A stretch of DNA of 64,000 nt from a virus, in IMG/VR virus record IMGVR_UViG_3300017748_000003, positions 1 through 64,000 of that record; one strand, given 5' to 3'. This document shows, piece after piece, positions 1 through 64,000 of the stretch. The first letter of the stretch is position 1, and the number at the start of each line of letters is the position of its first letter. A program made the position numbers and the translations under genes. Below the pieces are notes generated by a model. That model ran no database searches. It had not been told where the DNA came from and saw only the letters and a list, made by a program, of their open reading frames with translations.

Positions 1-458
1 CCGCCTCCACCGCCTCCACCAGAACTTGGAACAGAGACAGACGGTGGTTGAATTGGTAAAGCGCACGCATCTCCACAGGTAGGTGCGTTAGGCGAAGAGA
101 TGTCGGGCTGATACTCAGAAGTCTCTTCTCTTTGATAAAACCCAAGAATATACGACTCAGATACACTATCGCAGCTAACGTCCTCTTGATAACAAGCTAC
201 ACTAAGGGAAGTCCAATCCTGCCCGTAAAAATCGTCTTCAGTAAACTCATCAGCAGCTACAATTCTTTTACCCGCAGTGTCTTCGATAAACCATATACCT
301 TCACAGTAGTAAATCCATATATTAGCAACTTGAACACCACTAACGGTAACTTCCCATGCTCTCCTACGAATACGCAAGGGACGGACCTCTTGCCTATCAA
401 GAGCAACACAAATGTCCTCCATAGTAGGCCAGTTAGCTACCTTAGGTATAGTTTGCAT
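1..458 (-). CDS. Structural (tail-region) protein, 3' part beyond left edge
   Basis: The frame opens at an ATG (456-458) one base after the stop of the upstream gene and stays open for 152 codons to the window edge. It begins MQTIPKVANWP. The visible end is a run of glycine codons after a Pro/Ser-rich stretch, which looks like a flexible linker to a further domain. Several cysteines occur between about residues 95 and 135. I do not recognise the family. As the last gene seen in the tail operon it is probably a tail-tip or fibre component (inference). No stop codon is visible, so the length is unknown. Confidence 0.7.
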   Translation of the reverse strand, partial: MQTIPKVANWPTMEDICVALDRQEVRPLRIRRRAWEVTVSGVQVANIWIYYCEGIWFIEDTAGKRIVAADEFTEDDFYGQDWTSLSVACYQEDVSCDSVSESYILGFYQREETSEYQPDISSPNAPTCGDACALPIQPPSVSVPSSGGGGGG

Positions 459-459
459 A

Positions 460-1197
460 CTAAAGCTTACGGCTTAGATCAATGTGAAAAGGATTAGACG
501 TTCTGCTATTATTATCAGGAGTAGATCCTCCTGTCTCTTGCCAATAGTCAAAAGTAGCATCAGCTATAAGCCTAACGTTTGTATTAATGTCTTCTGCTTG
601 ATCCTCAAGAAAGATAGCCAAATTAGCATCGCTAAAAGACACCCCACATCTAAACCTAGTAAATCCTGCGCCACCCCCTATTTTCTGTAATGTCCCCGTT
701 TGAACATCAACACCAAGCTCACCTTCAAACTGCTTAACACGCATCTTAAAATTAGTTACGGGTATATCTTGAATAATACCAGATTTGCTTAAAGAGAAGG
801 AAATAACGAAATCATCAAACTGCTTTAGTCTAAAAGTGTTAAATCCGGTCTCCTCATCAACAACAGCACCCGTGCCAGTAATATCTCCAGTATCCAGATT
901 AAGATCCCACTGAGGTGCGGCAGAAGCATCAAAGTTAGCGAACTTTACTCCCATAGTAATATCAAGGGTTCCTACATCCCCAGAGGCATCAGCCTGTATA
1001 GTAGCTTTGTAGATAGACCCTGCCGAATCAAGAGTAGGGGACCCTGATAGTAAGCCGCTAGAACTCAAGGTCAGTCCTGCGGGTAAGGCTCCATCTGTAA
1101 TAGACCAAGTAGCACTGCTTGGATCGGAGAGGAACTGCACAGAATAAGACTGAGCTTCTGAGAAGGATAATATTGATGTCTTTGGGTTAATTGTCAT
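460..1197 (-). CDS. Tail-associated protein with putative Ig (He_PIG-like) domain
   Basis: A 245-residue protein starting MTINPKTSILSF. The N-terminal half has the signature LPAGLTLSSSGLLSGSPT (about residues 39-56), typical of He_PIG/cadherin-like Ig folds that are common in phage adhesion proteins. The C-terminal half has no motif I recognise. It lies five bases after the 891-residue tail protein and one base before the partial left-edge gene, so it is co-transcribed with them. A role in the tail tip or host contact is inferred from position and domain. Confidence 0.75.
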   Translation of the reverse strand: MTINPKTSILSFSEAQSYSVQFLSDPSSATWSITDGALPAGLTLSSSGLLSGSPTLDSAGSIYKATIQADASGDVGTLDITMGVKFANFDASAAPQWDLNLDTGDITGTGAVVDEETGFNTFRLKQFDDFVISFSLSKSGIIQDIPVTNFKMRVKQFEGELGVDVQTGTLQKIGGGAGFTRFRCGVSFSDANLAIFLEDQAEDINTNVRLIADATFDYWQETGGSTPDNNSRTSNPFHIDLSRKL

Positions 1198-1202
1198 ATT
1201 AA

Positions 1203-3878
1203 TTAAGAGATAAAAGCTACTCCGTCTTCCGGTGGATCGCTAGTTGTCTCTTCTCCTTGGTCGTGCTTAAGACCCTTAAGGACTACGAAACCCCTAGGAT
1301 CAGATTCACCGTCTTCCGTATCAAACCTACCAAGTCTTGCACGAATTGCAAAATTAGCTGTGCGAGGAGGAACACAACCCCCAGATACAGCACCATAAAG
1401 CCTCTTCTTAGCAATAAACTTCTCCACAGAACTCTCTACTGTGCGTTGAATCGTAGCTCCGAATCTATGTATAGTAGATGTAGGCATAAGCACGATACGC
1501 TGTTCAAACAGAGGAACTCCTCGGAAGTTAATATTGTCTAGGTTTGGACCTATAGTAGACGGTGTTGTGTCCTCCACAGCTTCACCTATCTCAACCATAA
1601 GCCACCAGTAAGCTCTAACCTCAGACTCACGTATAGCTGCTTCTAACGAGAAATTAAGATCAAGGGTTTTTTTCGTTCTAAGCTGATTATCATTAACGTG
1701 TAATTCAAACAGGAGACGCTCAAAGTGCTTAGGATAAAAAGAAGTCTCACCTACAACAGTAATGTTGTGAGTTCCAGACCCATCGTCAGTAAACGTAACA
1801 GTAGTTCCGCTACTATCTTCAAGAGTAAAAGTTCCTGCGTCAAAGTCTGCTGTTGCTATAAAATAATCAACGCTTGTAGATAATCCAGCAGGTAACGTTC
1901 CTGTAGTCTCTAGCTGAACCTCAGCACCTTCCGGCAAATAATTATTACGGGTTGCTGAAGTATCAAAATTAAAGAGGCTAGCAGACGATGAAAAGGTAGT
2001 AGTAAACGCTACATCATCGTGAGCACCATACTTAAGAACTGGATACCATATAAACCCGTCAGAGCCTACGAAATCTCCATCCTTAGCTGTAAGACTCTTA
2101 TGGCCCCTGCCGCTAGGTATAAGAACGTCACTCCCTGTATTATTTTGATACACTTTATTTGCGTAAGCAGATCCAGCCGTAGGGACAGGAACAGGCAAAT
2201 CTTCTACAGTAACATCATGTAATGCTGGAAGTAATCCACCTGCTCTACCAAACGGAGTCATGTCTAAATCAACAAGACCTTGACCTTCTTCTATAGATTG
2301 AGTCTTAGATACGTTTTTACGGTCAGGATAAACCTCAAACAGACTTGGAAGTGTCCAGCGAGCCGACTCACCGGGATCATCCTCATTTTCCTCGCTTCTT
2401 ATACTACCCCCGATAAGTTCAAGAGCAGACAAACGTGAGTTTATAGAATCAAGCAAAGTTTGAAGTCCAGTAATTTCTGAGATTGTGTGAGTATGATCAT
2501 CAAACTGAGAAGTCTCAGTAAGCCCCATCACAGTTATTAAAACCCCAGGAGACGCTGGAGCACTCGTAAAGGTAACTGTAATAGAATTACTATTACTTCT
2601 AACGAAAGTATAATCAGTCCCTTCCACTAAGGAATCTCCTGGAGAGGAGTTCTCAGATATAATAACTGCAATTCGATCCTCATCCAAATTATGATCAATA
2701 ACATACACCGTAGTAGTAGAAGAACTAATTTGAGTAGAGTAATGCTGATTACCTGTAGATACCTGAGAAGGATCAAAAGGATTATAGCTAACGTGTGTAG
2801 GAGGTCTTAGCCAGTTAATAGGAGCGGAAGTAGCTAATTCGTCCCAATCGCTAGCTTCTACAAAAGTAACATCCTCACGAAATACTGTGTGCCAGTAGTA
2901 AACTCCGGGATCGTCAGGGTCTTCTATTTGTAAGCGAACCTCCAGAACCAGAGTAGTTTCATCTAGAGACTGCATAAGATCAGCCATCTCTCTAGTAGCT
3001 GTATCAAGAGTAATAACCGTATCTGCGTTAGGACCGTCAAAAATTTCAACTCCGAGAAGGTCTTGGTCTATACCAGACATATCACCTTCAAAATAAATAT
3101 AGGCAGTAGACTCGTAAGGATTCTCTACAGTCCAACTTCCACCTTCGTCTGCCAAAACCTTAAGCTTAGTTTGAATATCCTCTACGGTGTCGCTAAGAGA
3201 TATAGGCTTAGTCCTAGCACTTCCCCTACTAAGACGAAACGTCCCCTTAAATGTAGCGGGGATAAACATCTTTTGTATCTCAGGGATTTTAGTATCCCCA
3301 GATACAGCACCCGCACGAAGTTCAGTAACAGTAGGTATTGGCGGGTTCTGAAGCTCATAGTCAGAGGTATGAGCAACAGGAGTTCTAATAACTCTAATTT
3401 CATGCTCCACTATACCGCCTCGCTCGTAAGTCCGAACCCTAACGTGAGATACTGGATGTATTCTATTAGACTCTATAGTAAAAGTCTGAATTGTAGTAGG
3501 GTCATTAGGGAAGGTAACTATTAATGACTCATCTCTGCTAATAACCTCAACATCACCAGAAGAGAAAGACGCAAGTGCTTCGATAGCGGTCTTAAGATCA
3601 GCAGCAGAAACGTCGTGGTCAATAGTTGCCGTGTCCTCTCCGTTAATATCTAAAACCCAAGTGCCGGAGGTAGGGCGCGTATCTACAACACCAATACTAG
3701 CTGTTATAGCATTAATAGTAGGCTCAACCTCAATAGGTATTCCTTCTCTAGTCTCCCTAAACCTCGCCTTAATACGGATAGTCTCACCCACAACTACCCC
3801 TCCGACAGCCACAGAGTCTCCATCTAGAGAACTAAAAAAGCCCTTAGTTCCAATATCGAAATATCCAGATAGGTCCAT
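1203..3878 (-). CDS. Large tail/fibre protein with beta-repeat domains
   Basis: An 891-residue modular protein. Two degenerate copies of a repeat seen in large phage structural proteins (GTW/GTF start, then a block like DLKTAIEAL, then a VTF or IYF strand) lie near residues 75-150 and 205-285. A YVIDHNLDEDRIAVII domain is near residue 390. The fibre-type motif HTHTISEITGLQ is near 455. A LPEGAEVQLETTGTLPAGLS domain is near 655. The combination suggests a tail fibre or receptor-binding-associated protein. The last codons GVAFIS are discussed as a short repeat in the rejected list. No catalytic motif is visible. Confidence 0.8.
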   Translation of the reverse strand: MDLSGYFDIGTKGFFSSLDGDSVAVGGVVVGETIRIKARFRETREGIPIEVEPTINAITASIGVVDTRPTSGTWVLDINGEDTATIDHDVSAADLKTAIEALASFSSGDVEVISRDESLIVTFPNDPTTIQTFTIESNRIHPVSHVRVRTYERGGIVEHEIRVIRTPVAHTSDYELQNPPIPTVTELRAGAVSGDTKIPEIQKMFIPATFKGTFRLSRGSARTKPISLSDTVEDIQTKLKVLADEGGSWTVENPYESTAYIYFEGDMSGIDQDLLGVEIFDGPNADTVITLDTATREMADLMQSLDETTLVLEVRLQIEDPDDPGVYYWHTVFREDVTFVEASDWDELATSAPINWLRPPTHVSYNPFDPSQVSTGNQHYSTQISSSTTTVYVIDHNLDEDRIAVIISENSSPGDSLVEGTDYTFVRSNSNSITVTFTSAPASPGVLITVMGLTETSQFDDHTHTISEITGLQTLLDSINSRLSALELIGGSIRSEENEDDPGESARWTLPSLFEVYPDRKNVSKTQSIEEGQGLVDLDMTPFGRAGGLLPALHDVTVEDLPVPVPTAGSAYANKVYQNNTGSDVLIPSGRGHKSLTAKDGDFVGSDGFIWYPVLKYGAHDDVAFTTTFSSSASLFNFDTSATRNNYLPEGAEVQLETTGTLPAGLSTSVDYFIATADFDAGTFTLEDSSGTTVTFTDDGSGTHNITVVGETSFYPKHFERLLFELHVNDNQLRTKKTLDLNFSLEAAIRESEVRAYWWLMVEIGEAVEDTTPSTIGPNLDNINFRGVPLFEQRIVLMPTSTIHRFGATIQRTVESSVEKFIAKKRLYGAVSGGCVPPRTANFAIRARLGRFDTEDGESDPRGFVVLKGLKHDQGEETTSDPPEDGVAFIS

Positions 3879-3934
3879 AATAAATTAAGTTAGGGTAACG
3901 TTTAGTAGGCAATCAGTCAAGTTAAGGACATCAA

Positions 3935-4153
3935 TCATTCTTCAGTGCGGATAATTTCTCCAGGCCTAAAAGTCTCTGCCTCATCCACACTACCGATAAG
4001 GTCAGATTTTTTAGGTATAGCCCCGCCAATTACCGCTATATCAATAGGGAAGGGTATCATATTAAAAGGGAATAAAGGCTCTAAGCCCGTAGGATCTCTA
4101 AGATCCTCATCCTCTAAAAGCTCAGATTCCCCTTTAGGGGTAAGACCACTCAT
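3935..4153 (-). CDS. Small tail-operon protein, unknown
   Basis: A 72-residue acidic, proline-rich protein (starts MSGLTPKGESELLEDED). Its ATG overlaps the stop of the 352-residue upstream gene in an ATGA-type overlap, which supports translational coupling. A short hydrophobic stretch (residues 29-45) is too weak to call a membrane segment. No family recognised. Confidence 0.6.
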   Translation of the reverse strand: MSGLTPKGESELLEDEDLRDPTGLEPLFPFNMIPFPIDIAVIGGAIPKKSDLIGSVDEAETFRPGEIIRTEE

Positions 4154-5208
4154 ACTGTCCAGAACCCCCCTGCTATCTTAGCTGTATTAAGTGCAGAGCG
4201 CGCTTCATCAAAAGCTGCATTAGTAGAATCAACAATACTCTGAGCCACAAATAACCCTGTAGCAAGAAATCCAGCAGGGTTGCTTATAAAAAACGGTGGA
4301 ACATTATTAATATCAACGTCTATCGTATAATCAAGATTCCAATGACACAAATGCTGAATTACAACTTCCCACTCAGAAGTAACGGTCTCGTCGTGATTCC
4401 CGGGAGGACCCATAAGCCATACGCGAGCCATGTGCAGTTCATCAGTTATAGGCTCATTAGCTGATCCATCAAGAATCTGCATAGCCGTTGCCTCTACTGA
4501 ATCAGAAGGGACGGCACTAGTAATAGACTGAGAAACATAAAGAGGATTCCTGTCTCTAGCAAAAACGTAATCAACCTGCACTTCAATAGCTACACTAGAG
4601 GGTGCTGCACCGGCGACAGGTATAGCCTCTAAGATAGGTCGGAACTGCTTTAGCGTAAAATCAGATGCTTTTAGCAAACGCTTATCTTCTTCGGCTACAG
4701 ATTGACCAGATCCAGATTCAAAAAGAATACCACTCTGTATATCATCTACAGAAGCAAGTGTTTTTGGCCTAGGCACGCCTTGATCGTGAAACCACTCAGG
4801 TATCGTATATGGGACTTGAGTTAAGCCGTCAGCATTAATGACATTCGCCCAATTATTAACGGGTATCCTAGGTCTCTCTGTTAAATAAGCAGTAACCGAA
4901 TCTTCGCTATCGCCGGACAATTCTAACCGTCTAAGTGTCTTTTGGCCGCAGAAAGACTCAGGAACATTAACTTCTACATTACCGCCTCTTACAAATCCAG
5001 GGTTAAGGCTAGCTGCAAACTGATTAGTAGCCTCATCCCATTCAACGGACAACCTCCAAGGATGATCTAGCTGATTAGCCCTAGGATTAGGGCCTGTAGA
5101 GAGTGGCCTATTCTGATAAATACGAGTACACACCTTGTTCCAGTGATCGTGCTTTATTGCGAAAGGCTCACTTTTATCGTAGTTAGGTAATGTAAATGAT
5201 ATAGGCAT
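4150..5208 (-). CDS. Tail-region structural protein, unknown family
   Basis: A 352-residue protein starting MPISFTLPNYDKSEP, beginning where the upstream 227-residue gene ends. It has no clear motif. The C-terminal 60 residues include a hydrophobic FLATGLFVAQSIV stretch. Position between the tape measure block and the fibre gene suggests a minor tail or baseplate-like component (inference only). Confidence 0.7.
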   Translation of the reverse strand: MPISFTLPNYDKSEPFAIKHDHWNKVCTRIYQNRPLSTGPNPRANQLDHPWRLSVEWDEATNQFAASLNPGFVRGGNVEVNVPESFCGQKTLRRLELSGDSEDSVTAYLTERPRIPVNNWANVINADGLTQVPYTIPEWFHDQGVPRPKTLASVDDIQSGILFESGSGQSVAEEDKRLLKASDFTLKQFRPILEAIPVAGAAPSSVAIEVQVDYVFARDRNPLYVSQSITSAVPSDSVEATAMQILDGSANEPITDELHMARVWLMGPPGNHDETVTSEWEVVIQHLCHWNLDYTIDVDINNVPPFFISNPAGFLATGLFVAQSIVDSTNAAFDEARSALNTAKIAGGFWTV

Positions 5209-5891
5209 TAATTAGGATAAAAGAAGTGTCTTTCTTTGACTTTAACCCCTGCTACTTTAGAGCTAGCTACTGAATGCTGTAAATTATGATATACTATCTG
5301 ATATACATCTTCTAGCTCGTTATCTAGCCAATCCATCTGAGCCAGAGCATACCACGCATAACCCCTTTCATCAGTCTGCACACCTCCAGATCCTCTACCC
5401 GCTGGAAGCTCTTTAATCTCTTTAATTCTTAACTGAGAAAACCCAGAAGCACCTTCTGCTACAAGATCAGCCAACTCTAAGGACGCAAACTCAGAATCAG
5501 TTCCCTGTATGTTAACGCCTACAGCAATCCAAGAAGAACCTTCTTGTTGTGGTTCTACCTTAACGCCTACGAACTGACCAGTATTAGGATCAGTATTACC
5601 TACTTGAACATCCTCGCTAACCCAAGGGACTATGTTATTAACAGTTCCCCTACCTACATACATCTCAAACTCTTCTGAAGCATTAATCGCTACCATAAAA
5701 GGGTGAAGCCAAGGTATAGATCTTTTAGCTGGGGTTACAATAGTGCCGTTAGGGAGCCTAGTAATCTTAAAGAACCCTCCCGGAATAATATCCGTAGAAC
5801 CAACGTATCTAACTAATCTTTCCCATTTAGGGAGGACTAAATCGCCTCTCTTAGCCTTTAAGTCAGTAATTTTAATGGGTTCATTTGTCAT
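5208..5891 (-). CDS. Tail-region structural protein, unknown family
   Basis: A 227-residue protein. I place the start at the ATG at 5889-5891 (MTNEPIKITDLKAKRG). A TTG start at 5906 would translate through a TTTGCAC-type palindrome that fills the 18-base gap between the upstream stop codon and this ATG. There is no Shine-Dalgarno sequence: the base before the ATG is part of the palindrome. No family recognised. Probably a tail-tip component by position. Confidence 0.7.
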   Translation of the reverse strand: MTNEPIKITDLKAKRGDLVLPKWERLVRYVGSTDIIPGGFFKITRLPNGTIVTPAKRSIPWLHPFMVAINASEEFEMYVGRGTVNNIVPWVSEDVQVGNTDPNTGQFVGVKVEPQQEGSSWIAVGVNIQGTDSEFASLELADLVAEGASGFSQLRIKEIKELPAGRGSGGVQTDERGYAWYALAQMDWLDNELEDVYQIVYHNLQHSVASSKVAGVKVKERHFFYPN

Positions 5892-5907
5892 TTGCACGAA
5901 GGGCAAA
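5891..5907 (-). promoter_or_regulatory. TTTGCAC-type palindrome, copy 1
   Basis: Plus strand reads TTTGCAC-GAA-GGGCAAA, one mismatch in the right arm. It occupies nearly all of the 18-base gap between the stop codon at 5910 and the ATG at 5891, and its last base is the A of that ATG. Confidence 0.6.
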
Positions 5908-5909
5908 AC

Positions 5910-6710
5910 TTAGCTGTATAATCCACCAGATCCTTGAACACCTCCGCTAGACAGGGAGCCAGATCCGTAACCTCCGGTATTAGCTAAAGATCCTTGTCCT
6001 TCTATAAGAAAACCATAAACGTGCTTAGGCCACCCACCTTTTTCTGACAAAAGAAACTCATATTGATTCTCATAGTCTCCGCTAGCTAACTTTCTAGACT
6101 TAGGAGGCATAAACATCCAATTATGATCCTTAGGCGTTTTATACCCTCCGGGAACTCTATTCAGCATAGTGCCTATTTGCTTCAAATTAGGTGGCTTACT
6201 TTCAACTTTCGTCTCTCTTACTACAGCAGCAAGATAAAGATAAGTCTCAACCCCAAACATAGGGTTTGTAGTTCTTCTATCTGAGCTTTGAATACCTCCA
6301 CTAGCGGAAGACTCAAGCTTAGGACTAAAAGTAACGTCTTGAGTCCTAGGATCTAGCTTTCCCTTATAAACTGTAAGTATCTTCTCTAAGTTAGGGTGTT
6401 GAGCCAAAGAACGTTCAGCAAACGAAACATCAAGCTCGCACGATCCTTCCCCGCTTGCTGTATTCTCAGGGCCGCTATAAGTCAAGGTAAGGTCATAACC
6501 TTCGTCAGGGCCGGACCACTTCCACTGACGGCGAATCAAGGGAGCACCTTCGTAGTGAGAAGGGCCGTGAGTTTTTGCATCATCAAGACTACCTACATGA
6601 AAAGTTAAGGTTCCGTTAAGGATGCCATCTTCTATAGACCCCGCCTCTCCATCAGTTTGGTAGGCGGTAGAACCAGATCCAGATAATCCAATATGAATGT
6701 TTTCGCTCAT
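5910..6710 (-). CDS. Tail protein downstream of tape measure, unknown family
   Basis: A 266-residue protein whose ATG overlaps the tape measure stop codon (ATGA). The C-terminus is Gly/Ser-rich (roughly residues 240-266), like a linker or surface loop. In siphophages this position usually holds a distal tail or minor tail protein, but I see no diagnostic motif, so that assignment is inference. Confidence 0.7.
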   Translation of the reverse strand: MSENIHIGLSGSGSTAYQTDGEAGSIEDGILNGTLTFHVGSLDDAKTHGPSHYEGAPLIRRQWKWSGPDEGYDLTLTYSGPENTASGEGSCELDVSFAERSLAQHPNLEKILTVYKGKLDPRTQDVTFSPKLESSASGGIQSSDRRTTNPMFGVETYLYLAAVVRETKVESKPPNLKQIGTMLNRVPGGYKTPKDHNWMFMPPKSRKLASGDYENQYEFLLSEKGGWPKHVYGFLIEGQGSLANTGGYGSGSLSSGGVQGSGGLYS

Positions 6711-9442
6711 GTAAATCTTCCTTGTGATCCAAGTAACTTATTCATCTCTTCAATAGCTTTACGGGTAAGCTCAGACTCAATAGCAGTCTTCTCTGCGGCT
6801 GTACGAGTTTTACCCGTTTCAGCAGCTATCTGCGCTTCAGTAGTTCTCCCCATAATAGTATTAATAGCCCCTGCGACAGCCCCCGACTGCATCATTTTAG
6901 GGTCATCTTTTAACTGATCAACCTTAGCTTGCATATCTACAAGCTCTTCAGCTTGCTTAGCAGCATCTGCAATGCCTTTCTTTTCAAGCTCTGCCGTCTT
7001 TTGCTTAATAGCACGCTGACGTTCCAGACGCTTAACTTCGTCTTTATCCCCCGCGACTTTGGCCTTCATAATCGCCTTATCCATATCAAGCTCTTTCTGC
7101 TTATTTACTTTTTCGTTAGCAGCCTTGATCTCATCCTCACGCCCTTTTCTTTGGAGAGTTTGAATTTTTTCTATAAGACCATGCAGCATTGAAGCTCTCT
7201 CAACCTCACCTTCGCTTACAAGTAGGCCCTCAACAAATTTCTTCTGAAGTTGATGTTCGTCAAGGTTACCAGTAGGATCTAATTCCTTTTTATCCGCCGC
7301 AGACAATCCAGCGAATCTAGCCTTCATTTCCGCATTAAGGTCTTCTTGGCTAAGATCCCCAAATTGCTGAGCTTCGTCGGCTTTATCTTTTAATGCTTGT
7401 AACTCATCTCTCGCCTCATCTAAATCTTCAAGCCCATGAACCATAAGAAGAAGCTCAGCTTCCAAGGTTTCATCATCGCCAGCATCAACTTTAGCTTTTT
7501 TCTCTGCCGCAGCTAAATCAGCCTTCTCCATGTTAGTTAGAAGCGTATCAGAATTTTCAGCAGCCTCAGCAAGTTCGTCATTCCACTCGGATAAAGTATC
7601 TCTAACTCTCTGCGCCGCTTTTGCCTTCTCTACAATCGCGGCCCCTTCCCTGTCTATAAGGTTCTCAAGAATAGTCATAGTTTTAACTTGCTGCCTATAA
7701 CTCCTCTCAATATCAGCTTCGACCTCCGAATTACTCGTTTGCTCTAGCAACCTCTCACGCTCTTGCTCAATTTGCGTCCTCCTAAGCTGTATCTGCTCTT
7801 TAAGTGAGTTTAACTCTTCCTCAGACTGCGCGTTTTTAAGACCAGAACTAATTTGTCCAGTAAATTCAAAAGTATCCTGTGTTCCCTGACCTAGCTCCTG
7901 CAACGTCATCAGCCTTCTTTGAGCACGACCGATAAACCCCTCTATAATCATCAAAGCCGCACCAATAACAGCACCGCCAATTATACCCTGGATAGCCCGA
8001 CGCATCGCCAGAGCCTGTGCTTTAACAACCGCTGCTGTTCTCTTAGCATTCGCAATATTTTTCTTAGAATCCAAGCTCATCTGCATAGCAGAGATCTTAG
8101 AAGCTAGCTTAACAGCCATAAAACCCACGACAATACCCTTTAATGCGTGCCTAAGTTCATGTATTATTTTTATGACCCCAATAAAAGGCTTAGAGATAGT
8201 TCCTAGAATACTAGCAACAGACCTAAGACCGACAGCTATATCCCGCCCAAAACTAGCAGCCCCTCCTTCCTGATTAAGCGTATTAAGAAACTCTGTAACA
8301 CCATTAACTACGTCTCTTAGGGCATCGTTAATACCGCTTTTTCCAAGCTGTAGCTGTAACTCTTTAAAGGCTGACACCAGCAGCACTACCGCACCTTTCA
8401 AGTTATCATCCATAGTTTGAGCCATCTGATCGGCTGCACCCTCGGAATCCTTTAAGATACGCTCAAAACCCTCAACATCATCTACCAGCTTACCTAAGAC
8501 CAATGCCGCAGCACCAGACCTTTGAGTAAAAGCAGCCATAAACTTAGAAGCCCCATCAGGTAAGTCAGATACTTTCCTAAGCTCATTAAGGGTATCAACT
8601 AAGCTATTACTGCTTGGATCAAAATCTTCAAACTTCAAACCTAAAGCCTCTAGCTCTCTAACTGTCCTACCATTCTCCTTAGACAAGGTGCTAAGTAGCA
8701 TACGTAATCCAGTTCCAGACATAGCAGATTGAATACCTGCGTTAGAAAGGGTCATCATTGCAGCAGTAGTCTCCTCCAAACTCCTACCTAAGCCTGAAGC
8801 GATTGGTGCTACAAACTTCATACCCATAGCTAACTGCTCAACATCTGTATTAGCGTTAGCTGCTGCTTTAGCTAAAACATTAACGAAACGATCAGTGTCT
8901 TGAAAGGAAGCACCAAACGCCGTCATAATGTTAGTAACGATGTCAGCCGCAGTGCCAAGCTCAAGCGCACCAGCCTGTGCAAGCCTCAAAGTTGACTCTA
9001 AAGCTTGAGTTGATTCTTTAGCCGACAGACCTGCCATAGACAGAAATTTAAGACCCTCAGCAGCCTCTACAGCACTAAATCTTGTAGTAGAACCTAAGCG
9101 ACGAGCTTCAGCCGTCATCTCTTTAAACTGAGCTATAGTAAATCCAACATTCTGCTCAGAAACCGCCTTAACGTGCGACATAGAAGCCTCAAAATCAGCG
9201 TTTACTTGGACAGTAGATTTAATAGTATCTGTAAGCGTCTGAAAGGCTTTATGAACTGCGGTAATAGCTGCCACACCCACACCGATGTTCTTAAAATTGT
9301 GCATCATACCGCCCAGAGTTAGGCGGGTTTTATCTGCTGCACCACCAACCCCTCCCAGAGAAGTTTGAAGCTGAGTCATAGCCGCTTGCGCCTGAGCGGT
9401 ATGCGCGTGAAAATGGATAGCGACTGGAGGGACTGAAGCCAT
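6707..9442 (-). CDS. Tape measure protein (TP901 type)
   Basis: A 911-residue tail-length ruler. Residues about 75-350 match the TP901 core (EARRLGSTTRFSAVEAAEG and FGASFQDTDRFVNVLAKAA). Hydrophobic segments near residues 400-440 and 485-505 are typical membrane-active parts of tape measures. From about 510 to 905 it is charged and strongly coiled-coil. By the usual rule of about 0.15 nm per residue the tail would be roughly 135-140 nm. It lies directly after the G/GT chaperone frame, as expected for a siphovirus. Confidence 0.93.
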   Translation of the reverse strand: MASVPPVAIHFHAHTAQAQAAMTQLQTSLGGVGGAADKTRLTLGGMMHNFKNIGVGVAAITAVHKAFQTLTDTIKSTVQVNADFEASMSHVKAVSEQNVGFTIAQFKEMTAEARRLGSTTRFSAVEAAEGLKFLSMAGLSAKESTQALESTLRLAQAGALELGTAADIVTNIMTAFGASFQDTDRFVNVLAKAAANANTDVEQLAMGMKFVAPIASGLGRSLEETTAAMMTLSNAGIQSAMSGTGLRMLLSTLSKENGRTVRELEALGLKFEDFDPSSNSLVDTLNELRKVSDLPDGASKFMAAFTQRSGAAALVLGKLVDDVEGFERILKDSEGAADQMAQTMDDNLKGAVVLLVSAFKELQLQLGKSGINDALRDVVNGVTEFLNTLNQEGGAASFGRDIAVGLRSVASILGTISKPFIGVIKIIHELRHALKGIVVGFMAVKLASKISAMQMSLDSKKNIANAKRTAAVVKAQALAMRRAIQGIIGGAVIGAALMIIEGFIGRAQRRLMTLQELGQGTQDTFEFTGQISSGLKNAQSEEELNSLKEQIQLRRTQIEQERERLLEQTSNSEVEADIERSYRQQVKTMTILENLIDREGAAIVEKAKAAQRVRDTLSEWNDELAEAAENSDTLLTNMEKADLAAAEKKAKVDAGDDETLEAELLLMVHGLEDLDEARDELQALKDKADEAQQFGDLSQEDLNAEMKARFAGLSAADKKELDPTGNLDEHQLQKKFVEGLLVSEGEVERASMLHGLIEKIQTLQRKGREDEIKAANEKVNKQKELDMDKAIMKAKVAGDKDEVKRLERQRAIKQKTAELEKKGIADAAKQAEELVDMQAKVDQLKDDPKMMQSGAVAGAINTIMGRTTEAQIAAETGKTRTAAEKTAIESELTRKAIEEMNKLLGSQGRFT

Positions 9443-9451
9443 AAGATAAGT

Positions 9452-10059
9452 CTACACTTCAGATATTAAATCTGCAAGAGACTGTTCAGCGGATAAATCT
9501 TTAATCTTAAAGCCTTTTTTAAGAAAATATACGTGCTCATAAGCAAATACCGACTTCAAAGGCATATTATTATGAACATAATCAACAGTATGATTACTTA
9601 CTTCGGCCACCACGGAGCAGATCCTTACCCTCCACGGCGGCCCTACGAGTTTCCCTCAGAATCATCCACCTGTTGATCTTCTTTCTCAACTAAAGGCTCA
9701 ACCTGAGTGCTCATAGAATCTTGAAGCAAGCTAACAATCTGATTAAGCACATCCTCAGCCTCTTTAGGTAAAATGGAATCGGCTAAATCTAAAGCAGCAG
9801 TATCAAGCTTAGCCAAATTAAGAGAGTATTGACGAGCCTCTTCTAGATCACCAGTTTGAAGAACCAAGAACTTCAAGCACTCCATAGTAATCTCAGGCGT
9901 TGCCTCAATCTTAACACCAGCGATAAGAGGGCTTCCGATTCGCTCTAAGAGAGCAACAGTAGCTAACGTAACTGGCCTTACTGTGCGACCTAGAATAGTA
10001 GGCTCATCGCCTAACATTTCTGAGATCATATTTGGGGTATCTGGCAATTCTTTACTCAT
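9452..10059 (-). CDS. Tail assembly chaperone GT (-1 frameshift product)
   Basis: The frame starts with the same ATG as protein G (10059). At the heptamer G-GGA-AAC (minus strand, 9655-9649) a -1 shift avoids the TAG at 9645-9643 and opens 65 further codons, ending at a TAG at 9452-9454, ten bases before the tape measure ATG. The product would be about 202 residues. The extension has no ATG-led gene of its own, contains the acidic C-terminal end ADLISEV, and fills an otherwise empty gap. This is the conserved gpG/gpGT arrangement of lambda-like and HK97-like phages, where GT binds the tape measure and recruits tail tube protein. Confidence 0.85.
9605..9655 (-). promoter_or_regulatory. Programmed -1 frameshift signal (slippery site plus hairpin)
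   Basis: Slippery heptamer GGGAAAC at 9655-9649. After a 6-base spacer, bases 9642-9630 pair with 9617-9605 (13 pairs, three of them G-U) around a 12-base loop. Heptamer, spacer and stem all match known -1 signals. Confidence 0.82.
9643..10059 (-). CDS. Tail assembly chaperone G
   Basis: A 138-residue zero-frame product. It starts MSKELPDTPNMISEML and carries ILGRTVRPVTLATVALLE near residues 22-39, like tail assembly chaperones of Siphoviridae. The last 25 residues are acidic. The slippery site lies two codons before its stop. It sits between the tail-operon genes and the tape measure gene, where gpG is expected. Confidence 0.85.
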   Translation of the reverse strand: MSKELPDTPNMISEMLGDEPTILGRTVRPVTLATVALLERIGSPLIAGVKIEATPEITMECLKFLVLQTGDLEEARQYSLNLAKLDTAALDLADSILPKEAEDVLNQIVSLLQDSMSTQVEPLVEKEDQQVDDSEGNS

Positions 10060-10061
10060 GA

Positions 10062-10580
10062 TTATTTTCTTTTAGGCGCACTACCATCTTTCATAGGGTC
10101 AGTCCTAGTCATCCCTTTAGCTATACATCTAGCTTCTTTTTTAGAGCCTTTTTTAACTAACAAAAGACCTTTACCCCTGCCTTTAAATGCAACCCAAGGC
10201 ACAGAGTCTTTAAGATGCTCCATCAGCTTCTGACGGTTCTTCATAGAGCACATAGCGAAGGTAAAGGGATGTGCAGGATTCTCGTCAATAAATTTCATAT
10301 CCTCAGAGAATGCCTTTACAAGATCCCCCGTTTTTAAATCACCCTCACGGTTTTCGTTTTCAAAGTTCCACACGATAACTTTGCGATTATCTGCCATCTC
10401 CGCATAAACATAGGGAGGGTCTTCTCGCAGGGGGATGCCTACAGATAAGAGGCAGCAAGCCAGATCAACGTTTTGAACTTGATACACAAAAGAACCTTGA
10501 GCTAGCTTCGTTAGAGGCTGCTCAGGTTCTTTAGGCTCATCAAAAACGAACGAATTATCTACAATATTTCCTTTACTCAT
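10062..10580 (-). CDS. Tail-operon protein, unknown
   Basis: A 172-residue protein starting MSKGNIVDNSFVFDEP, two bases before the G gene. The C-terminal 40 residues are strongly basic (Lys/Arg-rich). No motif I recognise. Its position between tail tube and chaperone suggests a role in tail assembly. The leader carries a GGGAGG...CCTCCC hairpin. Confidence 0.7.
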   Translation of the reverse strand: MSKGNIVDNSFVFDEPKEPEQPLTKLAQGSFVYQVQNVDLACCLLSVGIPLREDPPYVYAEMADNRKVIVWNFENENREGDLKTGDLVKAFSEDMKFIDENPAHPFTFAMCSMKNRQKLMEHLKDSVPWVAFKGRGKGLLLVKKGSKKEARCIAKGMTRTDPMKDGSAPKRK

Positions 10581-10598
10581 GTTAACGGTTCCATCTCA

Positions 10599-10618
10599 GG
10601 GAGGTTCAAAGCCCTCCC
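10599..10618 (-). other. Leader hairpin GGGAGG/CCTCCC
   Basis: Six-base arms 10599-10604 and 10613-10618, 18 bases upstream of the ATG at 10580. There is no U-tract on the minus strand, so it is more likely a leader or processing hairpin than a terminator. The same GGGAGGGCTT core recurs at 25735-25758 and 26039-26056. Confidence 0.45.
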
Positions 10619-10632
10619 CTTTAGATGTCGTT

Positions 10633-10649
10633 TTTGCACAACGGGCAAA
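10633..10649 (-). promoter_or_regulatory. TTTGCAC-type palindrome, copy 2
   Basis: TTTGCAC-AAC-GGGCAAA on the plus strand, just after the tail tube gene stop and before the leader hairpin. Confidence 0.6.
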
Positions 10650-10657
10650 AGCTTCTA

Positions 10658-11026
10658 TTAGCTAGAAGCTATCCCGTCATAAGACGTAGCACGAATGGAG
10701 GACTTAACGAACTCTTCGTTCTCCTTTTCGACAGTAACCTCATCAACGTAGATGGGTCTTGCTGTAGAGCCACCGCCTGGTGTGAGATAAGTCCCACTAA
10801 GGCTAAGGGTAGTTCCAACAGTTGCCGAAACCGTTCCAAGACCTTCGATAGAGATTTCAGAGGTAGGGTTGTAGTAAGCCACCGATACGATGACTCCACA
10901 GCTATCTCTAGCCTCTTTTTTATCCATCTTATTAGTCATAGAAACGGACTGAGTTGTGAGGCTGGCCTCATCATCAGTAATTCCGAACTCTAGGGCTTGT
11001 CCTACTATTGTTCCGCAAGCTGGCAT
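10658..11026 (-). CDS. Probable major tail (tube) protein
   Basis: A 122-residue protein starting MPACGTIVGQ. The C-terminal part (VDEVTVEKENEEF, then SIRATSYDGI) resembles small tail tube proteins, and the predicted composition is beta-rich. It lies between the tail terminator-like gene and the chaperones, and it has its own good promoter (11055-11083), as expected for an abundant tail tube subunit. The family call is moderate: small size and position carry most of the weight. Confidence 0.6.
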   Translation of the reverse strand: MPACGTIVGQALEFGITDDEASLTTQSVSMTNKMDKKEARDSCGVIVSVAYYNPTSEISIEGLGTVSATVGTTLSLSGTYLTPGGGSTARPIYVDEVTVEKENEEFVKSSIRATSYDGIASS

Positions 11027-11054
11027 AATTTATAATCAATTTGGGTTGCTAAAG

Positions 11055-11083
11055 AGTATCCCTCTTATAAGGAAATTAGTCAA
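11055..11083 (-). promoter_or_regulatory. Promoter TTGACT-N17-GATACT
   Basis: -35 TTGACT at 11083-11078, 17-base spacer, -10 GATACT at 11060-11055, upstream of the putative tail tube gene. This is a classical sigma70-like promoter unlike the TTGCAA family. Confidence 0.65.
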
Positions 11084-11091
11084 CGGCAAAA

Positions 11092-11649
11092 TTAACCTAA
11101 TTCTTCTGGAAAGGAAGCAGAGCGTTCGCCTCTGCAATAATGCCGTGTATCCAGTGTAACTTCTAAAAAAGCTTCAAACGCTAACTGAGAAGGTGTTTCA
11201 CTTTCCAAGGTCCTAAATGATACAGGCTTTTCTAGGGTATTAAGAAGGCGGGAATCAGGCTCATCAAGACCATCAGTAGTAGTCTCGATAGCGTCACATA
11301 TTAAAGCAATCCACTCAAGCAAACCTTTTTTACCCCCAGATTCGGGTGTCCTACGGAAAAAGAAGTCTTTTCTAGCGCAGTATAAACGAAACGTTAATGT
11401 TATAGAGGGTGCTATAGGGCTATTAGCCCTGCTACTTTGGCCGGAAACTTGGCCTGGGGATATATCTTCGATATGCTGCAAGGATCTAGGCTGTAGTGCT
11501 GGCATATCATCATACCCATCAACTTTTAACCTACCCTCCTTATCATAATTCAAACCATCAAGCATTCTTCCATTCTGAGAATGATAAATTAAACGCTCGT
11601 TAACAACCCAAGCAGGGGTAGTAAGCTGAAATGTATCTGTCTTAGCCAT
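11092..11649 (-). CDS. Probable tail completion/terminator protein
   Basis: A 185-residue protein. The ATG at 11649 is preferred over a GTG one codon earlier because GAGGTG lies just upstream of it and because it overlaps the upstream stop (TGATG). No sharp motif is seen. Position between the HK97 gp10-like gene and the tail tube matches a tail terminator (U-like) protein, which is inference. Confidence 0.6.
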   Translation of the reverse strand: MAKTDTFQLTTPAWVVNERLIYHSQNGRMLDGLNYDKEGRLKVDGYDDMPALQPRSLQHIEDISPGQVSGQSSRANSPIAPSITLTFRLYCARKDFFFRRTPESGGKKGLLEWIALICDAIETTTDGLDEPDSRLLNTLEKPVSFRTLESETPSQLAFEAFLEVTLDTRHYCRGERSASFPEELG

Positions 11650-12134
11650 CACCTCATTCTAGACGCAACGCTAGCATACACAAGCGAAGGGAATCGGGCA
11701 ACCGCAAAGTCGCGGCCTTTCTTAGAGATATTAAGGGGTCGGATGCCTCTAACCTTATTAGCTAATACATAATCTCTGCCTCTTACAAAAGATTTGTTTT
11801 TAAGTGCTCTATACGCTCCAGCCCTGCCAGCGCGTATAGTTAGGGGTATAAATAATTTTTGCGCCCTAACTGGTCCATGAGCTTTAGTCCCTCCGTCTAA
11901 GAAGTGAATAGTTTTAGTTCTATTATATAACATATACTTAGACGGGCCTTGCTTTCTAATCTCCCAAGCAGCACGAGTCGCGCCCGTCCATCCTTTAGGG
12001 GTAAGATCTCGAACCTTATCCTTAGTAGCAAGAACAGCTTTCCTAACTCCTGGATCCATACCAGAAGCAGTTAGTGCAGAGGAAATTTTTCCTAACGCAC
12101 GCATTGTAGCCCCAGAGGAAACACTAACCCTCAT
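11649..12134 (-). CDS. HK97 gp10-like head-tail joining protein
   Basis: A 161-residue basic protein. DLTPKGWTGATRAAWEI (about residues 43-59) followed by YNRTKTIHFLDGGTKAHGP (about 70-88) is the pattern of the HK97 gp10/neck family (Pro-x-x-TG-x-L/A-x-x-S/A-W, then N-x-x-x-Y/H-x-x-x-x-E/D-x-GT). It overlaps its neighbours at both ends, as is usual in head-tail connector operons. Confidence 0.8.
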   Translation of the reverse strand: MRVSVSSGATMRALGKISSALTASGMDPGVRKAVLATKDKVRDLTPKGWTGATRAAWEIRKQGPSKYMLYNRTKTIHFLDGGTKAHGPVRAQKLFIPLTIRAGRAGAYRALKNKSFVRGRDYVLANKVRGIRPLNISKKGRDFAVARFPSLVYASVASRMR

Positions 12135-12745
12135 AAAGCATAGTTAGACCATTGACGATACTTTTTAAGCAGCATCGTAGCTTCTGAGGGAACTGAGGTA
12201 TCTAACATACTCGTAACTACACCATCAAGCCCTACTACTTGCTTATTATTTTCACCTGAGAAATTAGCAGCAATAAGGGTGCAAGCTCTTCTAATGGATT
12301 GAGGCAAAGTAGCTGGGGGAGTTTCGTTATCGGTAATAGGATAACCAAACGTGCCTTTTAGCTCCATATTAAGCACAAAAGGATGTTGTTCCCCGAATAC
12401 ACCACCCTCTGCACGTATTTGACTTCTCCCAACGTCAAAATAATACTCGTCAAAATCAAACTTATCGTTATCTACAGCACCTATTTCCCTATCAGAGTAA
12501 ACCCAGAGGTCAGTAAGAGTAATAATAGGCCAAGGCAAGGTAACTATATTTTTAGTAACCCAAGACCTAGGAACTTCTAAGGCAGTAGAACTGTAATCGT
12601 GAAACCAGAAATCAGTTTGGCAATACTCTTCTACATAACGAGACGCTGTATTAATAGCGTTCTCGTAAAGAGAATCAGGCGCATCGCTATTTTGCGTTTC
12701 GCCGGATACGTCTGAGATAGAGCAGTATGGTCTTTCCAGAGCCAT
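12131..12745 (-). CDS. Head-tail connector (gp6-like)
   Basis: A 204-residue protein. The start is the ATG at 12743-12745 (MALERPYCSISDVSG), two bases after the upstream stop. Longer starts would only translate the other gene's lysine-rich tail in the wrong frame. The N-terminal block YENAINTASRYVEEYCQTDF is typical of HK97 gp6-like connector proteins. It ends overlapping the gp10-like gene. Confidence 0.8.
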   Translation of the reverse strand: MALERPYCSISDVSGETQNSDAPDSLYENAINTASRYVEEYCQTDFWFHDYSSTALEVPRSWVTKNIVTLPWPIITLTDLWVYSDREIGAVDNDKFDFDEYYFDVGRSQIRAEGGVFGEQHPFVLNMELKGTFGYPITDNETPPATLPQSIRRACTLIAANFSGENNKQVVGLDGVVTSMLDTSVPSEATMLLKKYRQWSNYAL

Positions 12746-12749
12746 TAGA

Positions 12750-13010
12750 TTACTTCTTAGGCGACTTAGCTTTAATGGTCTTAGCCTTAACGGTCTTAGC
12801 TTTAGTAGAACCACCTTTAGCTTCTTTAGTCTGAGCAGACTTAGATGCACCTCCAGCTTTACGCTGAAGTTTGTTAAGTAGATCAGAACGTTCTTTTTCA
12901 GACGCGCATTGATCAAACTGAGCGCATACAGTCTGAATCACGTTATCAGAGGCTCCTTGGGAAGCTAGAAGTCTCTCTATAGTAGCTTTAGTAGTAGGTT
13001 TAGTGCTCAT
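12750..13010 (-). CDS. Small Lys/Ala-rich protein
   Basis: An 86-residue protein. The ATG at 13010 (MSTKPTTKATIERLL) is chosen because upstream codons belong to the leader. The N-terminal half is helical. The C-terminal 30 residues are a histone-H1-like run of Lys, Ala, Thr and Pro (for example KTVKAKTIKAKSPKK), suggesting a nucleic-acid-binding tail. Position behind the major capsid gene suggests a head-associated role (inference). Confidence 0.65.
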   Translation of the reverse strand: MSTKPTTKATIERLLASQGASDNVIQTVCAQFDQCASEKERSDLLNKLQRKAGGASKSAQTKEAKGGSTKAKTVKAKTIKAKSPKK

Positions 13011-13048
13011 AATATATCCTTTGTTTAGATGATTGTTTCTAAGTAACA

Positions 13049-13633
13049 TTAAGCCGCAGACACTCTACGCGACCGTAGAGCTTTTGTCTTGGGTTTATTA
13101 GAAGAAGTTTTCTTAGTATCTAATTCCTTTTTAGATGGCTTAGCATTACCAGAAGACTCTTTCTTAGTCTCAGTGCCGTCCCACTTAGGCAGAGCCAAGC
13201 GTTCAACTTTACTAAGCTTAGTCCAGCCCATAAGCCTAGCCCCTTCGACTATACGATCAACTAGCATAGCTCTTGTATCATGAACTGAGGATTTAGATAT
13301 AACTCCCCCGATGTCGTTAATAGCCCCTACCATTTTAACCAAGCGTAACTTAGACACACGGGATTCAAGGATATTAATAATCTTACTATGCTCCCAAGGA
13401 ACAGATCTTAAATCAAACCTAGGTGTACCGAGAGGTTTAATTTTTTCAGCAATAACTCTTTCTTCTTTAGATACAGGCTTAGTAATAATCTTATAATTAC
13501 TTTTAGCCGCCACTTCATCTTTACAGATGAGATCCCATTCTTTTTCGTAGAGATCGAGTTTATCTCCCTTTTTTACCTGACCGAATCTAGACAAGGTATT
13601 TACTGTATCGCCTATGTATTGAACTTTCTTCAT
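13049..13633 (-). CDS. Head-operon protein, unknown
   Basis: A 194-residue protein starting MKKVQYIGDTVNTLSRFG. The first 25 residues resemble a small beta domain. The C-terminal 45 residues are a Lys/Ser-rich disordered tail. It is the first gene after the capsid terminator, and a weak promoter (TTGCAC-N17-TAGCAT, 13685 to 13657) may drive it. Function unknown, likely head-tail related by position. Confidence 0.7.
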   Translation of the reverse strand: MKKVQYIGDTVNTLSRFGQVKKGDKLDLYEKEWDLICKDEVAAKSNYKIITKPVSKEERVIAEKIKPLGTPRFDLRSVPWEHSKIINILESRVSKLRLVKMVGAINDIGGVISKSSVHDTRAMLVDRIVEGARLMGWTKLSKVERLALPKWDGTETKKESSGNAKPSKKELDTKKTSSNKPKTKALRSRRVSAA

Positions 13634-13706
13634 TAAATCTAAAGGTAGCAGATATAATGCTACTAGACTTTGCGATTCAGTGCAAGTTTAAAATAAACAC
13701 TAAGAA

Positions 13707-13721
13707 TTGCACAGAGTGCAA
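13707..13721 (-). promoter_or_regulatory. TTTGCAC-type palindrome, copy 3
   Basis: TTGCAC-AGA-GTGCAA, directly abutting the T-tract of the capsid gene terminator. The sequence is symmetric except for the terminal pair. Confidence 0.6.
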
Positions 13722-13761
13722 AAAAACACCCCGCCTAGACTAACGAACTAGACGGGGTGTT
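13719..13761 (-). terminator. Rho-independent terminator after major capsid gene
   Basis: Arms 13725-13738 and 13748-13761 (14 positions with one mismatch, GC-rich CACCCCG core), 9-base loop, followed on the minus strand by seven to eight T residues. It lies 58 bases beyond the capsid stop codon. Confidence 0.9.
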
Positions 13762-13818
13762 ATGTGCTACCAACACTAACGAGGGGCGATACTCGCTAGA
13801 GAGGGAATTTGGTAGGGA

Positions 13819-15543
13819 TTAGGCATCGTAGTTGAATCCCATAACAACGGATGGGACAGCAGCCGTAGGAGTCTCCTTAGGCACGAAGTCCCTGCGGAAC
13901 GAGGCGATAACAGAGTTAATCTGTCGCTTCTTATCTACGTCAACCTCAACGGTAAATCCACGCTTGGAACCGACGATGAAAGAAGGTCGGTGAACAAGGA
14001 GGATAGAACCTTTAGTGGTGGTAGTGCCGTCATAAACGCCACTAGCGTTAAGATCTTCACGCACTTGTGAAGAAACAACGATGCGGATTCCAAAGATGGA
14101 AGCAGCTTCACCAGTAAGGATGCGAGCAGCAGCAGCGTTACCCACCTTATCAAAGGTAAGGGTCTCATCAAGCGAAACGAGTTCGTTGTAAGCTTGTGAG
14201 TTTACTACCAGCATAAGATCGCGTGGACGGATGCCCCAACGCTTAAGCTTCTTACGCATCTCGATGATATTAGCAGCGGAGATACCTCCAGTGCTGATGT
14301 CAACTGAAAGTGCTCCGGTATTAGCAAGAGCTAGCTTTCTCAATCCATTAAACAGCTTGCTGGAGTGACCAGCTACTGCATCAATGTCAGAGTCTTGGTG
14401 AGTTCCAGCGGTATCACCGTTAACTACAGCACCTTCAAAAGCATCAGCAGCACCTGCTGCAAGATTCTCTGTAAGAAGGGGAAGCACAGCGATGATAGCA
14501 TCTTCGTCGGACTCGTAAGAATACTCACTCATTCCGATAAGCTTCTTGGCATCCAGCGTAATGTCGCTAGTTCCAGGCTCACTAGCCGTAGGATCAGAAC
14601 CCGGTGCCTCAGAACCAACAAAGAAGCTGGTCCGTGTAGTGGTCATAGGGAACTTGAACGGATTAGTTGGCATATCAATCTCAGACGCAAGCAACTCAGC
14701 AGCGATTTGAGACTCAAGATACATACGAGCCTGAAGGTCGCTAGAAAGGTCGCTTGGGATAAGCTCAGCACCTGATCCAGAACCGCCAGTAGTAAGAGCC
14801 TTACCACCGTAAACAACAGCATGACGAGCACGCTTAATGTTTGCTGCGCCAACAGCATGGGCAGACTTAACCTGATCTTCGCTGATGCCGTGGTTCATAG
14901 AAGTAGGAACTTCTACTCCAGCAGACTTCATCTCAGACTTACGCTCGTCAGAAACGTGAGCAAGGCAGAGGTTAAGTAGCTGCTTTTGTCCAACAGACAG
15001 GTTGCCTGAGCGATGCTCAACAGGGAACTCGTTACCATTTCCGGCATTAAACTCAACCTTAGAGGCTTGCTTAATGGAGGAAGCGAAAGTATCAAGCATT
15101 TGCTTCATGCTATCTTCGGTAAGAGCTTGTGCTGGAATAGCTTTCTTGATGTCAGCTACAAGAGCTTCTTTATCAATGCCAGTGCCACCGTTATGCTTAA
15201 CGATAACAGCCTCGATTTGCTTAATGTCTGGAACACCTTCCTTAGCGGCTTTAACGATGTCGTCGCTGAGCTTGTCAACGTCTACACCTGAACCTGCTGG
15301 AATACCGTCCTTGACTGCCTTAGTAATAAGGCTAGTAAGCTCTTCTGAGGTAGTCTTAGTGTCTTCGGGGCTGTTGCCCTCGCCGTCTTCTACATCAGGA
15401 GCGTAGTCCTTGATGATAGCGTCAAAAAGCTCACCGGCCTTAGCAGTAAGGTCCGAAAGCTCATTGTTCTCTTCGTCGCTGAGGTGGCCGGCTTTAGAAT
15501 GGAGAGCCGCCAACCGCAGTTTTTCCTTGAGTGTTAATTTCAT
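13819..15543 (-). CDS. Major capsid protein, HK97 fold with delta domain
   Basis: A 574-residue protein. Residues 1 to about 215 are helical and charged, like the HK97 delta (scaffold) domain that the adjacent protease removes. From about residue 250, GGSGSGAELIPSDLSSDLQA starts the mature-like N-arm. The later block WGIRPRDLMLVVNSQAYNEL and the end SFRRDFVPKE fit the phage capsid family. It sits between the protease gene and a strong terminator, as expected for a highly expressed capsid gene. Confidence 0.93.
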   Translation of the reverse strand: MKLTLKEKLRLAALHSKAGHLSDEENNELSDLTAKAGELFDAIIKDYAPDVEDGEGNSPEDTKTTSEELTSLITKAVKDGIPAGSGVDVDKLSDDIVKAAKEGVPDIKQIEAVIVKHNGGTGIDKEALVADIKKAIPAQALTEDSMKQMLDTFASSIKQASKVEFNAGNGNEFPVEHRSGNLSVGQKQLLNLCLAHVSDERKSEMKSAGVEVPTSMNHGISEDQVKSAHAVGAANIKRARHAVVYGGKALTTGGSGSGAELIPSDLSSDLQARMYLESQIAAELLASEIDMPTNPFKFPMTTTRTSFFVGSEAPGSDPTASEPGTSDITLDAKKLIGMSEYSYESDEDAIIAVLPLLTENLAAGAADAFEGAVVNGDTAGTHQDSDIDAVAGHSSKLFNGLRKLALANTGALSVDISTGGISAANIIEMRKKLKRWGIRPRDLMLVVNSQAYNELVSLDETLTFDKVGNAAAARILTGEAASIFGIRIVVSSQVREDLNASGVYDGTTTTKGSILLVHRPSFIVGSKRGFTVEVDVDKKRQINSVIASFRRDFVPKETPTAAVPSVVMGFNYDA

Positions 15544-15682
15544 GGAGTGAATAATTAATAAGTTATTATTATTAGTTAGGGTTTGCTTATGGCTTTCCGG
15601 CTGACCTCTTACTTACAATGTGCTTTCGGGGCTTGAGGCAGAAAATCTTAAAAATATACTGTCTTCAATTTTTATATGCTAG
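15544..15682 (-). other. AT-rich leader upstream of capsid gene
   Basis: 139 bases between the protease stop and the capsid ATG, very AT-rich near the ATG and with no Shine-Dalgarno sequence. TTGACT lies at its upstream end but has no convincing -10 at the right spacing, so I call no promoter. A separate capsid transcript is plausible but unproven. Confidence 0.35.
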
Positions 15683-16576
15683 TCAAGCAGAATTTTTTAG
15701 TCGGAGTTCACCTCCGAATCGCTTGCAATGCATTTCAAATGCTTTCTCTACAAACTGCTCATCAAGTGCGCGGACTTGAAATTTTGCGTCTGGATTAGCG
15801 GGGACAACGACCAGAGAAGTTTCATATAAATCAATTTCCTCAATACCTTTATAATCTTCCTTGTAGAAGAAGCCTCCTCCAATAGAGAGAGTTTTAAGAG
15901 AACCCTCCATAATTTGGTATCTAGTATGAACAGCGTCTGGGTGTGGGCTATTAGTGACTACGCCTTTAAGGGCAAGGCCGCGATCATTAACGCTAACCTC
16001 TGAGTAATGACCCATAAGGTTTCCTACCTCACGAACATGGTCAGTGAGCATTACAGGATTTTCTCTAAAGCTCTTAAGGGATGCATCAAAAGCACCGGCC
16101 TCTATGTAGTCACCGTCTCTGTCTTCTGGAGTAGTAGAGGCGAATGTAGAACCGTAACCTTCAAAAGTTACATTTTTATAATCTACGGTAAGATCACCGT
16201 CCTTAACTTCGACAGCAGCCTTACAATTTTCCAGAGGATCACGAGTTTGGAAAGATTTTGCATCACGATCAAGCAATGCTACGGCATCCAAAGGCGTAGC
16301 CAAGTCTCTAGAAATAGTAGTTCCAGCTTCTTTAGCGGCAACAAGAACACCCGAAGCATTTGGCAAGCATAACCGAACATCATAGTTTGAGCCTTTCTCT
16401 GCCGCTACAACAGCTACCACAGGCTGATCTCCGAGCTTAAACATAATAGTCTTGCCTACCATGCTAGGACGCTTAGGTGCAGGAGACTTTTGGCTCTTCT
16501 TGTTCTCCCTGCTGCTAACTATGCTGATAGTTTTCTTAGCCGCAGGTTTGGGATTAGTAATAGTAATCTTGCCCAT
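15683..16576 (-). CDS. Prohead protease, HK97 family (S78)
   Basis: A 297-residue protein from the ATG at 16576 (MGKITITNPKP). A start at 16642 would translate through both a palindrome and a TATAAT box, so I prefer the downstream ATG. The basic N-terminal 110 residues precede the protease domain. LTDHVREVGNLMGHY supplies the catalytic His region, SLKTLSIGG the Ser region, and EIDLYETSLVVVPANPDA closes the domain. It cleaves the capsid delta domain and itself during head maturation. Confidence 0.9.
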   Translation of the reverse strand: MGKITITNPKPAAKKTISIVSSRENKKSQKSPAPKRPSMVGKTIMFKLGDQPVVAVVAAEKGSNYDVRLCLPNASGVLVAAKEAGTTISRDLATPLDAVALLDRDAKSFQTRDPLENCKAAVEVKDGDLTVDYKNVTFEGYGSTFASTTPEDRDGDYIEAGAFDASLKSFRENPVMLTDHVREVGNLMGHYSEVSVNDRGLALKGVVTNSPHPDAVHTRYQIMEGSLKTLSIGGGFFYKEDYKGIEEIDLYETSLVVVPANPDAKFQVRALDEQFVEKAFEMHCKRFGGELRLKNSA

Positions 16577-16601
16577 GCTATTTACTGTAACCTCTGACAA
16601 T

Positions 16602-16634
16602 ATTATACGCAAGAAGTTTTGCACATCGTGCAAA
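16602..16634 (-). promoter_or_regulatory. TATAAT box with TTTGCAC-type palindrome, copy 4
   Basis: -10 TATAAT at 16607-16602 in the context TTGCGTATAAT, also seen upstream of the SSB-like gene. The palindrome TTTGCAC-ATC-GTGCAAA at 16618-16634 lies 10 bases upstream. No consensus -35 is seen at 17 bases: the palindrome covers that area, so a bound factor could replace or block -35 contact. Confidence 0.55.
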
Positions 16635-16638
16635 TTGA

Positions 16639-17610
16639 TCATCTAACCCTAGCTGGGCCTGTGTAAGGGAACGCCTCCATTACTAATGGGGGAGGAGATC
16701 CATCCCTAAGATAAAACCCAGAAGCGAATATAACGCCGGTATGATTAGGGTGAAACACAAGCTCACGCTCTCTCCATATAGGAACATTAGATATATTACA
16801 GGTAGGATTACCGTCTATGTGCGGTGATGCAATCTCAACACCCGCACAACCAAAAACCGAAAGATGGCTCACAGACCCTGCGTGTTTCATTGATAATTTA
16901 GTGCCTAAATCCGAAGCCTTGCCCATCTCAGTTCTTGATATAGTAGCAATTCTAGACTCACCTATCTTATTAGCGTCTCTTATAGAGTTAGCCACCTCAG
17001 CCTGATTAAACCCTAACTGTATTGATCCAGCTACTACCTCCTTAATCCTTCTTTCGGTAGTTTCGTTAATACCCCTAATACCAGAGGCAACCTCATTAAC
17101 TCTCTGATTTAACTCTGATCGAAAGGCAGGTAACGGCTGCCAAGGCTCATTTAAATTTGTCCTGTTCAGCAAGGAGCCTACCTTAACATAAGCATCAGAA
17201 GATACAGATTGAACTGCTGGAAGAATATCAAGAACTAACTCATCAGACATAACAGCGAGAACGCTGATAATTGATTCTTCCCATATAGACGCTTGTTGGT
17301 CTTGCGTAAGTCTTACTTCAGACCTAACGCCATAAACTCTTCTAGAAGTAGATAATGCTCGGTCTATTATAGACTCTTTAAGCCTCTTAAAATACTTAGA
17401 CAATTTTTCGTCAAGAAGTCTCTGTCCACGACCACGAGCAAAACGTTGTATATTAGAGATGTCGTAGTTAAGCTTAACACCTGCATCACCTCGCGTATTT
17501 TCCCATGTCCAGCCCTCGTCGGGCATTTTACTGCGACTATACCTCTGGAATATCTTCCAAGGTGACTCACGGCGGTAACGAGTCCTTATTCTATTAAAGG
17601 CTTCGCTCAT
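16639..17610 (-). CDS. MuF/SPP1 gp7-like head morphogenesis protein
   Basis: A 323-residue protein starting MSEAFNRIRTRYRRESP. The block RIATISRTEMGKASD (about residues 220-234) is the MuF-family signature, followed by a Cys/His-containing region (FGCAGVEIASPHIDGNPTC) typical of these minor capsid proteins. It lies directly after the portal gene, the canonical place. Confidence 0.85.
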   Translation of the reverse strand: MSEAFNRIRTRYRRESPWKIFQRYSRSKMPDEGWTWENTRGDAGVKLNYDISNIQRFARGRGQRLLDEKLSKYFKRLKESIIDRALSTSRRVYGVRSEVRLTQDQQASIWEESIISVLAVMSDELVLDILPAVQSVSSDAYVKVGSLLNRTNLNEPWQPLPAFRSELNQRVNEVASGIRGINETTERRIKEVVAGSIQLGFNQAEVANSIRDANKIGESRIATISRTEMGKASDLGTKLSMKHAGSVSHLSVFGCAGVEIASPHIDGNPTCNISNVPIWRERELVFHPNHTGVIFASGFYLRDGSPPPLVMEAFPYTGPARVR

Positions 17611-17620
17611 AGCTACCGCC

Positions 17621-19870
17621 CTATATCAATTCTCTTCTTCTTGCCTCAGAAGGCCAGTAAGTCATGCCAGCCCTGCCGCCCCAAAGCTGTGCTGCGGCAT
17701 AAGCAGGGCTACCTTTTGGTTCGTCTAAGAATCTTTTATTTCTTCCCCACCAGCGATTAGCTTTAGAAGTCCATTCATCAGTAGGCATACCGCCAGAGAT
17801 AAAGTCCTTAGCCATCCTTACAGTTATTGGCTCCAAGCCACCACCTGTTTCCCCATTCTCATGCCGCCTAATTCCATCTCTATAGGAGGCTATAGCTCCT
17901 TTTGGGGGTTTTCTGCGCTTAACAGCTTTTTCTTCTTCCTCGTCATCGTTGTAGCTGGATTTATCTTCCTCTTCCTCGTCATCGTAGCTATATTTATCCT
18001 CTTCCTCATCGTCGTAGTAAGAGTCTTCTTGTTCTTCTTGTCTTATGTAAGTCAAGTAAGCGTGAGGTTGATCGCTATGGGTTGCTCCCACCATAGGTCC
18101 TCCGTCTGGATGTATATGGTAATAACCTACATATTCCTCGCCCGTTCTTGTCAAGACTAACTCTCCACCTTCAGTATAAAGATTTTCTACCAATCCGGGA
18201 GGATTTTCACCATCGTGATACCCTTTACTAGATAAAGGATGTCCTTTAGGAAGAAGGTCTGTGTCATGCTTGCCGCTCCTAAATCTACCGTTTCTTAAGA
18301 CATATAAGAACGAGTTTACTCTAGCGTAAGCCCACTGATCTGGCGATGTAACGTTCGGTCTAACAGAGCCTGGATTTGTATTATAAGCACCAACACCCCG
18401 TTTAAATACCGCTATAAGCGTGCGTAGGTTAGTCCTCTTTGTTTTAGCGTTACCTACTTTTTCGTTATGATCCTTAACTTTCTTTTGTAGACCTTTACGA
18501 ACTGCGGCACTTACATCTTTTTCTTGCTCCTCATCCTCTTCCTCATCGTCATCTTCGTCGTGATAACTCTTATCTTCTAAGGACTCAGAGATCTCATTAT
18601 CGGTAGGGCTTGCTAACCCAGACATCTCAAGAGGGATAACTTGAAAATTCACAGTAAATATATCCATAAGAGGATCATCTACCAACTCAAGATGCGCCCG
18701 TTCTCTAACCTCATTACGGGTCATAATACCCCTATCAACCAAAGGACCAAAATCTTTAGAGATCTGCTCCATGTCCACAAGACCATCAAAGTCATAGGAC
18801 AGCATAAGGTTTGCGTTTTTAGCAGAAATAAAACCATCGTTATTCAGCTTAGTAACGATAACGTCAATGAGTGGAACGATAGTGTAACGTCTAAAATTAA
18901 CTTCCTCTTGCCTAGATGTAGCATAATTCTGAGCATTCTTAAGCCCAAAGACAGAAAGAGGAACACCGTGATTAAGAATAATCTGCTCAGTAGTCCACCT
19001 CTCTTTTTCCAGTGCTTGCATCTCAGCCATAGTCATGCCGAGCTTAATGTAATTCCAATCACCGTTAAGAAAGGCCGTCTTTCCGGCGTTTTCTTTACCA
19101 CCGTAGTCAGCTTCCCACTTAGACTTAAGTGCCTCCCACTGATCTTGATCCTCGATAGAATCTTTTCTGTGTAAGATACCAGAGGGCTGAGCACCTTGAC
19201 TAAGAAACTTTTCGTTAAGGGTATCCTTGTTAATAAAATCGTTAAAAACGGCTTCAGATCCTTCTACGTCTCCAAGACCCATGCACAAGTCGTTAGGGTG
19301 CGTGCGCTTAAAGTGTATAATCTCTTTAGCATCAAAAATAATTTCTTGCCCATTAACTCTGTAAATATAAGAAGATATTTTCTGCTTACGGTCTGGGACA
19401 GGTTCGATGTGCTGAGGCAGTAATGGATAAAGTGCGGTAGGTCTACCTACCAAATCAACTTCATCTTTAAGCCAATAAGCGTTTCCTGTAAGCCCAAGAT
19501 GCCAACAGGTAAGAGCCATTACATCTGTCCAAGTATCGTAAGGGTTAGGCTCCGTAAGAAAGCCTCCCTCAGAAAAATTACCAGCACCAGAAACCCTGCT
19601 ACCGTTCTTATTAGGATCAACTACTTTAAATCTAGCTGATATAACACGAGATTCTATCAGCCTCATACACCTAAAAGTAACCCATACTCTTTTGCATCCA
19701 GCGTCTAAGTAAGACTGATAGTCAGTAAACTTATGAATAGGTATACCTAAAGCGCGTTCAATATAGTCACGCTCTTTAGTAGATACAAGAAACCGCGACA
19801 TCATCGCAACGTCTGACGGAGATGCGTTCTCCGTCCTAAAAGATTTATTTCGCTTAAGGAACCCTAGCAT
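17621..19870 (-). CDS. Portal protein fused to C-terminal extension domains
   Basis: A 749-residue protein. Residues 1 to about 430 are an HK97-type portal (GNAYWLKDEVDLVGRPTALY, then HFKRTHPNDLCMGLGDVEGS, then RWTTEQIILNHGVPLSVFGL). An acidic linker follows at about 435-455. Then comes a block AVFKRGVGAYNTNPGSVRP, a HIHPDGGPMVGATHSDQ segment, a very acidic DDEEEEDK repeat near 625-665, and a final AAQLWGGRAG block of a type often seen in phage structural proteins. Normal portals are about 400-550 residues, so this is an unusual fusion. It overlaps no neighbour. Confidence 0.88.
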   Translation of the reverse strand: MLGFLKRNKSFRTENASPSDVAMMSRFLVSTKERDYIERALGIPIHKFTDYQSYLDAGCKRVWVTFRCMRLIESRVISARFKVVDPNKNGSRVSGAGNFSEGGFLTEPNPYDTWTDVMALTCWHLGLTGNAYWLKDEVDLVGRPTALYPLLPQHIEPVPDRKQKISSYIYRVNGQEIIFDAKEIIHFKRTHPNDLCMGLGDVEGSEAVFNDFINKDTLNEKFLSQGAQPSGILHRKDSIEDQDQWEALKSKWEADYGGKENAGKTAFLNGDWNYIKLGMTMAEMQALEKERWTTEQIILNHGVPLSVFGLKNAQNYATSRQEEVNFRRYTIVPLIDVIVTKLNNDGFISAKNANLMLSYDFDGLVDMEQISKDFGPLVDRGIMTRNEVRERAHLELVDDPLMDIFTVNFQVIPLEMSGLASPTDNEISESLEDKSYHDEDDDEEEDEEQEKDVSAAVRKGLQKKVKDHNEKVGNAKTKRTNLRTLIAVFKRGVGAYNTNPGSVRPNVTSPDQWAYARVNSFLYVLRNGRFRSGKHDTDLLPKGHPLSSKGYHDGENPPGLVENLYTEGGELVLTRTGEEYVGYYHIHPDGGPMVGATHSDQPHAYLTYIRQEEQEDSYYDDEEEDKYSYDDEEEEDKSSYNDDEEEEKAVKRRKPPKGAIASYRDGIRRHENGETGGGLEPITVRMAKDFISGGMPTDEWTSKANRWWGRNKRFLDEPKGSPAYAAAQLWGGRAGMTYWPSEARRRELI

Positions 19871-19914
19871 GGCTTGTCAAGGTAATTACCAGCAAAAGAC
19901 TACTATCTATAACC

Positions 19915-20661
19915 CTATTTGTCGAGCTTCCTCTTTCGAGAACGAGTAGCTTTATTAGAACTACTTTCTTTAGTCTTCTTTTCTGGATCAATAGTAAGGT
20001 CAGTAGCTACCCAGCTTTTACCTCTATTAGCCGCGCAAGAGGCGCAGTATCCAGTAACTAATCGCACAGCATCTTTATTAGGAGTCCAAACTAATAAAGT
20101 TTCAAATAGTTTGTAATCGTCTGCATACAGATCTCTAAGTATAACATTTCCTCCGTCAGGTATAAATGCGTTCTTTGCTCCAACGGCTCGCACATTCTTA
20201 TTACTTCTAGCACTATATACTCCTGAGTAATTTGACCACTCAGCTATAGAGTAAGAAGCGATAACTAAATTAAAGTGAGACTTTAACCACTCGCTCTGTG
20301 GCTTCATAAACTCAGGAAGATCTCCACCTTTACTTGCGTGCTCAAGAATAGCTGCTCCTCTTTGGGCCGGAGTTGCATCCTCAGGCATCTCTAGTATCAA
20401 ATCGAGCAACGGACCCGCAAACTCATCGGGCTTAGTGAAGGCCAGTGTAGCCCCACTCTCAAAGCGAGCCTCTACGGGTCTTACTAGAACGATCTTCTGA
20501 AACTTCTTCCACTGATCGCCCAAAACCTTGCGGCACTCATCAGGCTTAGCCCATTTATCTAAAGTCAATTCTGATTCAAGCTTAAGCGCATTTCCCAGCG
20601 AATCGTTTCCAGTTAGAGGATTCTCTACCAAAACTATCTTTTTTTCTTCACTAACTTTCAT
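19915..20661 (-). CDS. Head-operon protein upstream of portal, unknown
   Basis: A 248-residue protein from the ATG at 20661 (MKVSEEKKIVLVEN). A start at 20697 would read through the promoter and its palindrome. The C-terminus is Lys/Ser/Arg-rich. A CASC pair near residue 212 could bind metal. The gene is seven bases from its -10 box, so its mRNA should be leaderless. Function unknown. Confidence 0.72.
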   Translation of the reverse strand: MKVSEEKKIVLVENPLTGNDSLGNALKLESELTLDKWAKPDECRKVLGDQWKKFQKIVLVRPVEARFESGATLAFTKPDEFAGPLLDLILEMPEDATPAQRGAAILEHASKGGDLPEFMKPQSEWLKSHFNLVIASYSIAEWSNYSGVYSARSNKNVRAVGAKNAFIPDGGNVILRDLYADDYKLFETLLVWTPNKDAVRLVTGYCASCAANRGKSWVATDLTIDPEKKTKESSSNKATRSRKRKLDK

Positions 20662-20668
20662 AACAAGT

Positions 20669-20697
20669 AAAGTATTTGCACGAAGTGCGAATGTCAA
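20669..20697 (-). promoter_or_regulatory. Promoter TTGACA-N17-TACTTT with operator in spacer (palindrome copy 5)
   Basis: -35 TTGACA at 20697-20692, -10 TACTTT at 20674-20669. The palindrome TTTGCAC-GAA-GTGCGAA occupies 20675-20691, exactly the 17-base spacer. The ATG is seven bases after the -10. This is the clearest hint that the palindrome is a protein-binding operator. Confidence 0.72.
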
Positions 20698-21335
20698 TGG
20701 CGGTTACGCCGCTTATGCCTAGTAGCCCTATTACGATCAGCACGGTTCTTATCTCTTTTCTTACGCATAGCCCTATCTCTATCCTCTTTCTTACCTCTAG
20801 CCATTTGAACCTTAAGCTTAACCGCAGCCCTAAGACGCTCAAATCCTGTAAAAAGCAGTTGAGTTTGTTCTTCGTCAAGCTCTTCACCCTCTTTCGTTAC
20901 AAAAGCTTCTCCGTGAGTAAAGACTGGATGATCAGTCCTATCTCTAAGTAATAACCCTCCCTTAGTAACATGGTTAACCGCAGTCTCAGACTTGTTCCTT
21001 ACTAACTTCTGATACTCTTCCAAAGACGGGGCATACCATTCATGTGTTATATCGTCCACATCATACTCACCAACCTTTACGGTATAAAAACTAGATAACA
21101 TATAACCATCACACACTAATGCCTCAGTTCCGTGCATATTAAGAAGTTTAGATGACTTCTTTTGGCAAGGTATAGCTGGCTGAGAAGATCCGTCAGCACA
21201 ATCAACGGTATAAGTAATATCCCCGCACTTACTACAGATGTAAGCATTAACTCTAGGAGCCAGCCTAGAATGCTTAATAGTATTAATATTCTTAATCCTA
21301 CTAGATAACCTAGCTATCCTATCTTCTGCAATCAT
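20694..21335 (-). CDS. Zinc-ribbon-like protein with basic tail
   Basis: A 213-residue protein. CSKCGDITYTVDCADG near residues 34-49 and a further Cys near 57 and 75 suggest a small zinc-binding domain. The last 45 residues are extremely Arg/Lys-rich, consistent with nucleic acid binding. It starts one base after the lipoprotein frame and ends inside the promoter of the next gene. No family name recognised. Confidence 0.65.
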   Translation of the reverse strand: MIAEDRIARLSSRIKNINTIKHSRLAPRVNAYICSKCGDITYTVDCADGSSQPAIPCQKKSSKLLNMHGTEALVCDGYMLSSFYTVKVGEYDVDDITHEWYAPSLEEYQKLVRNKSETAVNHVTKGGLLLRDRTDHPVFTHGEAFVTKEGEELDEEQTQLLFTGFERLRAAVKLKVQMARGKKEDRDRAMRKKRDKNRADRNRATRHKRRNRH

Positions 21336-21336
21336 A

Positions 21337-21579
21337 CTACTGACTAATCAGCATCTCTCTAAAAGAGTAATCAGAATGAAATTTCTGACCACGGCCCATA
21401 AGAACACCTTCTTTAAACTGATAGCTTTTACCACTAATCAGATGAATCTCCATCGGGTCGTATAGTGCTGAGTTGTTCAAGGTATCTCTGTTTTCTGCCC
21501 AAGAGCCTCTTGATACGCAGCTTGCCAGCAGCGTCAGAGGAGTAAGCAGCAATAGAATCAATTTCGTCTTCGATGTCAT
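21337..21579 (-). CDS. Small lipoprotein, candidate o-spanin (Rz1-like)
   Basis: An 80-residue protein from the ATG at 21579. The N-terminus is a lipoprotein signal: basic n-region, hydrophobic LILLLLTPLTLL and lipobox LASC with Cys21. It overlaps the preceding frame by about 146 bases in another reading frame, the arrangement seen for Rz/Rz1 outer-membrane spanins. The spanin role is inferred from lipobox, size and overlap. It lacks the usual Pro-rich mature region, so another lipoprotein is possible. Confidence 0.6.
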   Translation of the reverse strand: MTSKTKLILLLLTPLTLLASCVSRGSWAENRDTLNNSALYDPMEIHLISGKSYQFKEGVLMGRGQKFHSDYSFREMLISQ

Positions 21580-21676
21580 CAATGTAGGTCTCTCTTTTCC
21601 ATTGTATATGAGCAGCGTAAGCCTTAAATGCGGCTGTCGCTGCGGTTAATGCAGACTTTACTATTCCCATCATCAT
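21434..21676 (-). CDS. Small protein overlapping lipoprotein frame, candidate i-spanin
   Basis: An 80-residue protein (MMMGIVKSALTAATAAFKAY), starting in an ATGA overlap with the GroES-like gene. The N-terminal 25 residues are only weakly hydrophobic. The rest is charged and helical, with a possible coiled coil (DDIEDEIDSIAAY). It could be an inner-membrane spanin partner of the overlapping lipoprotein, but the membrane segment is poor. Confidence 0.5.
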   Translation of the reverse strand: MMMGIVKSALTAATAAFKAYAAHIQWKRETYIDDIEDEIDSIAAYSSDAAGKLRIKRLLGRKQRYLEQLSTIRPDGDSSD

Positions 21677-22236
21677 AGAGAAGCAGAGTCCTTTTTAAAC
21701 TTAGCTTGAACCTTATCCTCTAGCAGCAAGATAAAATCATCCCCACCAACCCTGTAGTGCGTTCCCTGTGTTCTAGACACGAATACATAATCTCCGTTAT
21801 CAATTATTTCACAGTCATCAGACACCCCAACTACCACTCCGAACTCTTGTGTCTGCTTGCTACCCTCCGGCAACCAAAGCAAGCCCTTCTTCTCATCAGG
21901 AGGTAACATCCTCACTACTATTCTTCTATTAACGGGAACTATAGAGTCTTCAGTAGGTAGAAAAGCTAGAATATCGCTCTCCTTAACAATAACATAACCT
22001 TCTCCAAGGTCTTGCCCTCCGAACTTTTCTAAAAGAACTCTATCGTCTTGTTGAACTTGCCAAGGATAATCTCCCTCAGGCCATCCTGTCCCAAGCCGAA
22101 CAACAGTAGCCTCTGGTGAACGTTCTGCGTTAGTATATGCGAGATGTATTCCTCCCTTAGTTTGTGTCTTAGCGTCATCCATTTTAAGGACAACCTTATC
22201 TCCAAGGGGTGTTAGTTTTTTTGGATCAATAGTCAT
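21673..22236 (-). CDS. GroES-like co-chaperonin with two Cpn10 domains
   Basis: A 187-residue protein, about twice the usual GroES length of about 97. Domain 1 (about residues 7-92) starts LTPLGDKVVLKMDDAKTQTK and ends GYVIVKESDILAFL. Domain 2 (about 97-180) starts IVPVNRRIVVRMLPPDEKK and ends DDFILLLEDKVQAKF. Both keep the order of Cpn10 strands. Only the first has a mobile-loop-like insertion ending GGIHL. Phage GroES proteins assist capsid folding. A tandem form resembles plant chloroplast Cpn20. Confidence 0.8.
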   Translation of the reverse strand: MTIDPKKLTPLGDKVVLKMDDAKTQTKGGIHLAYTNAERSPEATVVRLGTGWPEGDYPWQVQQDDRVLLEKFGGQDLGEGYVIVKESDILAFLPTEDSIVPVNRRIVVRMLPPDEKKGLLWLPEGSKQTQEFGVVVGVSDDCEIIDNGDYVFVSRTQGTHYRVGGDDFILLLEDKVQAKFKKDSASL

Positions 22237-22289
22237 TAGTAGTTTGCTCTCTAGGTTAAAAATCGCCTCACCGAGAAGGGAGCGTTAGT

Positions 22290-22317
22290 ATTGTAGTTAA
22301 TCATAAGTAATTGTCCA
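22290..22317 (-). promoter_or_regulatory. Putative promoter TGGACA-N16-TACAAT
   Basis: -35 TGGACA at 22317-22312, -10 TACAAT at 22295-22290, giving a leader of about 45 bases before the GroES-like gene. Confidence 0.45.
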
Positions 22318-22329
22318 GAACTTTTGCAA

Positions 22330-22902
22330 TCAAGATAAATCAATAGATCTACGTCCAGTTCTTCTCCCAGACAGAACTATCATCTTCAAAGTCTCCTTCT
22401 CTTTAGGAGGAGCAACATCAATCTCCATAACACCTGACCCGTCACATTTAGGGCATCTCTCAAGATCAATAAAATCAGAATCTCTCTTCTCAATCCGACC
22501 AGTGCCTGAGCACTCAGCGCAAGGAACCTGCATTTTCGTAGCATGGCTATCTACCTGAGCATCCAGAAAAACCAGTATGCATACCTCAGCCTTAGCCTCC
22601 CTGTCTACCTGACTATAAGAACGATAATCTACTGCGAACTGAGCCTCTATGTCCCTGAGTAAATAATCAACTGCGCGAATAGCGGTAGTCCCTAAATCCA
22701 CAGCGCACTTAGCGGATTCGTCAGGCAAGATATGACTACCTTCCTCCAAAACGTAAAACGCTATCCTAAACGCACGCTCACCTATCTGCTCATAACTCTT
22801 AATGGTCACAGCGGGAACATCTACAGAGAACATATAGTTAAGCTTATCAACAATCCCTGCGCTAACTTCAGCAGCAGACATTTCGTTAGTAAGTGTTCTC
22901 AT
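22330..22902 (-). CDS. Protein with DnaJ-type zinc finger
   Basis: A 190-residue protein. Residues about 127-152 contain CAECSGTG and CPKCDGSG, two CxxCxGxG repeats as in DnaJ. The N-terminal 120 residues are not a J domain and show no known motif. It sits immediately upstream of the GroES-like gene, so both may form a folding or assembly module, though that is inference. Confidence 0.65.
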   Translation of the reverse strand: MRTLTNEMSAAEVSAGIVDKLNYMFSVDVPAVTIKSYEQIGERAFRIAFYVLEEGSHILPDESAKCAVDLGTTAIRAVDYLLRDIEAQFAVDYRSYSQVDREAKAEVCILVFLDAQVDSHATKMQVPCAECSGTGRIEKRDSDFIDLERCPKCDGSGVMEIDVAPPKEKETLKMIVLSGRRTGRRSIDLS

Positions 22903-23096
22903 GGGCTAAGAAATCCTAAGTCTATTCCAAGTGCCTTCCTAACCTCATTTACGAACACGCCCCATTCCACGCATCTTGGATTGTTCCTCTCCCAAGTAAC
23001 GAGAGGGCTGCTACCCGTATCAGTAGTAACGAATACGATACCCTCAATGGAGTTTACTAAGACTTTAAAGCCAGATATATGATGCTCTTCGCTCAT
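22899..23096 (-). CDS. Small protein, unknown
   Basis: A 65-residue protein from the ATG at 23096 (MSEEHHISGFKVLVNSIEG), preceded by AAGG at a good distance, one of the few genes with a plausible ribosome binding site. It overlaps the next gene by four bases. Confidence 0.6.
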   Translation of the reverse strand: MSEEHHISGFKVLVNSIEGIVFVTTDTGSSPLVTWERNNPRCVEWGVFVNEVRKALGIDLGFLSP

Positions 23097-23105
23097 TACC
23101 TTAAT

Positions 23106-23122
23106 TTTGCACGGCGTGCTAT
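23106..23122 (-). promoter_or_regulatory. TTTGCAC-type palindrome, copy 6
   Basis: TTTGCAC-GGC-GTGCTAT. The degenerate end is where the ligase TAG stop codon (23121-23119) overlaps the site, suggesting the site was constrained to fit beside the stop. Confidence 0.5.
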
Positions 23123-23955
23123 TTATGGCAAGGCCATACACACTCCTCTGGGCGTTTATCTTCACGCCACCTAATCTGACTATCCACTCCACGCACCGCA
23201 TTAGGATGTCGCATAGATCCAGAGTCAAATATATGCCAGCCTTTCACCTCCAGCACCCTACCCTTAAACTCGTCAAAATTCTCAAATATATACCTCCCCT
23301 CAATATCAGTAAACCCCCCGCCAACCTTTACCTTACTCACAAGCTCCCCTTCTTCGTAAAGGCCGCACAGCAGATTACCCACCATTCCCTTACGCCTACC
23401 CCCACCTTCATTCACCCCCATAACAACGTAGTCCATCGTAAACACCTGCTTACGCCTCCACACCGTAGAGCCTATGTAAGCCTCCTTACTGTTCTTCCAG
23501 ACCAAACCCTCTGCATCCCCATTCTCCACGTATTCGTCCCACAGAGCTTCGGAACGATCAGCAGGGTAATGCTCAGCCATCTTAAGAAAAGAGCAGCCGG
23601 AAATACATTTCTCAGCCATCATCTTCCTATCCACGCAACTATTCAAATACACATCCTGACATCCTACAGAAATACAATCAAACACCTTAACCACTCCGGT
23701 ATCTCCGTCTGCCCCTTCAACCGCTCTCTGAGTCCCAACCAGATACTCTCCGATATACACTCCATCCAAAGCCTTAACCTCTTTCTCAGCTTTCAACTGA
23801 CCTTGACGAGAAAAAACCTGAGCAACCCCACTTCTAACCACAACCCTAGCCCACCACCCATCATACTTAATCTCTACAATGTCAGCACCCCTAGCAACAG
23901 CAGTCTCGTGGTCCTCCACATTCACATACTTTTGAATCCTCTTTGTAAAATCCAT
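23119..23955 (-). CDS. ATP-dependent DNA ligase
   Basis: A 278-residue small ligase. Motif I EIKYDGWW (Lys about residue 30, the AMP-accepting lysine), motif III-like YIGEYLVG, motif IV AEGLVWKNS and motif V WRRKQVFTMDYVV are all present in order. The C-terminal OB domain follows. Codon use leans to G-ending codons far more than in the neighbours, leaving a long antisense frame open, which hints at separate origin. It seals nicks in replication and repair. Confidence 0.9.
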   Translation of the reverse strand: MDFTKRIQKYVNVEDHETAVARGADIVEIKYDGWWARVVVRSGVAQVFSRQGQLKAEKEVKALDGVYIGEYLVGTQRAVEGADGDTGVVKVFDCISVGCQDVYLNSCVDRKMMAEKCISGCSFLKMAEHYPADRSEALWDEYVENGDAEGLVWKNSKEAYIGSTVWRRKQVFTMDYVVMGVNEGGGRRKGMVGNLLCGLYEEGELVSKVKVGGGFTDIEGRYIFENFDEFKGRVLEVKGWHIFDSGSMRHPNAVRGVDSQIRWREDKRPEECVWPCHK

Positions 23956-23971
23956 ATACTGCTAGATTAGA

Positions 23972-24154
23972 CTAAGACGTAGAATGAGTAAACCCGCCAG
24001 TTCTCCTCAGATAACGATGCGTCACCAAGTCTCTAAGCTTAACATCATAACCCGCCTCGATAAGGCGAACAGCTACTTCCCTCTTCTCATCCCTAGGAAT
24101 ATCCTCCTTAAGACGAGCGAACAACGATTTTGCTATATCTTCTTCCATTACCAT
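23972..24154 (-). CDS. Small protein, unknown
   Basis: A 60-residue protein (58 if the second Met is used). The start overlaps the previous stop (ATGGTAATGG). Mostly helical, charged. No family recognised. Confidence 0.5.
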   Translation of the reverse strand: MVMEEDIAKSLFARLKEDIPRDEKREVAVRLIEAGYDVKLRDLVTHRYLRRTGGFTHSTS

Positions 24155-24417
24155 ACACTTAGCGATATTCCGATATTAGACTGCACTACAACGTCGAAAC
24201 CGTTTTCTACAAGAAACTCAGCACGCTCCATAGCATCCTCCAAGGTGTGCTTATATGAGAGAGGGGAAAACCCAGCATCTAACATCATCCTATGAGTAGA
24301 TCGGAACCACTCTCTCTTATCCTTACCCTCCCTAACCACCTTTGGGATTAGCCGATAGGAGAGGTATTCTCCCTTATCAGGATCAGGCTTATACTCAGTC
24401 AAATCGCATTCAATCAT
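24148..24417 (-). CDS. Small protein, unknown
   Basis: An 89-residue protein starting MIECDLTEYKPDPDKG. The ATG is eight bases after a TATAGT -10 box, so its transcript is predicted to be leaderless. No family recognised. Confidence 0.65.
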   Translation of the reverse strand: MIECDLTEYKPDPDKGEYLSYRLIPKVVREGKDKREWFRSTHRMMLDAGFSPLSYKHTLEDAMERAEFLVENGFDVVVQSNIGISLSVW

Positions 24418-24425
24418 AACAAGAC

Positions 24426-24453
24426 ACTATAGCACAGAATAGAATATTTGCAA
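24426..24453 (-). promoter_or_regulatory. TTGCAA-family promoter
   Basis: TTGCAA (24453-24448), 16-base spacer ending TGTGC, TATAGT (24431-24426). Eight bases to the ATG. Confidence 0.75.
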
Positions 24454-24484
24454 GCAAAAAACATATAACTATCCAAATTTATTA

Positions 24485-24500
24485 TTGCACGAACGTGCAA
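24485..24500 (-). promoter_or_regulatory. TTTGCAC-type palindrome, copy 7
   Basis: Perfect inverted repeat TTGCACGAACGTGCAA, with a 4-base centre instead of 3. It lies 31 bases upstream of the -35 of the next promoter. Confidence 0.65.
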
Positions 24501-24502
24501 AC

Positions 24503-25008
24503 TGTCGTTAAGGCAACCCACAAATGACAAGGGGGAAACCCAGCGGAATGGAAGAGGGTATAGGCGAGCGTAGCGAAGCCGACGCGCGACACACTACTCA
24601 CCCAATAACCTTCCACGATACCCCACACAGACCAGACCACGCCGACAATCAATTAAAACAATACCCAAATCTTTATTCGCTATCTATAACCCTGTTTGTT
24701 TGCAATACTATAAAAAACCAACATAAATACCCCACGGGACAAACTCTGTTCAGAGCCGGGGGGCACCAGGGAATTTAACCCCCCACCCCCCTCTGTTGAG
24801 GACGGGCTACACTAAGAGAGTAAAGCCCTACGCCAACCCTCCAAAGCTACGACAAGGAGCCTACCACCTCACGGTGTTATCACCAGCGCACTACGGGCAG
24901 AACCGTAAGAGTGTGTAAGCGGACGCAAAGAGACCCTCTAACCTACGAGAAGCAAGAGGGTCTACTCTGTTGTGTTAATACTGTGTAGCGGGGCTAAGGC
25001 CCACCGCG
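24503..25008 (-). other. Non-coding stretch with hairpins
   Basis: About 500 bases without a convincing gene on either strand. It contains a G6/C6 hairpin (24758-24763 with 24779-24784) and a terminator-like hairpin. An 84-codon plus-strand frame has no support and an unlikely composition. Confidence 0.5.
24931..24963 (-). terminator. Terminator-like hairpin
   Basis: AGACCCTC (24931-24938) pairs with GAGGGTCT (24956-24963). On the minus strand it is followed by CTTTG, a weak U-tract. It lies 45 bases past the stop at 25009 and would end the 25-26 kb transcripts. Confidence 0.55.
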
Positions 25009-25227
25009 CTAGTCTTCGTCCGCGAACCAAGAGCCAAAGCTAACCTCTAGGGAGAAGTTACGTTCTGCTGTAATGCTCTTAGGGAATGTCTCCGCTAGGA
25101 GTTCTCGAAAGACTTGGTTTGCGCGTGCCACAGCGTCAGGTCTGTCGGTTGCCCTAACGAAGAAGGTAGTGTAACGCTGGCCGCTTGACTTTATGATTGA
25201 GCTAACTGTATACCAATGCTTGTCCAT
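25009..25227 (-). CDS. Small protein, unknown
   Basis: A 72-residue protein (MDKHWYTVSSIIKSSGQRYT). A compact alpha/beta composition, no motif recognised. It follows the next small gene by three bases and is the last gene before the terminator-like hairpin. Confidence 0.6.
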   Translation of the reverse strand: MDKHWYTVSSIIKSSGQRYTTFFVRATDRPDAVARANQVFRELLAETFPKSITAERNFSLEVSFGSWFADED

Positions 25228-25230
25228 ATT

Positions 25231-25509
25231 TTATTCTCCTGTAAAGCGGCTAATAGGTAGGGCGTAGACTCTCTTGGACTTGGCCCATGCCCCGCCCTCC
25301 GATGATAGCGAGTCGTAGCAGTCAAATAGGTTGTCGAACTCATACTCAAGTCTAAGGATCTCAACCTTCCCCTCATTATCTCCCCACTGTTCAACGTAGT
25401 CCTCTACTCCGTATTCGGCCACGAGCGCGATGCACTCCTTCTTAGTCCTAGCGCGGACGCTGTAGCAATCTTCTGCGCAGTGTTCTGCTTTCCAAACTAT
25501 TAACTTCAT
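25231..25509 (-). CDS. Small protein, unknown
   Basis: A 92-residue protein starting MKLIVWKAEHCAEDCYSVRA, a pattern common to uncharacterised phage proteins (a strand, then a Cys-rich turn, then a helix). Co-transcribed with its neighbours. Confidence 0.65.
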   Translation of the reverse strand: MKLIVWKAEHCAEDCYSVRARTKKECIALVAEYGVEDYVEQWGDNEGKVEILRLEYEFDNLFDCYDSLSSEGGAWAKSKRVYALPISRFTGE

Positions 25510-25529
25510 AGTCTTATCCTTTCTACTGG

Positions 25530-25652
25530 CTACCCTGCTGCGTTAAGGATGATGTAATGCTTACCGACCCATGCGGCAAACAGTCCAGCCGCGATTAGCA
25601 CGGCACTAATGATGATGAATGTCTTGGTGATCTCTAATAGGATGTTTTTCAT
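25530..25652 (-). CDS. Small membrane protein
   Basis: A 40-residue protein from the ATG at 25652. Residues about 11-31 (TFIIISAVLIAAGLFAAWVG) form one transmembrane segment. The start sits eight bases after the -10 box. Longer frames would only translate the promoter. Could be a small holin-like or superinfection protein, no evidence beyond the membrane segment. Confidence 0.55.
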   Translation of the reverse strand: MKNILLEITKTFIIISAVLIAAGLFAAWVGKHYIILNAAG

Positions 25653-25660
25653 AACACCCA

Positions 25661-25688
25661 AGTATAGCTCACCCACGAACATTTGCAA
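25661..25688 (-). promoter_or_regulatory. TTGCAA-family promoter
   Basis: TTGCAA (25688-25683), N16, TATACT (25666-25661). Eight bases to the ATG. The AT-rich upstream part is shared with the promoters at 26337, 26882 and 27179. Confidence 0.78.
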
Positions 25689-25717
25689 GCAATAAATGCA
25701 TATTTTTTTTAACTTTC

Positions 25718-25734
25718 TTTGCACGGCGTGCAAA
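25718..25734 (-). promoter_or_regulatory. TTTGCAC-type palindrome, copy 8
   Basis: Perfect TTTGCAC-GGC-GTGCAAA between a terminator hairpin and a TTGCAA promoter. Confidence 0.68.
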
Positions 25735-25758
25735 AGGGAGGACCGCTAAGCCCTCCCT
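25735..25758 (-). terminator. Hairpin terminator
   Basis: Arms 25735-25741 and 25752-25758 (AGGGAGG/CCTCCCT), followed on the minus strand by TTTTG. It separates the 25.8 kb gene from the next promoter. Confidence 0.6.
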
Positions 25759-25790
25759 CTAGTCTCCCACTCGGGGTTTGCGTTCCCAGC

Positions 25791-26015
25791 CTACAGTAGG
25801 CCCTCCTCTGCCATCTGCTCTACCGATGGTAGGGTCGCTGCATACTTCTGTAAGTCTGAGATAATGTCTTCTAGGATTTCTCTGTAATGCTGAGAATCCA
25901 AAGCTGACCTGCTGTTAAACTCTACCGTCCGGTCAATCTCCTCCTTAATCATTCTGTGAAGGACATCGGAGTAAGCCTTGTTTAAGTATTCTTCTGTTTG
26001 GGTAATTTGATTCAT
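25791..26015 (-). CDS. Small helical protein, unknown
   Basis: A 74-residue, highly helical acidic protein (MNQITQTEEYLNKAYSD). No family recognised. A stem-loop precedes it. Confidence 0.6.
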   Translation of the reverse strand: MNQITQTEEYLNKAYSDVLHRMIKEEIDRTVEFNSRSALDSQHYREILEDIISDLQKYAATLPSVEQMAEEGLL

Positions 26016-26038
26016 GGCTTGGATGGGTTTGCATAGCC

Positions 26039-26056
26039 CTCCCGCCGTAACGGGAG
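26039..26056 (-). other. Hairpin CTCCCG/CGGGAG
   Basis: Six-base perfect arms, 6-base loop, between two small genes. No U-tract. On the minus strand it runs into GGGAGGGCTATGC, like the cores at 10.6 and 25.7 kb. Confidence 0.45.
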
Positions 26057-26072
26057 AGCATCTGCGCTTGTG

Positions 26073-26282
26073 TTATGAAAACAGATTCTCTTCGTCTTCG
26101 ATTGCCATTGCTCCGGCGGCGAACGTTGCCACGCCCGGGTGGAGGAACTCATCCTCCATCCACTCTAGGTCTTCCGCGCTACTGCTCTCAGCATAACGCC
26201 CGTGTTGAAGGGCTAACCCGATTGACTCGGCCATTGGCTTGTGGGTCTCGACCCCTGATGTGATTTGATCTAATAGATTCAT
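26073..26282 (-). CDS. Small acidic protein, unknown
   Basis: A 69-residue protein from the ATG at 26282 (MNLLDQITSGVETHKPMAES). This is one of the few genes of this cluster with a real leader, about 45 bases from the TATACT box. No family recognised. Confidence 0.6.
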   Translation of the reverse strand: MNLLDQITSGVETHKPMAESIGLALQHGRYAESSSAEDLEWMEDEFLHPGVATFAAGAMAIEDEENLFS

Positions 26283-26336
26283 TTGGTTTGTATTGGTCTG
26301 TGGTTGTGGCAAGCGCAACCTGCGCTCACCTATAAA

Positions 26337-26364
26337 AGTATAACTCAGGAATGATTCTTTGCAA
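26337..26364 (-). promoter_or_regulatory. TTGCAA-family promoter
   Basis: TTGCAA (26364-26359), N16, TATACT (26342-26337). Here the ATG is 54 bases away, unlike most copies. Confidence 0.75.
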
Positions 26365-26384
26365 GTAATAAATGCATATTTTTT

Positions 26385-26498
26385 TCAGCTAATAAATTCT
26401 CTAGCGATTCCCTTGAGGTGAAAGACGATCTGACTAAACCTCCTCCTTACGACGCACATTAAGATGCAGCCAAGGTGCAGCGTAATTCTTGCTGTCAT
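26385..26498 (-). CDS. Possible very small protein
   Basis: A 37-codon frame whose ATG overlaps the stop of the 58-residue gene (ATGA). It ends just before the upstream element of the next promoter. Only overlap and lack of other content support it. Confidence 0.25.
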   Translation of the reverse strand: MTARITLHLGCILMCVVRRRFSQIVFHLKGIAREFIS

Positions 26499-26671
26499 AG
26501 TAAGATAAGACCGTCAGTGTTGTGGCCCTTGCGCCTCGCTTTCTTAACGACGGATGCTAAGACCTTTCGGATTTGGTAAGGCGACGGATTGCGCTTCCGC
26601 ATCTCGGTCCGTATAAAATTCATCGCCTCCCGCTGATCGGGAGGTAGATGGTCATTCGGGTTAGGCTTCAT
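26495..26671 (-). CDS. Small basic protein, unknown
   Basis: A 58-residue protein (MKPNPNDHLPPDQREAMNFI) overlapping the end of the preceding gene by 11 bases. The composition is protein-like: proline-rich start, then amphipathic basic helices (RKVLASVVKKARRK). It fills a gap of about 160 bases. Confidence 0.5.
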   Translation of the reverse strand: MKPNPNDHLPPDQREAMNFIRTEMRKRNPSPYQIRKVLASVVKKARRKGHNTDGLILL

Positions 26672-26873
26672 TGAGCAGATTTATCACGGATCTAATGAGA
26701 CGCGCATTCATCGCGTGCACGGATTTAGAGTATTCGTCTACGTTGCAAGCACCGGCCCACTGAGCCGACCGCAGCAGTAAACTCTCTAGGGCTTCAATGT
26801 CTCGATCTTCTGATGCTCGCGCCACTAATCCCGTAAAAACGGGCGTATCCATATATTGGTTTTCGTTTTTCAT
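26661..26873 (-). CDS. Small helical protein, unknown
   Basis: A 70-residue protein from the ATG at 26873 (MKNENQYMDTPVFTGLVARA), eight bases after a TATGCT box. No family recognised. Its start codon is part of the repeated promoter cassette. Confidence 0.6.
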   Translation of the reverse strand: MKNENQYMDTPVFTGLVARASEDRDIEALESLLLRSAQWAGACNVDEYSKSVHAMNARLIRSVINLLNEA

Positions 26874-26881
26874 AACACCAC

Positions 26882-26909
26882 AGCATAGCTCAGCTATGAT
26901 TCTTTGCAA
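26882..26909 (-). promoter_or_regulatory. TTGCAA-family promoter
   Basis: TTGCAA (26909-26904), N16, TATGCT (26887-26882), eight bases to the ATG. Confidence 0.75.
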
Positions 26910-26936
26910 GTAAATAATACATATTTTTTTCGGAAA

Positions 26937-27170
26937 TCAGGCAAACTCAGTCCATTCGGACACCCACTCAGACTCAGAAATCTGCTTCCACTTCTTCCCA
27001 GGATCAAGATCGAGCGTAGGATAAAGCGGCGAAGTGTCGATCAAATCCCAAGGCTCGGTCGAAATCTCCGGGCCAGTATATACAGCGACGACCTCTCGGC
27101 CATCCTTGCCGTAGTCCAACATCAGGGCGGAAGAATCCAGCCCAGCGACATAATGATATCTTGTTTTCAT
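26937..27170 (-). CDS. Small acidic protein, unknown
   Basis: A 77-residue protein from the ATG at 27170 (MKTRYHYVAGLDSSALMLDY). Tryptophan- and aspartate-rich C-terminal half. No family recognised. Confidence 0.6.
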   Translation of the reverse strand: MKTRYHYVAGLDSSALMLDYGKDGREVVAVYTGPEISTEPWDLIDTSPLYPTLDLDPGKKWKQISESEWVSEWTEFA

Positions 27171-27178
27171 AACACCCA

Positions 27179-27206
27179 AGTATAGCTCAGGAATGATTCT
27201 TTGCAA
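27179..27206 (-). promoter_or_regulatory. TTGCAA-family promoter
   Basis: TTGCAA (27206-27201), N16, TATACT (27184-27179), eight bases to the ATG. Nearly identical to the copy at 25661 over the whole cassette. Confidence 0.78.
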
Positions 27207-27224
27207 GTAAATAATGCATATTTT

Positions 27225-27241
27225 TTTGCACGACCGGCAAA
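27225..27241 (-). promoter_or_regulatory. TTTGCAC-type palindrome, copy 9
   Basis: TTTGCAC-GAC-CGGCAAA, directly upstream of the AT-rich part of the promoter. Confidence 0.58.
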
Positions 27242-27276
27242 ATGGGCAAAAACCTTCATTTCGCCCCTAATCCATC

Positions 27277-27408
27277 CTAAAGCTTTTCAAGGGTCCCCAC
27301 AGCGGAGAGGGTCCCGGACGCGCCTACGGCCCTCCTGTGGCCCGTTTCTATGTCAGCATTAATGTAGGCATTTTCATACGCTAGCGTTGCGTCCCAGTAA
27401 CAAGTCAC
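27277..27408 (-). CDS. Possible small leaderless gene (GTG start)
   Basis: A 43-codon frame starting GTG at 27408, six bases after a TATATT box. It ends at a TAG at 27277-27279. An in-frame ATG at 27414 touches the -10 box and would lie upstream of the expected transcription start, so GTG is preferred. Support comes only from the promoter position. Confidence 0.4.
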   Translation of the reverse strand: MTCYWDATLAYENAYINADIETGHRRAVGASGTLSAVGTLEKL

Positions 27409-27414
27409 CCCCAT

Positions 27415-27442
27415 AATATAGCTCAGTATCGTTTATTTGCAA
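27415..27442 (-). promoter_or_regulatory. TTGCAA-family promoter
   Basis: TTGCAA (27442-27437), N16 ending TGAGC, TATATT (27420-27415). Confidence 0.7.
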
Positions 27443-27609
27443 ACTTTTATTTTGGCGCGATCGCGGCGGTCAATCTAGACTAATCTGCCGCTCGGGTCTC
27501 CAATTAGGTCGGCCCCATTTATCGGTGCGCGTTAGTCCCGGTTAGGTTGCGCCGCTTAGCTTGGCCTTAGTCCGTGGCCTTAGTCGGCGGTTAGGTTGTG
27601 GCCTAAACA

Positions 27610-27627
27610 TTTGCACGGTCGGGCAAA
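27610..27627 (-). promoter_or_regulatory. TTTGCAC-type palindrome, copy 10
   Basis: TTTGCAC-GGTC-GGGCAAA, 4-base centre, in the non-coding stretch. Confidence 0.5.
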
Positions 27628-27785
27628 CGGTTGGTGCGGCGGTAAGACGGAGGCTAGTGTTGTGAGTTGTCTTATCGGTAAAGCAGACAGTCAGCTTAGT
27701 GTGTTAGCCGAGGTAGAGTTAGTGTGTTGTCGGAGCGTAGAGTTGGCTGTTGTTTTCTTTAGCGGTGCATATCTTATGCTCGGTC

Positions 27786-27800
27786 TTGCACGAACGTGCA
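27786..27800 (-). promoter_or_regulatory. TTTGCAC-type palindrome, copy 11
   Basis: TTGCACGAACGTGCA, same perfect 4-base-centre type as at 24485. Confidence 0.55.
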
Positions 27801-28200
27801 TCTTCGACTTGGCTAAATCCTTTGTATCAACGACTTACATAATCCTTCAATTATCTCTTATATTCTGTCTTGTCTTATGTCTTGTATGGGGTTTTAAGTT
27901 GTCCCTGCCGCAGACCTAATCCTTAGTATTACTCTTCCTCTAAAGGGGAAACCTTGTCCTTATACCTGCCGCAAATCTGTTAAGTTATCTCTTAGATTAT
28001 CCTAAATCTAAATCCTTCACGCAAAGGTAAACCGCAATCGTTAAGTAAATCCTAAGATATTTAAGTTACATATTGACTTGGGTATTAGTGTTACCACAGG
28101 CTTGCCGCAAAGCTAAGCTCTCTTGCCGCACCTAACGCGCCGTAATACATAAGCAGGGATTACCACGGCGGATTATATGATCGGCGCGTCTAAAGCGATC

Positions 28201-28413
28201 TTACGAAGAGATAACCTCCGTTTTGAGGAAGCCGTGAATTGGATTCTCAAAGGCGTGGTCGAACTGGTAAATCTCGTCAAACCCGTATAGGACGGTCGCA
28301 TCAACGAACTCGGTGTCATCTCGATCCACTACGATCAGGTCGTAACCTGCAAGCATCGCCCCCTTAAAAGTCTTCGGGTCAATCTGGGTAAAAGTGTTTT
28401 TGAAGGTAGTCAT
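28201..28413 (-). CDS. Small protein, unknown
   Basis: A 70-residue protein (MTTFKNTFTQIDPKTFKGAM). Aspartate-rich middle (VVDRDDTEFVD). No family recognised. It follows the upstream gene by 36 bases that hold a palindrome. Confidence 0.6.
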   Translation of the reverse strand: MTTFKNTFTQIDPKTFKGAMLAGYDLIVVDRDDTEFVDATVLYGFDEIYQFDHAFENPIHGFLKTEVISS

Positions 28414-28432
28414 TATGTTGTTGGATTCTCGG

Positions 28433-28449
28433 TTTGCACGGTGTGCGAA
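28433..28449 (-). promoter_or_regulatory. TTTGCAC-type palindrome, copy 12
   Basis: TTTGCAC-GGT-GTGCGAA, starting directly after the stop codon of the 105-residue gene. Confidence 0.6.
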
Positions 28450-28767
28450 TTATCTAGTAGCATACATTCCATCTTCAAATACGATTGGGTCAGACCCATC
28501 ACGCTCCAGATACCACTCCCAATCTCGCTGGTATAAAGAACATTCCGCTGGCATATACTGATTAATGCGAGCTTTGGTGGTAACTGTTCTCCAGCCTCCA
28601 CTGTCTAGGATAACAGAACCGTCAGGGCGGTAAGTAACTATGTCAGTTCTGTGTAGACGCACTGCAATCTCTCCTCCCGGTCTGCGCTGTAAGTAGGTGT
28701 TATTTCCAATCCTTCGGGATTCATGGCATCTTCCAGTAAGAAGCTCGTTAGCTTTAGTGTAGTTCAT
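28450..28767 (-). CDS. Conserved phage protein, unknown function
   Basis: A 105-residue protein. I place the start at the ATG at 28767 (MNYTKANELLTGRCHESRRI). An earlier ATG at 28881 would overlap the upstream gene by 73 bases. The pattern NNTYLQRR, then VRLHRTDIVTYRPDG, then GGWRTVTTKARIN is one I know from many unrelated phages, always without assigned function. Confidence 0.7.
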   Translation of the reverse strand: MNYTKANELLTGRCHESRRIGNNTYLQRRPGGEIAVRLHRTDIVTYRPDGSVILDSGGWRTVTTKARINQYMPAECSLYQRDWEWYLERDGSDPIVFEDGMYATR

Positions 28768-28808
28768 ATTGTGTATTGGTAGTAGGTGTTTATCTGTAAC
28801 TATTTGGC

Positions 28809-29189
28809 TTACCCTATGTAAGCCAGCGTCTCCAAGCGGCTTGAATCTCTTATCGTCGTTGACGGCTGAGCGTTCATGCACTCCCAGGAAAATGTAACTC
28901 TAGCATTATCGACCATCGGATTCTCGTGGAACGGGTCGCTAGTGTGATTGCGTCTGCGGAACGTAAGAAGGTTAGACCCTCGATGCCCTAGCAGTAAATC
29001 TGCTGAAACCATGTCCAACTCAAAGCCCCAAGAGTGCAGATGCTCATTAAGCCGGTTCAATGCCCTTCCGAAGCTGCCCTCACGGTCGTTACCGTTAAGG
29101 ACTGCATCATCTGCGAACAGTCTGTTAAGCTCACGGCGTTCTTCGGAGTAAAGGCGGGCTGGCTGGTTTGGTAAAGTGTTTTCAGTCAT
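28809..29189 (-). CDS. Small protein, unknown
   Basis: A 126-residue protein from the ATG at 29189 (MTENTLPNQPARLYSEERRE), nine bases after a TATAGT box. No family recognised. Its GC content appears higher than that of structural genes. Confidence 0.6.
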   Translation of the reverse strand: MTENTLPNQPARLYSEERRELNRLFADDAVLNGNDREGSFGRALNRLNEHLHSWGFELDMVSADLLLGHRGSNLLTFRRRNHTSDPFHENPMVDNARVTFSWECMNAQPSTTIRDSSRLETLAYIG

Positions 29190-29198
29190 AACAAGATC

Positions 29199-29226
29199 AC
29201 TATAGCTCAAGAATGATTATTTGCAA
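29199..29226 (-). promoter_or_regulatory. TTGCAA-family promoter
   Basis: TTGCAA (29226-29221), N16, TATAGT (29204-29199), nine bases to the ATG. The upstream block with AAGTTTAACTTTTAG is shared with the copy at 29617. Confidence 0.77.
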
Positions 29227-29252
29227 GCAATAAATATCTAAAAGTTAAACTT

Positions 29253-29269
29253 TTTGAACGGTGTGCAAA
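29253..29269 (-). promoter_or_regulatory. Degenerate TTTGCAC-type palindrome, copy 13
   Basis: TTTGAAC-GGT-GTGCAAA; the only copy with a change in the otherwise invariant half. It lies two bases after the stop at 29272. Confidence 0.45.
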
Positions 29270-29271
29270 TA

Positions 29272-29607
29272 TCAGGCATTTATTTCAGCCTCCCATACCG
29301 CAGGTTCCACAATCGCCTCCATCTTACGATTAACCCAATTACGAATCCACCGTGGCAAATCATCGGCATTCTTAACAATCCAATCAATTAGTCGATTAGA
29401 GTGCGATGCACCCTCTACCGTAATTGAACGAACGTCAGAAACTTCAACCATGTGAAATCCAGGGTAGCCAGATCCATCACGGTAGTAACGAACCATACCC
29501 TCGTGAATAATGCAGATGTCAATATCAGCTTCGGCTTCGATAGTCCATCCATCTTCCTCTACGGTAAGGCAGTGACTAATTGTATCGTGTGCAGTGTAAT
29601 CTCTCAT
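29272..29607 (-). CDS. Small acidic protein, unknown
   Basis: A 111-residue protein (MRDYTAHDTISHCLTVEEDG), nine bases after the -10 box. No family recognised. Confidence 0.6.
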   Translation of the reverse strand: MRDYTAHDTISHCLTVEEDGWTIEAEADIDICIIHEGMVRYYRDGSGYPGFHMVEVSDVRSITVEGASHSNRLIDWIVKNADDLPRWIRNWVNRKMEAIVEPAVWEAEINA

Positions 29608-29616
29608 AACAATATA

Positions 29617-29644
29617 ACCATAGCTCAGGAATGATTATTTGCAA
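29617..29644 (-). promoter_or_regulatory. TTGCAA-family promoter
   Basis: TTGCAA (29644-29639), N16, TATGGT (29622-29617), nine bases to the ATG. Confidence 0.72.
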
Positions 29645-29676
29645 GCAATAAATATCTAAAAGTTAAACTTTTTAGC

Positions 29677-30204
29677 CTAAGCATAAAGCGACACCTCAAC
29701 GTGCTGCTCAGCCTTCTCACGAAGTAAGCTCTGAAAATCTACTTCACGCTGCTTACGCTTACGGTCGTTATTCTCCCACGCTGCCCAATCATCAAGACAG
29801 TTAGAGTAAGGTCGCCGCTCTGCCGGAACTGAGATAAATCCATAATGATTGTTAAGCACTCCTGTATTCTCCAGATACGCCAAGTGCGGCCTTACGTAAG
29901 ATAATTCAACTCCGCTAAGCTCACTTATCGTCTCAGCGTCAAGGTTAACCGGCATTGTCGGATCAAGGATAGACAGATCAATTTTAACGCCCTTACCAGC
30001 TTTAAGCATAGAACCGAACGCATTCCGTAACGGTGTGCGCTTACCTCGCGCCCGTTCAAGGCATGGACCCCATGCAATAAACGTAACGCGCTCTGCACCT
30101 ACCGATGCTGCGGCTTCGCGTCGTATGCGCCATGCTTCACGCATAATGTTTGAGTTAACTTGATTTTTAATAAACTTAGGATGTTGGGATGCGATGTCAT
30201 TCAT
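29677..30204 (-). CDS. Winged-helix-like DNA-binding protein, unknown
   Basis: A 175-residue protein (MNDIASQHPKFIKNQVNSNI). Residues about 90-115 (ETISELSGVELSYVRPHLAY) look like a helix-turn-helix, followed by a wing-like segment. The C-terminal 45 residues are charged. It is a possible candidate for the regulator of the palindrome sites, because few other HTH proteins are seen here, but nothing links them directly. Confidence 0.55.
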   Translation of the reverse strand: MNDIASQHPKFIKNQVNSNIMREAWRIRREAAASVGAERVTFIAWGPCLERARGKRTPLRNAFGSMLKAGKGVKIDLSILDPTMPVNLDAETISELSGVELSYVRPHLAYLENTGVLNNHYGFISVPAERRPYSNCLDDWAAWENNDRKRKQREVDFQSLLREKAEQHVEVSLYA

Positions 30205-30213
30205 AACGAGATC

Positions 30214-30241
30214 ACTATAGCTCAGGAATGATTATTTGCAA
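30214..30241 (-). promoter_or_regulatory. TTGCAA-family promoter
   Basis: TTGCAA (30241-30236), N16, TATAGT (30219-30214), nine bases to the ATG. Confidence 0.77.
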
Positions 30242-30261
30242 GCAATAAATGATATTAGACA

Positions 30262-30304
30262 TAAAAAAAACTGGCTCACCTCCAGTAAAGAAGATAAGCC
30301 AGTT
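30262..30304 (-). terminator. Rho-independent terminator
   Basis: AACTGGCT arms (30269-30276 with 30297-30304) followed on the minus strand by eight T residues. It lies 26 bases past the metallophosphoesterase stop and directly before the promoter at 30214. Confidence 0.85.
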
Positions 30305-30329
30305 CTAGTTAGGCATCTCGGCCTATAAA

Positions 30330-31232
30330 TTATAAGGAGCGTCTTACGTCATACGTAACTTTATGATTAGAACTATCCCAAGCAAACTTTAGCCATAAAC
30401 AACCTAAGGGCTTAGGTGGCATACCCCTAAGGTCTTCCCACGAGTCTTTGCCGAACTTGTTCTTAGCTGACGGTATCTTTAAGTGCAGCCTCTCGCTATG
30501 AACGAGGTTACCTTGCTGACTTACCCTCACGGTAGACTGCGGCCATATCCAAGAGTCGTGAGTATGCCCACTAACCACTATGTCCACGTTGTCTAAATAC
30601 ACACCCTGTCTATTAGCTTGAATGGTATCCTTAGTAACGGGTCCACCGCCGCCGTAACCGTGAGTATGCCACATAACCACCGTCTGAGAGTAGCCTTTCT
30701 TCTGGTCCAGAGTCTTATGATCTTTAAAGCAGATCCTAGTAAAGCCTGAGTATCGGTGTCGGATACACTGGCTTCCCTTTGCCCTCAGATTAGATACGAG
30801 CCTTTCAGTAAGGTTAGTTTCCCTGCGGTCGTGAATAGACTTCTCATGGTTCCCCGGACACATCCAAGCAAACAGGTCAGCGTAAGGGCTAAGATAGTCG
30901 GTAGCTGTGTTTACAAGAGCATCCAAGTAATCTCCTGATGTGTGCTCTGGTCTTAGTGCTGACTTGCTTGATCTAGGGTCATACTTGCCTTGCATAGCGC
31001 AAAAGAAATCACCTACGTCAATGATAGCGGCATTCATTTGCCTAGCCTGACGCAACTGCTCATTCATCATCTTATGATCTGAGTCAGGGTTGTCCCAATG
31101 CCTGTCAGCCCATAATAAAACCCACCAATTCCAATCTCCGTTTCTAACTACCGGAACATCTATCCTTGCGGAGTCTCCCTCCCATGCGCTACTAAACAGG
31201 GGCTTTTCTTGAGGTATAAGATCATCGCTCAT
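30330..31232 (-). CDS. Calcineurin-like metallophosphoesterase
   Basis: A 300-residue protein. The metal-ligand motifs occur in order: WADRHWD (D-x-H variant, near residue 42), IIDVGDFF (near 77), CPGNHEKS (near 133), WHTHGYG (near 200) and SGHTHDSW (near 232). This is the full calcineurin-type set, so it should be an active phosphodiesterase or phosphatase. The substrate is unknown: nucleases, nucleotide diesterases and RNA phosphatases all share the fold. It is expressed from its own transcript, ending at a strong terminator. Confidence 0.85.
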   Translation of the reverse strand: MSDDLIPQEKPLFSSAWEGDSARIDVPVVRNGDWNWWVLLWADRHWDNPDSDHKMMNEQLRQARQMNAAIIDVGDFFCAMQGKYDPRSSKSALRPEHTSGDYLDALVNTATDYLSPYADLFAWMCPGNHEKSIHDRRETNLTERLVSNLRAKGSQCIRHRYSGFTRICFKDHKTLDQKKGYSQTVVMWHTHGYGGGGPVTKDTIQANRQGVYLDNVDIVVSGHTHDSWIWPQSTVRVSQQGNLVHSERLHLKIPSAKNKFGKDSWEDLRGMPPKPLGCLWLKFAWDSSNHKVTYDVRRSL

Positions 31233-31318
31233 ATATAAGGTATTTGGGGTAATAAATCGCAGTCCTCAAATACAACGATTACACTAAATGTGTATAAAGT
31301 CAATATAAAGTAAAGACA

Positions 31319-31573
31319 CTAAGTCTGCTCTCCAGATTTCTTAAAATCATCATACATAATTACCTTAAGTATAAACGTTAACTCATCAACCGCAGCATTA
31401 ACCTGAGAGATCTCATTATCTATGCTAGTCATAGTATCATCATACTGCTCTAACATACCGGATAAGATAACTCCGTTGTCATAAAACGTTTCTCTCATCT
31501 TAAGCTTATGCTTAACTAGCTGAGATATTTTACGCTGCAAATACTCAATCCTTTGTTCAATAATCTGATCCAT
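31319..31573 (-). CDS. Small coiled-coil protein, unknown
   Basis: An 84-residue almost entirely helical protein (MDQIIEQRIEYLQRKISQLV) with heptad-like repeats. It lies two bases after the preceding gene. No family recognised. Confidence 0.6.
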   Translation of the reverse strand: MDQIIEQRIEYLQRKISQLVKHKLKMRETFYDNGVILSGMLEQYDDTMTSIDNEISQVNAAVDELTFILKVIMYDDFKKSGEQT

Positions 31574-31575
31574 AA

Positions 31576-31731
31576 TTACTCACTCCAAGCGATTAGTGAT
31601 TTAGGGAATTTCTTCAGAATCTTGTCTCGGTAAGCCTCAGCCTTTCGGCGGTTACCGTAAAACGGTATCACTCGGGTTTCTCCAACGGCAACGCCGTTGC
31701 TGTCTTTCAGTTGGTAACTCAGTTCAATCAT
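31576..31731 (-). CDS. Small protein, unknown
   Basis: A 51-residue protein from the ATG at 31731 (MIELSYQLKDSNGVAVGETR), eight bases after a TAGATT box. No family recognised. Confidence 0.55.
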   Translation of the reverse strand: MIELSYQLKDSNGVAVGETRVIPFYGNRRKAEAYRDKILKKFPKSLIAWSE

Positions 31732-31739
31732 AACATACC

Positions 31740-31767
31740 AATCTAGCACATATCCGAATGTATGCAA
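31740..31767 (-). promoter_or_regulatory. TTGCAA-family promoter (diverged)
   Basis: TTGCAT (31767-31762), N16, TAGATT (31745-31740), eight bases to the ATG. Confidence 0.6.
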
Positions 31768-31775
31768 GCAATAAA

Positions 31776-33269
31776 TCACGCTATAAGCAATCTAGGCTTA
31801 GACTGAAGTAACTCATAAGCTACTGATACGGCATCAACCTGATCGTCATGTAAAGCCTCAGGGAAAAGCTCAAGCTCAGTAGTAAAGTCTAAATTCCATG
31901 CTCCACGGACAATAAATACTTTACCTGCCTCTACCAAGTTAATCCACGGCTGAGCACGCAGTAACTTTCCTCCTCTTGGTGGATTTTTCTTCTCCACTTT
32001 TACATCACCCATCAACTGCTCCCTAACATCTTGATAAACTGCATCAAAGCCGCCCACTCCTTCTACGCCTATCCTAAAAACTCTGTAAGCTTCTCTATCT
32101 ACACGGCTAGTCTCTAATATTCTTGCTCTCATTCTAGCCCAAGCTAACTGACCTTTAGTTACATCAATAATGTAAAATCTCTTCTCTCGATCAATAGCGC
32201 ATAAAGCCCCTGCCGTGTAGTCAGAAGATTGCTTCTCAGTCAACGCTAAATCCCATCCACGAACCCACTCAACGTCTTTAGGGACTTCTTCAAGGGTAGT
32301 GTAATTTATTTTAGATACATCAACCTGACCTGACGATGCAGCTACGGGTCTTCCCATGTATTGAGATTCCCACTCATAAGAGGGAATCATAGCTTTTTGA
32401 CCTTCTAAGAATGAAATAGGTCTTTCCTCTGGAAATAAAGCATCTCCTATCTCTCTGCCTAAAGGATCATCTTCTGAGTTACAGATTGCCGGTAAATTAG
32501 TAACTTGAAATATTCTATCAGCCTGACCTGCATCTTGCAGTCTTTGCTTAGACTCTTCTGATATAAGGTGTCCTATAAGATCGTCAGGATGCCACCTAGT
32601 TCCTATAATGAAGATTTTAGCATCTTTAGAAATACGGCTAATACAATCACCGTAAAACCACTGAATAATATTTCTCCTTGAGGACGGCGACTCTGCTTCC
32701 TTACGTCCAGCATGAGCATCATCAATGATAAGCCAATCAACCCTTCGTCCAGTAAGTTTAGATCCGGCAGACCTTATCTGAACAGAAGTGCCATTTGAGA
32801 ATACCTTAGCGAATCTAGTGTTTTGACCCCATACGGGATGAACATCAGGGAATATCTGCTGATATATTGAACTCTCAGTTAGCGAGATAACTTCTTTCAT
32901 GAAGTCAGCTAACAATGCTCCAGAGAATCCTGTCATCCCTATGTGTAAGCCTGGGAACTTTCCAATAAGCCAAGCAACTGCACGAACGCATAACATACGG
33001 CTCTTACCATGCTGAGGTGGAACTGAAATAGTTTGGTTAGGTCCTCTATCTCCAGACAAGACTTCAGTTACTATGGTAGCCAAGTATTTATGTAAATCAC
33101 CTATCGTATAATTACGTGACTCAACTTGAGGATGTATTATATGTAAAAACGAAAGAAGATCTTCCCTAGCAGCCTCAACAAGGGCCTCCATCACAGCTAA
33201 GTGTTCCTCTTGAGTAAAAGTAACTTGCTGGTCTTGTGGTTCAGCTTCCGGCATCGCCATCTCCTTCAT
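31776..33269 (-). CDS. terL: Terminase large subunit
   Basis: A 497-residue packaging motor. ATPase: Walker A-like VPPQHGKSRM (83-92), Walker B WLIIDDAH (179-186) and a coupling region IIGTRWHPDD (221-230). RNase H-like nuclease: WVRGWDLALT with Asp340, and HDDQVDA near residue 480. Overlaps the small subunit gene by 29 bases. An ATG at 33254 is an alternative start, because AAGGAG lies six bases upstream of it. Packages DNA into proheads through the portal. Confidence 0.93.
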   Translation of the reverse strand: MKEMAMPEAEPQDQQVTFTQEEHLAVMEALVEAAREDLLSFLHIIHPQVESRNYTIGDLHKYLATIVTEVLSGDRGPNQTISVPPQHGKSRMLCVRAVAWLIGKFPGLHIGMTGFSGALLADFMKEVISLTESSIYQQIFPDVHPVWGQNTRFAKVFSNGTSVQIRSAGSKLTGRRVDWLIIDDAHAGRKEAESPSSRRNIIQWFYGDCISRISKDAKIFIIGTRWHPDDLIGHLISEESKQRLQDAGQADRIFQVTNLPAICNSEDDPLGREIGDALFPEERPISFLEGQKAMIPSYEWESQYMGRPVAASSGQVDVSKINYTTLEEVPKDVEWVRGWDLALTEKQSSDYTAGALCAIDREKRFYIIDVTKGQLAWARMRARILETSRVDREAYRVFRIGVEGVGGFDAVYQDVREQLMGDVKVEKKNPPRGGKLLRAQPWINLVEAGKVFIVRGAWNLDFTTELELFPEALHDDQVDAVSVAYELLQSKPRLLIA

Positions 33270-33843
33270 CTTGGGTAATAGCTAACTTCAAATCTGGCTT
33301 TGTAGCTAATACTCCTCTTAAAGCAGCTAACTTCTCCTCGTCGTTTAAAGTTCCCTCGTCTACAGATCCAGTAAGAAATACGCCGCCATCTGCATTTCCC
33401 ACATCTACTCTCTCGCGCCTACCGAACTCTTGAGGATTACGCCTTTCTAGGAACCATGCCGCCGCTTGCCACGACTTTCCAGAGCCAGCAGCTTTTTGTA
33501 TAACCATAACATTTCTATGTTCAGCCTCTGCACAAGCGGATTCAATACGGTCATAAACTTCCTTAGCTTTACAGCCTTCTGGAGCTTTCTCACCTTCCTT
33601 TCTCCAGCGATAAAGTGCATCCTTAGATATACCCGCTAAGCGTGCAGCGTTAGTATAAGTATTACCTGCGATAAGCGCATCGCATACCTTCTTAACTACC
33701 TTGTCATCAAAACGTCGATCTGGTCTACCTCCTTGATCTAAAGGAACGGTGTTACCCATAACATCAACCCTAGTAGCAACGCGCTCTTGGGTTTCAATAG
33801 CTCTCTTCCGTCTTCTAGCCCTGACTGCTTTAGTTACTCCCAT
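33241..33843 (-). CDS. terS: Terminase small subunit
   Basis: A 200-residue protein. A helix-turn-helix near residues 58-85 (NTYTNAARLAGISKDALYRW) followed by FLERRNPQEFGRRERVDVG, the pattern of phage small terminases. The Arg/Lys-rich N-terminus could contact DNA. It is encoded upstream of and overlapping the large subunit gene. Recognises packaging sites and feeds the large subunit. Confidence 0.82.
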   Translation of the reverse strand: MGVTKAVRARRRKRAIETQERVATRVDVMGNTVPLDQGGRPDRRFDDKVVKKVCDALIAGNTYTNAARLAGISKDALYRWRKEGEKAPEGCKAKEVYDRIESACAEAEHRNVMVIQKAAGSGKSWQAAAWFLERRNPQEFGRRERVDVGNADGGVFLTGSVDEGTLNDEEKLAALRGVLATKPDLKLAITQDEGDGDAGS

Positions 33844-33859
33844 AATACGTAAGGTTACA

Positions 33860-33876
33860 TTTGCACGAATGGCAAA
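33860..33876 (-). promoter_or_regulatory. TTTGCAC-type palindrome, copy 14, within a possible promoter
   Basis: TTTGCAC-GAA-TGGCAAA. On the minus strand a TTGATG lies one base upstream and TGTAAC directly downstream, so the site again fits a -35/-10 spacer (18 bases), ten bases before the terS ATG. Weaker than the 20669 case. Confidence 0.5.
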
Positions 33877-33898
33877 CCATCAACGCTAAGATCTTTGC

Positions 33899-34513
33899 TT
33901 AGCTATCATCCTCAGCATTAGCCACAGATCTAGCTTTAGCTACAATCTCTCTAAACTCTTCTATGGTAAATACATTCTCCTCAAGACAATGTGGGCAAAG
34001 AAGATCGATCACCGTATCTTCTGTTTCTCCGTCAGAACCTTGAGAGGACCCAGGCGTGGGGACTTGCTGATCGAGCGGCTCCTCACCTTCGTCAGTATCA
34101 TCTTGTGCATCGTTAAAAGAGCTTAGATCCATAATGTCTTTCCACTCCTCCGATTGAAAGAATCCAGCAATATTCTCCATTGACCCAGCACCGAGATCCT
34201 CAAGCTCTTTTTCAAGAGTATCCATGTCCCACTCAGTAAACTCTCCAGCCTTATTGTCTGCGATCCGAAACTGCCTAGCCTTCTCTTCATCTAGTTCAAC
34301 TTGGACAATCCTTACCTTCTCGTATCCAAGCTGAACCAAGGCCCTATACCTAGCGTGACCAGCCAAAATAACTCCGTCTTGGTCAACTACGATAGGCACT
34401 GTGTAGCCATATTTCTGTATAGAGTCCTTAAGAGCGGCTACCGTATCATCGTTTTTCCTTGGATTACGCCAGTAAGGTCGGATGTCATTAATGCTAACTT
34501 CTACAATGTTCAT
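33899..34513 (-). CDS. ParB-like protein with C-terminal zinc ribbon
   Basis: A 204-residue protein from the ATG at 34513 (MNIVEVSINDIRPYWRNPRK). The N-terminal ParB/Srx-type domain (NPRKND, then VPIVVD, then GHARYRAL) spans about residues 1-100. An acidic low-complexity linker follows at about 125-165. CPHCLEENVF near residue 174 is half of a zinc knuckle. It is a paralogue of the next gene. ParB-like domains can act as nucleases, CTPases or scaffolds. The role here is unknown, but it lies beside terS. Confidence 0.75.
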   Translation of the reverse strand: MNIVEVSINDIRPYWRNPRKNDDTVAALKDSIQKYGYTVPIVVDQDGVILAGHARYRALVQLGYEKVRIVQVELDEEKARQFRIADNKAGEFTEWDMDTLEKELEDLGAGSMENIAGFFQSEEWKDIMDLSSFNDAQDDTDEGEEPLDQQVPTPGSSQGSDGETEDTVIDLLCPHCLEENVFTIEEFREIVAKARSVANAEDDS

Positions 34514-34558
34514 TGAATGGTGGGGTAATGTTTTAGAATTAGTGATCGTTATATGCAT

Positions 34559-35125
34559 TTAATCGCCAAGTCTTGAATCAACGTAAAATTTTTCTGAACA
34601 ATGACCGCACTTAATCTCTACCATGCGTGAATGAGCCTCTTCATCTCTGTTCTTATAATGATTCTCGTTAGCCTCAAGCTTCTTATCAATCTGTTCTTGC
34701 GTGGGAGCTATCGCAGAGGCTCCAGCCTCATCTAACGACCCCATAATATTCTCTAACTCACTTTCATCATACCAATCAGCCATTTCTCCGGCTGCTGCTA
34801 CTGCACGAAGTTCATCCTTGAGAAGATCGTGATCCCATACAGACATCTCAGAGATTCTATTATCAATAATACGGAACTCTCTGGCTTGCTCTTCTGTAAG
34901 ATCTGACGCTACTAAAACCGTAACTTTTTCCCACTTAAGTTCCTTTATAGCTAACAACCTTGTGTGGCCTGTAAGGACTACGTTGTTTTCGTCAACCACT
35001 ATTGGCACGTTGTATCCAAACCGTTCGATAGATTTCTTTACGGCATTAATAGCGTCAGCAGAAGCCTTACGGGGATTCTTTTCGTAAGGCTTAATGTCAG
35101 TTATAGGTAAAACTTTTTTATTCAT
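34559..35125 (-). CDS. ParB-like protein with C-terminal zinc motif
   Basis: A 188-residue protein (MNKKVLPITDIKPYEKNPRK). Same order as its neighbour: NPRK near residue 17, VPIVVDENNVVLTGHTRLLA near 40-59, C-terminal CGHCSEKF near 174. A tandem duplication followed by divergence is likely. Overlaps the upstream glycosyltransferase by four bases. Confidence 0.77.
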   Translation of the reverse strand: MNKKVLPITDIKPYEKNPRKASADAINAVKKSIERFGYNVPIVVDENNVVLTGHTRLLAIKELKWEKVTVLVASDLTEEQAREFRIIDNRISEMSVWDHDLLKDELRAVAAAGEMADWYDESELENIMGSLDEAGASAIAPTQEQIDKKLEANENHYKNRDEEAHSRMVEIKCGHCSEKFYVDSRLGD

Positions 35126-35961
35126 TCTATAATTAATTGTTGGTGATTTTTCTGGTGAAATTCGTGAGCGGCCTGAGTCAGTGCTGAATCCCCAACGTGG
35201 AAGTCAACCCCCTTCATGGTCTTCATCATCACGTCCCACCCATCCTTGGCCCCCTTCGGCGGTTCGGCAGGAACTATATACTCCTCTGGGAGCCTGACAA
35301 GCGTAGTGTTACCAGTCATCTTTGCCCACATTCGGAACATCGCTTTCCCGTCAACGTGCTGAATGGCATGGACAGCACAGACCTTGTTGTAGTGGTAGTT
35401 AATCCCTCCGGCGAGGTAGGCGTGCAGGGAGTAGCTCAGGTCATCCCAGCAGAAGTTCCTGCCTTCGTGGAGCTTCATCATTCGCTTCGCGCTCGCCCTC
35501 GACATCATCATCCCGCCGCGCAGGTGAAGCATCACTTTCTTCTCGATGGTTGGCTTGTCCTTGCGGACGAACTCCTTCACGCGATTGACCGTGTTCTTGC
35601 TCTCAACCGTCACGACCCCAGTATCATGCCGCATCGCCAGAGGCTCGGCTAAGATGTAGGGCTTCGTCTCTTCGATGAAATACATATCATCGTCTGCAAA
35701 GCAGATGAGATCGTAGCCTTCCTGCAACGCTAGATTCAGACCAGCGAACCGTGCGCCTACCATCCCGATCATGTCCGGGAAGCTAAGCACCGACCTAACC
35801 TTCGGGAATGGGGAAAGCTGTTTTTCGGTCGGATGGAATCCCTGCGGCACGAGGATAATGTCCCATCCCCTAAGAGGCTGGTGCTCTTCCTCAGTCTTGA
35901 GGAAACGCCAGATCATCTCCTCTCGATGATGTACGCAGGGAACTATAACGGCTCTTCTCAT
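35122..35961 (-). CDS. GT-A fold glycosyltransferase
   Basis: A 279-residue protein. The N-terminal Rossmann-like start MRRAVIVPCVHHREE and FADDDMYF (DDD at residues 90-92) give the metal-binding DxD motif of a GT-A enzyme. WDDLSYSLHAYLAGGINY is the acceptor-side region. Its base composition is clearly higher in GC than that of the genes on both sides (by hand count about 58 percent against about 42 percent over short rows), hinting at recent acquisition. Overlaps both neighbours by four bases. A sugar acceptor such as modified DNA is possible from context. Confidence 0.72.
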   Translation of the reverse strand: MRRAVIVPCVHHREEMIWRFLKTEEEHQPLRGWDIILVPQGFHPTEKQLSPFPKVRSVLSFPDMIGMVGARFAGLNLALQEGYDLICFADDDMYFIEETKPYILAEPLAMRHDTGVVTVESKNTVNRVKEFVRKDKPTIEKKVMLHLRGGMMMSRASAKRMMKLHEGRNFCWDDLSYSLHAYLAGGINYHYNKVCAVHAIQHVDGKAMFRMWAKMTGNTTLVRLPEEYIVPAEPPKGAKDGWDVMMKTMKGVDFHVGDSALTQAAHEFHQKNHQQLIIE

Positions 35962-36641
35962 ACGGTCATCTCTTCTTCCGGGTGCTCCTCTTTATATTTC
36001 TTTTTAGCCAAAAGCTGATTTTTCATTTCCCACGCTTTCTTATACTCTACGTCCTCAAATAGCTTACTAAATCCTGTAACGTGCTTAAGCCTTACAAGTT
36101 CGTCAGCCTCCATGCCAAGCTCAGCGCAAATCTCAGCATCAGACCAGCCATTATCTAACATCTCCAACACCATATTACCCATACCAGCCACCGAATGCTT
36201 ACCCCGTGCGCGGTTATGCCTAACAGTAGATGCCATGCGATCATTAATCTGCTTGTCTAGGACAACGATAGGGAGGAAGCCCTTGCACCACTTCTTAATA
36301 TCAGCGTTCATACGCATTGTGGTAAATCTGTGAAAGCCGTCAATGATAACATACTTATCTTTAGCCTCATCATAGATAGTAACCACAGGCTGAGTATAGC
36401 CGTCATGCTTAATCGAAGTGTATAGAAGCCCCATCTCAGTTTTAGCTACGGAGTTAGGGTTATAGTCATTCGCCTCAACTTGCTCTACAGGGACCCATCG
36501 TATATTGGCAATAGGTTGTTCTGAGAGAGGGCTACGATCAAAAATCCATTGAGAGATTTCTTGCTGCCTGTCTATCTTCTCTCTAGCGTTATCGCAGTCT
36601 GAGAAGAGGGACTCCAAGGTAGATTGCTGTTCTTTAGTCAT
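35958..36641 (-). CDS. IbrB-like ParB-domain protein
   Basis: A 227-residue protein. NDYNPNSVAKTEMGLLYTSI (about residues 58-77) and DKYVIIDGFHRF (about 94-105) form the ParB-type core of the IbrB group. A helix-turn-helix-like region follows (NGWSDAEICAELGMEADELV). It is encoded directly after the PAPS-reductase-like gene, the classical IbrA-IbrB pair seen in many phages and prophages. The pair is known to control some genes in E. coli; the biochemistry is unknown. Confidence 0.8.
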   Translation of the reverse strand: MTKEQQSTLESLFSDCDNAREKIDRQQEISQWIFDRSPLSEQPIANIRWVPVEQVEANDYNPNSVAKTEMGLLYTSIKHDGYTQPVVTIYDEAKDKYVIIDGFHRFTTMRMNADIKKWCKGFLPIVVLDKQINDRMASTVRHNRARGKHSVAGMGNMVLEMLDNGWSDAEICAELGMEADELVRLKHVTGFSKLFEDVEYKKAWEMKNQLLAKKKYKEEHPEEEMTV

Positions 36642-36701
36642 TAGTCTTTATACTCAATTACAGTTTTTGGTAAATTATCTAAGAGATAAAAGCTACACCA
36701 C

Positions 36702-37904
36702 TCACACAACGGAATCCTCGTGTTCGTCATGCGTTTGCACGATGGGCAAATCACCGTCTTTAGGGTCAGATGCTTCTGTAGCTTCTTTTCTAGCTTTTCG
36801 GTTAGCTTTGGCGATTCCATAATTCTGAGGTGCAGCCATAAAATTATCCATCTTTACTCCCTCCCAATCATTACATAAAACAGCACGGGCTTGGCATTTA
36901 TACATACCCTTTTCATTATGACCAGCTAGGTCTAGCTCCATCCTAGCAAAATTTTTCTTAAATCTCTCTTTCCAATCTTCGTCTTCTATAAGCTTATCTA
37001 ATAAATGATCCCTATACTCACGCCAACCAGAGAACATTGGTGGAACTTCTTTTGGGAAATAATCAGCAAAGCCCATCTTACCTGCCATATCTATTCCTGA
37101 GATTCTTTGAACTAACTTCTCGTAAGTCTCAGGCTCCACTTCTTGAATTATAAATAAAGACCATACCGCTGTTTCATGGTGGACGTTAGATACTCGCATC
37201 TTACCCGTCTCAACCCCATAACGATAAAAATGATCGTAAAGCTTACAGTAAGACCAGCCATGCTCGTGAATTGCCTTCCAGACATCAGTATATGACCAAT
37301 CGTAAATAGGATAAAAGGTAAGATTAGGGTTCTCCTCCTTCTGAGTTATCTTAAGCTTTTTAACCCAAGTAACCCATTTGTGTCCCGGAGTTCCTGTAAG
37401 TCCAGCAGCGCGTGAAGGGGACTCTTCTGCTCGGACACCAGCTAAAAAAGCTGTTCTCTTATCCGGCCATATAGCTTTTGGTATATGGGTAAACATCTTA
37501 CTAAAACGATCAGTCCCTAAGTTGTTTTCTGTAATAGCGTAATCTTCCTTAGGACGAATCCACCGATCCTCCTCCTCAGGACTCCAGCACTGTAACCAAT
37601 GCTCTTCAGTAGATGTAGCATTAAAGAGCCTAAAAGGAACCTGTAACCAGTAAGGCTCAACATCAGGGTGCTCCATCTGCTCTCTTACAGCATCAATGGT
37701 AGCTTGCCACTCTGCTTCTTGATCAAGGAATAACACTTTAAGCTTCTCACCACGGGATTGAGCCTCAGCCAGAGCAAGTTCAAATACGATTGTAGAATCC
37801 TTACCCCCAGAAGAACTAACTACGACGTTCTCAAATTCATCAAAGATCCACTTGATCCTCGCCTTTGCCGCCTCAAGAACGTTTCTATTTGAGTAAATTT
37901 TCAT
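36702..37904 (-). CDS. IbrA-like PAPS reductase family (PP-loop) protein
   Basis: A 400-residue protein. PP-loop VVVSSSGGKDST (27-38) is the ATP-pyrophosphatase signature shared with PAPS reductases, IbrA and DndC. Other IbrA-type marks: FLAGVRAEES and YPIYDWSYTDVW. The C-terminus contains a TTTGCAC-type palindrome inside the coding region (36734-36750). Four-base overlap with the 2OG-like gene upstream. It activates a substrate with adenylate; a role in sulfur or base chemistry of DNA is possible but untested. Confidence 0.82.
   Translation of the reverse strand: MKIYSNRNVLEAAKARIKWIFDEFENVVVSSSGGKDSTIVFELALAEAQSRGEKLKVLFLDQEAEWQATIDAVREQMEHPDVEPYWLQVPFRLFNATSTEEHWLQCWSPEEEDRWIRPKEDYAITENNLGTDRFSKMFTHIPKAIWPDKRTAFLAGVRAEESPSRAAGLTGTPGHKWVTWVKKLKITQKEENPNLTFYPIYDWSYTDVWKAIHEHGWSYCKLYDHFYRYGVETGKMRVSNVHHETAVWSLFIIQEVEPETYEKLVQRISGIDMAGKMGFADYFPKEVPPMFSGWREYRDHLLDKLIEDEDWKERFKKNFARMELDLAGHNEKGMYKCQARAVLCNDWEGVKMDNFMAAPQNYGIAKANRKARKEATEASDPKDGDLPIVQTHDEHEDSVV
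36734..36750 (-). promoter_or_regulatory. TTTGCAC-type palindrome, copy 15 (in coding sequence)
   Basis: TTTGCAC-GAT-GGGCAAA, inside the last 16 codons of the IbrA-like gene, 90 bases upstream of the IbrB-like ATG. A TATAAA box lies five bases before that ATG, so the site may control the downstream genes. Confidence 0.5.
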
Positions 37905-38416
37905 TCAGGTAGGTGACCTCCTTTTGATCCAGTAAGCAGTCCCAAGAGAAGAGGAATGGCTTCTTCTGGTGCGTAAGGTTTTGAAGAGTCAACCGATGCC
38001 GCAAGATAATATTTAGGCTTCTCTGTAGCATCCTCGCGTGGTAGCACGGCGTGAGGCGACCACGTATCCAGCAGGAAATAAGTCCCTCTAGTTAGGGGCA
38101 GACCTACTTTATTGTAGCCTGACAATTCATACTCATCTACGAAGAAAAGAATCTGCATGGTGTAACGCAGAAATCCCGGGTCAATATGAAGAGGCACACC
38201 CTTCTTCGCTCCAATGTAATGAGGGTCCATCTCTGCTCTCTTATCGGGAGCACGCTTCCACGTCTTAAGGTATCTGTTTGGTCCTCCGAACACTATATCC
38301 AGTTCTTCTTGAGTAGGTGTCCATGCATCGTCAGGCAACTCAACGTAAGTAGACATCAGCACAGGGTTCGGTACCATGTGGGTTTCTAAAGGGTCTGTGT
38401 ATTTAAAAGCTCCCAT
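37901..38416 (-). CDS. 2OG-Fe(II) oxygenase-like protein
   Basis: A 171-residue protein. The facial triad is visible: HID at residues 77-79 (GVPLHIDPGFLRYTMQILFF) and His122 in TWSPHAVLPRE, with beta strands in between as in a double-stranded beta helix. A basic residue for 2-oxoglutarate may be Arg127 or a Lys near 141. I cannot tell which family (TET/JBP-like base hydroxylase or protein hydroxylase). Placed between the GT trio and the IbrA-like gene, so a hydroxylation before glycosylation is a reasonable guess. Confidence 0.6.
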   Translation of the reverse strand: MGAFKYTDPLETHMVPNPVLMSTYVELPDDAWTPTQEELDIVFGGPNRYLKTWKRAPDKRAEMDPHYIGAKKGVPLHIDPGFLRYTMQILFFVDEYELSGYNKVGLPLTRGTYFLLDTWSPHAVLPREDATEKPKYYLAASVDSSKPYAPEEAIPLLLGLLTGSKGGHLPE

Positions 38417-38418
38417 AA

Positions 38419-38991
38419 TTAATAAGGTATTGGATTTGAAAATGTTTTCGATTGACGCTTGGACGAACGCTTAGGATCAATCACGCTCTTGCCTTCAAGA
38501 TGGTCGACTAGGCTCGGACAATGAATCCAGTATTTCTTCTTCTCCACTTTCTTAAAGTAAAACCGGACAACCATATCAAGAGGCTCCTTGTATAGCAGCT
38601 TAGGATCGTCACGATCTTGACGTAACATGTATTCAGACATTCTTCGGCTCCACCCTGCCGGAAGGTAAAAGCACTGAGCCATAAGAAAGCTGTTGTCCCA
38701 ACGAGACCCTTCGGTAAGGTCGGCCTTCCTCATAGAAAAGAACTGGATAGCGGTATCGGGCATCGAGGCGATCACAGATTCAACCTTCTCGTTAAATCCC
38801 TGAGTCAGAATAATGTCATCTTCCATGTGCAAAGCGGCATCGTGACCTGCTTGCAGAAGAGCGCGGTAAAAGGTATCCCACGCTGATTGGGTCGTATCCA
38901 TACAGAACTCCGCACCCTTCAAGTGCTTCTGTAAATAATCAACACAATGAGGTCGATGATTAGGAACTGCTCTTACGATTCGTCTTGTCAT
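38419..38991 (-). CDS. GT25-like glycosyltransferase, paralogue 1
   Basis: A 190-residue protein. HMEDDIILTQGF (EDD at 57-59) and IHCPSLVDHLEGKS near residue 155 are the pattern of GT25-type glycosyltransferases (LPS and phage types). It overlaps paralogue 2 by four bases. Likely intact. Confidence 0.68.
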   Translation of the reverse strand: MTRRIVRAVPNHRPHCVDYLQKHLKGAEFCMDTTQSAWDTFYRALLQAGHDAALHMEDDIILTQGFNEKVESVIASMPDTAIQFFSMRKADLTEGSRWDNSFLMAQCFYLPAGWSRRMSEYMLRQDRDDPKLLYKEPLDMVVRFYFKKVEKKKYWIHCPSLVDHLEGKSVIDPKRSSKRQSKTFSNPIPY

Positions 38992-39524
38992 GGTCGGTAA
39001 GTCTTAGATACCCATTGGGTGTTAGTTACACGGTCTACTGGATTCGGGCAATGAATCCAGAACTTACGCCCTGTCTCTTTCACCCAATCAGCAATCCCTT
39101 CGTCATAATGAATAGCCCGTGATGCCTTCTGAATCTCGCGCCATCTAGGAAGGTAGTCCAATAGTTCCTCACTCCACCCAGACGGTAAGTAAAAGCAGGT
39201 TGTCATCATAAGATTCCGATCCCACCGAGAGCCTTCGGTTAAGTCTTTCTTTCTCATTGAAAAGAATTGGACCATTCTGTGTGGGTCTTCTAAAATGACA
39301 TCTTCTACCACCGAGCGAAATTTACCATTAACGCGAACACCGGATTCCATGTGAAGAGCAGCGTCACCTTCAGCTTTACCCAAAGCAGTCAAGAACGTAG
39401 AGAACCGATCCTGCTCATTTTCGGGGACGTGGACGCGGCCTGTAGTATCGGAGAAGAATCCCCACGTAGACAGGAATCCTCTCACGTCCTGCGGCCTATG
39501 ACGAAGAATAAAACGATAATTCAT
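38988..39524 (-). CDS. GT25-like glycosyltransferase, paralogue 2 (degenerate)
   Basis: A 178-residue protein clearly homologous to paralogue 1 (for example MRKKDLTEGSRWD against MRKADLTEGSRWD). The metal motif has changed from EDD to ESG (60-62), and the usual DH of the C-terminal block is DR (VDRVTNTQ). It probably lacks catalysis or serves as a partner subunit. Confidence 0.65.
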   Translation of the reverse strand: MNYRFILRHRPQDVRGFLSTWGFFSDTTGRVHVPENEQDRFSTFLTALGKAEGDAALHMESGVRVNGKFRSVVEDVILEDPHRMVQFFSMRKKDLTEGSRWDRNLMMTTCFYLPSGWSEELLDYLPRWREIQKASRAIHYDEGIADWVKETGRKFWIHCPNPVDRVTNTQWVSKTYRP

Positions 39525-40153
39525 AACTTGCCAATCTTAGCGTGATCCCATCTTCTCAAAAGGTCTTTAGAGAAGAGCGACGAGACTCTTGCTTTACCTT
39601 TGATGGACTTAGGATGTCCTAGGGTAGATGGGATTTGGTTGTTATGGTTGCAGAGATTTGGTAGTGTTAAAAGGAATGACTTTCCAGTCTGCTTAAGGAA
39701 CTTCTGTAATCCATAGTCATCCGCCCTTGTGATCCTTCCTTTCTCCGGCTGGTATAAATTCTCATCGGTAGCCCACTCAAGATACTCTTCGATGAACTTA
39801 CCTGTGTAGTAATTCGCCGGACACCAGAGCCTTTGTGTTTCAGCATAACAGAATCCTTCATCGTAAAGCTGCCTTTGTTTGTCTGTTAGACCGATGAGAA
39901 AAATCATACACCGATCAGGAACCATAGCTTTATCGAGTTCCTCTCTAAACCACGTAGGGATAATGACATCATCTTGGATAATTAGAACCCCATCTCTATT
40001 CTCCTTCATTATCTTAGTCAGATGCCAATGTGTTCCTAGGTAATCTGGATCAGTAGACACATAGGGGTTAAGGCCCTTCAGCCTTTCGACCAAGGAAGGA
40101 ATCATAATAGACCTTGAGGGAACAGTCTGAATAACCGTATTCTCAGGAATCAT
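39521..40153 (-). CDS. GT25-like glycosyltransferase, paralogue 3
   Basis: A 210-residue protein. LIIQDDVIIPTWF (DD at 61-62) and LPNLCNHNNQIPST near residue 175 match the same family. Further diverged from the other two. Overlaps both neighbours. Likely catalytic. Confidence 0.65.
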   Translation of the reverse strand: MIPENTVIQTVPSRSIMIPSLVERLKGLNPYVSTDPDYLGTHWHLTKIMKENRDGVLIIQDDVIIPTWFREELDKAMVPDRCMIFLIGLTDKQRQLYDEGFCYAETQRLWCPANYYTGKFIEEYLEWATDENLYQPEKGRITRADDYGLQKFLKQTGKSFLLTLPNLCNHNNQIPSTLGHPKSIKGKARVSSLFSKDLLRRWDHAKIGKL

Positions 40154-40634
40154 CTCTAAACTTTTTCTTCATAAGCTCGAAGTCTTGCTTTGCGGTCATC
40201 GCTGGGCGTTTAGGTGGCCCCGGAAGATGAGTAGCGATGTTCGGCAGCTTCGACCGATTGACTAGACCGACCACTCGATAGTCCTTGTCCATATACCAGT
40301 AACACCTGCCCTCAAAATCGAAGTAACGTAGCTTCAGCTTCCAGAAGTAAGCGTCGTAGCCGTAGTCATGAATATGCTTAATGAACCGCTTGTAGTCAGG
40401 GATTCGGTTCTGTGGTACGGTAGCCTCGATACGTGTGTATTCGTGAGGATACTGCGGCATTGTTTTCGCAGGCTCCCAAGTGCAATCTTCTACTAAATCT
40501 TTTATTTCTTCTTCCGTCATAAATGCGGGTAGCGTTAATTCGCCGTTGTGTGCTGTGCGTGTAAAGACGTAACGGTTCCAAGGCGCGTTGCCCCAAGTGA
40601 CTGTCGTAACTGTCTTTTTCTGGTTACTTTTCAT
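40143..40634 (-). CDS. First gene of modification/packaging operon, unknown
   Basis: A 163-residue protein (MKSNQKKTVTTVTWGNAPWN), aromatic-rich (YDAYFWKLKLRYFDFEGRCY). No family recognised. It overlaps the GT trio by 11 bases and has a TTGACA promoter. A 26-base part of its coding sequence is repeated in its own leader. Confidence 0.65.
   Translation of the reverse strand: MKSNQKKTVTTVTWGNAPWNRYVFTRTAHNGELTLPAFMTEEEIKDLVEDCTWEPAKTMPQYPHEYTRIEATVPQNRIPDYKRFIKHIHDYGYDAYFWKLKLRYFDFEGRCYWYMDKDYRVVGLVNRSKLPNIATHLPGPPKRPAMTAKQDFELMKKKFRDDS
40514..40539 (-). repeat. Direct repeat, coding copy
   Basis: 26 bases (TTAACGCTACCCGCATTTAT core on the minus strand) that match 40650-40675 with one difference. 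This copy encodes LTLPAFMT of the 163-residue protein. Confidence 0.8.
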
Positions 40635-40649
40635 TGTAAGGCCGGCCTG

Positions 40650-40675
40650 CCGTCATAAATGCGGGTAACGTTAAT
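40650..40675 (-). repeat. Direct repeat, leader copy
   Basis: Second copy, 136 bases away, in the leader between the promoter and the ATG. Suggests a partial tandem duplication or a recombination relic. Confidence 0.8.
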
Positions 40676-40704
40676 ATCTTACTGCGCCTGTTTCTTTGTG
40701 TCAA
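40676..40704 (-). promoter_or_regulatory. Promoter TTGACA-N17-TAAGAT
   Basis: Perfect -35 TTGACA (40704-40699), 17-base spacer, -10 TAAGAT (40681-40676). It should drive the glycosyltransferase, oxygenase, IbrAB and terminase operon. Leader about 35 bases. Confidence 0.72.
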
Positions 40705-40725
40705 GACTTGATATTAAGAGCTACC

Positions 40726-41205
40726 TTACTTCCTCCTTACGCCTAGTATCTTACCTTCGTAGTAAGCCAGAGGAGTTTTACAGACTGCCCTGCTTTGGGT
40801 AGGGCGATGAATGCACTGCCCGTTACCTACATAAATTAGGATATGCCCAGAGGTTCCAGACCTACTACCCCTCCAAGTTATAACAACATCACCGGGTCGA
40901 ATACCAATAAGCGACACTTGCCTGCCCCACGATAGCCAGTTCCTAGCCATAGCGTAGTGGGGTGGTGTATTACCACCAGAGTCGTTAATGATTCTTCCCA
41001 CCCAATTAGCGCACTGACGAGACTGCCCGTAACGGTAATGTTTTCCTTCCCACTTTTTAGCCTCAGATACAATAGCCGTAGCGGTGTATTGTCCGGGAAT
41101 AAGGTCTCTAAATAAACGTTTCTCTTGGCCGTAAGAAGTCCCTAGGCAACTAGAAACCAATACAAAGATAACCAGAAACTTATGTATTAACGTGTTAATG
41201 TTCAT
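40726..41205 (-). CDS. Exported NlpC/P60- or CHAP-like endolysin
   Basis: A 159-residue protein. A Sec signal covers about residues 8-24 (FLVIFVLVSSCLGTSYG), and VSSC (17-20) also fits a lipobox. HYRYGQSRQCANWVG (Cys65) and TSGHILIYVG (His121) give the catalytic Cys/His of papain-like peptidoglycan hydrolases. This would be a secreted lysis enzyme that needs no classical holin for export. Its ATG is only five bases past the -10 box. Confidence 0.7.
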   Translation of the reverse strand: MNINTLIHKFLVIFVLVSSCLGTSYGQEKRLFRDLIPGQYTATAIVSEAKKWEGKHYRYGQSRQCANWVGRIINDSGGNTPPHYAMARNWLSWGRQVSLIGIRPGDVVITWRGSRSGTSGHILIYVGNGQCIHRPTQSRAVCKTPLAYYEGKILGVRRK

Positions 41206-41210
41206 GGATT

Positions 41211-41238
41211 AATATATCACAGATCCGAATATTTGCAA
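41211..41238 (-). promoter_or_regulatory. TTGCAA-family promoter
   Basis: TTGCAA (41238-41233), N16, TATATT (41216-41211), five bases to the endolysin ATG. Confidence 0.75.
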
Positions 41239-41257
41239 GTAATAAATACCTAGTGTT

Positions 41258-41274
41258 TTTGCACGCTGTGCAAA
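41258..41274 (-). promoter_or_regulatory. TTTGCAC-type palindrome, copy 16
   Basis: Perfect arms TTTGCAC-GCT-GTGCAAA, 20 bases upstream of the -35 of the endolysin promoter. Confidence 0.68.
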
Positions 41275-41287
41275 CTAAAGACAGAGA

Positions 41288-41458
41288 CTAGGAGTCTTTA
41301 ACGTCTTTTGCATCAGATAACTTTTCGCAAAGCATAACTAATCGTTCGTCAGCTTGAGAGTCTGGTAAGAGCGTCTGCTGCTCTTCTAATCCATCTCTTC
41401 CAGAGTCTAACTTTCTCTTTAGTATCAGGCTTGCTAGGCTTAATAGCTTTCTTAGCAT
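41288..41458 (-). CDS. Overlapping small frame or frameshift extension
   Basis: A 56-codon frame from the ATG at 41458 (MLRKLLSLASLILKRKLDSG) overlapping the 76-residue gene in another frame. Its second half (GLEEQQTLLPDSQADERLV) is acidic and protein-like, matching the acidic N-terminus of the other frame, so a +1 shift or a base error may join them. Its hydrophobic start could instead be an independent small membrane protein. Confidence 0.4.
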   Translation of the reverse strand: MLRKLLSLASLILKRKLDSGRDGLEEQQTLLPDSQADERLVMLCEKLSDAKDVKDS

Positions 41459-41579
41459 TGTGATGAATCTCTTCTAAGGTTTCTCCAGAAAACTCTTCTG
41501 GTATATCATCAATAAAAAGAACGGGTCCATCGGTCCCAGACTTTACTATCTTATCTATGTTATCCGAATTTTCCTCCAT
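41349..41579 (-). CDS. Small acidic protein, unknown
   Basis: A 76-residue protein (MEENSDNIDKIVKSGTDGPV). The first 55 residues are acidic. The last 20 turn abruptly basic (KVRLWKRWIRRAADALTRL), as expected if the true frame changes there. Confidence 0.5.
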   Translation of the reverse strand: MEENSDNIDKIVKSGTDGPVLFIDDIPEEFSGETLEEIHHNAKKAIKPSKPDTKEKVRLWKRWIRRAADALTRLSS

Positions 41580-41589
41580 AGTAAATTAT

Positions 41590-42258
41590 CTAATTAGCTC
41601 CCCAAGATAAACCAAACCGTTCAGCGCATACAGGACCATAACCTACTGACACGCTTCTATCGTCAGTCAAGGACCGATTACAGAAGCAACACCTACCTGT
41701 AATCTTACCAAACTCAGCAGCTACCTCCTCAGGGCTTTCAGCCAACCTAGACAGAGCAGCCCTAACTGCGGGTGTGCTATCCCTGCCGGGATAAAACTTA
41801 CCATCTTGTGCTATACGGCCATACCAACCATCTCCGAACTTAGGAGATGCAACCATAACGTCTCCAGTGTAACGAGACCGCGCACCTGCTATAGACACCT
41901 TAAGCTCTATGCCCTCAGCGTTAAGCCTAATAGATGGTGACTTAACGTGCTCACCCGCCTTAGATAACATACGCTTAATACCCTCAAGAGGCATTCTAAT
42001 ACCCCTATCATGCCTAGGTGCTGACTCCTCTTCCATAGTCAAGGAGTGAAGCCAGTAACGCTTAGCATCAGACAAGTAAGACCAACGCCCCGCAGAGAAA
42101 TTAGCGTAAGCCTCTGCGACTCTGCGCTCAAAGTTGCTAACTTTGTCGCTCTTACTGATCTTATCCAGTAGGGCATCGTAAGCAGATTTGTCATTATCAT
42201 ACGGGCTATCAATCTCGCGGACCTGACCTGTTTTGCGATGAGTGTATCCAATCTTCAT
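41590..42258 (-). CDS. Protein with DUF6011-type zinc domain
   Basis: A 222-residue protein. The C-terminal GRCCFCNRSLTDDRSVSVGY followed by GPVCAERFG is the DUF6011 pattern (small Cys4 zinc domain). The rest is helical with no known motif. Found in many phages, function unknown. Confidence 0.72.
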   Translation of the reverse strand: MKIGYTHRKTGQVREIDSPYDNDKSAYDALLDKISKSDKVSNFERRVAEAYANFSAGRWSYLSDAKRYWLHSLTMEEESAPRHDRGIRMPLEGIKRMLSKAGEHVKSPSIRLNAEGIELKVSIAGARSRYTGDVMVASPKFGDGWYGRIAQDGKFYPGRDSTPAVRAALSRLAESPEEVAAEFGKITGRCCFCNRSLTDDRSVSVGYGPVCAERFGLSWGAN

Positions 42259-42280
42259 AATGTAAATATAAGGGCTAGGG

Positions 42281-42541
42281 TTACTTAGTTGTAGGAAATA
42301 ACTCGTTAATCATCTGGATTCTGTGGCTCACTTCGGCTAGGTCCTTTTCGGTCCTAAGTATATCGTTTCTCCAGACTGTAAGGAACCCACTGTCGTAGGC
42401 TCTCGCCCCTGTCATTCCATCCTTCCACCGCTCGTTAATGTCTGCTCTGTCGGCTAAAATAGCCTCAGCCCTAGCTCTAAGTAGCTCCAGAGATTTGTGG
42501 GCGTTTTCTTCTTGTGATGTAACTGTATTGATCTCGTTCAT
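42281..42541 (-). CDS. Small helical protein, unknown
   Basis: An 86-residue protein from the ATG at 42541 (MNEINTVTSQEENAHKSLEL). Coiled-coil-like. The start lies eight bases after a TACCTT box. No family recognised. Confidence 0.6.
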   Translation of the reverse strand: MNEINTVTSQEENAHKSLELLRARAEAILADRADINERWKDGMTGARAYDSGFLTVWRNDILRTEKDLAEVSHRIQMINELFPTTK

Positions 42542-42549
42542 AACATTAC

Positions 42550-42577
42550 AAGGTAGCACAGGTCCGAACGTTTGCAA
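42550..42577 (-). promoter_or_regulatory. TTGCAA-family promoter (diverged -10)
   Basis: TTGCAA (42577-42572), N16 ending TGTGC, TACCTT (42555-42550), eight bases to the ATG. Confidence 0.65.
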
Positions 42578-42595
42578 GTAATAAATAAAAAGAAA

Positions 42596-43462
42596 TTACA
42601 TAACCTCTTTATAGTGCTTGCCTCTATCAACTAAAACCATTTCGTAATTATCTATCCCGCTACCTACAGAAACACCTTCAGACCTAGTAAGCTTATTCTC
42701 CTTAAAAGAAGAGTAATCAACTTGGTGATGCCAGCGATTAAACTTACGAGTAACCCTAACTACATCAGGATGCTGCTCAGCCAGAGACTCAGCAAACTCC
42801 TTACGGTCATTAGTCTTCTCGTATAAATCATTCGTATTGCCGCCATCCATTCTCATCGTAGTCACCTTCCCGCAGAGGAAAGCGTTAAACAAAATAGTGC
42901 ATAACCCAGACTTAAGGACGCGAAGTGACAAGTCTGTGTCCTCGTTAAATCGTCCTCGCCACCGGAACTCTAGAGAGTTGTTCACTAGAATGCATGAGTA
43001 AATCCTAGTGTTGGTATAAAAAGGAGGAACAGGGTCTGTCGCTTTAGCGAAGGAATAATAGTTCATACCCGACAGACCTACATTTGAGAACCTGTCAGTA
43101 AAGTCTTCACAGGCTCGGAACGTAGCATTAGTCCTAACCCTAAACTTAGTATTCTTGTTAAGACGATTAAAATCCTCAATGTTATCGTCCAGAATCCAGT
43201 GCCTCTCGTCGCCTCTAGCGAGCGAGTGATTCCAGACCCAATTACGGACGGGTATAGACCCGCAGCCTCTCTCAGAGAAGTCTAAGGGCAGCACTAGGAC
43301 ATCTGACCCCACCCACTGATTGCGTCGATAAGCATCAACCTCAGAAGGCTCCACTACTACCTTAAATGGAACGTTACACTTCCTAAGAGATCTAACAGTA
43401 ATGCACGAGCTAGGTCTACCTTTAGATATAACGTAGACAGGATATCTTAATTCTTTTGCCAT
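42596..43462 (-). CDS. TAGT-type (TET-associated) glycosyltransferase
   Basis: A 288-residue protein. The pattern YPVYVISKGR at the start, then RHWILDDNIEDF (DDN at 92-94), then FRWRGRFNEDTDLSLRVL near residue 170, then LFNAFLCGKVTTMRMDGGN, and a C-terminal FNRWHHQVDYSSFKENKL is the whole signature of the TET/JBP-associated glycosyltransferases that decorate hydroxymethylated bases in phage DNA. Overlaps the methyltransferase gene by 16 bases. A clear TET enzyme is not seen in this window; the 2OG-like gene at 37.9 kb is the nearest candidate. Confidence 0.82.
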   Translation of the reverse strand: MAKELRYPVYVISKGRPSSCITVRSLRKCNVPFKVVVEPSEVDAYRRNQWVGSDVLVLPLDFSERGCGSIPVRNWVWNHSLARGDERHWILDDNIEDFNRLNKNTKFRVRTNATFRACEDFTDRFSNVGLSGMNYYSFAKATDPVPPFYTNTRIYSCILVNNSLEFRWRGRFNEDTDLSLRVLKSGLCTILFNAFLCGKVTTMRMDGGNTNDLYEKTNDRKEFAESLAEQHPDVVRVTRKFNRWHHQVDYSSFKENKLTRSEGVSVGSGIDNYEMVLVDRGKHYKEVM

Positions 43463-44193
43463 ACGTTAGGACGGTCATTCCAAAACCCCGTCTTTACTTT
43501 TTCATAGCCTGATTGCTTAAGGATATTAGCAAACATCCTACCCATCTTACTATGATGAATATACGAATCAAGAGGGATAACCTTAGAAGACCAGCGAAGG
43601 TTGTAGAAGTAATCAAAATGCCCAAATGATTTTGCATTAAAAGCATTAGCCATAACTATTACCTTTGGCTTGTTCACTTCTAAGATTTCAATTAGGTGAT
43701 CGCCAGCGTGATAAATATGCTCAAAGTATTCACTAGCGAAGACTAAATCAACTGGCCCAGCTTCTTTGTGGTCAGGCAATACGTCTATGTGGCTAGCGCA
43801 AAAATCATACTGCTTAGTGCCTTTAAGATTAGTGCCAACCACCCTGCCACATCCTATATCCTCAAGTGCTTTAGTGGTAAGGCCCAAGCCGCACCCTAAG
43901 TCTAAACAGGTATCAACAGTAAGATTAAGAGACCCCACCTTCTTTATATACTCTGATGAATATATTTTGTAACAGGCTAGTAGGTCGCAGAAATACCAAT
44001 CATCGTCATATAACTTGTAAGCGGCATCCTCATAGTCCAAGGCTTCATACCATTTATTCCTCAAGTCTTCAGCCCACTTAGAGCAGCCTTTTCCGTTGTA
44101 GTGATTTAAGACATCCGTATACCTCTGCTTTGCAGATGTAATGTCTATAGAATACATCTCGCAGTATAATTTAATCGCCTCTTCAATCTTCAT
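43447..44193 (-). CDS. Class I SAM-dependent methyltransferase
   Basis: A 248-residue protein from the ATG at 44193. Motif I DTCLDLGCGLGLTTKALED (about residues 93-111), then a post-motif I VVGTNLKG and motif IV-like DLVFASEYFEHI. There is no C5-methyltransferase PCQ motif, so it is more like a small-molecule, sugar or protein methyltransferase. Genes overlap with the TAGT enzyme, which hints that it modifies the same product. Confidence 0.75.
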   Translation of the reverse strand: MKIEEAIKLYCEMYSIDITSAKQRYTDVLNHYNGKGCSKWAEDLRNKWYEALDYEDAAYKLYDDDWYFCDLLACYKIYSSEYIKKVGSLNLTVDTCLDLGCGLGLTTKALEDIGCGRVVGTNLKGTKQYDFCASHIDVLPDHKEAGPVDLVFASEYFEHIYHAGDHLIEILEVNKPKVIVMANAFNAKSFGHFDYFYNLRWSSKVIPLDSYIHHSKMGRMFANILKQSGYEKVKTGFWNDRPNVWQKN

Positions 44194-44194
44194 C

Positions 44195-44479
44195 TCAATC
44201 AACTATAACTTTTCTTCTAACTCGGCTACGCTTCCGCTTTCGAGTCTTTGATGGAGGCAGTGCATCTACATACATCTTACCTCTGTTAAGTCCCTTAATC
44301 AGTTTAGGAAACCAGACGCTCTTAGTCTTAGGTGTAAGCTTCTGATCTAAAGCCTCAGATAATTTGTCTAGGCTCTCCGCATCAGGCACACGAACAATAA
44401 TCGTTGCGTATGCTTCTTGCTTCTCCTGTTGAAACTCAGGCATCCCCTCCCACAGGTCTTGTGATTCTTTCTTAGTCAT
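44195..44479 (-). CDS. Conserved small phage protein, unknown
   Basis: A 94-residue protein. YATIIVRVPDAESLDKLSEA, then KTKSVWFPKL, is a pattern that I associate with small phage proteins near ParB/TAGT genes. The C-terminus is Lys/Arg-rich. Function unknown. Confidence 0.65.
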   Translation of the reverse strand: MTKKESQDLWEGMPEFQQEKQEAYATIIVRVPDAESLDKLSEALDQKLTPKTKSVWFPKLIKGLNRGKMYVDALPPSKTRKRKRSRVRRKVIVD

Positions 44480-44485
44480 ATCGCC

Positions 44486-44950
44486 TCAATCTAACCAAGC
44501 AGGGGCTTGTCTCTTAGTCCACTTATGCAGATGTGATTTAGCAGAGCGGTAATAAGATCTATAAGCAACTATAGAATCTTCGTGATAAAACTCTTCTGGC
44601 ATAGCTTGGGCAAACGGTGTCATTGACGAAGACTCAGGAATAATGTCGATAGAGATATTATCCCAGCACCATTGAATTACATCAATACTAGCATGACTGC
44701 CTCCGAACCGATAAACCTTTTCCTTACCTAAAGCCATGCCGTGGTGATAAAGCCACTCGTAATTCTTTAAGCATTTCCTAGCCCATATAGTGCAGGGGTG
44801 ATTGTAGTAAGCCCTAAGATAAGGAGCGTCCCCTTTGGGGTAGGCTGAGCACATCATCTGTGCTGTCTCTAGAATCATCTTATTTACGTGCTTGTCTCCA
44901 AGTGCTTTTGCTGCACGCTGCGGTCGTATGTCTACTGCGAATATGTTCAT
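44486..44950 (-). CDS. Conserved phage protein (DKHVNKM type), unknown
   Basis: A 154-residue protein. DKHVNKMILETAQMMCSAY (about residues 18-36), HPCTIWARKCLKNYEWLYHH and TPFAQAMPEEF are marks of a widespread phage family sometimes annotated as a DNA glycosylase-like protein. That function is not established and no known catalytic residue set can be assigned here. In this neighbourhood a nucleotide-related role is plausible. Confidence 0.7.
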   Translation of the reverse strand: MNIFAVDIRPQRAAKALGDKHVNKMILETAQMMCSAYPKGDAPYLRAYYNHPCTIWARKCLKNYEWLYHHGMALGKEKVYRFGGSHASIDVIQWCWDNISIDIIPESSSMTPFAQAMPEEFYHEDSIVAYRSYYRSAKSHLHKWTKRQAPAWLD

Positions 44951-45399
44951 GTTAGGTCTATAGATCTTTTAGAGCGCATAACATAACTTTTCTTATGAGC
45001 CTGTGGTCGCCTCCTACGCTTAGCTTTCTTAATAGAGCGACCTACCCACTCATCCTCAGCTTCTGATTGTAAAGTCTCGTGATTCTCTCCGGCGATCATA
45101 CGCTCCATGTATTCTATAGGTAGGTAGCCCCATGACTTAACCTGCCACTCGTTAAAGGAATTAAGATCATCCCAAGAAGCATTTAGCCTACGATAAGGCG
45201 AAGGCTTACCTGCATCGCGCTTCCCTATTACAGTCAGCCAATCAACCTTACTGACTGCTGGCTTACTTTGATTCTCAACCCTATACCTGTCACTACAGCG
45301 TGTAGCGATAAACATAATAATCTTATCTGCGTCAGGCTTACGTGCTGTCATAGAATAAAAAACCATAGGCACACGAAACGGTCGCTTTTGTTCTTGCAT
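44947..45399 (-). CDS. Small basic protein, unknown
   Basis: A 150-residue protein (MQEQKRPFRVPMVFYSMTAR), basic C-terminus (KKAKRRRRPQAHKK). Its ATG is five bases after a TATACT box. Overlaps the next gene by four bases. No family recognised. Confidence 0.62.
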   Translation of the reverse strand: MQEQKRPFRVPMVFYSMTARKPDADKIIMFIATRCSDRYRVENQSKPAVSKVDWLTVIGKRDAGKPSPYRRLNASWDDLNSFNEWQVKSWGYLPIEYMERMIAGENHETLQSEAEDEWVGRSIKKAKRRRRPQAHKKSYVMRSKRSIDLT

Positions 45400-45404
45400 G
45401 ATTT

Positions 45405-45433
45405 AGTATAGCACAGAATGAGAATGTTTGCAA
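45405..45433 (-). promoter_or_regulatory. TTGCAA-family promoter
   Basis: TTGCAA (45433-45428), N17 ending TGTGC, TATACT (45410-45405), five bases to the ATG. Confidence 0.78.
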
Positions 45434-45457
45434 GTAATAATTTACTTACGTAAGATG

Positions 45458-46177
45458 CTAATTCAAAGAACCGTAACTCCAGTTAGGATACTTAGCAGTA
45501 GTATCTTCTTCCTTTAAAAGCTCTATGTGCCAAGGCGCATCACACTCAGACCCTTCAAGAATTTTAACCTTCATAGAATCTTTAGGATCAATCTTAGCTA
45601 TAATACAATTACCCTTACCCGGCTTAAGCTGAGTAGCCATCTTATCGTCTCTCATAGCTATGACTTCGATGCCTAGGTTAAAGATACTATTAATATCATC
45701 CATAACCTTAGGATTCAAAAGAGCCTTAACTACGTCCAAGCAATGACCAGTAACCATCAGCGGCATACTGCTAGGAGGGCCTTCTGTCCAAGGCTGAAAA
45801 GACCACGCCACACCGCCTTTATCTGGCCTTACATCAGTAAGCCCTAAAAGGTAAAGGCATTTATAAGATTTACATACTGTAGGTCTGTTACTGTATACAG
45901 TGCAGCCTACACCCTCCACTGCGTAATAACACTCAACGCAAGCTGGCTTAGGATCAAAATCAATAGGCTCATCAGCCAGTATACTAGACTCTTCGATAGC
46001 CGGAGCCTGACAACAGTAAATGCAATCTCCGCACTCTCTACCCTCAGCGTTACTTAAAGAAAACTTTGATAAAAACTCTACGTCTTCTCTCTTAAGCAGC
46101 TTAATATTAGTAGCAGCTTTAATCATAAGATACTCAAGCTTCTTAGCATCCTCTGGTGTAAGATCATTTATATTCAT
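45458..46177 (-). CDS. YkgJ-family cysteine-cluster protein
   Basis: A 239-residue protein. ECGDCIYCCQAP (CxxCxxCC, about residues 52-63) then CVECYYAVEGVGCTVY and RPTVCKSYKCLYL are the Fe/Zn-chelating pattern of the YkgJ (UPF0153) family. The metal and function are not known. The long leader (about 115 bases) has two stem-loops. Confidence 0.77.
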   Translation of the reverse strand: MNINDLTPEDAKKLEYLMIKAATNIKLLKREDVEFLSKFSLSNAEGRECGDCIYCCQAPAIEESSILADEPIDFDPKPACVECYYAVEGVGCTVYSNRPTVCKSYKCLYLLGLTDVRPDKGGVAWSFQPWTEGPPSSMPLMVTGHCLDVVKALLNPKVMDDINSIFNLGIEVIAMRDDKMATQLKPGKGNCIIAKIDPKDSMKVKILEGSECDAPWHIELLKEEDTTAKYPNWSYGSLN

Positions 46178-46194
46178 TATCTAATACAGACGTG

Positions 46195-46226
46195 CCTCCT
46201 ACTCGGATACCAAACCGAGTAGGAGG
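46195..46226 (-). other. Strong leader stem-loop
   Basis: CCTCCTACTCGG (46195-46206) pairs perfectly with CCGAGTAGGAGG (46215-46226), 12 base pairs, 8-base loop, 17 bases upstream of the ATG at 46177. No U-tract follows, so attenuation or translational control is more likely than plain termination. Confidence 0.7.
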
Positions 46227-46243
46227 GCTTAGCCAACAGACCA

Positions 46244-46262
46244 ATTCCCCTACCAAGGGAAT
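46244..46262 (-). other. Second leader stem-loop
   Basis: ATTCCC (46244-46249) pairs with GGGAAT (46257-46262), 7-base loop, between the promoter and the stronger hairpin. Confidence 0.5.
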
Positions 46263-46298
46263 CAGAAACAAGCTCCTCCTAGTAAGCCTGTTAGTATT

Positions 46299-46327
46299 AG
46301 TATAGCACAGAATGGGAATGTTTGCAA
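46299..46327 (-). promoter_or_regulatory. TTGCAA-family promoter
   Basis: TTGCAA (46327-46322), N17 ending TGTGC, TATACT (46304-46299). Leader of about 115 bases to the ATG at 46177. Confidence 0.78.
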
Positions 46328-46348
46328 GTAATAATTTACTTGGATAAT

Positions 46349-46975
46349 TCAATCCCACAAGTTTGACGTATGCAACGATTCCCAAGACTTAAGCGCATAC
46401 TCTCTTATGGTGCTCATCTGAATTAAGATACAAGACCTAGTAAGAACGGCAGTAACGGCTAACACCCAATGGCTAGCATCAATAATAGAAGCCAAGCACT
46501 GAGATAAAAGTATTGCTGCTATGCCATACTTCATAGCCTCAAGCTGACTCTTCTGAACTACAGGCATAATGCTAAGCATCCAGCCAGAACTATGGTATTT
46601 CTTTTCAAGCTGAGACGCACGCTCTTTAAGCAAAGTAGTAACCCCAAGATCACCATCTTTATCAGCTTTTATATTAGATAACCCTAGCCACTCAGACTCC
46701 TGTGAATAAGATTTAGTAAGCTTAGACCCTACTCCCATAGCCATCATAACGCCAAATAGGATAACATTAATAAGTATAAGCCAGCCATAAAGGAACTCTA
46801 AGATCCAATCACCTGTAGGAACCTCAGGAATAAGGCTAGCTATAACTAAATACATATAACCCACTAAAATACTGGCTTCCGCTCCCCAAGCCCCTACAGG
46901 CCAAGTTTGAGTAATATGAAACTTCTTCTCCTCAAGGTGGGGAGCTATAATACGCTCAGCATCAATCATCTTCAT
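46349..46975 (-). CDS. Polytopic membrane protein, unknown
   Basis: A 208-residue protein from the ATG at 46975 (MKMIDAERIIAPHLEE). About four hydrophobic segments: near residues 36-50, 54-80, 150-165 and 175-195. It overlaps the preceding small gene by 14 bases. No family recognised. An inner membrane role is inferred. Confidence 0.65.
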   Translation of the reverse strand: MKMIDAERIIAPHLEEKKFHITQTWPVGAWGAEASILVGYMYLVIASLIPEVPTGDWILEFLYGWLILINVILFGVMMAMGVGSKLTKSYSQESEWLGLSNIKADKDGDLGVTTLLKERASQLEKKYHSSGWMLSIMPVVQKSQLEAMKYGIAAILLSQCLASIIDASHWVLAVTAVLTRSCILIQMSTIREYALKSWESLHTSNLWD

Positions 46976-47219
46976 AAATAAGTAAAATATAGTCTTTTCT
47001 AAAAATATTAGGCATAAGGACACGGCCAGCCTCAGGCATCCTAAGCATAAACGTAAGCAACTCCCCTCTTAGAGATCTATAAGCTACGCGATCAGCCTTA
47101 ACCCTTTTACCGGATACATGAGTCCCCATTTCAATAGCTATTTGCACGGCGTGCAATCCTGACCTAGCCACGATGTAACTAATCTTCCAATAACGGCTAA
47201 CTACTCGGTATAGATTCAT
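46962..47219 (-). CDS. Small basic protein, unknown
   Basis: An 85-residue protein (MNLYRVVSRYWKISYIVARS), basic. The codons LHAVQI contain a TTTGCAC-type palindrome. Overlaps the membrane protein gene. No family recognised. Confidence 0.58.
   Translation of the reverse strand: MNLYRVVSRYWKISYIVARSGLHAVQIAIEMGTHVSGKRVKADRVAYRSLRGELLTFMLRMPEAGRVLMPNIFRKDYILLIYEDD
47141..47157 (-). promoter_or_regulatory. TTTGCAC-type palindrome, copy 17 (in coding sequence)
   Basis: TTTGCAC-GGC-GTGCAAT within the 85-residue gene, one mismatch at the end. About 165 bases upstream of the membrane protein ATG. Confidence 0.5.
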
Positions 47220-47227
47220 TAAGTAAA

Positions 47228-48751
47228 TTACCCATCATCTACTGAGCTAATGTGCTTCATGGTTAAAGCCTCATGCACTTGAAGCTCTACATAATTAACC
47301 CAGCAAGGATTACCGGCTACCCTGCTAGCCAACGCTGGTATAAACCCTGGATTATTAGCAGTCATAGTCCCTACCTGAGATGCAGCTAAGACAGCCATAT
47401 ACTTCTCTCTATTATCTCTTGAAGCAGGTAAACAGAACTGAGATAACTGAGAATCGTTTAAAGATAACGTAGAGTAGCCTAATACTTCACGCTTCCAGTA
47501 GACCTTAACTTGACCACACATCTTACTTAAGGTTGAGATCTGTTCATCGTCATCAATGTTAACGTAAAAGGCCGTAGTAAGCTCTTTAAAGTCTTCCCCC
47601 CATAAGCGAGACATAGCTACCTCGTTAGCGTAAAATGGGTCATCTGAGAAACGCATAAGGCTCTCTTCTGTAAAATCATCCCTAAGCTTTACTCTGCCAT
47701 TCTTTATAAGCCATTCAAAAGAGTCCTTACTCATAAAAGACACCGGCTGGTAAAGCCCATTGCGCTCCCTGTCTCTAGCTAAAGCCCACGACCTAGCTAA
47801 ATAATCCTCAATATCTTTATATGGATCACCGATACTAGAGTCTGTAACTACAAGATCAACAGACTGCTGCCAAGTCCTGTTAGAACACTCATCTCTAATA
47901 ACCTGCAACTCATCATCAATGTTGCCGTTTCTCCAATGCTGAGATCGTTCAAAAGGATCGCTATACTCAGGACCCTCCTCTAAATTTACAGGCTTGTAGC
48001 CATTCATCATAGAGTTAAAGCAGCAATCCCATACTACCTCCATGCTGTAATTATTTAGGTCCTCCATCTTCTGAAATGCCCACATTGCTTTAGAAGGTAA
48101 GTGGATAAACTCAGGTCCTATCAAAGAACTCAATGTTGTCTGAGATGCTAGTATAACTGTAGAAGCTACCTTATCATCGCCAAGCTCGTCCTTAATATTA
48201 GCAGCACTCCAACCAGACGCTCCTATAAGAGATCCTGACATACACTGATGAGACACCCAATCAATAGTCTTACGATGATCTTCTGGTAAATCTAAAAGAC
48301 TAATTATGTATTGTAGAGCATCACCACCATTCTCATCGTCATACCCATTACACTCGCTTTTGCCTATCCGTAGGCATTGAGACATAATATGAGGAATGTT
48401 AATATCAGGCTCTCCACCATACTTAGTAGACAGGACCGCTGAAATCTTATTGTCTATGCATATATCTTGAAGCCTTTGACAAAACATAACAGCCCACTCC
48501 ATATCTGGCTGTAGATAATCTGGGTCCTCTTTAGCCCACGCCTCAATGTGTAGCTCTGCCGCCGCTTTAGACCATGCCCATATAATAGGCATAATGTCTC
48601 TACGGCCATAGATAAGCGGGATAACTAAGGAGAAATAAATGTTAAGGTTAGCCCTAGTCATGTGCATTTTAGGGCAATCAGCAGGAGAGTTTACCTCAAC
48701 TCCAAGCTCGTGAATTTCTTTTCCTTCTATAGGTGAATTAATAAGTGGCAT
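47228..48751 (-). CDS. Large protein, unknown
   Basis: A 507-residue protein from the ATG at 48751 (MPLINSPIEGKEIHELGVEV), overlapping the RNase H stop by 14 bases. Longer starts lie entirely in the RNase H gene. No domain recognised. It is a soluble, tryptophan-rich protein with acidic patches. It is the largest unassigned gene in this part of the window. Confidence 0.7.
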   Translation of the reverse strand: MPLINSPIEGKEIHELGVEVNSPADCPKMHMTRANLNIYFSLVIPLIYGRRDIMPIIWAWSKAAAELHIEAWAKEDPDYLQPDMEWAVMFCQRLQDICIDNKISAVLSTKYGGEPDINIPHIMSQCLRIGKSECNGYDDENGGDALQYIISLLDLPEDHRKTIDWVSHQCMSGSLIGASGWSAANIKDELGDDKVASTVILASQTTLSSLIGPEFIHLPSKAMWAFQKMEDLNNYSMEVVWDCCFNSMMNGYKPVNLEEGPEYSDPFERSQHWRNGNIDDELQVIRDECSNRTWQQSVDLVVTDSSIGDPYKDIEDYLARSWALARDRERNGLYQPVSFMSKDSFEWLIKNGRVKLRDDFTEESLMRFSDDPFYANEVAMSRLWGEDFKELTTAFYVNIDDDEQISTLSKMCGQVKVYWKREVLGYSTLSLNDSQLSQFCLPASRDNREKYMAVLAASQVGTMTANNPGFIPALASRVAGNPCWVNYVELQVHEALTMKHISSVDDG

Positions 48752-49277
48752 CAGGGATAGTTTTGCAGTCACTTTTAGGCGACCAATTAGTATGTTGTTG
48801 TGTTCTAGCGTTATTAGCTGCACGGTCTACAAGCTCATTCTCAGGGATTCCAGAATGACCCGGAACCCATCTAAGTTGAAACAATCTGTATTCTGAGTGC
48901 GTGTGAATTAACTTCTCGCCAAGCTCAATAAGTTCTCTGTTCTTAACTTCAGATCCATTAGATGTCCTCCACCCTGAGATCTTCCAAGCATCAACCCAAT
49001 CAGTTAGGGCATTTAAAGCGTATTTAGAATCAGTAAAGATAAGCAGGGGATTAGTATACGAGGGTCCGGAAGGAATAAACTCAAGCGACCTAACGATAGC
49101 TAACAACTCCATCATGTTATTAGTAGCATCATCAAAACTACCGTAACGAACGGCTTGCTTACCTAAGTATGTAACGTAAAACGCCCACCCTCCTTGTCCC
49201 GAAGGATTAGGGTAACAAGACCCGTCAGTATATACTACTACGGTATTTGGATCATCAGCATCTATAAAGTCGCTCAT
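48738..49277 (-). CDS. rnhA: Ribonuclease HI
   Basis: A 179-residue protein. Catalytic carboxylates: YTDGSCYPNPSG (Asp18), NNMMELLAIV (Glu57), FTDSKYAL (Asp83) and WVPGHSGIPENELVDRAAN near residues 135-153. Complete family 1 RNase H. Removes RNA primers or R-loops. Confidence 0.92.
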   Translation of the reverse strand: MSDFIDADDPNTVVVYTDGSCYPNPSGQGGWAFYVTYLGKQAVRYGSFDDATNNMMELLAIVRSLEFIPSGPSYTNPLLIFTDSKYALNALTDWVDAWKISGWRTSNGSEVKNRELIELGEKLIHTHSEYRLFQLRWVPGHSGIPENELVDRAANNARTQQHTNWSPKSDCKTIPDATY

Positions 49278-49285
49278 AATTATAA

Positions 49286-49324
49286 AACCCAGCCCCGTTT
49301 GTATAAGACAGCAGGGGCTGGGTT
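49286..49324 (-). terminator. Rho-independent terminator
   Basis: AACCCAGCCCC (49286-49296) pairs perfectly with GGGGCTGGGTT (49314-49324). The minus strand reads on into TTTTATAATT. It ends the transcript of the 331-residue gene and lies just before the RNase H ATG. Confidence 0.87.
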
Positions 49325-49343
49325 CTTGTCCAGCTTAAATTAA

Positions 49344-50339
49344 CTACCCTTCCTCTGGAGCGTTGTGAACTGCAATCCACTCCGTAATTATATGATCCAT
49401 ACAGGCAGACTCGGTAGCCTCAGCACCGATAACCTCCCTAGCAGTATCAAACGCCTTGCGCCAATTAGTAGCCATATCCTCAGGAGCAGCTAGATGGAAA
49501 GTCTCCACCTTAGCAGTCTGACGAGAGCCATGCACCGACCCTTCAGTATCATTGCTGACCAACTCCTCGGTAACATAATCGTGAAGCTCGACCGCAGTAT
49601 GATCCTTAGCCTTCTTAAGCCAATCACCTACGTTATCCTTAGTAAGATGCTCTTTAAGGGGGATAAGCTCTCTTAGCTTAGTCCACCCTACCTTAGCAAT
49701 AGCAGACTCAGTAGTAATCTGCGAGAAGCACTCGTAGATATTAACGTAGTAATCAGCAGTCCTAGGGGCTAAACCTAGCTCGTCCTTAACATACTGATTA
49801 AACCCCGTAAGGTCTGATCCGTAAACAGGAACCTCAATGCCTTCGTCATTCTCTTCTACAACTTCAGAGTGAAGATTATTACGCTTAATAAAGGCCAAGA
49901 TACCTCCTAACACCCAGACCGTCTTCTCCTTACGCTCAGCGTAATCATAAGCTGCATCAAGGGCATCTCCTTTGTGCTCCTTCAAAGCAGCAGTAATGGA
50001 TGCGGTCTTCTTAAACTTAGGAACAACGCTTTCCAGCAACTCATCTGCTTCCTCCTCTAAGACTTTTGCCTCATCCTCTAAAACTTCTGCTTCGGACTCT
50101 AAGTCTTCTGCCGACTTCTCTTCAGCTTTTGGCTTTTCCTTTAGAACCTCAAACTCTTCAGAATCTAAAGAGTCTTCAATCCCATCCTTACCCTCTACAT
50201 TATAAAGGTCTTCCTCTGGGTCGTAGCCTGTAACAGTAAGCATAGCCCCCGCTTCTAAATCGCCTTCGGGCATACCCTCTGCGTATTTAATGAACTTAAC
50301 CTTAGTCCCATCGGGAATAATCTGTTTCTTTTTTGCCAT
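49344..50339 (-). CDS. Acidic-linker DNA-binding-like protein, unknown
   Basis: A 331-residue protein from the ATG at 50339 (MAKKKQIIPDGTKVKFIKYA). Residues 1-60 look like a small SH3/KOW-type beta domain. Residues about 70-105 are a Glu-rich helix. From about 115 it is helical, with GLAPRTADYYVNIYECF as a possible helix-turn-helix. It has its own promoter and terminator, so it is a single-gene transcript, probably abundant. Function unknown. Confidence 0.67.
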   Translation of the reverse strand: MAKKKQIIPDGTKVKFIKYAEGMPEGDLEAGAMLTVTGYDPEEDLYNVEGKDGIEDSLDSEEFEVLKEKPKAEEKSAEDLESEAEVLEDEAKVLEEEADELLESVVPKFKKTASITAALKEHKGDALDAAYDYAERKEKTVWVLGGILAFIKRNNLHSEVVEENDEGIEVPVYGSDLTGFNQYVKDELGLAPRTADYYVNIYECFSQITTESAIAKVGWTKLRELIPLKEHLTKDNVGDWLKKAKDHTAVELHDYVTEELVSNDTEGSVHGSRQTAKVETFHLAAPEDMATNWRKAFDTAREVIGAEATESACMDHIITEWIAVHNAPEEG

Positions 50340-50399
50340 ATTGTATTGTTGGTAGTGTTTATTAAGTGGTAGCCGGAACACCCAGCATTCACGAGAAAG

Positions 50400-50428
50400 A
50401 CTATAGCACAGCGCGGGAATGTTTGCAA
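50400..50428 (-). promoter_or_regulatory. TTGCAA-family promoter
   Basis: TTGCAA (50428-50423), N17 ending TGTGC, TATAGT (50405-50400). Leader of about 55 bases. Confidence 0.77.
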
Positions 50429-50454
50429 GCACTTTTTTACTTACAGTCAAACAA

Positions 50455-50471
50455 TTTGCACGAATTGCAAA
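50455..50471 (-). promoter_or_regulatory. TTTGCAC-type palindrome, copy 18
   Basis: TTTGCAC-GAA-TTGCAAA directly after the HNH gene stop codon, upstream of a TTGCAA promoter. Confidence 0.6.
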
Positions 50472-50894
50472 TCATCTTCTTGTTCTTTTAGCCTTAGCCA
50501 GCGTTACTCCTTTGCGTTGGAGCCTCTCTGCTTTACTCTTTCTGTCGTGACAGTTCTTGCAGAGAGCTTGGAAACCTTCAACCTCTACAAACATCCTTTC
50601 AATGTAAGTATCCCAATCAACAAAACCTGTATTAGGATCTACCACTGGCTTAATATGATCTGCTCTCATCTCGCTCTGAGGGAACAAATCATCGCACATA
50701 GAACACTTATGAAGTTTACACATTCTACCCGTTTTAGGGTTAGGGCCTCTGCTAACAAAAGCTCTCTTAATGCATAAATACTTAGGACCCCATCTAGTTG
50801 AAGCATTACGGATAGCAGACGTAATGAAGCTACGAAACCGCGCCTCAGTCCACTGATTTGTATTCCTAGTTTTTGGGCCTCCTAATGGCATCAC
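50472..50894 (-). CDS. HNH endonuclease-like protein
   Basis: A 140-residue protein. CSMCDDLFP and ADHIKPVVD, then GFQALCKNCHDRKSKAERLQ form a complete HNH with four zinc Cys residues. Strongly basic. It could be a packaging or recombination nuclease, or a free-standing homing type. Confidence 0.8.
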   Translation of the reverse strand: MMPLGGPKTRNTNQWTEARFRSFITSAIRNASTRWGPKYLCIKRAFVSRGPNPKTGRMCKLHKCSMCDDLFPQSEMRADHIKPVVDPNTGFVDWDTYIERMFVEVEGFQALCKNCHDRKSKAERLQRKGVTLAKAKRTRR

Positions 50895-51808
50895 TCTCTA
50901 GCGAAACAAGCTACACACTGATCACAGTTCTTCGCAGTTGAAGTTATTGGGGTATTACACGAATCTAAACGTAAAGGGAGCCGTGGTAAGTTTTTAGAGC
51001 CTTTAGCAGCAGCCCTCCAATCCCTCACACGCTCAGCCTTACCCCACATATTATCAAGAGTATCAAGAATCATCTTATCGGGCTTAACGTGAAACTCCTT
51101 ATACGGTCTAGCTCTAAAATCTTTAGCTACATAAACCACAGAAACTTCATCATCAGTATCATACACCGAAGATGCCATTCTCTGATAACTTGCAGCTTGA
51201 ATAATATGATCCGGTTTTGGCCTATCTAAAGTATCAAACTCTTTTGCGGCTATAGATTTAATCTCAACTACACGCTTCTTCTTAGTATCTGGTCTTATAT
51301 AAATAAGATCTGGGTTTCCTACGATCATGTAATCGTAATCCCATACAGGTATTTCTCTAAACCTATCAGCAGGATACCCACACTTTTGGCAAACTTCACC
51401 AGTAAATTCTCCTTCAACCTCCAAATCACCACAACGGCATACCCATTTAGCTAAAACATTCTTATGTCCAACGTTTGATATAAAAGAAGTTCTAACATGA
51501 TGTTCAGCGGCACGACCCAAAGCCCATATAATCCTCATCGCAGACATAACCTGTCTAGTAGCTTCTCCGGTTATCCCTTTAAGAATTTCTCTGCGCTCAC
51601 ACATACCTATCAGAGAAGACAGGTGAATATAGTCAGAGCCTCCGCGCATTACATCAGGAGATGAGTCAGCCTGTAAAACCTTCCCGATAAAATAGTTATC
51701 GCCATGCTCATCCTCAGACCTAACTGGTGTCGGAATAGGCGGGGATTCTATAGAAGGTTTAGGCGTATCTCCATTAAGCCTAGACTCAAGCTTGTTAATT
51801 AAAGCCAT
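50891..51808 (-). CDS. Cas4-like Fe-S PD-(D/E)XK exonuclease
   Basis: A 305-residue protein. Nuclease core: VGNPDLIYIRPD, then VVEIKS, with QAASYQRM in the following helix. Cys70 (IGMCERR) together with the C-terminal CNTPITSTAKNCDQCVACF cysteines would ligate a 4Fe-4S cluster, as in Cas4 and AddB. An internal WVCRCG...CQKCG pair may bind zinc. A recombination role beside RecA is likely. Confidence 0.72.
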   Translation of the reverse strand: MALINKLESRLNGDTPKPSIESPPIPTPVRSEDEHGDNYFIGKVLQADSSPDVMRGGSDYIHLSSLIGMCERREILKGITGEATRQVMSAMRIIWALGRAAEHHVRTSFISNVGHKNVLAKWVCRCGDLEVEGEFTGEVCQKCGYPADRFREIPVWDYDYMIVGNPDLIYIRPDTKKKRVVEIKSIAAKEFDTLDRPKPDHIIQAASYQRMASSVYDTDDEVSVVYVAKDFRARPYKEFHVKPDKMILDTLDNMWGKAERVRDWRAAAKGSKNLPRLPLRLDSCNTPITSTAKNCDQCVACFARE

Positions 51809-52148
51809 CAGTAAGTGCGTCTAAGACATAAGTAGGGACTACAGCAAGTTCGTGTAATCTACGTCCTTGATCATCAATAAACTCAACTACGATAGCAGGG
51901 ACCTCACCATTAGGCAAGGCTGCTCCCTCAATCTTATTTACTATCTCTTGAGTAACCGAGAAAGATTTATTCTTAGTGGTCTTAGCCTCAATACGGACAA
52001 CCTTTTCTACGCGAACATCGCCTTTCTCATTACCAGATCCTGAGCCTCGTGTAACTCTACCGCCTACCCTATCGGCAATCTCACTCTCTTGCTTAGGGGA
52101 TCTAGCATGAGAATTAGATTGAAACCTTTTACGCTTAGGTGTCTTCAT
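51795..52148 (-). CDS. PD-(D/E)XK nuclease, Holliday junction resolvase-like
   Basis: A 117-residue protein from the ATG at 52148 (MKTPKRKRFQSNSHARSPKQ). GGRVTRGSGSGNEKGDVRV then RIEAKTTKNKSFSV give the D...E-x-K nuclease core of small phage resolvase-like proteins. Overlaps the Cas4-like gene. Probably cuts branched DNA. Confidence 0.72.
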   Translation of the reverse strand: MKTPKRKRFQSNSHARSPKQESEIADRVGGRVTRGSGSGNEKGDVRVEKVVRIEAKTTKNKSFSVTQEIVNKIEGAALPNGEVPAIVVEFIDDQGRRLHELAVVPTYVLDALTDGFN

Positions 52149-52152
52149 ACAA

Positions 52153-52698
52153 TTAAAACGGGCAGTTAGAATCTGTATCAGACCCCCAATCAATATCAGA
52201 TAAAGTTGACTGATCTATCCAATCATCCTCCTCTGGGCTTTCACTAGAAGGGAGACCTATGCCTATTTCATGCAGCATAACCCAACGGCCATCACCTAAC
52301 TGAATTTTTTTCTCGTAACACCCTTTTCTAGAGTTTTCGGAGGCAGTAATAACTCTTACGTTTTCTACCGAATAACCTAACCTAGCGTTAATTCTATCTA
52401 TATGTAACTGCTCGGCTCCACGACCCTTTGCATCAAGGTATCCACTAGCTTCAGCTATAGCCATAAATTCATCGTAGGTAAGACTAAACGATATATTTTT
52501 CCTAGAAGCGCGGGACTTAACCTGATGATAAGAGTTACGTCCAGGATTCCTAACTCTCCAAACACGCTGCTTGCATTTAGAGCAAAGCTTACGGTGCTTA
52601 AGATGCGGGTTTCTACAGTGCTTTACAGCGCAAAGCCTACCTTTATCGTGCTCAACCAGAGTAACAATATCTTCAAGAGGAATGTCAATCTCAGCCAT
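52153..52698 (-). CDS. HNH-like zinc protein
   Basis: A 181-residue protein. CAVKHCRNPH and CSKCKQRVWR near residues 23-47 form a zinc site. LHIDRINARLGYSVENVRVI (about 98-117) is the HNH-type core seen in many phage proteins. The last 40 residues are acidic. Homing or repair nuclease; the operon position argues for recombination. Confidence 0.65.
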   Translation of the reverse strand: MAEIDIPLEDIVTLVEHDKGRLCAVKHCRNPHLKHRKLCSKCKQRVWRVRNPGRNSYHQVKSRASRKNISFSLTYDEFMAIAEASGYLDAKGRGAEQLHIDRINARLGYSVENVRVITASENSRKGCYEKKIQLGDGRWVMLHEIGIGLPSSESPEEDDWIDQSTLSDIDWGSDTDSNCPF

Positions 52699-52716
52699 CT
52701 AATTAAGCTTTAATGA

Positions 52717-53889
52717 CTACGATACCTCTTTCAGCTTAACTAACCTGCCTATATGAGAAGTAAGATACCCGTCAGGCGGTAACGCATTAAGACCTTTCAT
52801 TTCTCTCTGATGCGAAATAATAGATCTAGCCAGAGTATCACGCTCTTCTTCATGCTCTTGAAGAAACTCTGATATTTCAGAGAGCCTACCAAACTTTGTG
52901 CTATTAGTCTCTTTAGTAAGGCATTTCCAAGAAGAGCCGCCTCCTGTAATAAAGCCCATCTTCTTACCGTAAGTCATAATCTGATGAACATTATCATAAG
53001 CCCCTTGCTCTAACCCCGCCTCATTATCGGGGTTTAGTATAAGCTGCCATGCACCTTCTTTAATAGATGCGCCATGCTTAGTTTTCTCAAGCTTAAATAA
53101 CTGCTCGTCATACTCAGGAACATCAATACCCATGCTATCCTTACCCATAACTGTCTTAGCTAATGCAAGCTTAATCTTGGTAGTAGGTATGTGATTAATC
53201 TGCCTACCTCCGGGTAACGTGTAAGGAGACCCTAATACGAATCCTACCTTCATACGATATTGATTAACCATCCAAGGTGTAACGAAATGACCTTTACGCT
53301 TTTCAGCGTTACCTGTGCCTATCCATTTCTGGCATAGCTTACCCATAAGCCTTGGAAGCTGAGCCATTGTATCGTCCTCTGCTGACTTCTGTAAAATCTG
53401 CATAGGAATACACCCGGGAATTGAATCAATAAGAACGACACCCATAGAGGGTATCTGAAGCCAATCCTCAAAGAAGTCTACGGCCTCCTCTCCTGTCTCA
53501 GGCTGAGTAACTAGCATCCTAGTAGTATCAACCCCAAGCTTAGCACCCCAATCTGGATCATAAAGACCCTCAGAGTCTATCAAACCTACTATTCGGTCTG
53601 GATTCTTTTTCTGGTATTGTGCCAAGCCTTTAAGAAGAAGGGTTGATTTTCCCGTAGATTCTTTGCCGTAAGCCATAGTAGGAAACGACTGAGGAAATCC
53701 TCCTAATAACGCTAAATCAAGTATAAACGATCCTGTAGGTATATGATTACACCTAGGTAATTGATCTCCTCTAAGAACAGCACCCTTGCCAGATCTCTTC
53801 TCTGCCCTATGTATAGCTTCTAACGCATCCTCTGGTAAACCTGATGCCCGTATTGTTGTTGCTCTTCTCTTTCTTACTGTAGTTGCCAT
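52717..53889 (-). CDS. RecA/UvsX-like recombinase
   Basis: A 390-residue protein. Walker A GKESTGKST (75-83), Walker B VVLIDSIPG near residue 150, and the C-terminal block KTKHGASIKEGAW typical of RecA-type cores. An N-terminal basic extension is present. It should form filaments on ssDNA for recombination with the adjacent nucleases and SSB-like protein. Confidence 0.87.
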   Translation of the reverse strand: MATTVRKRRATTIRASGLPEDALEAIHRAEKRSGKGAVLRGDQLPRCNHIPTGSFILDLALLGGFPQSFPTMAYGKESTGKSTLLLKGLAQYQKKNPDRIVGLIDSEGLYDPDWGAKLGVDTTRMLVTQPETGEEAVDFFEDWLQIPSMGVVLIDSIPGCIPMQILQKSAEDDTMAQLPRLMGKLCQKWIGTGNAEKRKGHFVTPWMVNQYRMKVGFVLGSPYTLPGGRQINHIPTTKIKLALAKTVMGKDSMGIDVPEYDEQLFKLEKTKHGASIKEGAWQLILNPDNEAGLEQGAYDNVHQIMTYGKKMGFITGGGSSWKCLTKETNSTKFGRLSEISEFLQEHEEERDTLARSIISHQREMKGLNALPPDGYLTSHIGRLVKLKEVS

Positions 53890-53905
53890 AAATGTAACTG
53901 TGTTC

Positions 53906-53922
53906 TTTGCACGGTGTGCGAA
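53906..53922 (-). promoter_or_regulatory. TTTGCAC-type palindrome, copy 19
   Basis: TTTGCAC-GGT-GTGCGAA in the gap between the small upstream gene stop and the recA ATG (17 bases away). No clear -10 or -35. Confidence 0.6.
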
Positions 53923-54225
53923 TCAATTTTCCGCTCCTTCCATAGCTTTATCGTATTCTTCGTCTAAGTATTTCTCCACCAGAGCGGAAGCTCTTTCCTT
54001 AGCCTCGTCATAATCCTTGTCGGTTACACCGCACGGAACTACAACATTAACGTGAACTTTCACAAAATCGAACTCGCTTACTTTCTTAGTAAGCCCACCT
54101 CCGACTTCTACTGATCCTAATTCGCCCTCAGTCTCTTTGCCCGTCACTTCAAAGCTAACAGGACTTGTCCCCGTTGTAGCTTCTCCATGCTTGACAGACC
54201 TTCTTGATCTCTTTGCTGTTGTCAT
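53923..54225 (-). CDS. Small protein before recA, unknown
   Basis: A 100-residue protein (MTTAKRSRRSVKHGEATTGT). Basic start, acidic helical end. Shares one base with the neighbouring stop. No family recognised. Conserved position suggests a link to recombination. Confidence 0.65.
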   Translation of the reverse strand: MTTAKRSRRSVKHGEATTGTSPVSFEVTGKETEGELGSVEVGGGLTKKVSEFDFVKVHVNVVVPCGVTDKDYDEAKERASALVEKYLDEEYDKAMEGAEN

Positions 54226-54779
54226 TATTTATTAAGCTCGGTCATCTTCTCATGTAATTCTATGATAACCAAATTATCGGTTGCCCTAAAAGCCGAACGT
54301 CCTGCAAGACCATCCCTAAGAACTCTAGCTAATCCATCAGCCTCCTTAACAGTAAAAACTCTCTGGCCTTCTACAGTAGAACGTGTAGGTCTTGGAAATT
54401 TGTTAGACTCAATCCAACCAGACAATACTTTAGGAACAATACCTATAACCTCTGCCATCTTGTCTATAGTAAGAACCTTCTTAGATCTAGTAGAGCTACC
54501 TATCTTCATCTTCCTAGTAACCGTAAAGGCCGCAGCGTTACCTGCGTGACCCCCAAATCCTTTAGCTTCAAAGCTACCTGTAGAATCTCTGTAAGATTTA
54601 CGAGAACGCTTAATACACTTGCGCCGATACTCTGCATCTTTCTCGTAACGCTCTCGCCTAACTTTAAGATATTTCTTCTGATATTCCTTATTACGCTTCC
54701 TACGAGCCTCATCAGCTTCTTCTTGTGTAGCGTATTTTCTTGGCCTACCGGGACCCGCCTGTTTGTTACTTGCACTCAT
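54225..54779 (-). CDS. Winged-helix (MerR-type) DNA-binding protein
   Basis: A 184-residue protein. The N-terminal 60 residues are Lys/Arg-rich (GRPRKYAT AT-hook-like). LTIDKMAEVIGIVPKVLSGW, then VEGQRVFTVKEADGL (about residues 103-150) is a winged-helix of the MerR/excisionase type. It is the second HTH protein and a possible regulator of the phage-wide sites. It overlaps the helicase gene start. Confidence 0.68.
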   Translation of the reverse strand: MSASNKQAGPGRPRKYATQEEADEARRKRNKEYQKKYLKVRRERYEKDAEYRRKCIKRSRKSYRDSTGSFEAKGFGGHAGNAAAFTVTRKMKIGSSTRSKKVLTIDKMAEVIGIVPKVLSGWIESNKFPRPTRSTVEGQRVFTVKEADGLARVLRDGLAGRSAFRATDNLVIIELHEKMTELNK

Positions 54780-56167
54780 ATTGAACTATATTTTATCTTC
54801 TTTAAAGTAATGTTGCCATCATTCTCATACCCCCTAAGTCTAGCCCTAGCATAACCTTGAAACTTATTAATGCCTGTATCTGTAATAGAGAACCATATAG
54901 GATCAGGTTTATCTGGGTGTGGCCTTCGTGCCCTACCTATAGCTTGAATACCGTCAGCTATTGGAAGTGCTTCTACGCCAGCATCTATACGTGGTATATC
55001 AACACCTTCCTTCATCATAGCATAAGTTGCAACAATAATCGGACACGATTCTTTGACAGTCTTTAAGTAACTCTGTTTATTCTTAGTTTCATTACCTTCC
55101 TCGTCTACACGAACCCCACAGAACTGACCAATATCTTCCCAAGGTATTCCTTCTGCTGCTAACAATCGTGATAACCGATGAACGTGCTCGTTAAACCTAG
55201 TAAGGAACAGCCCGTTTCTACCCTCATCATAAAATCTAACTCCAAGCTTAACCAGCATAGCGTTCCTATCTTCTAGGCGAGCCAAGTATTGCATACCTTT
55301 AACATCGCTTCTGCACTTATCAATCCATCTAACCCCATAATGAGGATAACTAACATTATAACAGGTAATACCAAGTCCTTCTTGTTTAGAATTTACTCTA
55401 ACAGGACCAAAATAATTAAACACTAAATCATCGCACCCGTCTTTCCTCTTAGGGGTAGCCGATACTGCAAGCTTATAGCTAGCGTGAAACAGCGGCATTG
55501 TCTTAGAAAACTCAGCGGCCCCAAGCCTATGACACTCATCCCAGCAGACAAAACCAAAATACCTGTAAAACTCTTCAGAGTATTCCTTAAGAAATAAATT
55601 ATGTAAAACTACAGTAACTAAATACTTCCCCTTCCAATCTTCCTTACCCGCTCCTACAGATCCAATCTCAGACCTATCTAACCCTAAGTGATTAACAGCT
55701 TCGTCTTGCCACTGATCAGCCAAAACATTAGAAGGCACAATAATAAGTGCTGGCCTAGAGAACTCGCCTATAGCGTTAAGAGCGGTAACTGTCTTTCCAG
55801 ATCCAGTAGGGGCGCACGCTAATACAGTGTAATTGTCTTCTAATGCTTTAATAACGTCATTAAAGAATTTTTCCTGACCGGGTTGAGCCTTAGGATGCTT
55901 AGGATCAGGTCGTTTACGAACGGGAATCTTGTGCTCGCCTAGAGACAAGTTATCGTCAAACTTTAATTCGCTAAACCTATCAAGCCCAAAGTTTATCGGA
56001 ACTCCTATCTCTCCATCCTTCTCTTTCCAATTATAGATAGGGTCATTAGCCGCCTCAGTCATATAATCAGGAGGCGGTTGTATAGTAAGTCTACTCAATG
56101 CTACGTCTAATCTCCCAGCCGGAACTTCCTCCGGCCTAAACCATAACATAGAATCTAACCTAGCCAT
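54776..56167 (-). CDS. SF2 helicase (UvsW-like)
   Basis: A 463-residue protein from the ATG at 56167 (MARLDSMLWFRPEEV), preceded by GGGGGTGG. Walker A APTGSGKT (119-126), DECH box (210-213), SATP (236-239) and motif VI QAIGRARRPHP near residue 415. Likely branch migration or annealing helicase in recombination-dependent replication. Confidence 0.87.
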   Translation of the reverse strand: MARLDSMLWFRPEEVPAGRLDVALSRLTIQPPPDYMTEAANDPIYNWKEKDGEIGVPINFGLDRFSELKFDDNLSLGEHKIPVRKRPDPKHPKAQPGQEKFFNDVIKALEDNYTVLACAPTGSGKTVTALNAIGEFSRPALIIVPSNVLADQWQDEAVNHLGLDRSEIGSVGAGKEDWKGKYLVTVVLHNLFLKEYSEEFYRYFGFVCWDECHRLGAAEFSKTMPLFHASYKLAVSATPKRKDGCDDLVFNYFGPVRVNSKQEGLGITCYNVSYPHYGVRWIDKCRSDVKGMQYLARLEDRNAMLVKLGVRFYDEGRNGLFLTRFNEHVHRLSRLLAAEGIPWEDIGQFCGVRVDEEGNETKNKQSYLKTVKESCPIIVATYAMMKEGVDIPRIDAGVEALPIADGIQAIGRARRPHPDKPDPIWFSITDTGINKFQGYARARLRGYENDGNITLKKIKYSSI

Positions 56168-56181
56168 AACAACCACCCCCT

Positions 56182-56210
56182 AATATAATTTGCACACAGT
56201 GCGAATCAGA
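56182..56210 (-). promoter_or_regulatory. Palindrome copy 20 with TATATT box
   Basis: TTTGCAC-ACA-GTGCGAA (56189-56205). A TATATT (56187-56182) lies one base downstream on the minus strand, so the site again covers the -35/-10 spacer. The -35 (TCT-GAT) is poor. Confidence 0.55.
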
Positions 56211-56212
56211 CC

Positions 56213-57241
56213 TTACTCCCAGATAACATCATCGGGAGCATCATCAGAAGCAACCTCCTCCGTATCACCCTCGCTAACCTCGTCAGCTTCTTCTGCATCA
56301 GAAACAGGTCTACGCCGTCTACGAGTAGAGCTTGGCTTCTCCTCTTCTACATCAGAAGTTTTACGCCGACTTCTACGCTTAGACCCCGCAGGTGCTGACA
56401 TATCAAGATCATCACCACTATCTACGATAGATTCAGCGCGTGATCCGGCTGGATCATCAGGATGCCCGAACTCCTTATAAATCTCTTCTGGATCTACGGG
56501 AGGGAACACCTCACGATAATTAAATGGCTGTAAGTCTTCGTTTTCTTGTTTGTAAACTTTCCCATCTCGATTCTTCATAGCCTCGTGACCGAAATCTTCA
56601 ATCAAGTCTTCTTCACTAAGCATATCAAACATAGTCCCGTCATCAAGCAGAGTAGGAACTCCGGTCCTAAACGTCTTTCCACCCGGCTCACGCTTCATAA
56701 ATAGAAGCATACCGCGCATAGTTCCATGCTTCTTCATAGCTATCTCTTCAAGCTTAGCGAAAGCTGGATACTGGCCTCTAGTAAGAGGGAGTAGCTTACG
56801 AGACTGTTCAATGACTTCGCCACTCTTCGTAGTATAAGGCTTAAGCACAAGCACAGTAAGAAACAGCATAAGTGATGGATCTCCATACTTAGCACTAATA
56901 GGACAAGGTAAGTCAGAGTCTTTAAGACTAGGACGTATATTACCCCAAGTAGACTTACCTGTATTAGGATCTGGTAGTTGTAGATTATGCTCGTAACGGA
57001 CAAATCCACTATCAATAGATTCATCTAAGATAATAATCTCAGCTTCATCATCGCCTTCTTTAAACTTCTTAGAGTCAGGTGATGTAAGCCAGAAGCGGAA
57101 AGGCATAAAGCCTGAGGAACGCTTAGCATCTTGACGCTTAGCCTCCTCTTCCATCATCTTTGCGACACGCCCTTTTGGAGCAGATTTTGCTTCGCTATCA
57201 TCAGCAGAAGCCCTTCTTTTTCTTGTAGTTGATGTTGCCAT
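56213..57241 (-). CDS. ssDNA-binding-like protein with acidic tail
   Basis: A 342-residue protein. The basic N-terminus (KGRVAKMMEEEAKRQDAKRS), a central beta-rich region (LTVLVLKPYTTKSGEVIEQ), then a long acidic tail ending DDAPDDVIWE, as in SSB/gp32-type proteins. Placed between helicase and primase. The SSB call rests on context and tail rather than a motif. Confidence 0.65.
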   Translation of the reverse strand: MATSTTRKRRASADDSEAKSAPKGRVAKMMEEEAKRQDAKRSSGFMPFRFWLTSPDSKKFKEGDDEAEIIILDESIDSGFVRYEHNLQLPDPNTGKSTWGNIRPSLKDSDLPCPISAKYGDPSLMLFLTVLVLKPYTTKSGEVIEQSRKLLPLTRGQYPAFAKLEEIAMKKHGTMRGMLLFMKREPGGKTFRTGVPTLLDDGTMFDMLSEEDLIEDFGHEAMKNRDGKVYKQENEDLQPFNYREVFPPVDPEEIYKEFGHPDDPAGSRAESIVDSGDDLDMSAPAGSKRRSRRKTSDVEEEKPSSTRRRRRPVSDAEEADEVSEGDTEEVASDDAPDDVIWE

Positions 57242-57297
57242 CTTTTTTATTTAGTTACCCCACCTTCGGGGCCGTTAGAAACTTAATACAGCGAATG

Positions 57298-57303
57298 ATT
57301 ATA
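57298..57303 (-). promoter_or_regulatory. TATAAT box upstream of SSB-like gene
   Basis: TATAAT (57303-57298) in the context TTGCGTATAAT, same as upstream of the protease gene. A degenerate TTGCGT / TTAAGT copy of the TTGCAA promoter overlaps it. A CCCC/GGGG mini-hairpin lies in the leader. Confidence 0.42.
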
Positions 57304-57316
57304 CGCAAGTAAATTT

Positions 57317-58360
57317 TTAATACCACTGACATTTACCCTTAGTAACCATCCACTTAATATGGTCATAATGAAGCTCATCTGGATCTGTAAAACCTTTAGG
57401 GTATAGGCATCTAGCAGTAGGAACTTCCTCCCTTAATTTATCTATAGCCCCAAGAGAGCTAGAGTCATTATCTTTACCAAACAACCCTAAGTCACCCGCA
57501 GCATCCTTGTCATACAGCATAAACACGGGCTTACCATAAGACGCTATAATATCTCTCTGAGAATCAGACAAGTAAGAACCCATCGTAGCTACTGGATCAC
57601 AGAACTCACGAACCCCCAGATCAACCATAGAGGCAAGGGCAAATAAGCCTTCTACCACTAAAAAGGGTATATCAGTATCTTCTCTCACGAGATGCTCTCC
57701 AAGTATAAGTCTGTCTTTCTTAAGACCCGCATAATCTTTTACTTTAGAATATCGGCTACGCTTATCCATAGATCTAGGCCATTGAATATCAGGTAACACT
57801 GTCCTTCCTGTAAAGCCATACAAGTCTCGGTCAAAACCATATACAGGAAATAAAACTCTTCTTTGCTCAGGATCAAACCTCAAGTCCAGAAGACGCGCAG
57901 CTTGTTCTTGTATATCCCTCTCTACTAAGTATCTCCTAGATTCAAAATGCTCATAAGCTAAAGGATACATAGACAAGTGAAGTTGAGCCATACCCGGATC
58001 TAAAGGCTCAACCTCCTCAAGCACTCTCTCTTCCTCTCTAATTTTATCCCACTCCTCAAAATTCTCAGGAGTCTCTTCCGTCATAGCGCGAATGATTAGA
58101 CTATTATAGTCTTCCTCGCGGTAGTTACCAAGCTTAGTAAGTAGACCTGTTAGATTACCTCTCTGATGGCAAGTAAAACAATTAAACCCAGAATACCCAG
58201 AAGGGTTTACTTTAACGAAAAACGAAGGGTTACGGTCAGTTCCAAACTCATGGAGATAAGGGGCAAAGGGACACTGGCTTACTAGCCACCCTCTGCCATT
58301 CTTATGAATAACCTCGACATCTATCTCGCTCAGCAACTCTCTAAGAGGCTCTTCTTTCAT
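57317..58360 (-). CDS. DNA primase (CHC2 zinc plus TOPRIM)
   Basis: A 347-residue protein. Zinc ligands C30, H37, C61, C64 (CFTCHQRGNL). TOPRIM: FLVVEGLFAL (Glu) near residue 240 and MLYDKDAAGD near 285. This is the T7-like/DnaG-type catalytic core without a fused helicase. Works with the separate DnaB-like helicase. Confidence 0.85.
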   Translation of the reverse strand: MKEEPLRELLSEIDVEVIHKNGRGWLVSQCPFAPYLHEFGTDRNPSFFVKVNPSGYSGFNCFTCHQRGNLTGLLTKLGNYREEDYNSLIIRAMTEETPENFEEWDKIREEERVLEEVEPLDPGMAQLHLSMYPLAYEHFESRRYLVERDIQEQAARLLDLRFDPEQRRVLFPVYGFDRDLYGFTGRTVLPDIQWPRSMDKRSRYSKVKDYAGLKKDRLILGEHLVREDTDIPFLVVEGLFALASMVDLGVREFCDPVATMGSYLSDSQRDIIASYGKPVFMLYDKDAAGDLGLFGKDNDSSSLGAIDKLREEVPTARCLYPKGFTDPDELHYDHIKWMVTKGKCQWY

Positions 58361-58554
58361 ACCCGCCCATACATTCTATCTATGTGTATCTGCTCCAACT
58401 CCTCAAACTTAAGAGTATTGTAGCCTTGAGATCTACATACAAAGGTAAAGCCTTCTAGAGTTACTTTTGTAATCCTAACAGTAAGGTCGCCGCACAAAGG
58501 AGAAGGGACCTTCTTCCTGTTTTTACTCTTAAGGAATTTTTTAACCTCTTCCAT
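58357..58554 (-). CDS. Small protein, unknown
   Basis: A 65-residue protein from the ATG at 58554 (MEEVKKFLKSKNRKKVPSPL). Basic start. Overlaps the primase by four bases. No family recognised. Confidence 0.55.
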   Translation of the reverse strand: MEEVKKFLKSKNRKKVPSPLCGDLTVRITKVTLEGFTFVCRSQGYNTLKFEELEQIHIDRMYGRV

Positions 58555-58557
58555 CAA

Positions 58558-59010
58558 TCACTTACGAGGACCTACAACTACGTTAGGGTCTCCGACCTTA
58601 GCTGTGCTAATCTCAGCGATAACGTCAGTAGGGCATAATGCCTTAGCCTTAGTAACTCCGATACTAGCGCAAGCAATAAAGATAGAATCATCTACCTTGC
58701 TACGGAACTTAGCTGGGTCAATAACCGTAGTAGACCTTCCGGGTTTAATCTCAGAATCAAGGATAATGTCCTTATCATTAATTCTAGCCTTAACCTCAAA
58801 GTCCTCAACTCCAGACTCTCTCATCTGCTTAAGAAGCTCAGCACGGACCTTTTTAGCTTTATTAGCTGCCTCGTTTGCTCTTTTGTTAGCTACGTATAGC
58901 TCAACAGCTAACTCCTTCATATTACCAGTAACCCCTGTAGGAGATTCATCCTTAGTAGGCTCTTCTGTAGATAAGACTGCGCGTCTGCGCCTAGTTGCTT
59001 TTTCTTTCAT
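58558..59010 (-). CDS. Small protein upstream of primase, unknown
   Basis: A 150-residue protein from the ATG at 59010 (MKEKATRRRRAVLSTEEP), six bases after a TATACT box. Helical middle, basic start. Unknown function. Confidence 0.65.
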   Translation of the reverse strand: MKEKATRRRRAVLSTEEPTKDESPTGVTGNMKELAVELYVANKRANEAANKAKKVRAELLKQMRESGVEDFEVKARINDKDIILDSEIKPGRSTTVIDPAKFRSKVDDSIFIACASIGVTKAKALCPTDVIAEISTAKVGDPNVVVGPRK

Positions 59011-59016
59011 AGATTT

Positions 59017-59045
59017 AGTATAGCACAGAAACAGAATGTTTGCAA
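59017..59045 (-). promoter_or_regulatory. TTGCAA-family promoter
   Basis: TTGCAA (59045-59040), N17 ending TGTGC, TATACT (59022-59017), six bases to the ATG. Confidence 0.78.
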
Positions 59046-59062
59046 GCAATTTTTCGGAAAGA

Positions 59063-59079
59063 TTTGCACGAAGTGCAAA
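59063..59079 (-). promoter_or_regulatory. TTTGCAC-type palindrome, copy 21a
   Basis: Perfect TTTGCAC-GAA-GTGCAAA, directly after the DNA polymerase stop codon and 17 bases before the next -35. Confidence 0.7.
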
Positions 59080-62067
59080 CTAATCTGTAAGAACAATACC
59101 TCGTTGCCGTTTCTTAGCCCACGCCTTACCTAGCGTATTGTTATTCTCAGGTGGTTTTTCTCCAGACTGATACCACGAAGGTTTTATAGCCTCAATGTCA
59201 GGACGTTCTTCCATCTCAGCCAAATTAGAACCAACAGAAACGTCTGCCTTAATAGGCAAAGGGACGTTCAAGCCGAACCAGTTTTTAAGTGGTGGAGTCT
59301 CCATGTAAAAGCGAAGAGCAGAGGCTGCATCCTCTAAGATATCGTTCCTAGCCTCTACAATAACCGCATCGTGAATAAACATAACAGGTCTAATCAAATT
59401 CAAATCAACATCCCTAGCTAACCTAGTCATAGCTATAAGGCCAAGGTCAGAAGCAAACCGCTGCACCGGACTATTAATAGCCTGACGAACAGAACCACCT
59501 GCAATATTCTCATCAATAGATTCTACATTTGGTAATCTTCTCAGCGCACCGTGTAAGGCTCTAACATAAGTATTTTTCTGCACGAACTCACTCATAGCTC
59601 TATGCCATTGTTGCAGCCTTGGATACTCAGCGAAGTAAGCATTACGTATATCAACAGCCTCCTGTTCTGTCATATCAATGCCATAATCAATACGAGCATA
59701 TCTTCGGAACCCAGCCCAGCCCATACCATAGAGAAAGCCGAAATTAACCGCCTTAGCTTGAAATCTTTTAAAATCGCAAAAATCTGACACCGTATATTTA
59801 TCCCTCTCAGATTTGTTCATCTCCCTAAGTTTCTGAGAAGCACCTGCCCAATCCGATACGCAATCAATAAGCAGGGTATCTTTCATAGCCTTACCCTTCA
59901 TAAACTTATCGAAACTAACCCCCATAACGGTAGCTGCCGTAGCTGAATGGATATCTCCATCTGCCTTATAGATGTCTATCATCTTACGTTCATTAGCCAT
60001 CCAAGCAGCAACCCTAATCTCAGCCTGACTCAGATCAGACTCAATAAAAGAATAGCCTTCTGTAGGGACGAAGATCTTCCTAAAAGACTTAGCCAAGGCT
60101 CCCCGCTTAGGTATATTTTGAGCGTTTGGGTCGCTAGACGCAGTTCGTCCAGTAACAGTTCGGTGTAGATAAAAGGACGGGTGTATTTTAGGGCATTCTT
60201 CTCTGTTCTGTAAGTATTGCCAAAATCCAGTAGGAGGCTCATAGATCACCTTGCTCACATTGCCGCTCTCGTCCACTCTAAGACGCTGCTTGCCAAAAGG
60301 AATATCCACAGACCCCGAATCCTTTTTAACGCCGCTGCGCCGCCTCCTAACAGCCTTTGACTTACCTAAGTCAGAACCTAAAGCATTCTCTACCGCCTCT
60401 TGGACCTTGGCGGTATAGCCGCCACTTTTAAGACGCTTAAGAGGCTCTACAACTACAGATTCGTCAGAGCCTACATAAGTTCCGCTCATCTTCTTAAGGG
60501 TAGCGTATTCCATGTAATCTCTAACATAATCAATATGCTGAAAATTAATTAAATGGTCCTTAGAAGTAGAAGGTAACCTATCATCCCCTTTAAGCTTACG
60601 GGTGCTCTTAGTAAACTCTGTAGGCTTCAAGCTCTTACCGCTATCGTCTTTAATACCTCCAGCCCCAAACAGTATATCCCTAACAAAATTAGGTGAGCCA
60701 AAATTCCAATTACTTTCGTGCCGCCTAAGCACCGGACTAGGTGTATTTTGAAGCAGTCGATGATAAAGCTCTTGCTCCCTAGCCTTTATGTCTTCTCCAA
60801 GGGAAGTAAGAGCCTCGACATCAATCTTAATTCCTTGACGCTCCATCTTAACGAACGTGCGAAGTGATGGCATTTGAACCTTAGTGTAAGCATCCCAATT
60901 TCTCCTATCCTCTTTCGCTTCTTTAAGTAACACCTTAGTTAATCTATATGTCGCGTCTGTATCTCCTCCAGCATATGATCTCATGTCCTCATGCTCAACA
61001 GTGTGCATCTTCGACTTGTCTACACGAGCATTAAAATCATCGGCATAACCAGCCATCTCAGGAACCCAGCGGCGGGTGCAATCGTCAAGGGTCTTAGTCA
61101 GCATATTATCGTCACACACGAAAGCAAGCTGCATAGAATCACAATACCAATTGTCCTGCACATTAATGCCTAAGGTAGCTAATCCATGCACATCAAATTT
61201 AAAGTTATGACCTGTAATAGCTATGTCAGGGTCTTCGATAAGTTCTTTTAGATCCGCAATAAGCTTACTTCTAAGACGAGTATTAAGCCTAGGCATCTCA
61301 GCAGACTCATTACTAAAAAGCGTAGCATCATTCCAATAATCAATATCCAAAGGAACAACATAAGCACTACCTATTTCTGAAGTAAGACTAACGCAAAGGA
61401 CACGGTAAGAAGGCTCTAACGCCCTCAGCCCTACAGTCTCCAGATCAACCGCCATAGCCTTTGGGCGGTTCTCAAGCAAGTCACTTAAATCAAGACACCA
61501 ATCATATCCATCATCTAAGCCACCCTTAAGAAAAGTATCAACATTCCAGCTATGATCCTTTAAAGATCTCACCTGTTGAAAATCCGAAACATAGATGTCG
61601 TTAACCTCAGGTCGAGCTAATACGTTCATAGGACTAAGCGTAGGCAAGACAGGTATAGTTCCTGTTGATGAATAGGTCTTAAATGTTCCACGAGATTTAG
61701 TAATAGCAGAAGGTCTACCAGAAAGCTGCCTAAGCGCGAGATTTCCCTGCGGTATAATAAGCCTAGCATTAGGCAAATACCTACCCAAAGCCTCGACAAA
61801 CTCCTCACGATACTCAGCTATAAACTTACCTAAACGGGAGGCAGAGTCTGCGTCCTCTGCTGGGATTGGTGGAGACGGATTAATAAATACAAAATCGTCT
61901 TGGCTAAACCCACACTTATTAGCTTGAGTAATAAAAAACTTAGCCGCAGGGACGCTCATAACTCTGCTGGCATCCCATAAGGTCTCAGATATAGCATCCG
62001 TTATAACGATAATGGTAGGGTTTTTACCTTCACGTATATTAAGATTCTCTGTATTCGCCTCTTTCAT
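59080..62067 (-). CDS. DNA polymerase, family A, with UDG-like N-terminal domain
   Basis: A 995-residue protein. Residues 1 to about 175 resemble a family 4/5 uracil-DNA glycosylase (QGNLALRQLSG near 107-117, RGTF near 126, then LPTLSP at 141-146 where the catalytic His of the HP motif is Ser). Exonuclease: AVDLETVGL (Asp208). Polymerase: DPNAQNIPKRG, ESDLSQAEIR (motif A), KAVNFGFLYGMGW (motif B) and FIHDAVIVEA (motif C). The UDG-like domain seems to be structural or binding, not catalytic. Such fusions are known in SPO1-like phages. GGAG lies before the ATG. Confidence 0.9.
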   Translation of the reverse strand: MKEANTENLNIREGKNPTIIVITDAISETLWDASRVMSVPAAKFFITQANKCGFSQDDFVFINPSPPIPAEDADSASRLGKFIAEYREEFVEALGRYLPNARLIIPQGNLALRQLSGRPSAITKSRGTFKTYSSTGTIPVLPTLSPMNVLARPEVNDIYVSDFQQVRSLKDHSWNVDTFLKGGLDDGYDWCLDLSDLLENRPKAMAVDLETVGLRALEPSYRVLCVSLTSEIGSAYVVPLDIDYWNDATLFSNESAEMPRLNTRLRSKLIADLKELIEDPDIAITGHNFKFDVHGLATLGINVQDNWYCDSMQLAFVCDDNMLTKTLDDCTRRWVPEMAGYADDFNARVDKSKMHTVEHEDMRSYAGGDTDATYRLTKVLLKEAKEDRRNWDAYTKVQMPSLRTFVKMERQGIKIDVEALTSLGEDIKAREQELYHRLLQNTPSPVLRRHESNWNFGSPNFVRDILFGAGGIKDDSGKSLKPTEFTKSTRKLKGDDRLPSTSKDHLINFQHIDYVRDYMEYATLKKMSGTYVGSDESVVVEPLKRLKSGGYTAKVQEAVENALGSDLGKSKAVRRRRSGVKKDSGSVDIPFGKQRLRVDESGNVSKVIYEPPTGFWQYLQNREECPKIHPSFYLHRTVTGRTASSDPNAQNIPKRGALAKSFRKIFVPTEGYSFIESDLSQAEIRVAAWMANERKMIDIYKADGDIHSATAATVMGVSFDKFMKGKAMKDTLLIDCVSDWAGASQKLREMNKSERDKYTVSDFCDFKRFQAKAVNFGFLYGMGWAGFRRYARIDYGIDMTEQEAVDIRNAYFAEYPRLQQWHRAMSEFVQKNTYVRALHGALRRLPNVESIDENIAGGSVRQAINSPVQRFASDLGLIAMTRLARDVDLNLIRPVMFIHDAVIVEARNDILEDAASALRFYMETPPLKNWFGLNVPLPIKADVSVGSNLAEMEERPDIEAIKPSWYQSGEKPPENNNTLGKAWAKKRQRGIVLTD

Positions 62068-62068
62068 A

Positions 62069-63334
62069 TCACTCCATCCAATCTACTAGGTCTTCTACCT
62101 CTCCTTCCTCTTCATCAAGCAAAGGAACTTCATTAAATCTAACTGGATAAAAGCTAAAATTAGTAGCAAAGCGTGGTGTCTCTCCTTCACGGTTCTTCAT
62201 AAACTCAAGAATCCTCTGCTGCTCTGCAAAAGGCTGCTGACCTTTTCTTATACCCCAAACTATTGATGCGTCCTGAGGAATAGAATCAGACCCAGAAATA
62301 TCTCCAAGATCAAACTCCTTCGTGCTACTGTTTCTCTGGTTCCTATTAAACTGCACAGATATAACAACGGGAACATTGTAACGTAACGATAACTCCTTAA
62401 GCTCGCGCACCACCTCAGAAATAGATTCCCATCTGCTTATATACCCCTTCTTCGCCCCTGCCGGAGAAAGTAAATAAGCTGCATCTACAAAGACTATATC
62501 AGGGGAAAACTCTAAGATCATACCTTCAACCCCAGCTACGTTTTTTCTCATATCCCCTGCAAGGCAATGAACAGGATTAGGCATACTCTTAAGACGCTCA
62601 ACCTCTCGGAGCATTTCCTCTTCTGCGTAAGTGCCAATCTCTCCGGCCCTTATCATGTTAGGATTAATGCCTGTAGTCCTACCAAGCCACCTCCTAGCAA
62701 TCTGCATAAGGCTCATCTCCATAGATGTAAAGGCAACAGAGTGTCCAGCCTCGTTAGCATTCCTAGCCATCTCCATCATCATCCAAGACTTACCTAGCGA
62801 CGGCCTACCAACTATAACCACTAAGTCGCCTCCCATAAGACCGTTAGTAGCAGCATCAGCAGTCTCCCAGCCAGTAGGCACTCCTCTAAGTCCTGGATTA
62901 CGCTTAGCCTCTCTATAATCGCTAACTACAGCATCCATCTCATCGCCTAGAGTAGAATAACGCTGCGACTCTATAGCAGACGCTGCTGCCTGAGTCATCT
63001 CTCTAAGGACATTGAGCATACCCTGCGTATCTTGATTACGCATAGCCTCTACGAACTTCGGATTACGCTCGTTAACCTCGGTATAACCATACCTAGCCCT
63101 AAGCGTATCATAATAATATTCTGGGCTAGCCTGTCTGCGATTACTAGGGAAAGTAAAACCCTCCTGTGTAGCAATATCAATAGATGGAACCTCTCGGTAT
63201 CTATTTACATAAGACACCATCCACTCGTAGGCAGGAGTTTCTTCTTCAGTAAAAAGCTCAGGTGTTGCTCTTCGTAAAAGGGCTACCTGACCAGAATCAA
63301 TAATTGATCTTAGGAAATTAGTTGCTGCTGACAT
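62069..63334 (-). CDS. DnaB-like replicative helicase
   Basis: A 421-residue protein. Residues 1-110 form a DnaB-type N-terminal domain, then PTGWETADAATNGLMGGDLV. Walker A GRPSLGKS (176-183), FTSMEMS switch and Walker B-like DIVFVDAA near residue 281. Loads with the adjacent primase. Two bases separate it from the polymerase gene. Confidence 0.9.
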   Translation of the reverse strand: MSAATNFLRSIIDSGQVALLRRATPELFTEEETPAYEWMVSYVNRYREVPSIDIATQEGFTFPSNRRQASPEYYYDTLRARYGYTEVNERNPKFVEAMRNQDTQGMLNVLREMTQAAASAIESQRYSTLGDEMDAVVSDYREAKRNPGLRGVPTGWETADAATNGLMGGDLVVIVGRPSLGKSWMMMEMARNANEAGHSVAFTSMEMSLMQIARRWLGRTTGINPNMIRAGEIGTYAEEEMLREVERLKSMPNPVHCLAGDMRKNVAGVEGMILEFSPDIVFVDAAYLLSPAGAKKGYISRWESISEVVRELKELSLRYNVPVVISVQFNRNQRNSSTKEFDLGDISGSDSIPQDASIVWGIRKGQQPFAEQQRILEFMKNREGETPRFATNFSFYPVRFNEVPLLDEEEGEVEDLVDWME

Positions 63335-63336
63335 AT

Positions 63337-63924
63337 TTATGTAATTGAGATCTGACGCTGCTTAAGGCGGTTAATAAATCTATTAGAGAATGGGTTACTT
63401 TGCGGGGTGCTTTCTTCTGTAATAAAAGGGACATCATTAAGCATAATTAACGACTTTCCAGACGATAGCCACCTTAGAAGAAACCACTCAATCCTAGCCA
63501 TCTGGTCTGCTGAAAAAGGGAGCCTATCCTCTGTAATTAAACCATCAATAGCAAGAACTCCCCTGCCGTCTAAACGATCATCTTGCATAGGAGACCCAGC
63601 CTCAATAATAGACCATAGGGTATCGCAATCTAAAGCGAAGACAGGAACCCTCCTAATAACCAAAGCTCTCACAAACATATAAAAAGCATCACATATTATT
63701 GACTCAGTTCCTACTACCTCTAAAACCCTGCCCCTCTTGCTCAGACCTTTAGCCCCTCCTGTTCGTAGCCACAGACCAAGCCTAGTCCCTACCTTACCCT
63801 GCTCCATAATAGAGAGATCAGGGTCTTGGTAACTCATAGGAACACCGGCATAACTCATAGCACGTAAGATATCCTCTGATGGAATCTTATGATGCTCTCC
63901 TTCTTCAATGTCAATATTACTCAT
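63337..63924 (-). CDS. Protein beside replicative helicase, possible loader
   Basis: A 195-residue protein from the ATG at 63924, overlapping the upstream stop by eight bases. GRGVLAIDGLITED near residue 120 resembles a Walker B/arginine-finger region of degenerate AAA loader proteins, but no Walker A is seen. Helicase loader is a guess from position. Confidence 0.5.
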   Translation of the reverse strand: MSNIDIEEGEHHKIPSEDILRAMSYAGVPMSYQDPDLSIMEQGKVGTRLGLWLRTGGAKGLSKRGRVLEVVGTESIICDAFYMFVRALVIRRVPVFALDCDTLWSIIEAGSPMQDDRLDGRGVLAIDGLITEDRLPFSADQMARIEWFLLRWLSSGKSLIMLNDVPFITEESTPQSNPFSNRFINRLKQRQISIT

Positions 63925-64000
63925 CAATCCAATCATCAAACGTGCCGCCTCCTGACTTTAACTTAGACTTAGGTTTTGCACGCTGTGCAATTCTTCCTTC
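63917..64000 (-). CDS. C-terminal end of upstream replication gene (partial)
   Basis: The last 27 codons of a gene that continues beyond the right edge. Ends ...GGGTFDDWIDE. The Gly-rich linker followed by an acidic aromatic tail is like the tail of single-stranded DNA binding or replication proteins. The next start codon overlaps its stop. Confidence 0.6.
   Translation of the reverse strand, partial: EGRIAQRAKPKSKLKSGGGTFDDWIDE
63975..63991 (-). promoter_or_regulatory. TTTGCAC-type palindrome, copy 21b (in coding sequence)
   Basis: TTTGCAC-GCT-GTGCAAT within the partial gene. About 50 bases upstream of the ATG of the next gene. Confidence 0.52.

Follow-up and report, generated by a model that had tools for sequence, protein, structure and literature searches.

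Gene organisation

The stretch of DNA analysed here (the window; 64,000 nucleotides of the viral record IMGVR_UViG_3300017748_000003) comes from an uncultured phage for which no nucleotide-level relatives were found among deposited phages. It contains a continuous run of 12 minus-strand genes (31776-40634), of which the order, computed directly and read from 40634 to 31776, is U163-GT1-GT2-GT3-OX-IbrA-IbrB-GTA-ParB1-ParB2-TerS-TerL. Most junctions are 4-base overlaps, and they range from -29 to +60 bases. The first-pass annotation, made from the letters alone, had described an operon of overlapping genes beside the terminase, which this uninterrupted run bears out. It had also placed a TTGACA promoter at 40676; the sigma-70 match in question (10/12, at 40704-40676) is one of 4 such matches in the stretch versus 3.8 expected, i.e. 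at chance level, and was therefore rejected as evidence for co-transcription. The downstream edge of the cassette is marked by the terminase small subunit (TerS, 33241..33843, minus strand, phrog_4102), followed by the large subunit (TerL, 31776..33269, minus strand, phrog_38).

The operon starts with U163 (40143..40634, minus strand), the first gene of the cassette, which had gone unnamed in the earlier annotation and was found to be conserved. It belongs to an orphan protein family, whose members in other loci either stand alone at 90-100 aa or form a fusion with a class I SAM methyltransferase. The predicted structure of U163 has no match in the PDB, and single-sequence tblastn detected neither U163 nor OX in deposited phages.

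A PP-loop enzyme and its ParB-like partners

IbrA (36702..37904, minus strand) is a PP-loop ATPase of the PAPS-reductase-like superfamily, matching PF01507 (58.7 bits), DUF3440 and phrog_2302 (1.7e-83). It is followed by IbrB (35958..36641, minus strand), its partner from the ParB/sulfiredoxin superfamily (phrog_2159, 3.3e-74). What is found is thus the arrangement of an IbrA/IbrB pair, that is, a PAPS-reductase-like PP-loop protein with DUF3440 and then a ParB-like protein, as had been proposed for both genes. IbrA/IbrB pairs are of the YbdN/YbdM type. The two further ParB-like proteins predicted earlier, ParB1 (34559..35125) and ParB2 (33899..34558), both on the minus strand, match ParB_N above the cut-off and each carry one C-terminal CxxC; a CxxC is present in 77/80 relatives.

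In the usual interpretation of viromes (PMC9301287; PMC7785012), IbrA would be a true PAPS reductase that feeds host sulfur assimilation (the auxiliary metabolic gene cysH), to which its match to PF01507 also lends itself. However, the models of CysH itself score only 24.8 bits (TIGR00434; cut-off 165) and 34.2 bits (PRK02090; cut-off 154), and the C-terminal catalytic motif of CysH, CG(I/L/V)H, which IbrA lacks, occurs in 0/78 of its relatives, whereas the PP-loop motif SGGKDS, present in IbrA, is intact in 77/78. Moreover, the genomic partners of IbrA are not sulfur genes. A role in sulfur assimilation is therefore highly improbable, and viral "cysH" annotations of the IbrA type are probably wrong. 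No cysteine is conserved at 90% among the IbrA relatives, and when IbrA was compared with a library of defence proteins, two enzymes of DNA modification, BrxP (1e-6) and DndC (2.3e-6), came out on top.

Putative decorating enzymes

OX (37901..38416, minus strand) matched no family model by sequence, but its predicted structure is a confident double-stranded beta-helix (pLDDT 90) resembling the folds of AspH and proline hydroxylase, with a metal triad (H77xD79...H122) that is invariant across the relatives aligned. OX may hence be regarded as a putative AspH-like 2OG/Fe(II) oxygenase, an assignment that leans on the fold, the sequence similarity being weak. The earlier call of a 2OG-Fe(II) oxygenase is retained in this form, while identification with the TET/JBP type was rejected, PF12851 having no match in the record.

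GT1 (39521..40153), GT2 (38988..39524) and GT3 (38419..38991), all on the minus strand, form one family of glycosyltransferase-like proteins, so that the "GT25 trio" of the earlier annotation holds as a trio, albeit with a weak assignment to GT25: PF01755 matches 3/19 family members (best E 0.0085), and the family aligns with Mimivirus R655 at E 0.025. A PF01755 search of this record gave no match, with the positive controls silent as well. The DD motif is retained in GT1 and GT3 (the latter also matching phrog_854 at 2.8e-7), whereas in GT2 both this metal-binding motif (here MESGV) and a conserved His have been lost, and GT2 is probably degenerate. Downstream of IbrB, GTA (35122..35961, minus strand) is a GT-A/GT2-like glycosyltransferase with a DDD motif; a relationship to TAGT was rejected, as no profile matched.

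The likeness of OX to AspH and proline hydroxylase folds, and the presence of a Mimivirus glycosyltransferase among the GT25 relatives, would fit hydroxylation and glycosylation of phage proteins, e.g. of collagen-like fibres (cf. the Mimivirus hydroxylase/GT25), in which case the proximity to the packaging genes would reflect late expression. Yet this record contains no collagen-like stretch or PF01391 match, and only 5/18 of the cassette records tested have one, which leaves such a substrate unsupported. Since IbrA, the ParB proteins and the DNA-methyltransferase partners would also be left unexplained, we consider protein modification quite unlikely.

Two genes upstream of the operon had been included in the proposed system. 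TAGT (42596..43462, minus strand) is a genuine homologue of beta-glucosyl-HMC-alpha-glucosyltransferase (PF20691, 156 bits; phrog_842), and is overlapped by a class I SAM methyltransferase (43447..44202, minus strand), a possible accessory. TAGT had no match in 35 other cassette-carrying records, and both genes were rejected as members of the conserved system; TAGT lies outside the conserved cassette and is private to this phage, where it possibly has an accessory role. The framing as a TET/JBP-TAGT pathway is not supported either: TET/JBP, C5-methylase and the thymidylate-synthase family had no match in the record (which is possibly incomplete), nor had AGT and BGT, in searches where the positive controls matched only below the cut-off.

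Conservation and exchange of the gene set

When the gene set was sought in other phages, as the first-pass annotation had suggested, the arrangement was found in tens of non-redundant loci, beyond chance, and in many phages that are unrelated to one another. The recurring order in viral contigs is ParB - U163 - decorating enzymes - IbrA - IbrB - ParB - terminase; IbrB comes immediately after IbrA in 74/76 loci, and 57/80 runs extend as far as TerL. The linkage to IbrA, computed by searching each slot-enzyme family independently, is near-obligate: IbrA is present in 34/36 non-redundant loci found via OX, 38/42 found via GT and 45/53 found via the DNA-methylase-like enzyme. Conversely, no slot enzyme could be recognised in the vicinity of 9/50 IbrA/IbrB pairs. 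Cultured Microbacterium phages (e.g. Hendrix, Rasputia, Leaf, Dewdrop) carry the cassette as well, with glycosyltransferases, GNAT, U163-methyltransferase, IbrA and IbrB.

Nearly all genes in the slot ahead of IbrA encode enzymes that transfer groups or oxidise. Among the 34 loci in which a ParB gene closes the slot, 32 contain U163, accompanied by GNAT (14), DNA-MTase-like (11), GT25-like (10), OX (3) and AdoMet decarboxylase (3) genes, and more rarely by GTA (1) or a second MTase (1), while in 2 loci genes are unlabelled. On the IbrA tree, the slot contents change about as often as shuffled labels. OX and GT25-like genes co-occur (p = 0.02, in the set obtained with IbrA as query), which fits hydroxylation followed by glycosylation; co-occurrence statistics for the pooled loci were left out, because these loci had been picked by their slot enzymes.

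This free exchange, together with the name of IbrA/IbrB and their published annotation as co-activators of prophage gene expression (PMC4490671), could mean that IbrA/IbrB, like the ParB genes, serve as regulators of the Ibr type, with the transferases being unrelated morons in a permissive site (including ones that change surface glycans or lipopolysaccharide). A permissive site would gather varied genes, however, whereas this slot holds almost solely a few group-transfer families, which are rare elsewhere in the viral set searched. Regulation with unrelated morons is thus rather unlikely.

The profile of the slot methyltransferases matches DpnA, CcrM and MboIIA at 4e-11 to 2e-7, and by this alignment they are relatives of the beta-class adenine-DNA-methyltransferases. 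This kinship bears on whether the target could be RNA. PP-loop enzymes frequently act on tRNA, and a tRNA-methyltransferase phrog is a weak match (3e-8) for the methyltransferase that is fused to U163; IbrA might accordingly resemble PP-loop tRNA enzymes such as TilS, with methyltransferases, GNATs and sugar transferases finishing a base in tRNA (or mRNA). Against this, the slot methyltransferases align with DNA adenine methylases, the cassette adjoins the terminase rather than tRNA genes, and the ParB-type partners point to DNA, so that an RNA target seems unlikely.

A proposed DNA modification pathway

Taken together, the operon probably represents one version of a modular cassette that is widespread among phages and introduces chemical modifications into nucleic acid, most likely into the DNA of the phage itself. 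The nucleic-acid modification proposed in the earlier annotation thus stands as the best reading, with comparative support from the DNA-MTase relatives, GNATs and AdoMet decarboxylase in the slot and from the BrxP and DndC matches of IbrA, but without its TET/JBP-TAGT framing. In this best reading the cassette is new as a system, with IbrA/IbrB as its proposed core; no earlier description was found in the open-access literature searched, although parts may have been mentioned before.

In the mechanism that we propose, IbrA would activate, by ATP-dependent adenylation, either a base carbonyl or the group to be joined to the base, while IbrB would be the ParB-type nucleotide-binding partner that couples this step to DNA, and U163 may aid selection or catalysis. 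The exchangeable slot enzymes would then decorate the product of IbrA/IbrB. In this phage, OX would add a hydroxyl and GT1 and GT3 a sugar, which GTA, and perhaps TAGT too, might extend. The modification may help the phage to escape restriction. It might also precede packaging or be checked at that stage, as suggested in the earlier annotation, which would be in line with the conserved location beside the terminase. The more specific proposal, that IbrA/IbrB and U163 use ATP-dependent adenylation to place a primary nucleobase modification, so far undescribed, directly in phage DNA, that slot enzymes turn it into diverse products (carrying sugars or acyl, methyl, aminopropyl or hydroxyl groups) and that this combinatorial platform has spread across phages, is put forward tentatively, as somewhat less likely than even.

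PP-loop and ParB-family proteins have precedents in DNA modification, namely DndC/DndB and the ParB-like DpdB (PMC12839542). Dnd phosphorothioation and Type-4 BREX (BrxP) are encoded by DNA-modification clusters that share with the cassette a PAPS-reductase-superfamily PP-loop enzyme, and Dnd also includes a ParB-superfamily protein, DndB (PMC12839542). IbrA, however, scores 21 bits against the DndC family (cut-off 290) and has no conserved cysteine, and the cassette is phage-borne with transferases, no dndA/D/E/FGH or pglZ partners being seen. In the Dpd system a ParB-like ATPase, DpdB, likewise serves base modification (7-deazaguanine), but the core of the cassette is IbrA, and no transglycosylase or queuosine genes were found in it. 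T-even and TET/JBP-TAGT pyrimidine glycosylation share phage glycosyltransferases (and the TAGT homologue of this phage), but no TET/JBP, C5-methylase, hydroxymethylase, AGT or BGT was detected, and TAGT is not conserved with the cassette. GNATs, the family of Mu Mom (acyl modification of adenine), fill the slot in many relatives, though not in this phage. Finally, IbrA and IbrB are assigned to the known IbrA/IbrB families by PHROG and published annotation, whereas here they form a cassette core together with U163 and decorating enzymes.

The weak sequence similarity behind the GT25 and 2OG assignments, which also lean on folds, counts against DNA modification, as do the IbrA/IbrB pairs that lack a recognised slot enzyme and the published annotation of IbrA/IbrB as co-activators. 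Palindrome avoidance may do so too: GTAC occurs 6 times in the record versus ~220 expected, the mean observed/expected ratio of 4-mer palindromes is ~0.75, and many other cassette phages avoid palindromes too. Full protection of the DNA is not suggested, although T4 likewise shows some avoidance (of GATC), so that the pattern does not clearly speak for or against modification.

Implications

If the modular reading is correct, phages possess a modular DNA-modification platform in which IbrA/IbrB, known by name only, gain a testable role, and new enzymes that attach sugars or further groups to DNA would be useful tools. It would also upset a widespread view in virus ecology, where viral cysH-type genes are taken as evidence of viruses driving sulfur cycling (PMC9301287; PMC7785012). 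Because cultured Microbacterium phages carry the cassette, isolates that are already available suffice to decide the question. Should the adenylation platform also prove true, many viral cysH genes would be DNA-modification genes.

Recurrence and layout of the cassette

In an IbrA search of viral contigs, from which 80 loci were kept, the PP-loop gene IbrA is immediately followed by the ParB-like IbrB in 74 of 76 loci, a member of the orphan family U163 was found in 63 of the 80, and the gene run reaches the large terminase gene TerL in 57. Contents of the slot (i.e. the exchangeable genes upstream of IbrA) were counted in the 34 loci where another ParB gene bounds this region. U163 is present in 32 of them, the remaining genes being GNAT (14), the DPPW methyltransferase (11), GT25-like (10), OX (3) and AdoMet decarboxylase (3), and more rarely GTA (1), a second methyltransferase (1) and an unlabelled small frame (in two). 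The first-pass annotation had proposed seeking the same gene set in other phages, and the IbrA-IbrB order, U163 and the slot enzymes do recur.

At least one slot enzyme occurs in 41 of the 50 loci of an unselected IbrA set (80% identity), in which OX and GT25-like genes co-occur (p = 0.02). Conversely, a search with OX only gave 36 non-redundant loci, with IbrA in 34, a GT25-like gene in 33 and GNAT in none, while IbrA was present in 38 of 42 loci from the GT-family search and in 45 of 53 from the DPPW search; several of the loci lacking IbrA are short contigs. Linkage of the slot enzymes to IbrA is nearly obligate within the reach of these searches, whose profiles were all built from cassette loci and may miss remote relatives outside it. 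Slot changes along the IbrA tree are about as frequent as with shuffled labels, which is how a swappable slot round a fixed core would look, with saturation on the deep FastTree tree as a caveat.

Among cultured phages, one genome end in each of the Microbacterium phages Hendrix, Rasputia and Leaf bears IbrA together with a GNAT, glycosyltransferases and a fusion of U163 to a methyltransferase, the other end of Hendrix holding IbrB, two ParB genes and TerL. ParB-IbrA-IbrB precedes terminase in Mycobacterium phage Athena and Arthrobacter phage LiSara (the latter also with a methyltransferase), and Bacillus phage 031MP004 combines ParB and IbrA with a methyltransferase and IbrB. The similar-looking methyltransferases beside IbrA/IbrB in LiSara (L156:5559-6137) and 031MP004 (L087:6079-6630) are a candidate further slot family.

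In the present record (74,020 bases, of which the window covers 1-64000), U163, GT1, GT2, GT3, OX, IbrA, IbrB, GTA, ParB1, ParB2, TerS and TerL form a single minus-strand run of twelve genes (31776-40634), with 4-base overlaps at most junctions and largest gaps of 60 and 55 bases; given this tight packing, co-transcription is likely. The promoter initially named for it is a 10/12 match, yet such matches are equally frequent in shuffled sequence. Immediately upstream lies an NlpC/P60 peptidase gene with an apparent signal peptide (40726-41205). An ORF at 23119-23955 bears KYDG, a motif characteristic of ATP-dependent DNA ligases, and Hendrix likewise has a DNA ligase close to terminase.

The core proteins

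IbrA (36702..37904) scores above cut-off for both PAPS_reduct and DUF3440 and matches phrog_2302 (1.7e-83). It was rejected as a CysH, the curated models giving 25-34 bits against cut-offs of 154-165; the SGGKDS PP-loop is intact in 77 of 78 relatives, and the CGxH motif occurs in none of the 78. Its defence-library matches are BrxP and DndC. IbrA falls far below the DndC cut-off and no Cys is conserved at 90% among its relatives, which makes DndC-like sulfur transfer unlikely. IbrB (35958..36641) corresponds to phrog_2159. ParB1 (34559..35125) and ParB2 (33899..34558) both give ParB_N hits and have a C-terminal CxxC; they also show similarity to the ParB portion of a type II methyltransferase model.

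U163 (40143..40634) gave no meaningful score in Pfam, PHROGs, NCBIfam or PADLOC, and a PDB fold search with its predicted structure (core confident, about 90-96) returned no match. The chain exceeds 200 aa in 15 of 62 U163 proteins, and a class I SAM-methyltransferase motif is found in 13 of these 15; elsewhere (L047, L054, L056 and similar loci) U163 and its methyltransferase are two adjacent genes.

The exchangeable enzymes

OX itself (37901..38416) matches no family model. Eight relatives share H77xD79, R84-Y85 and H122, and its confidently predicted structure (pLDDT 90, pTM 0.85) retrieves cupin/double-stranded beta-helix proteins, including AspH, proline 3-hydroxylase and viral AspH-like proteins, at low TM-scores (0.3-0.47). 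On this model OX is read as a putative divergent 2OG/Fe(II) oxygenase, nearer AspH than TET/JBP. Searches for OX matched none of 50,697 deposited phage records and, among bacterial genomes, a single short MAG contig.

The three small glycosyltransferase-like proteins annotated as GT25-like (GT1, 39521..40153; GT2, 38988..39524; GT3, 38419..38991) do form one family. Their apparent relation to GT25 is weak but repeated, and only two look active, since GT2 has SG in place of the conserved DD motif. Among deposited phages, GT25-like relatives of the queried member occur in Hendrix only. GTA (35122..35961) is a GT2/GT-A type protein; kinship with TAGT was rejected, as profile comparison shows no relation. 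The DPPW family aligns with the adenine-specific DNA methyltransferases DpnA, CcrM and MboIIA. In other loci (L053, L226, L231) it is often paired with a second methyltransferase-like family, D(I/V)PW, which suggests a heterodimeric enzyme.

A true TAGT lies at 42596-43462. The TAGTs of T2/T6 put sugar on a base that already bears glucose, and many phages have TAGT without AGT or BGT (PMC13216743). The record has no matches for TET/JBP, C5-methylase, the thymidylate-synthase family, AGT or BGT, and TAGT is absent from 35 other cassette records, for which reason it was rejected as part of the conserved system; it may extend a sugar laid down by the cassette. The first-pass annotation was largely right in what it observed, but not in its TET/JBP-TAGT frame. 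Near the TAGT and methyltransferase genes is a pyrimidine-dimer DNA glycosylase-like gene (44486-44950, PF03013 above cut-off). Past the end of the window, a tandem pair of sulfotransferase-like genes (record 71013-72246; the first matching phrog_3347, galactose-3-O-sulfotransferase, 1.3e-8) adjoins a large unassigned protein and a tail-like gene, possibly another glycan-modifying set.

Proposed chemistry and meaning

PP-loop enzymes of the PAPS-reductase family and ParB-like ATPases are known to take part in DNA modification, as DndC with DndB, DpdB and BrxP do (PMC12839542). By analogy, we infer that IbrA would activate a base or a joined group at the expense of ATP, that IbrB would couple this step to DNA, and that the slot enzymes would complete the product, in this phage with a hydroxyl and then a sugar, elsewhere with methyl or acyl, or perhaps aminopropyl where AdoMet decarboxylase is present. 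DNA is favoured over RNA as the substrate because of the DNA-methylase relatives, the ParB partners and the terminase linkage.

Palindromes are avoided in the record, most extremely GTAC (6 sites where trinucleotide frequencies predict about 220, O/E 0.03), which suggests strong restriction pressure at this site. Three of the six GTAC sites (5126, 6801, 13425, 35931, 38371 and 40415) fall within the cassette (p = 0.012), hinting at its recent or late acquisition. Given the avoidance, the modification, if any, probably leaves some sites unshielded or is recent; it is no refutation of modification, since partial avoidance is seen in T4 as well.

Virome papers have taken PAPS-reductase-type genes as sulfur metabolism (PMC9301287; PMC7785012), with possibly wider roles according to one paper (PMC11437467), and IbrA/IbrB are otherwise catalogued as prophage co-activators (PMC4490671; PMC5874904; PMC8813620). 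No earlier description of the cassette was found in the open-access literature searched. The recurrent cassette is a stronger finding than could be seen from the sequence at first: it is modular, widespread in phages and uncharacterised, and probably serves DNA modification.
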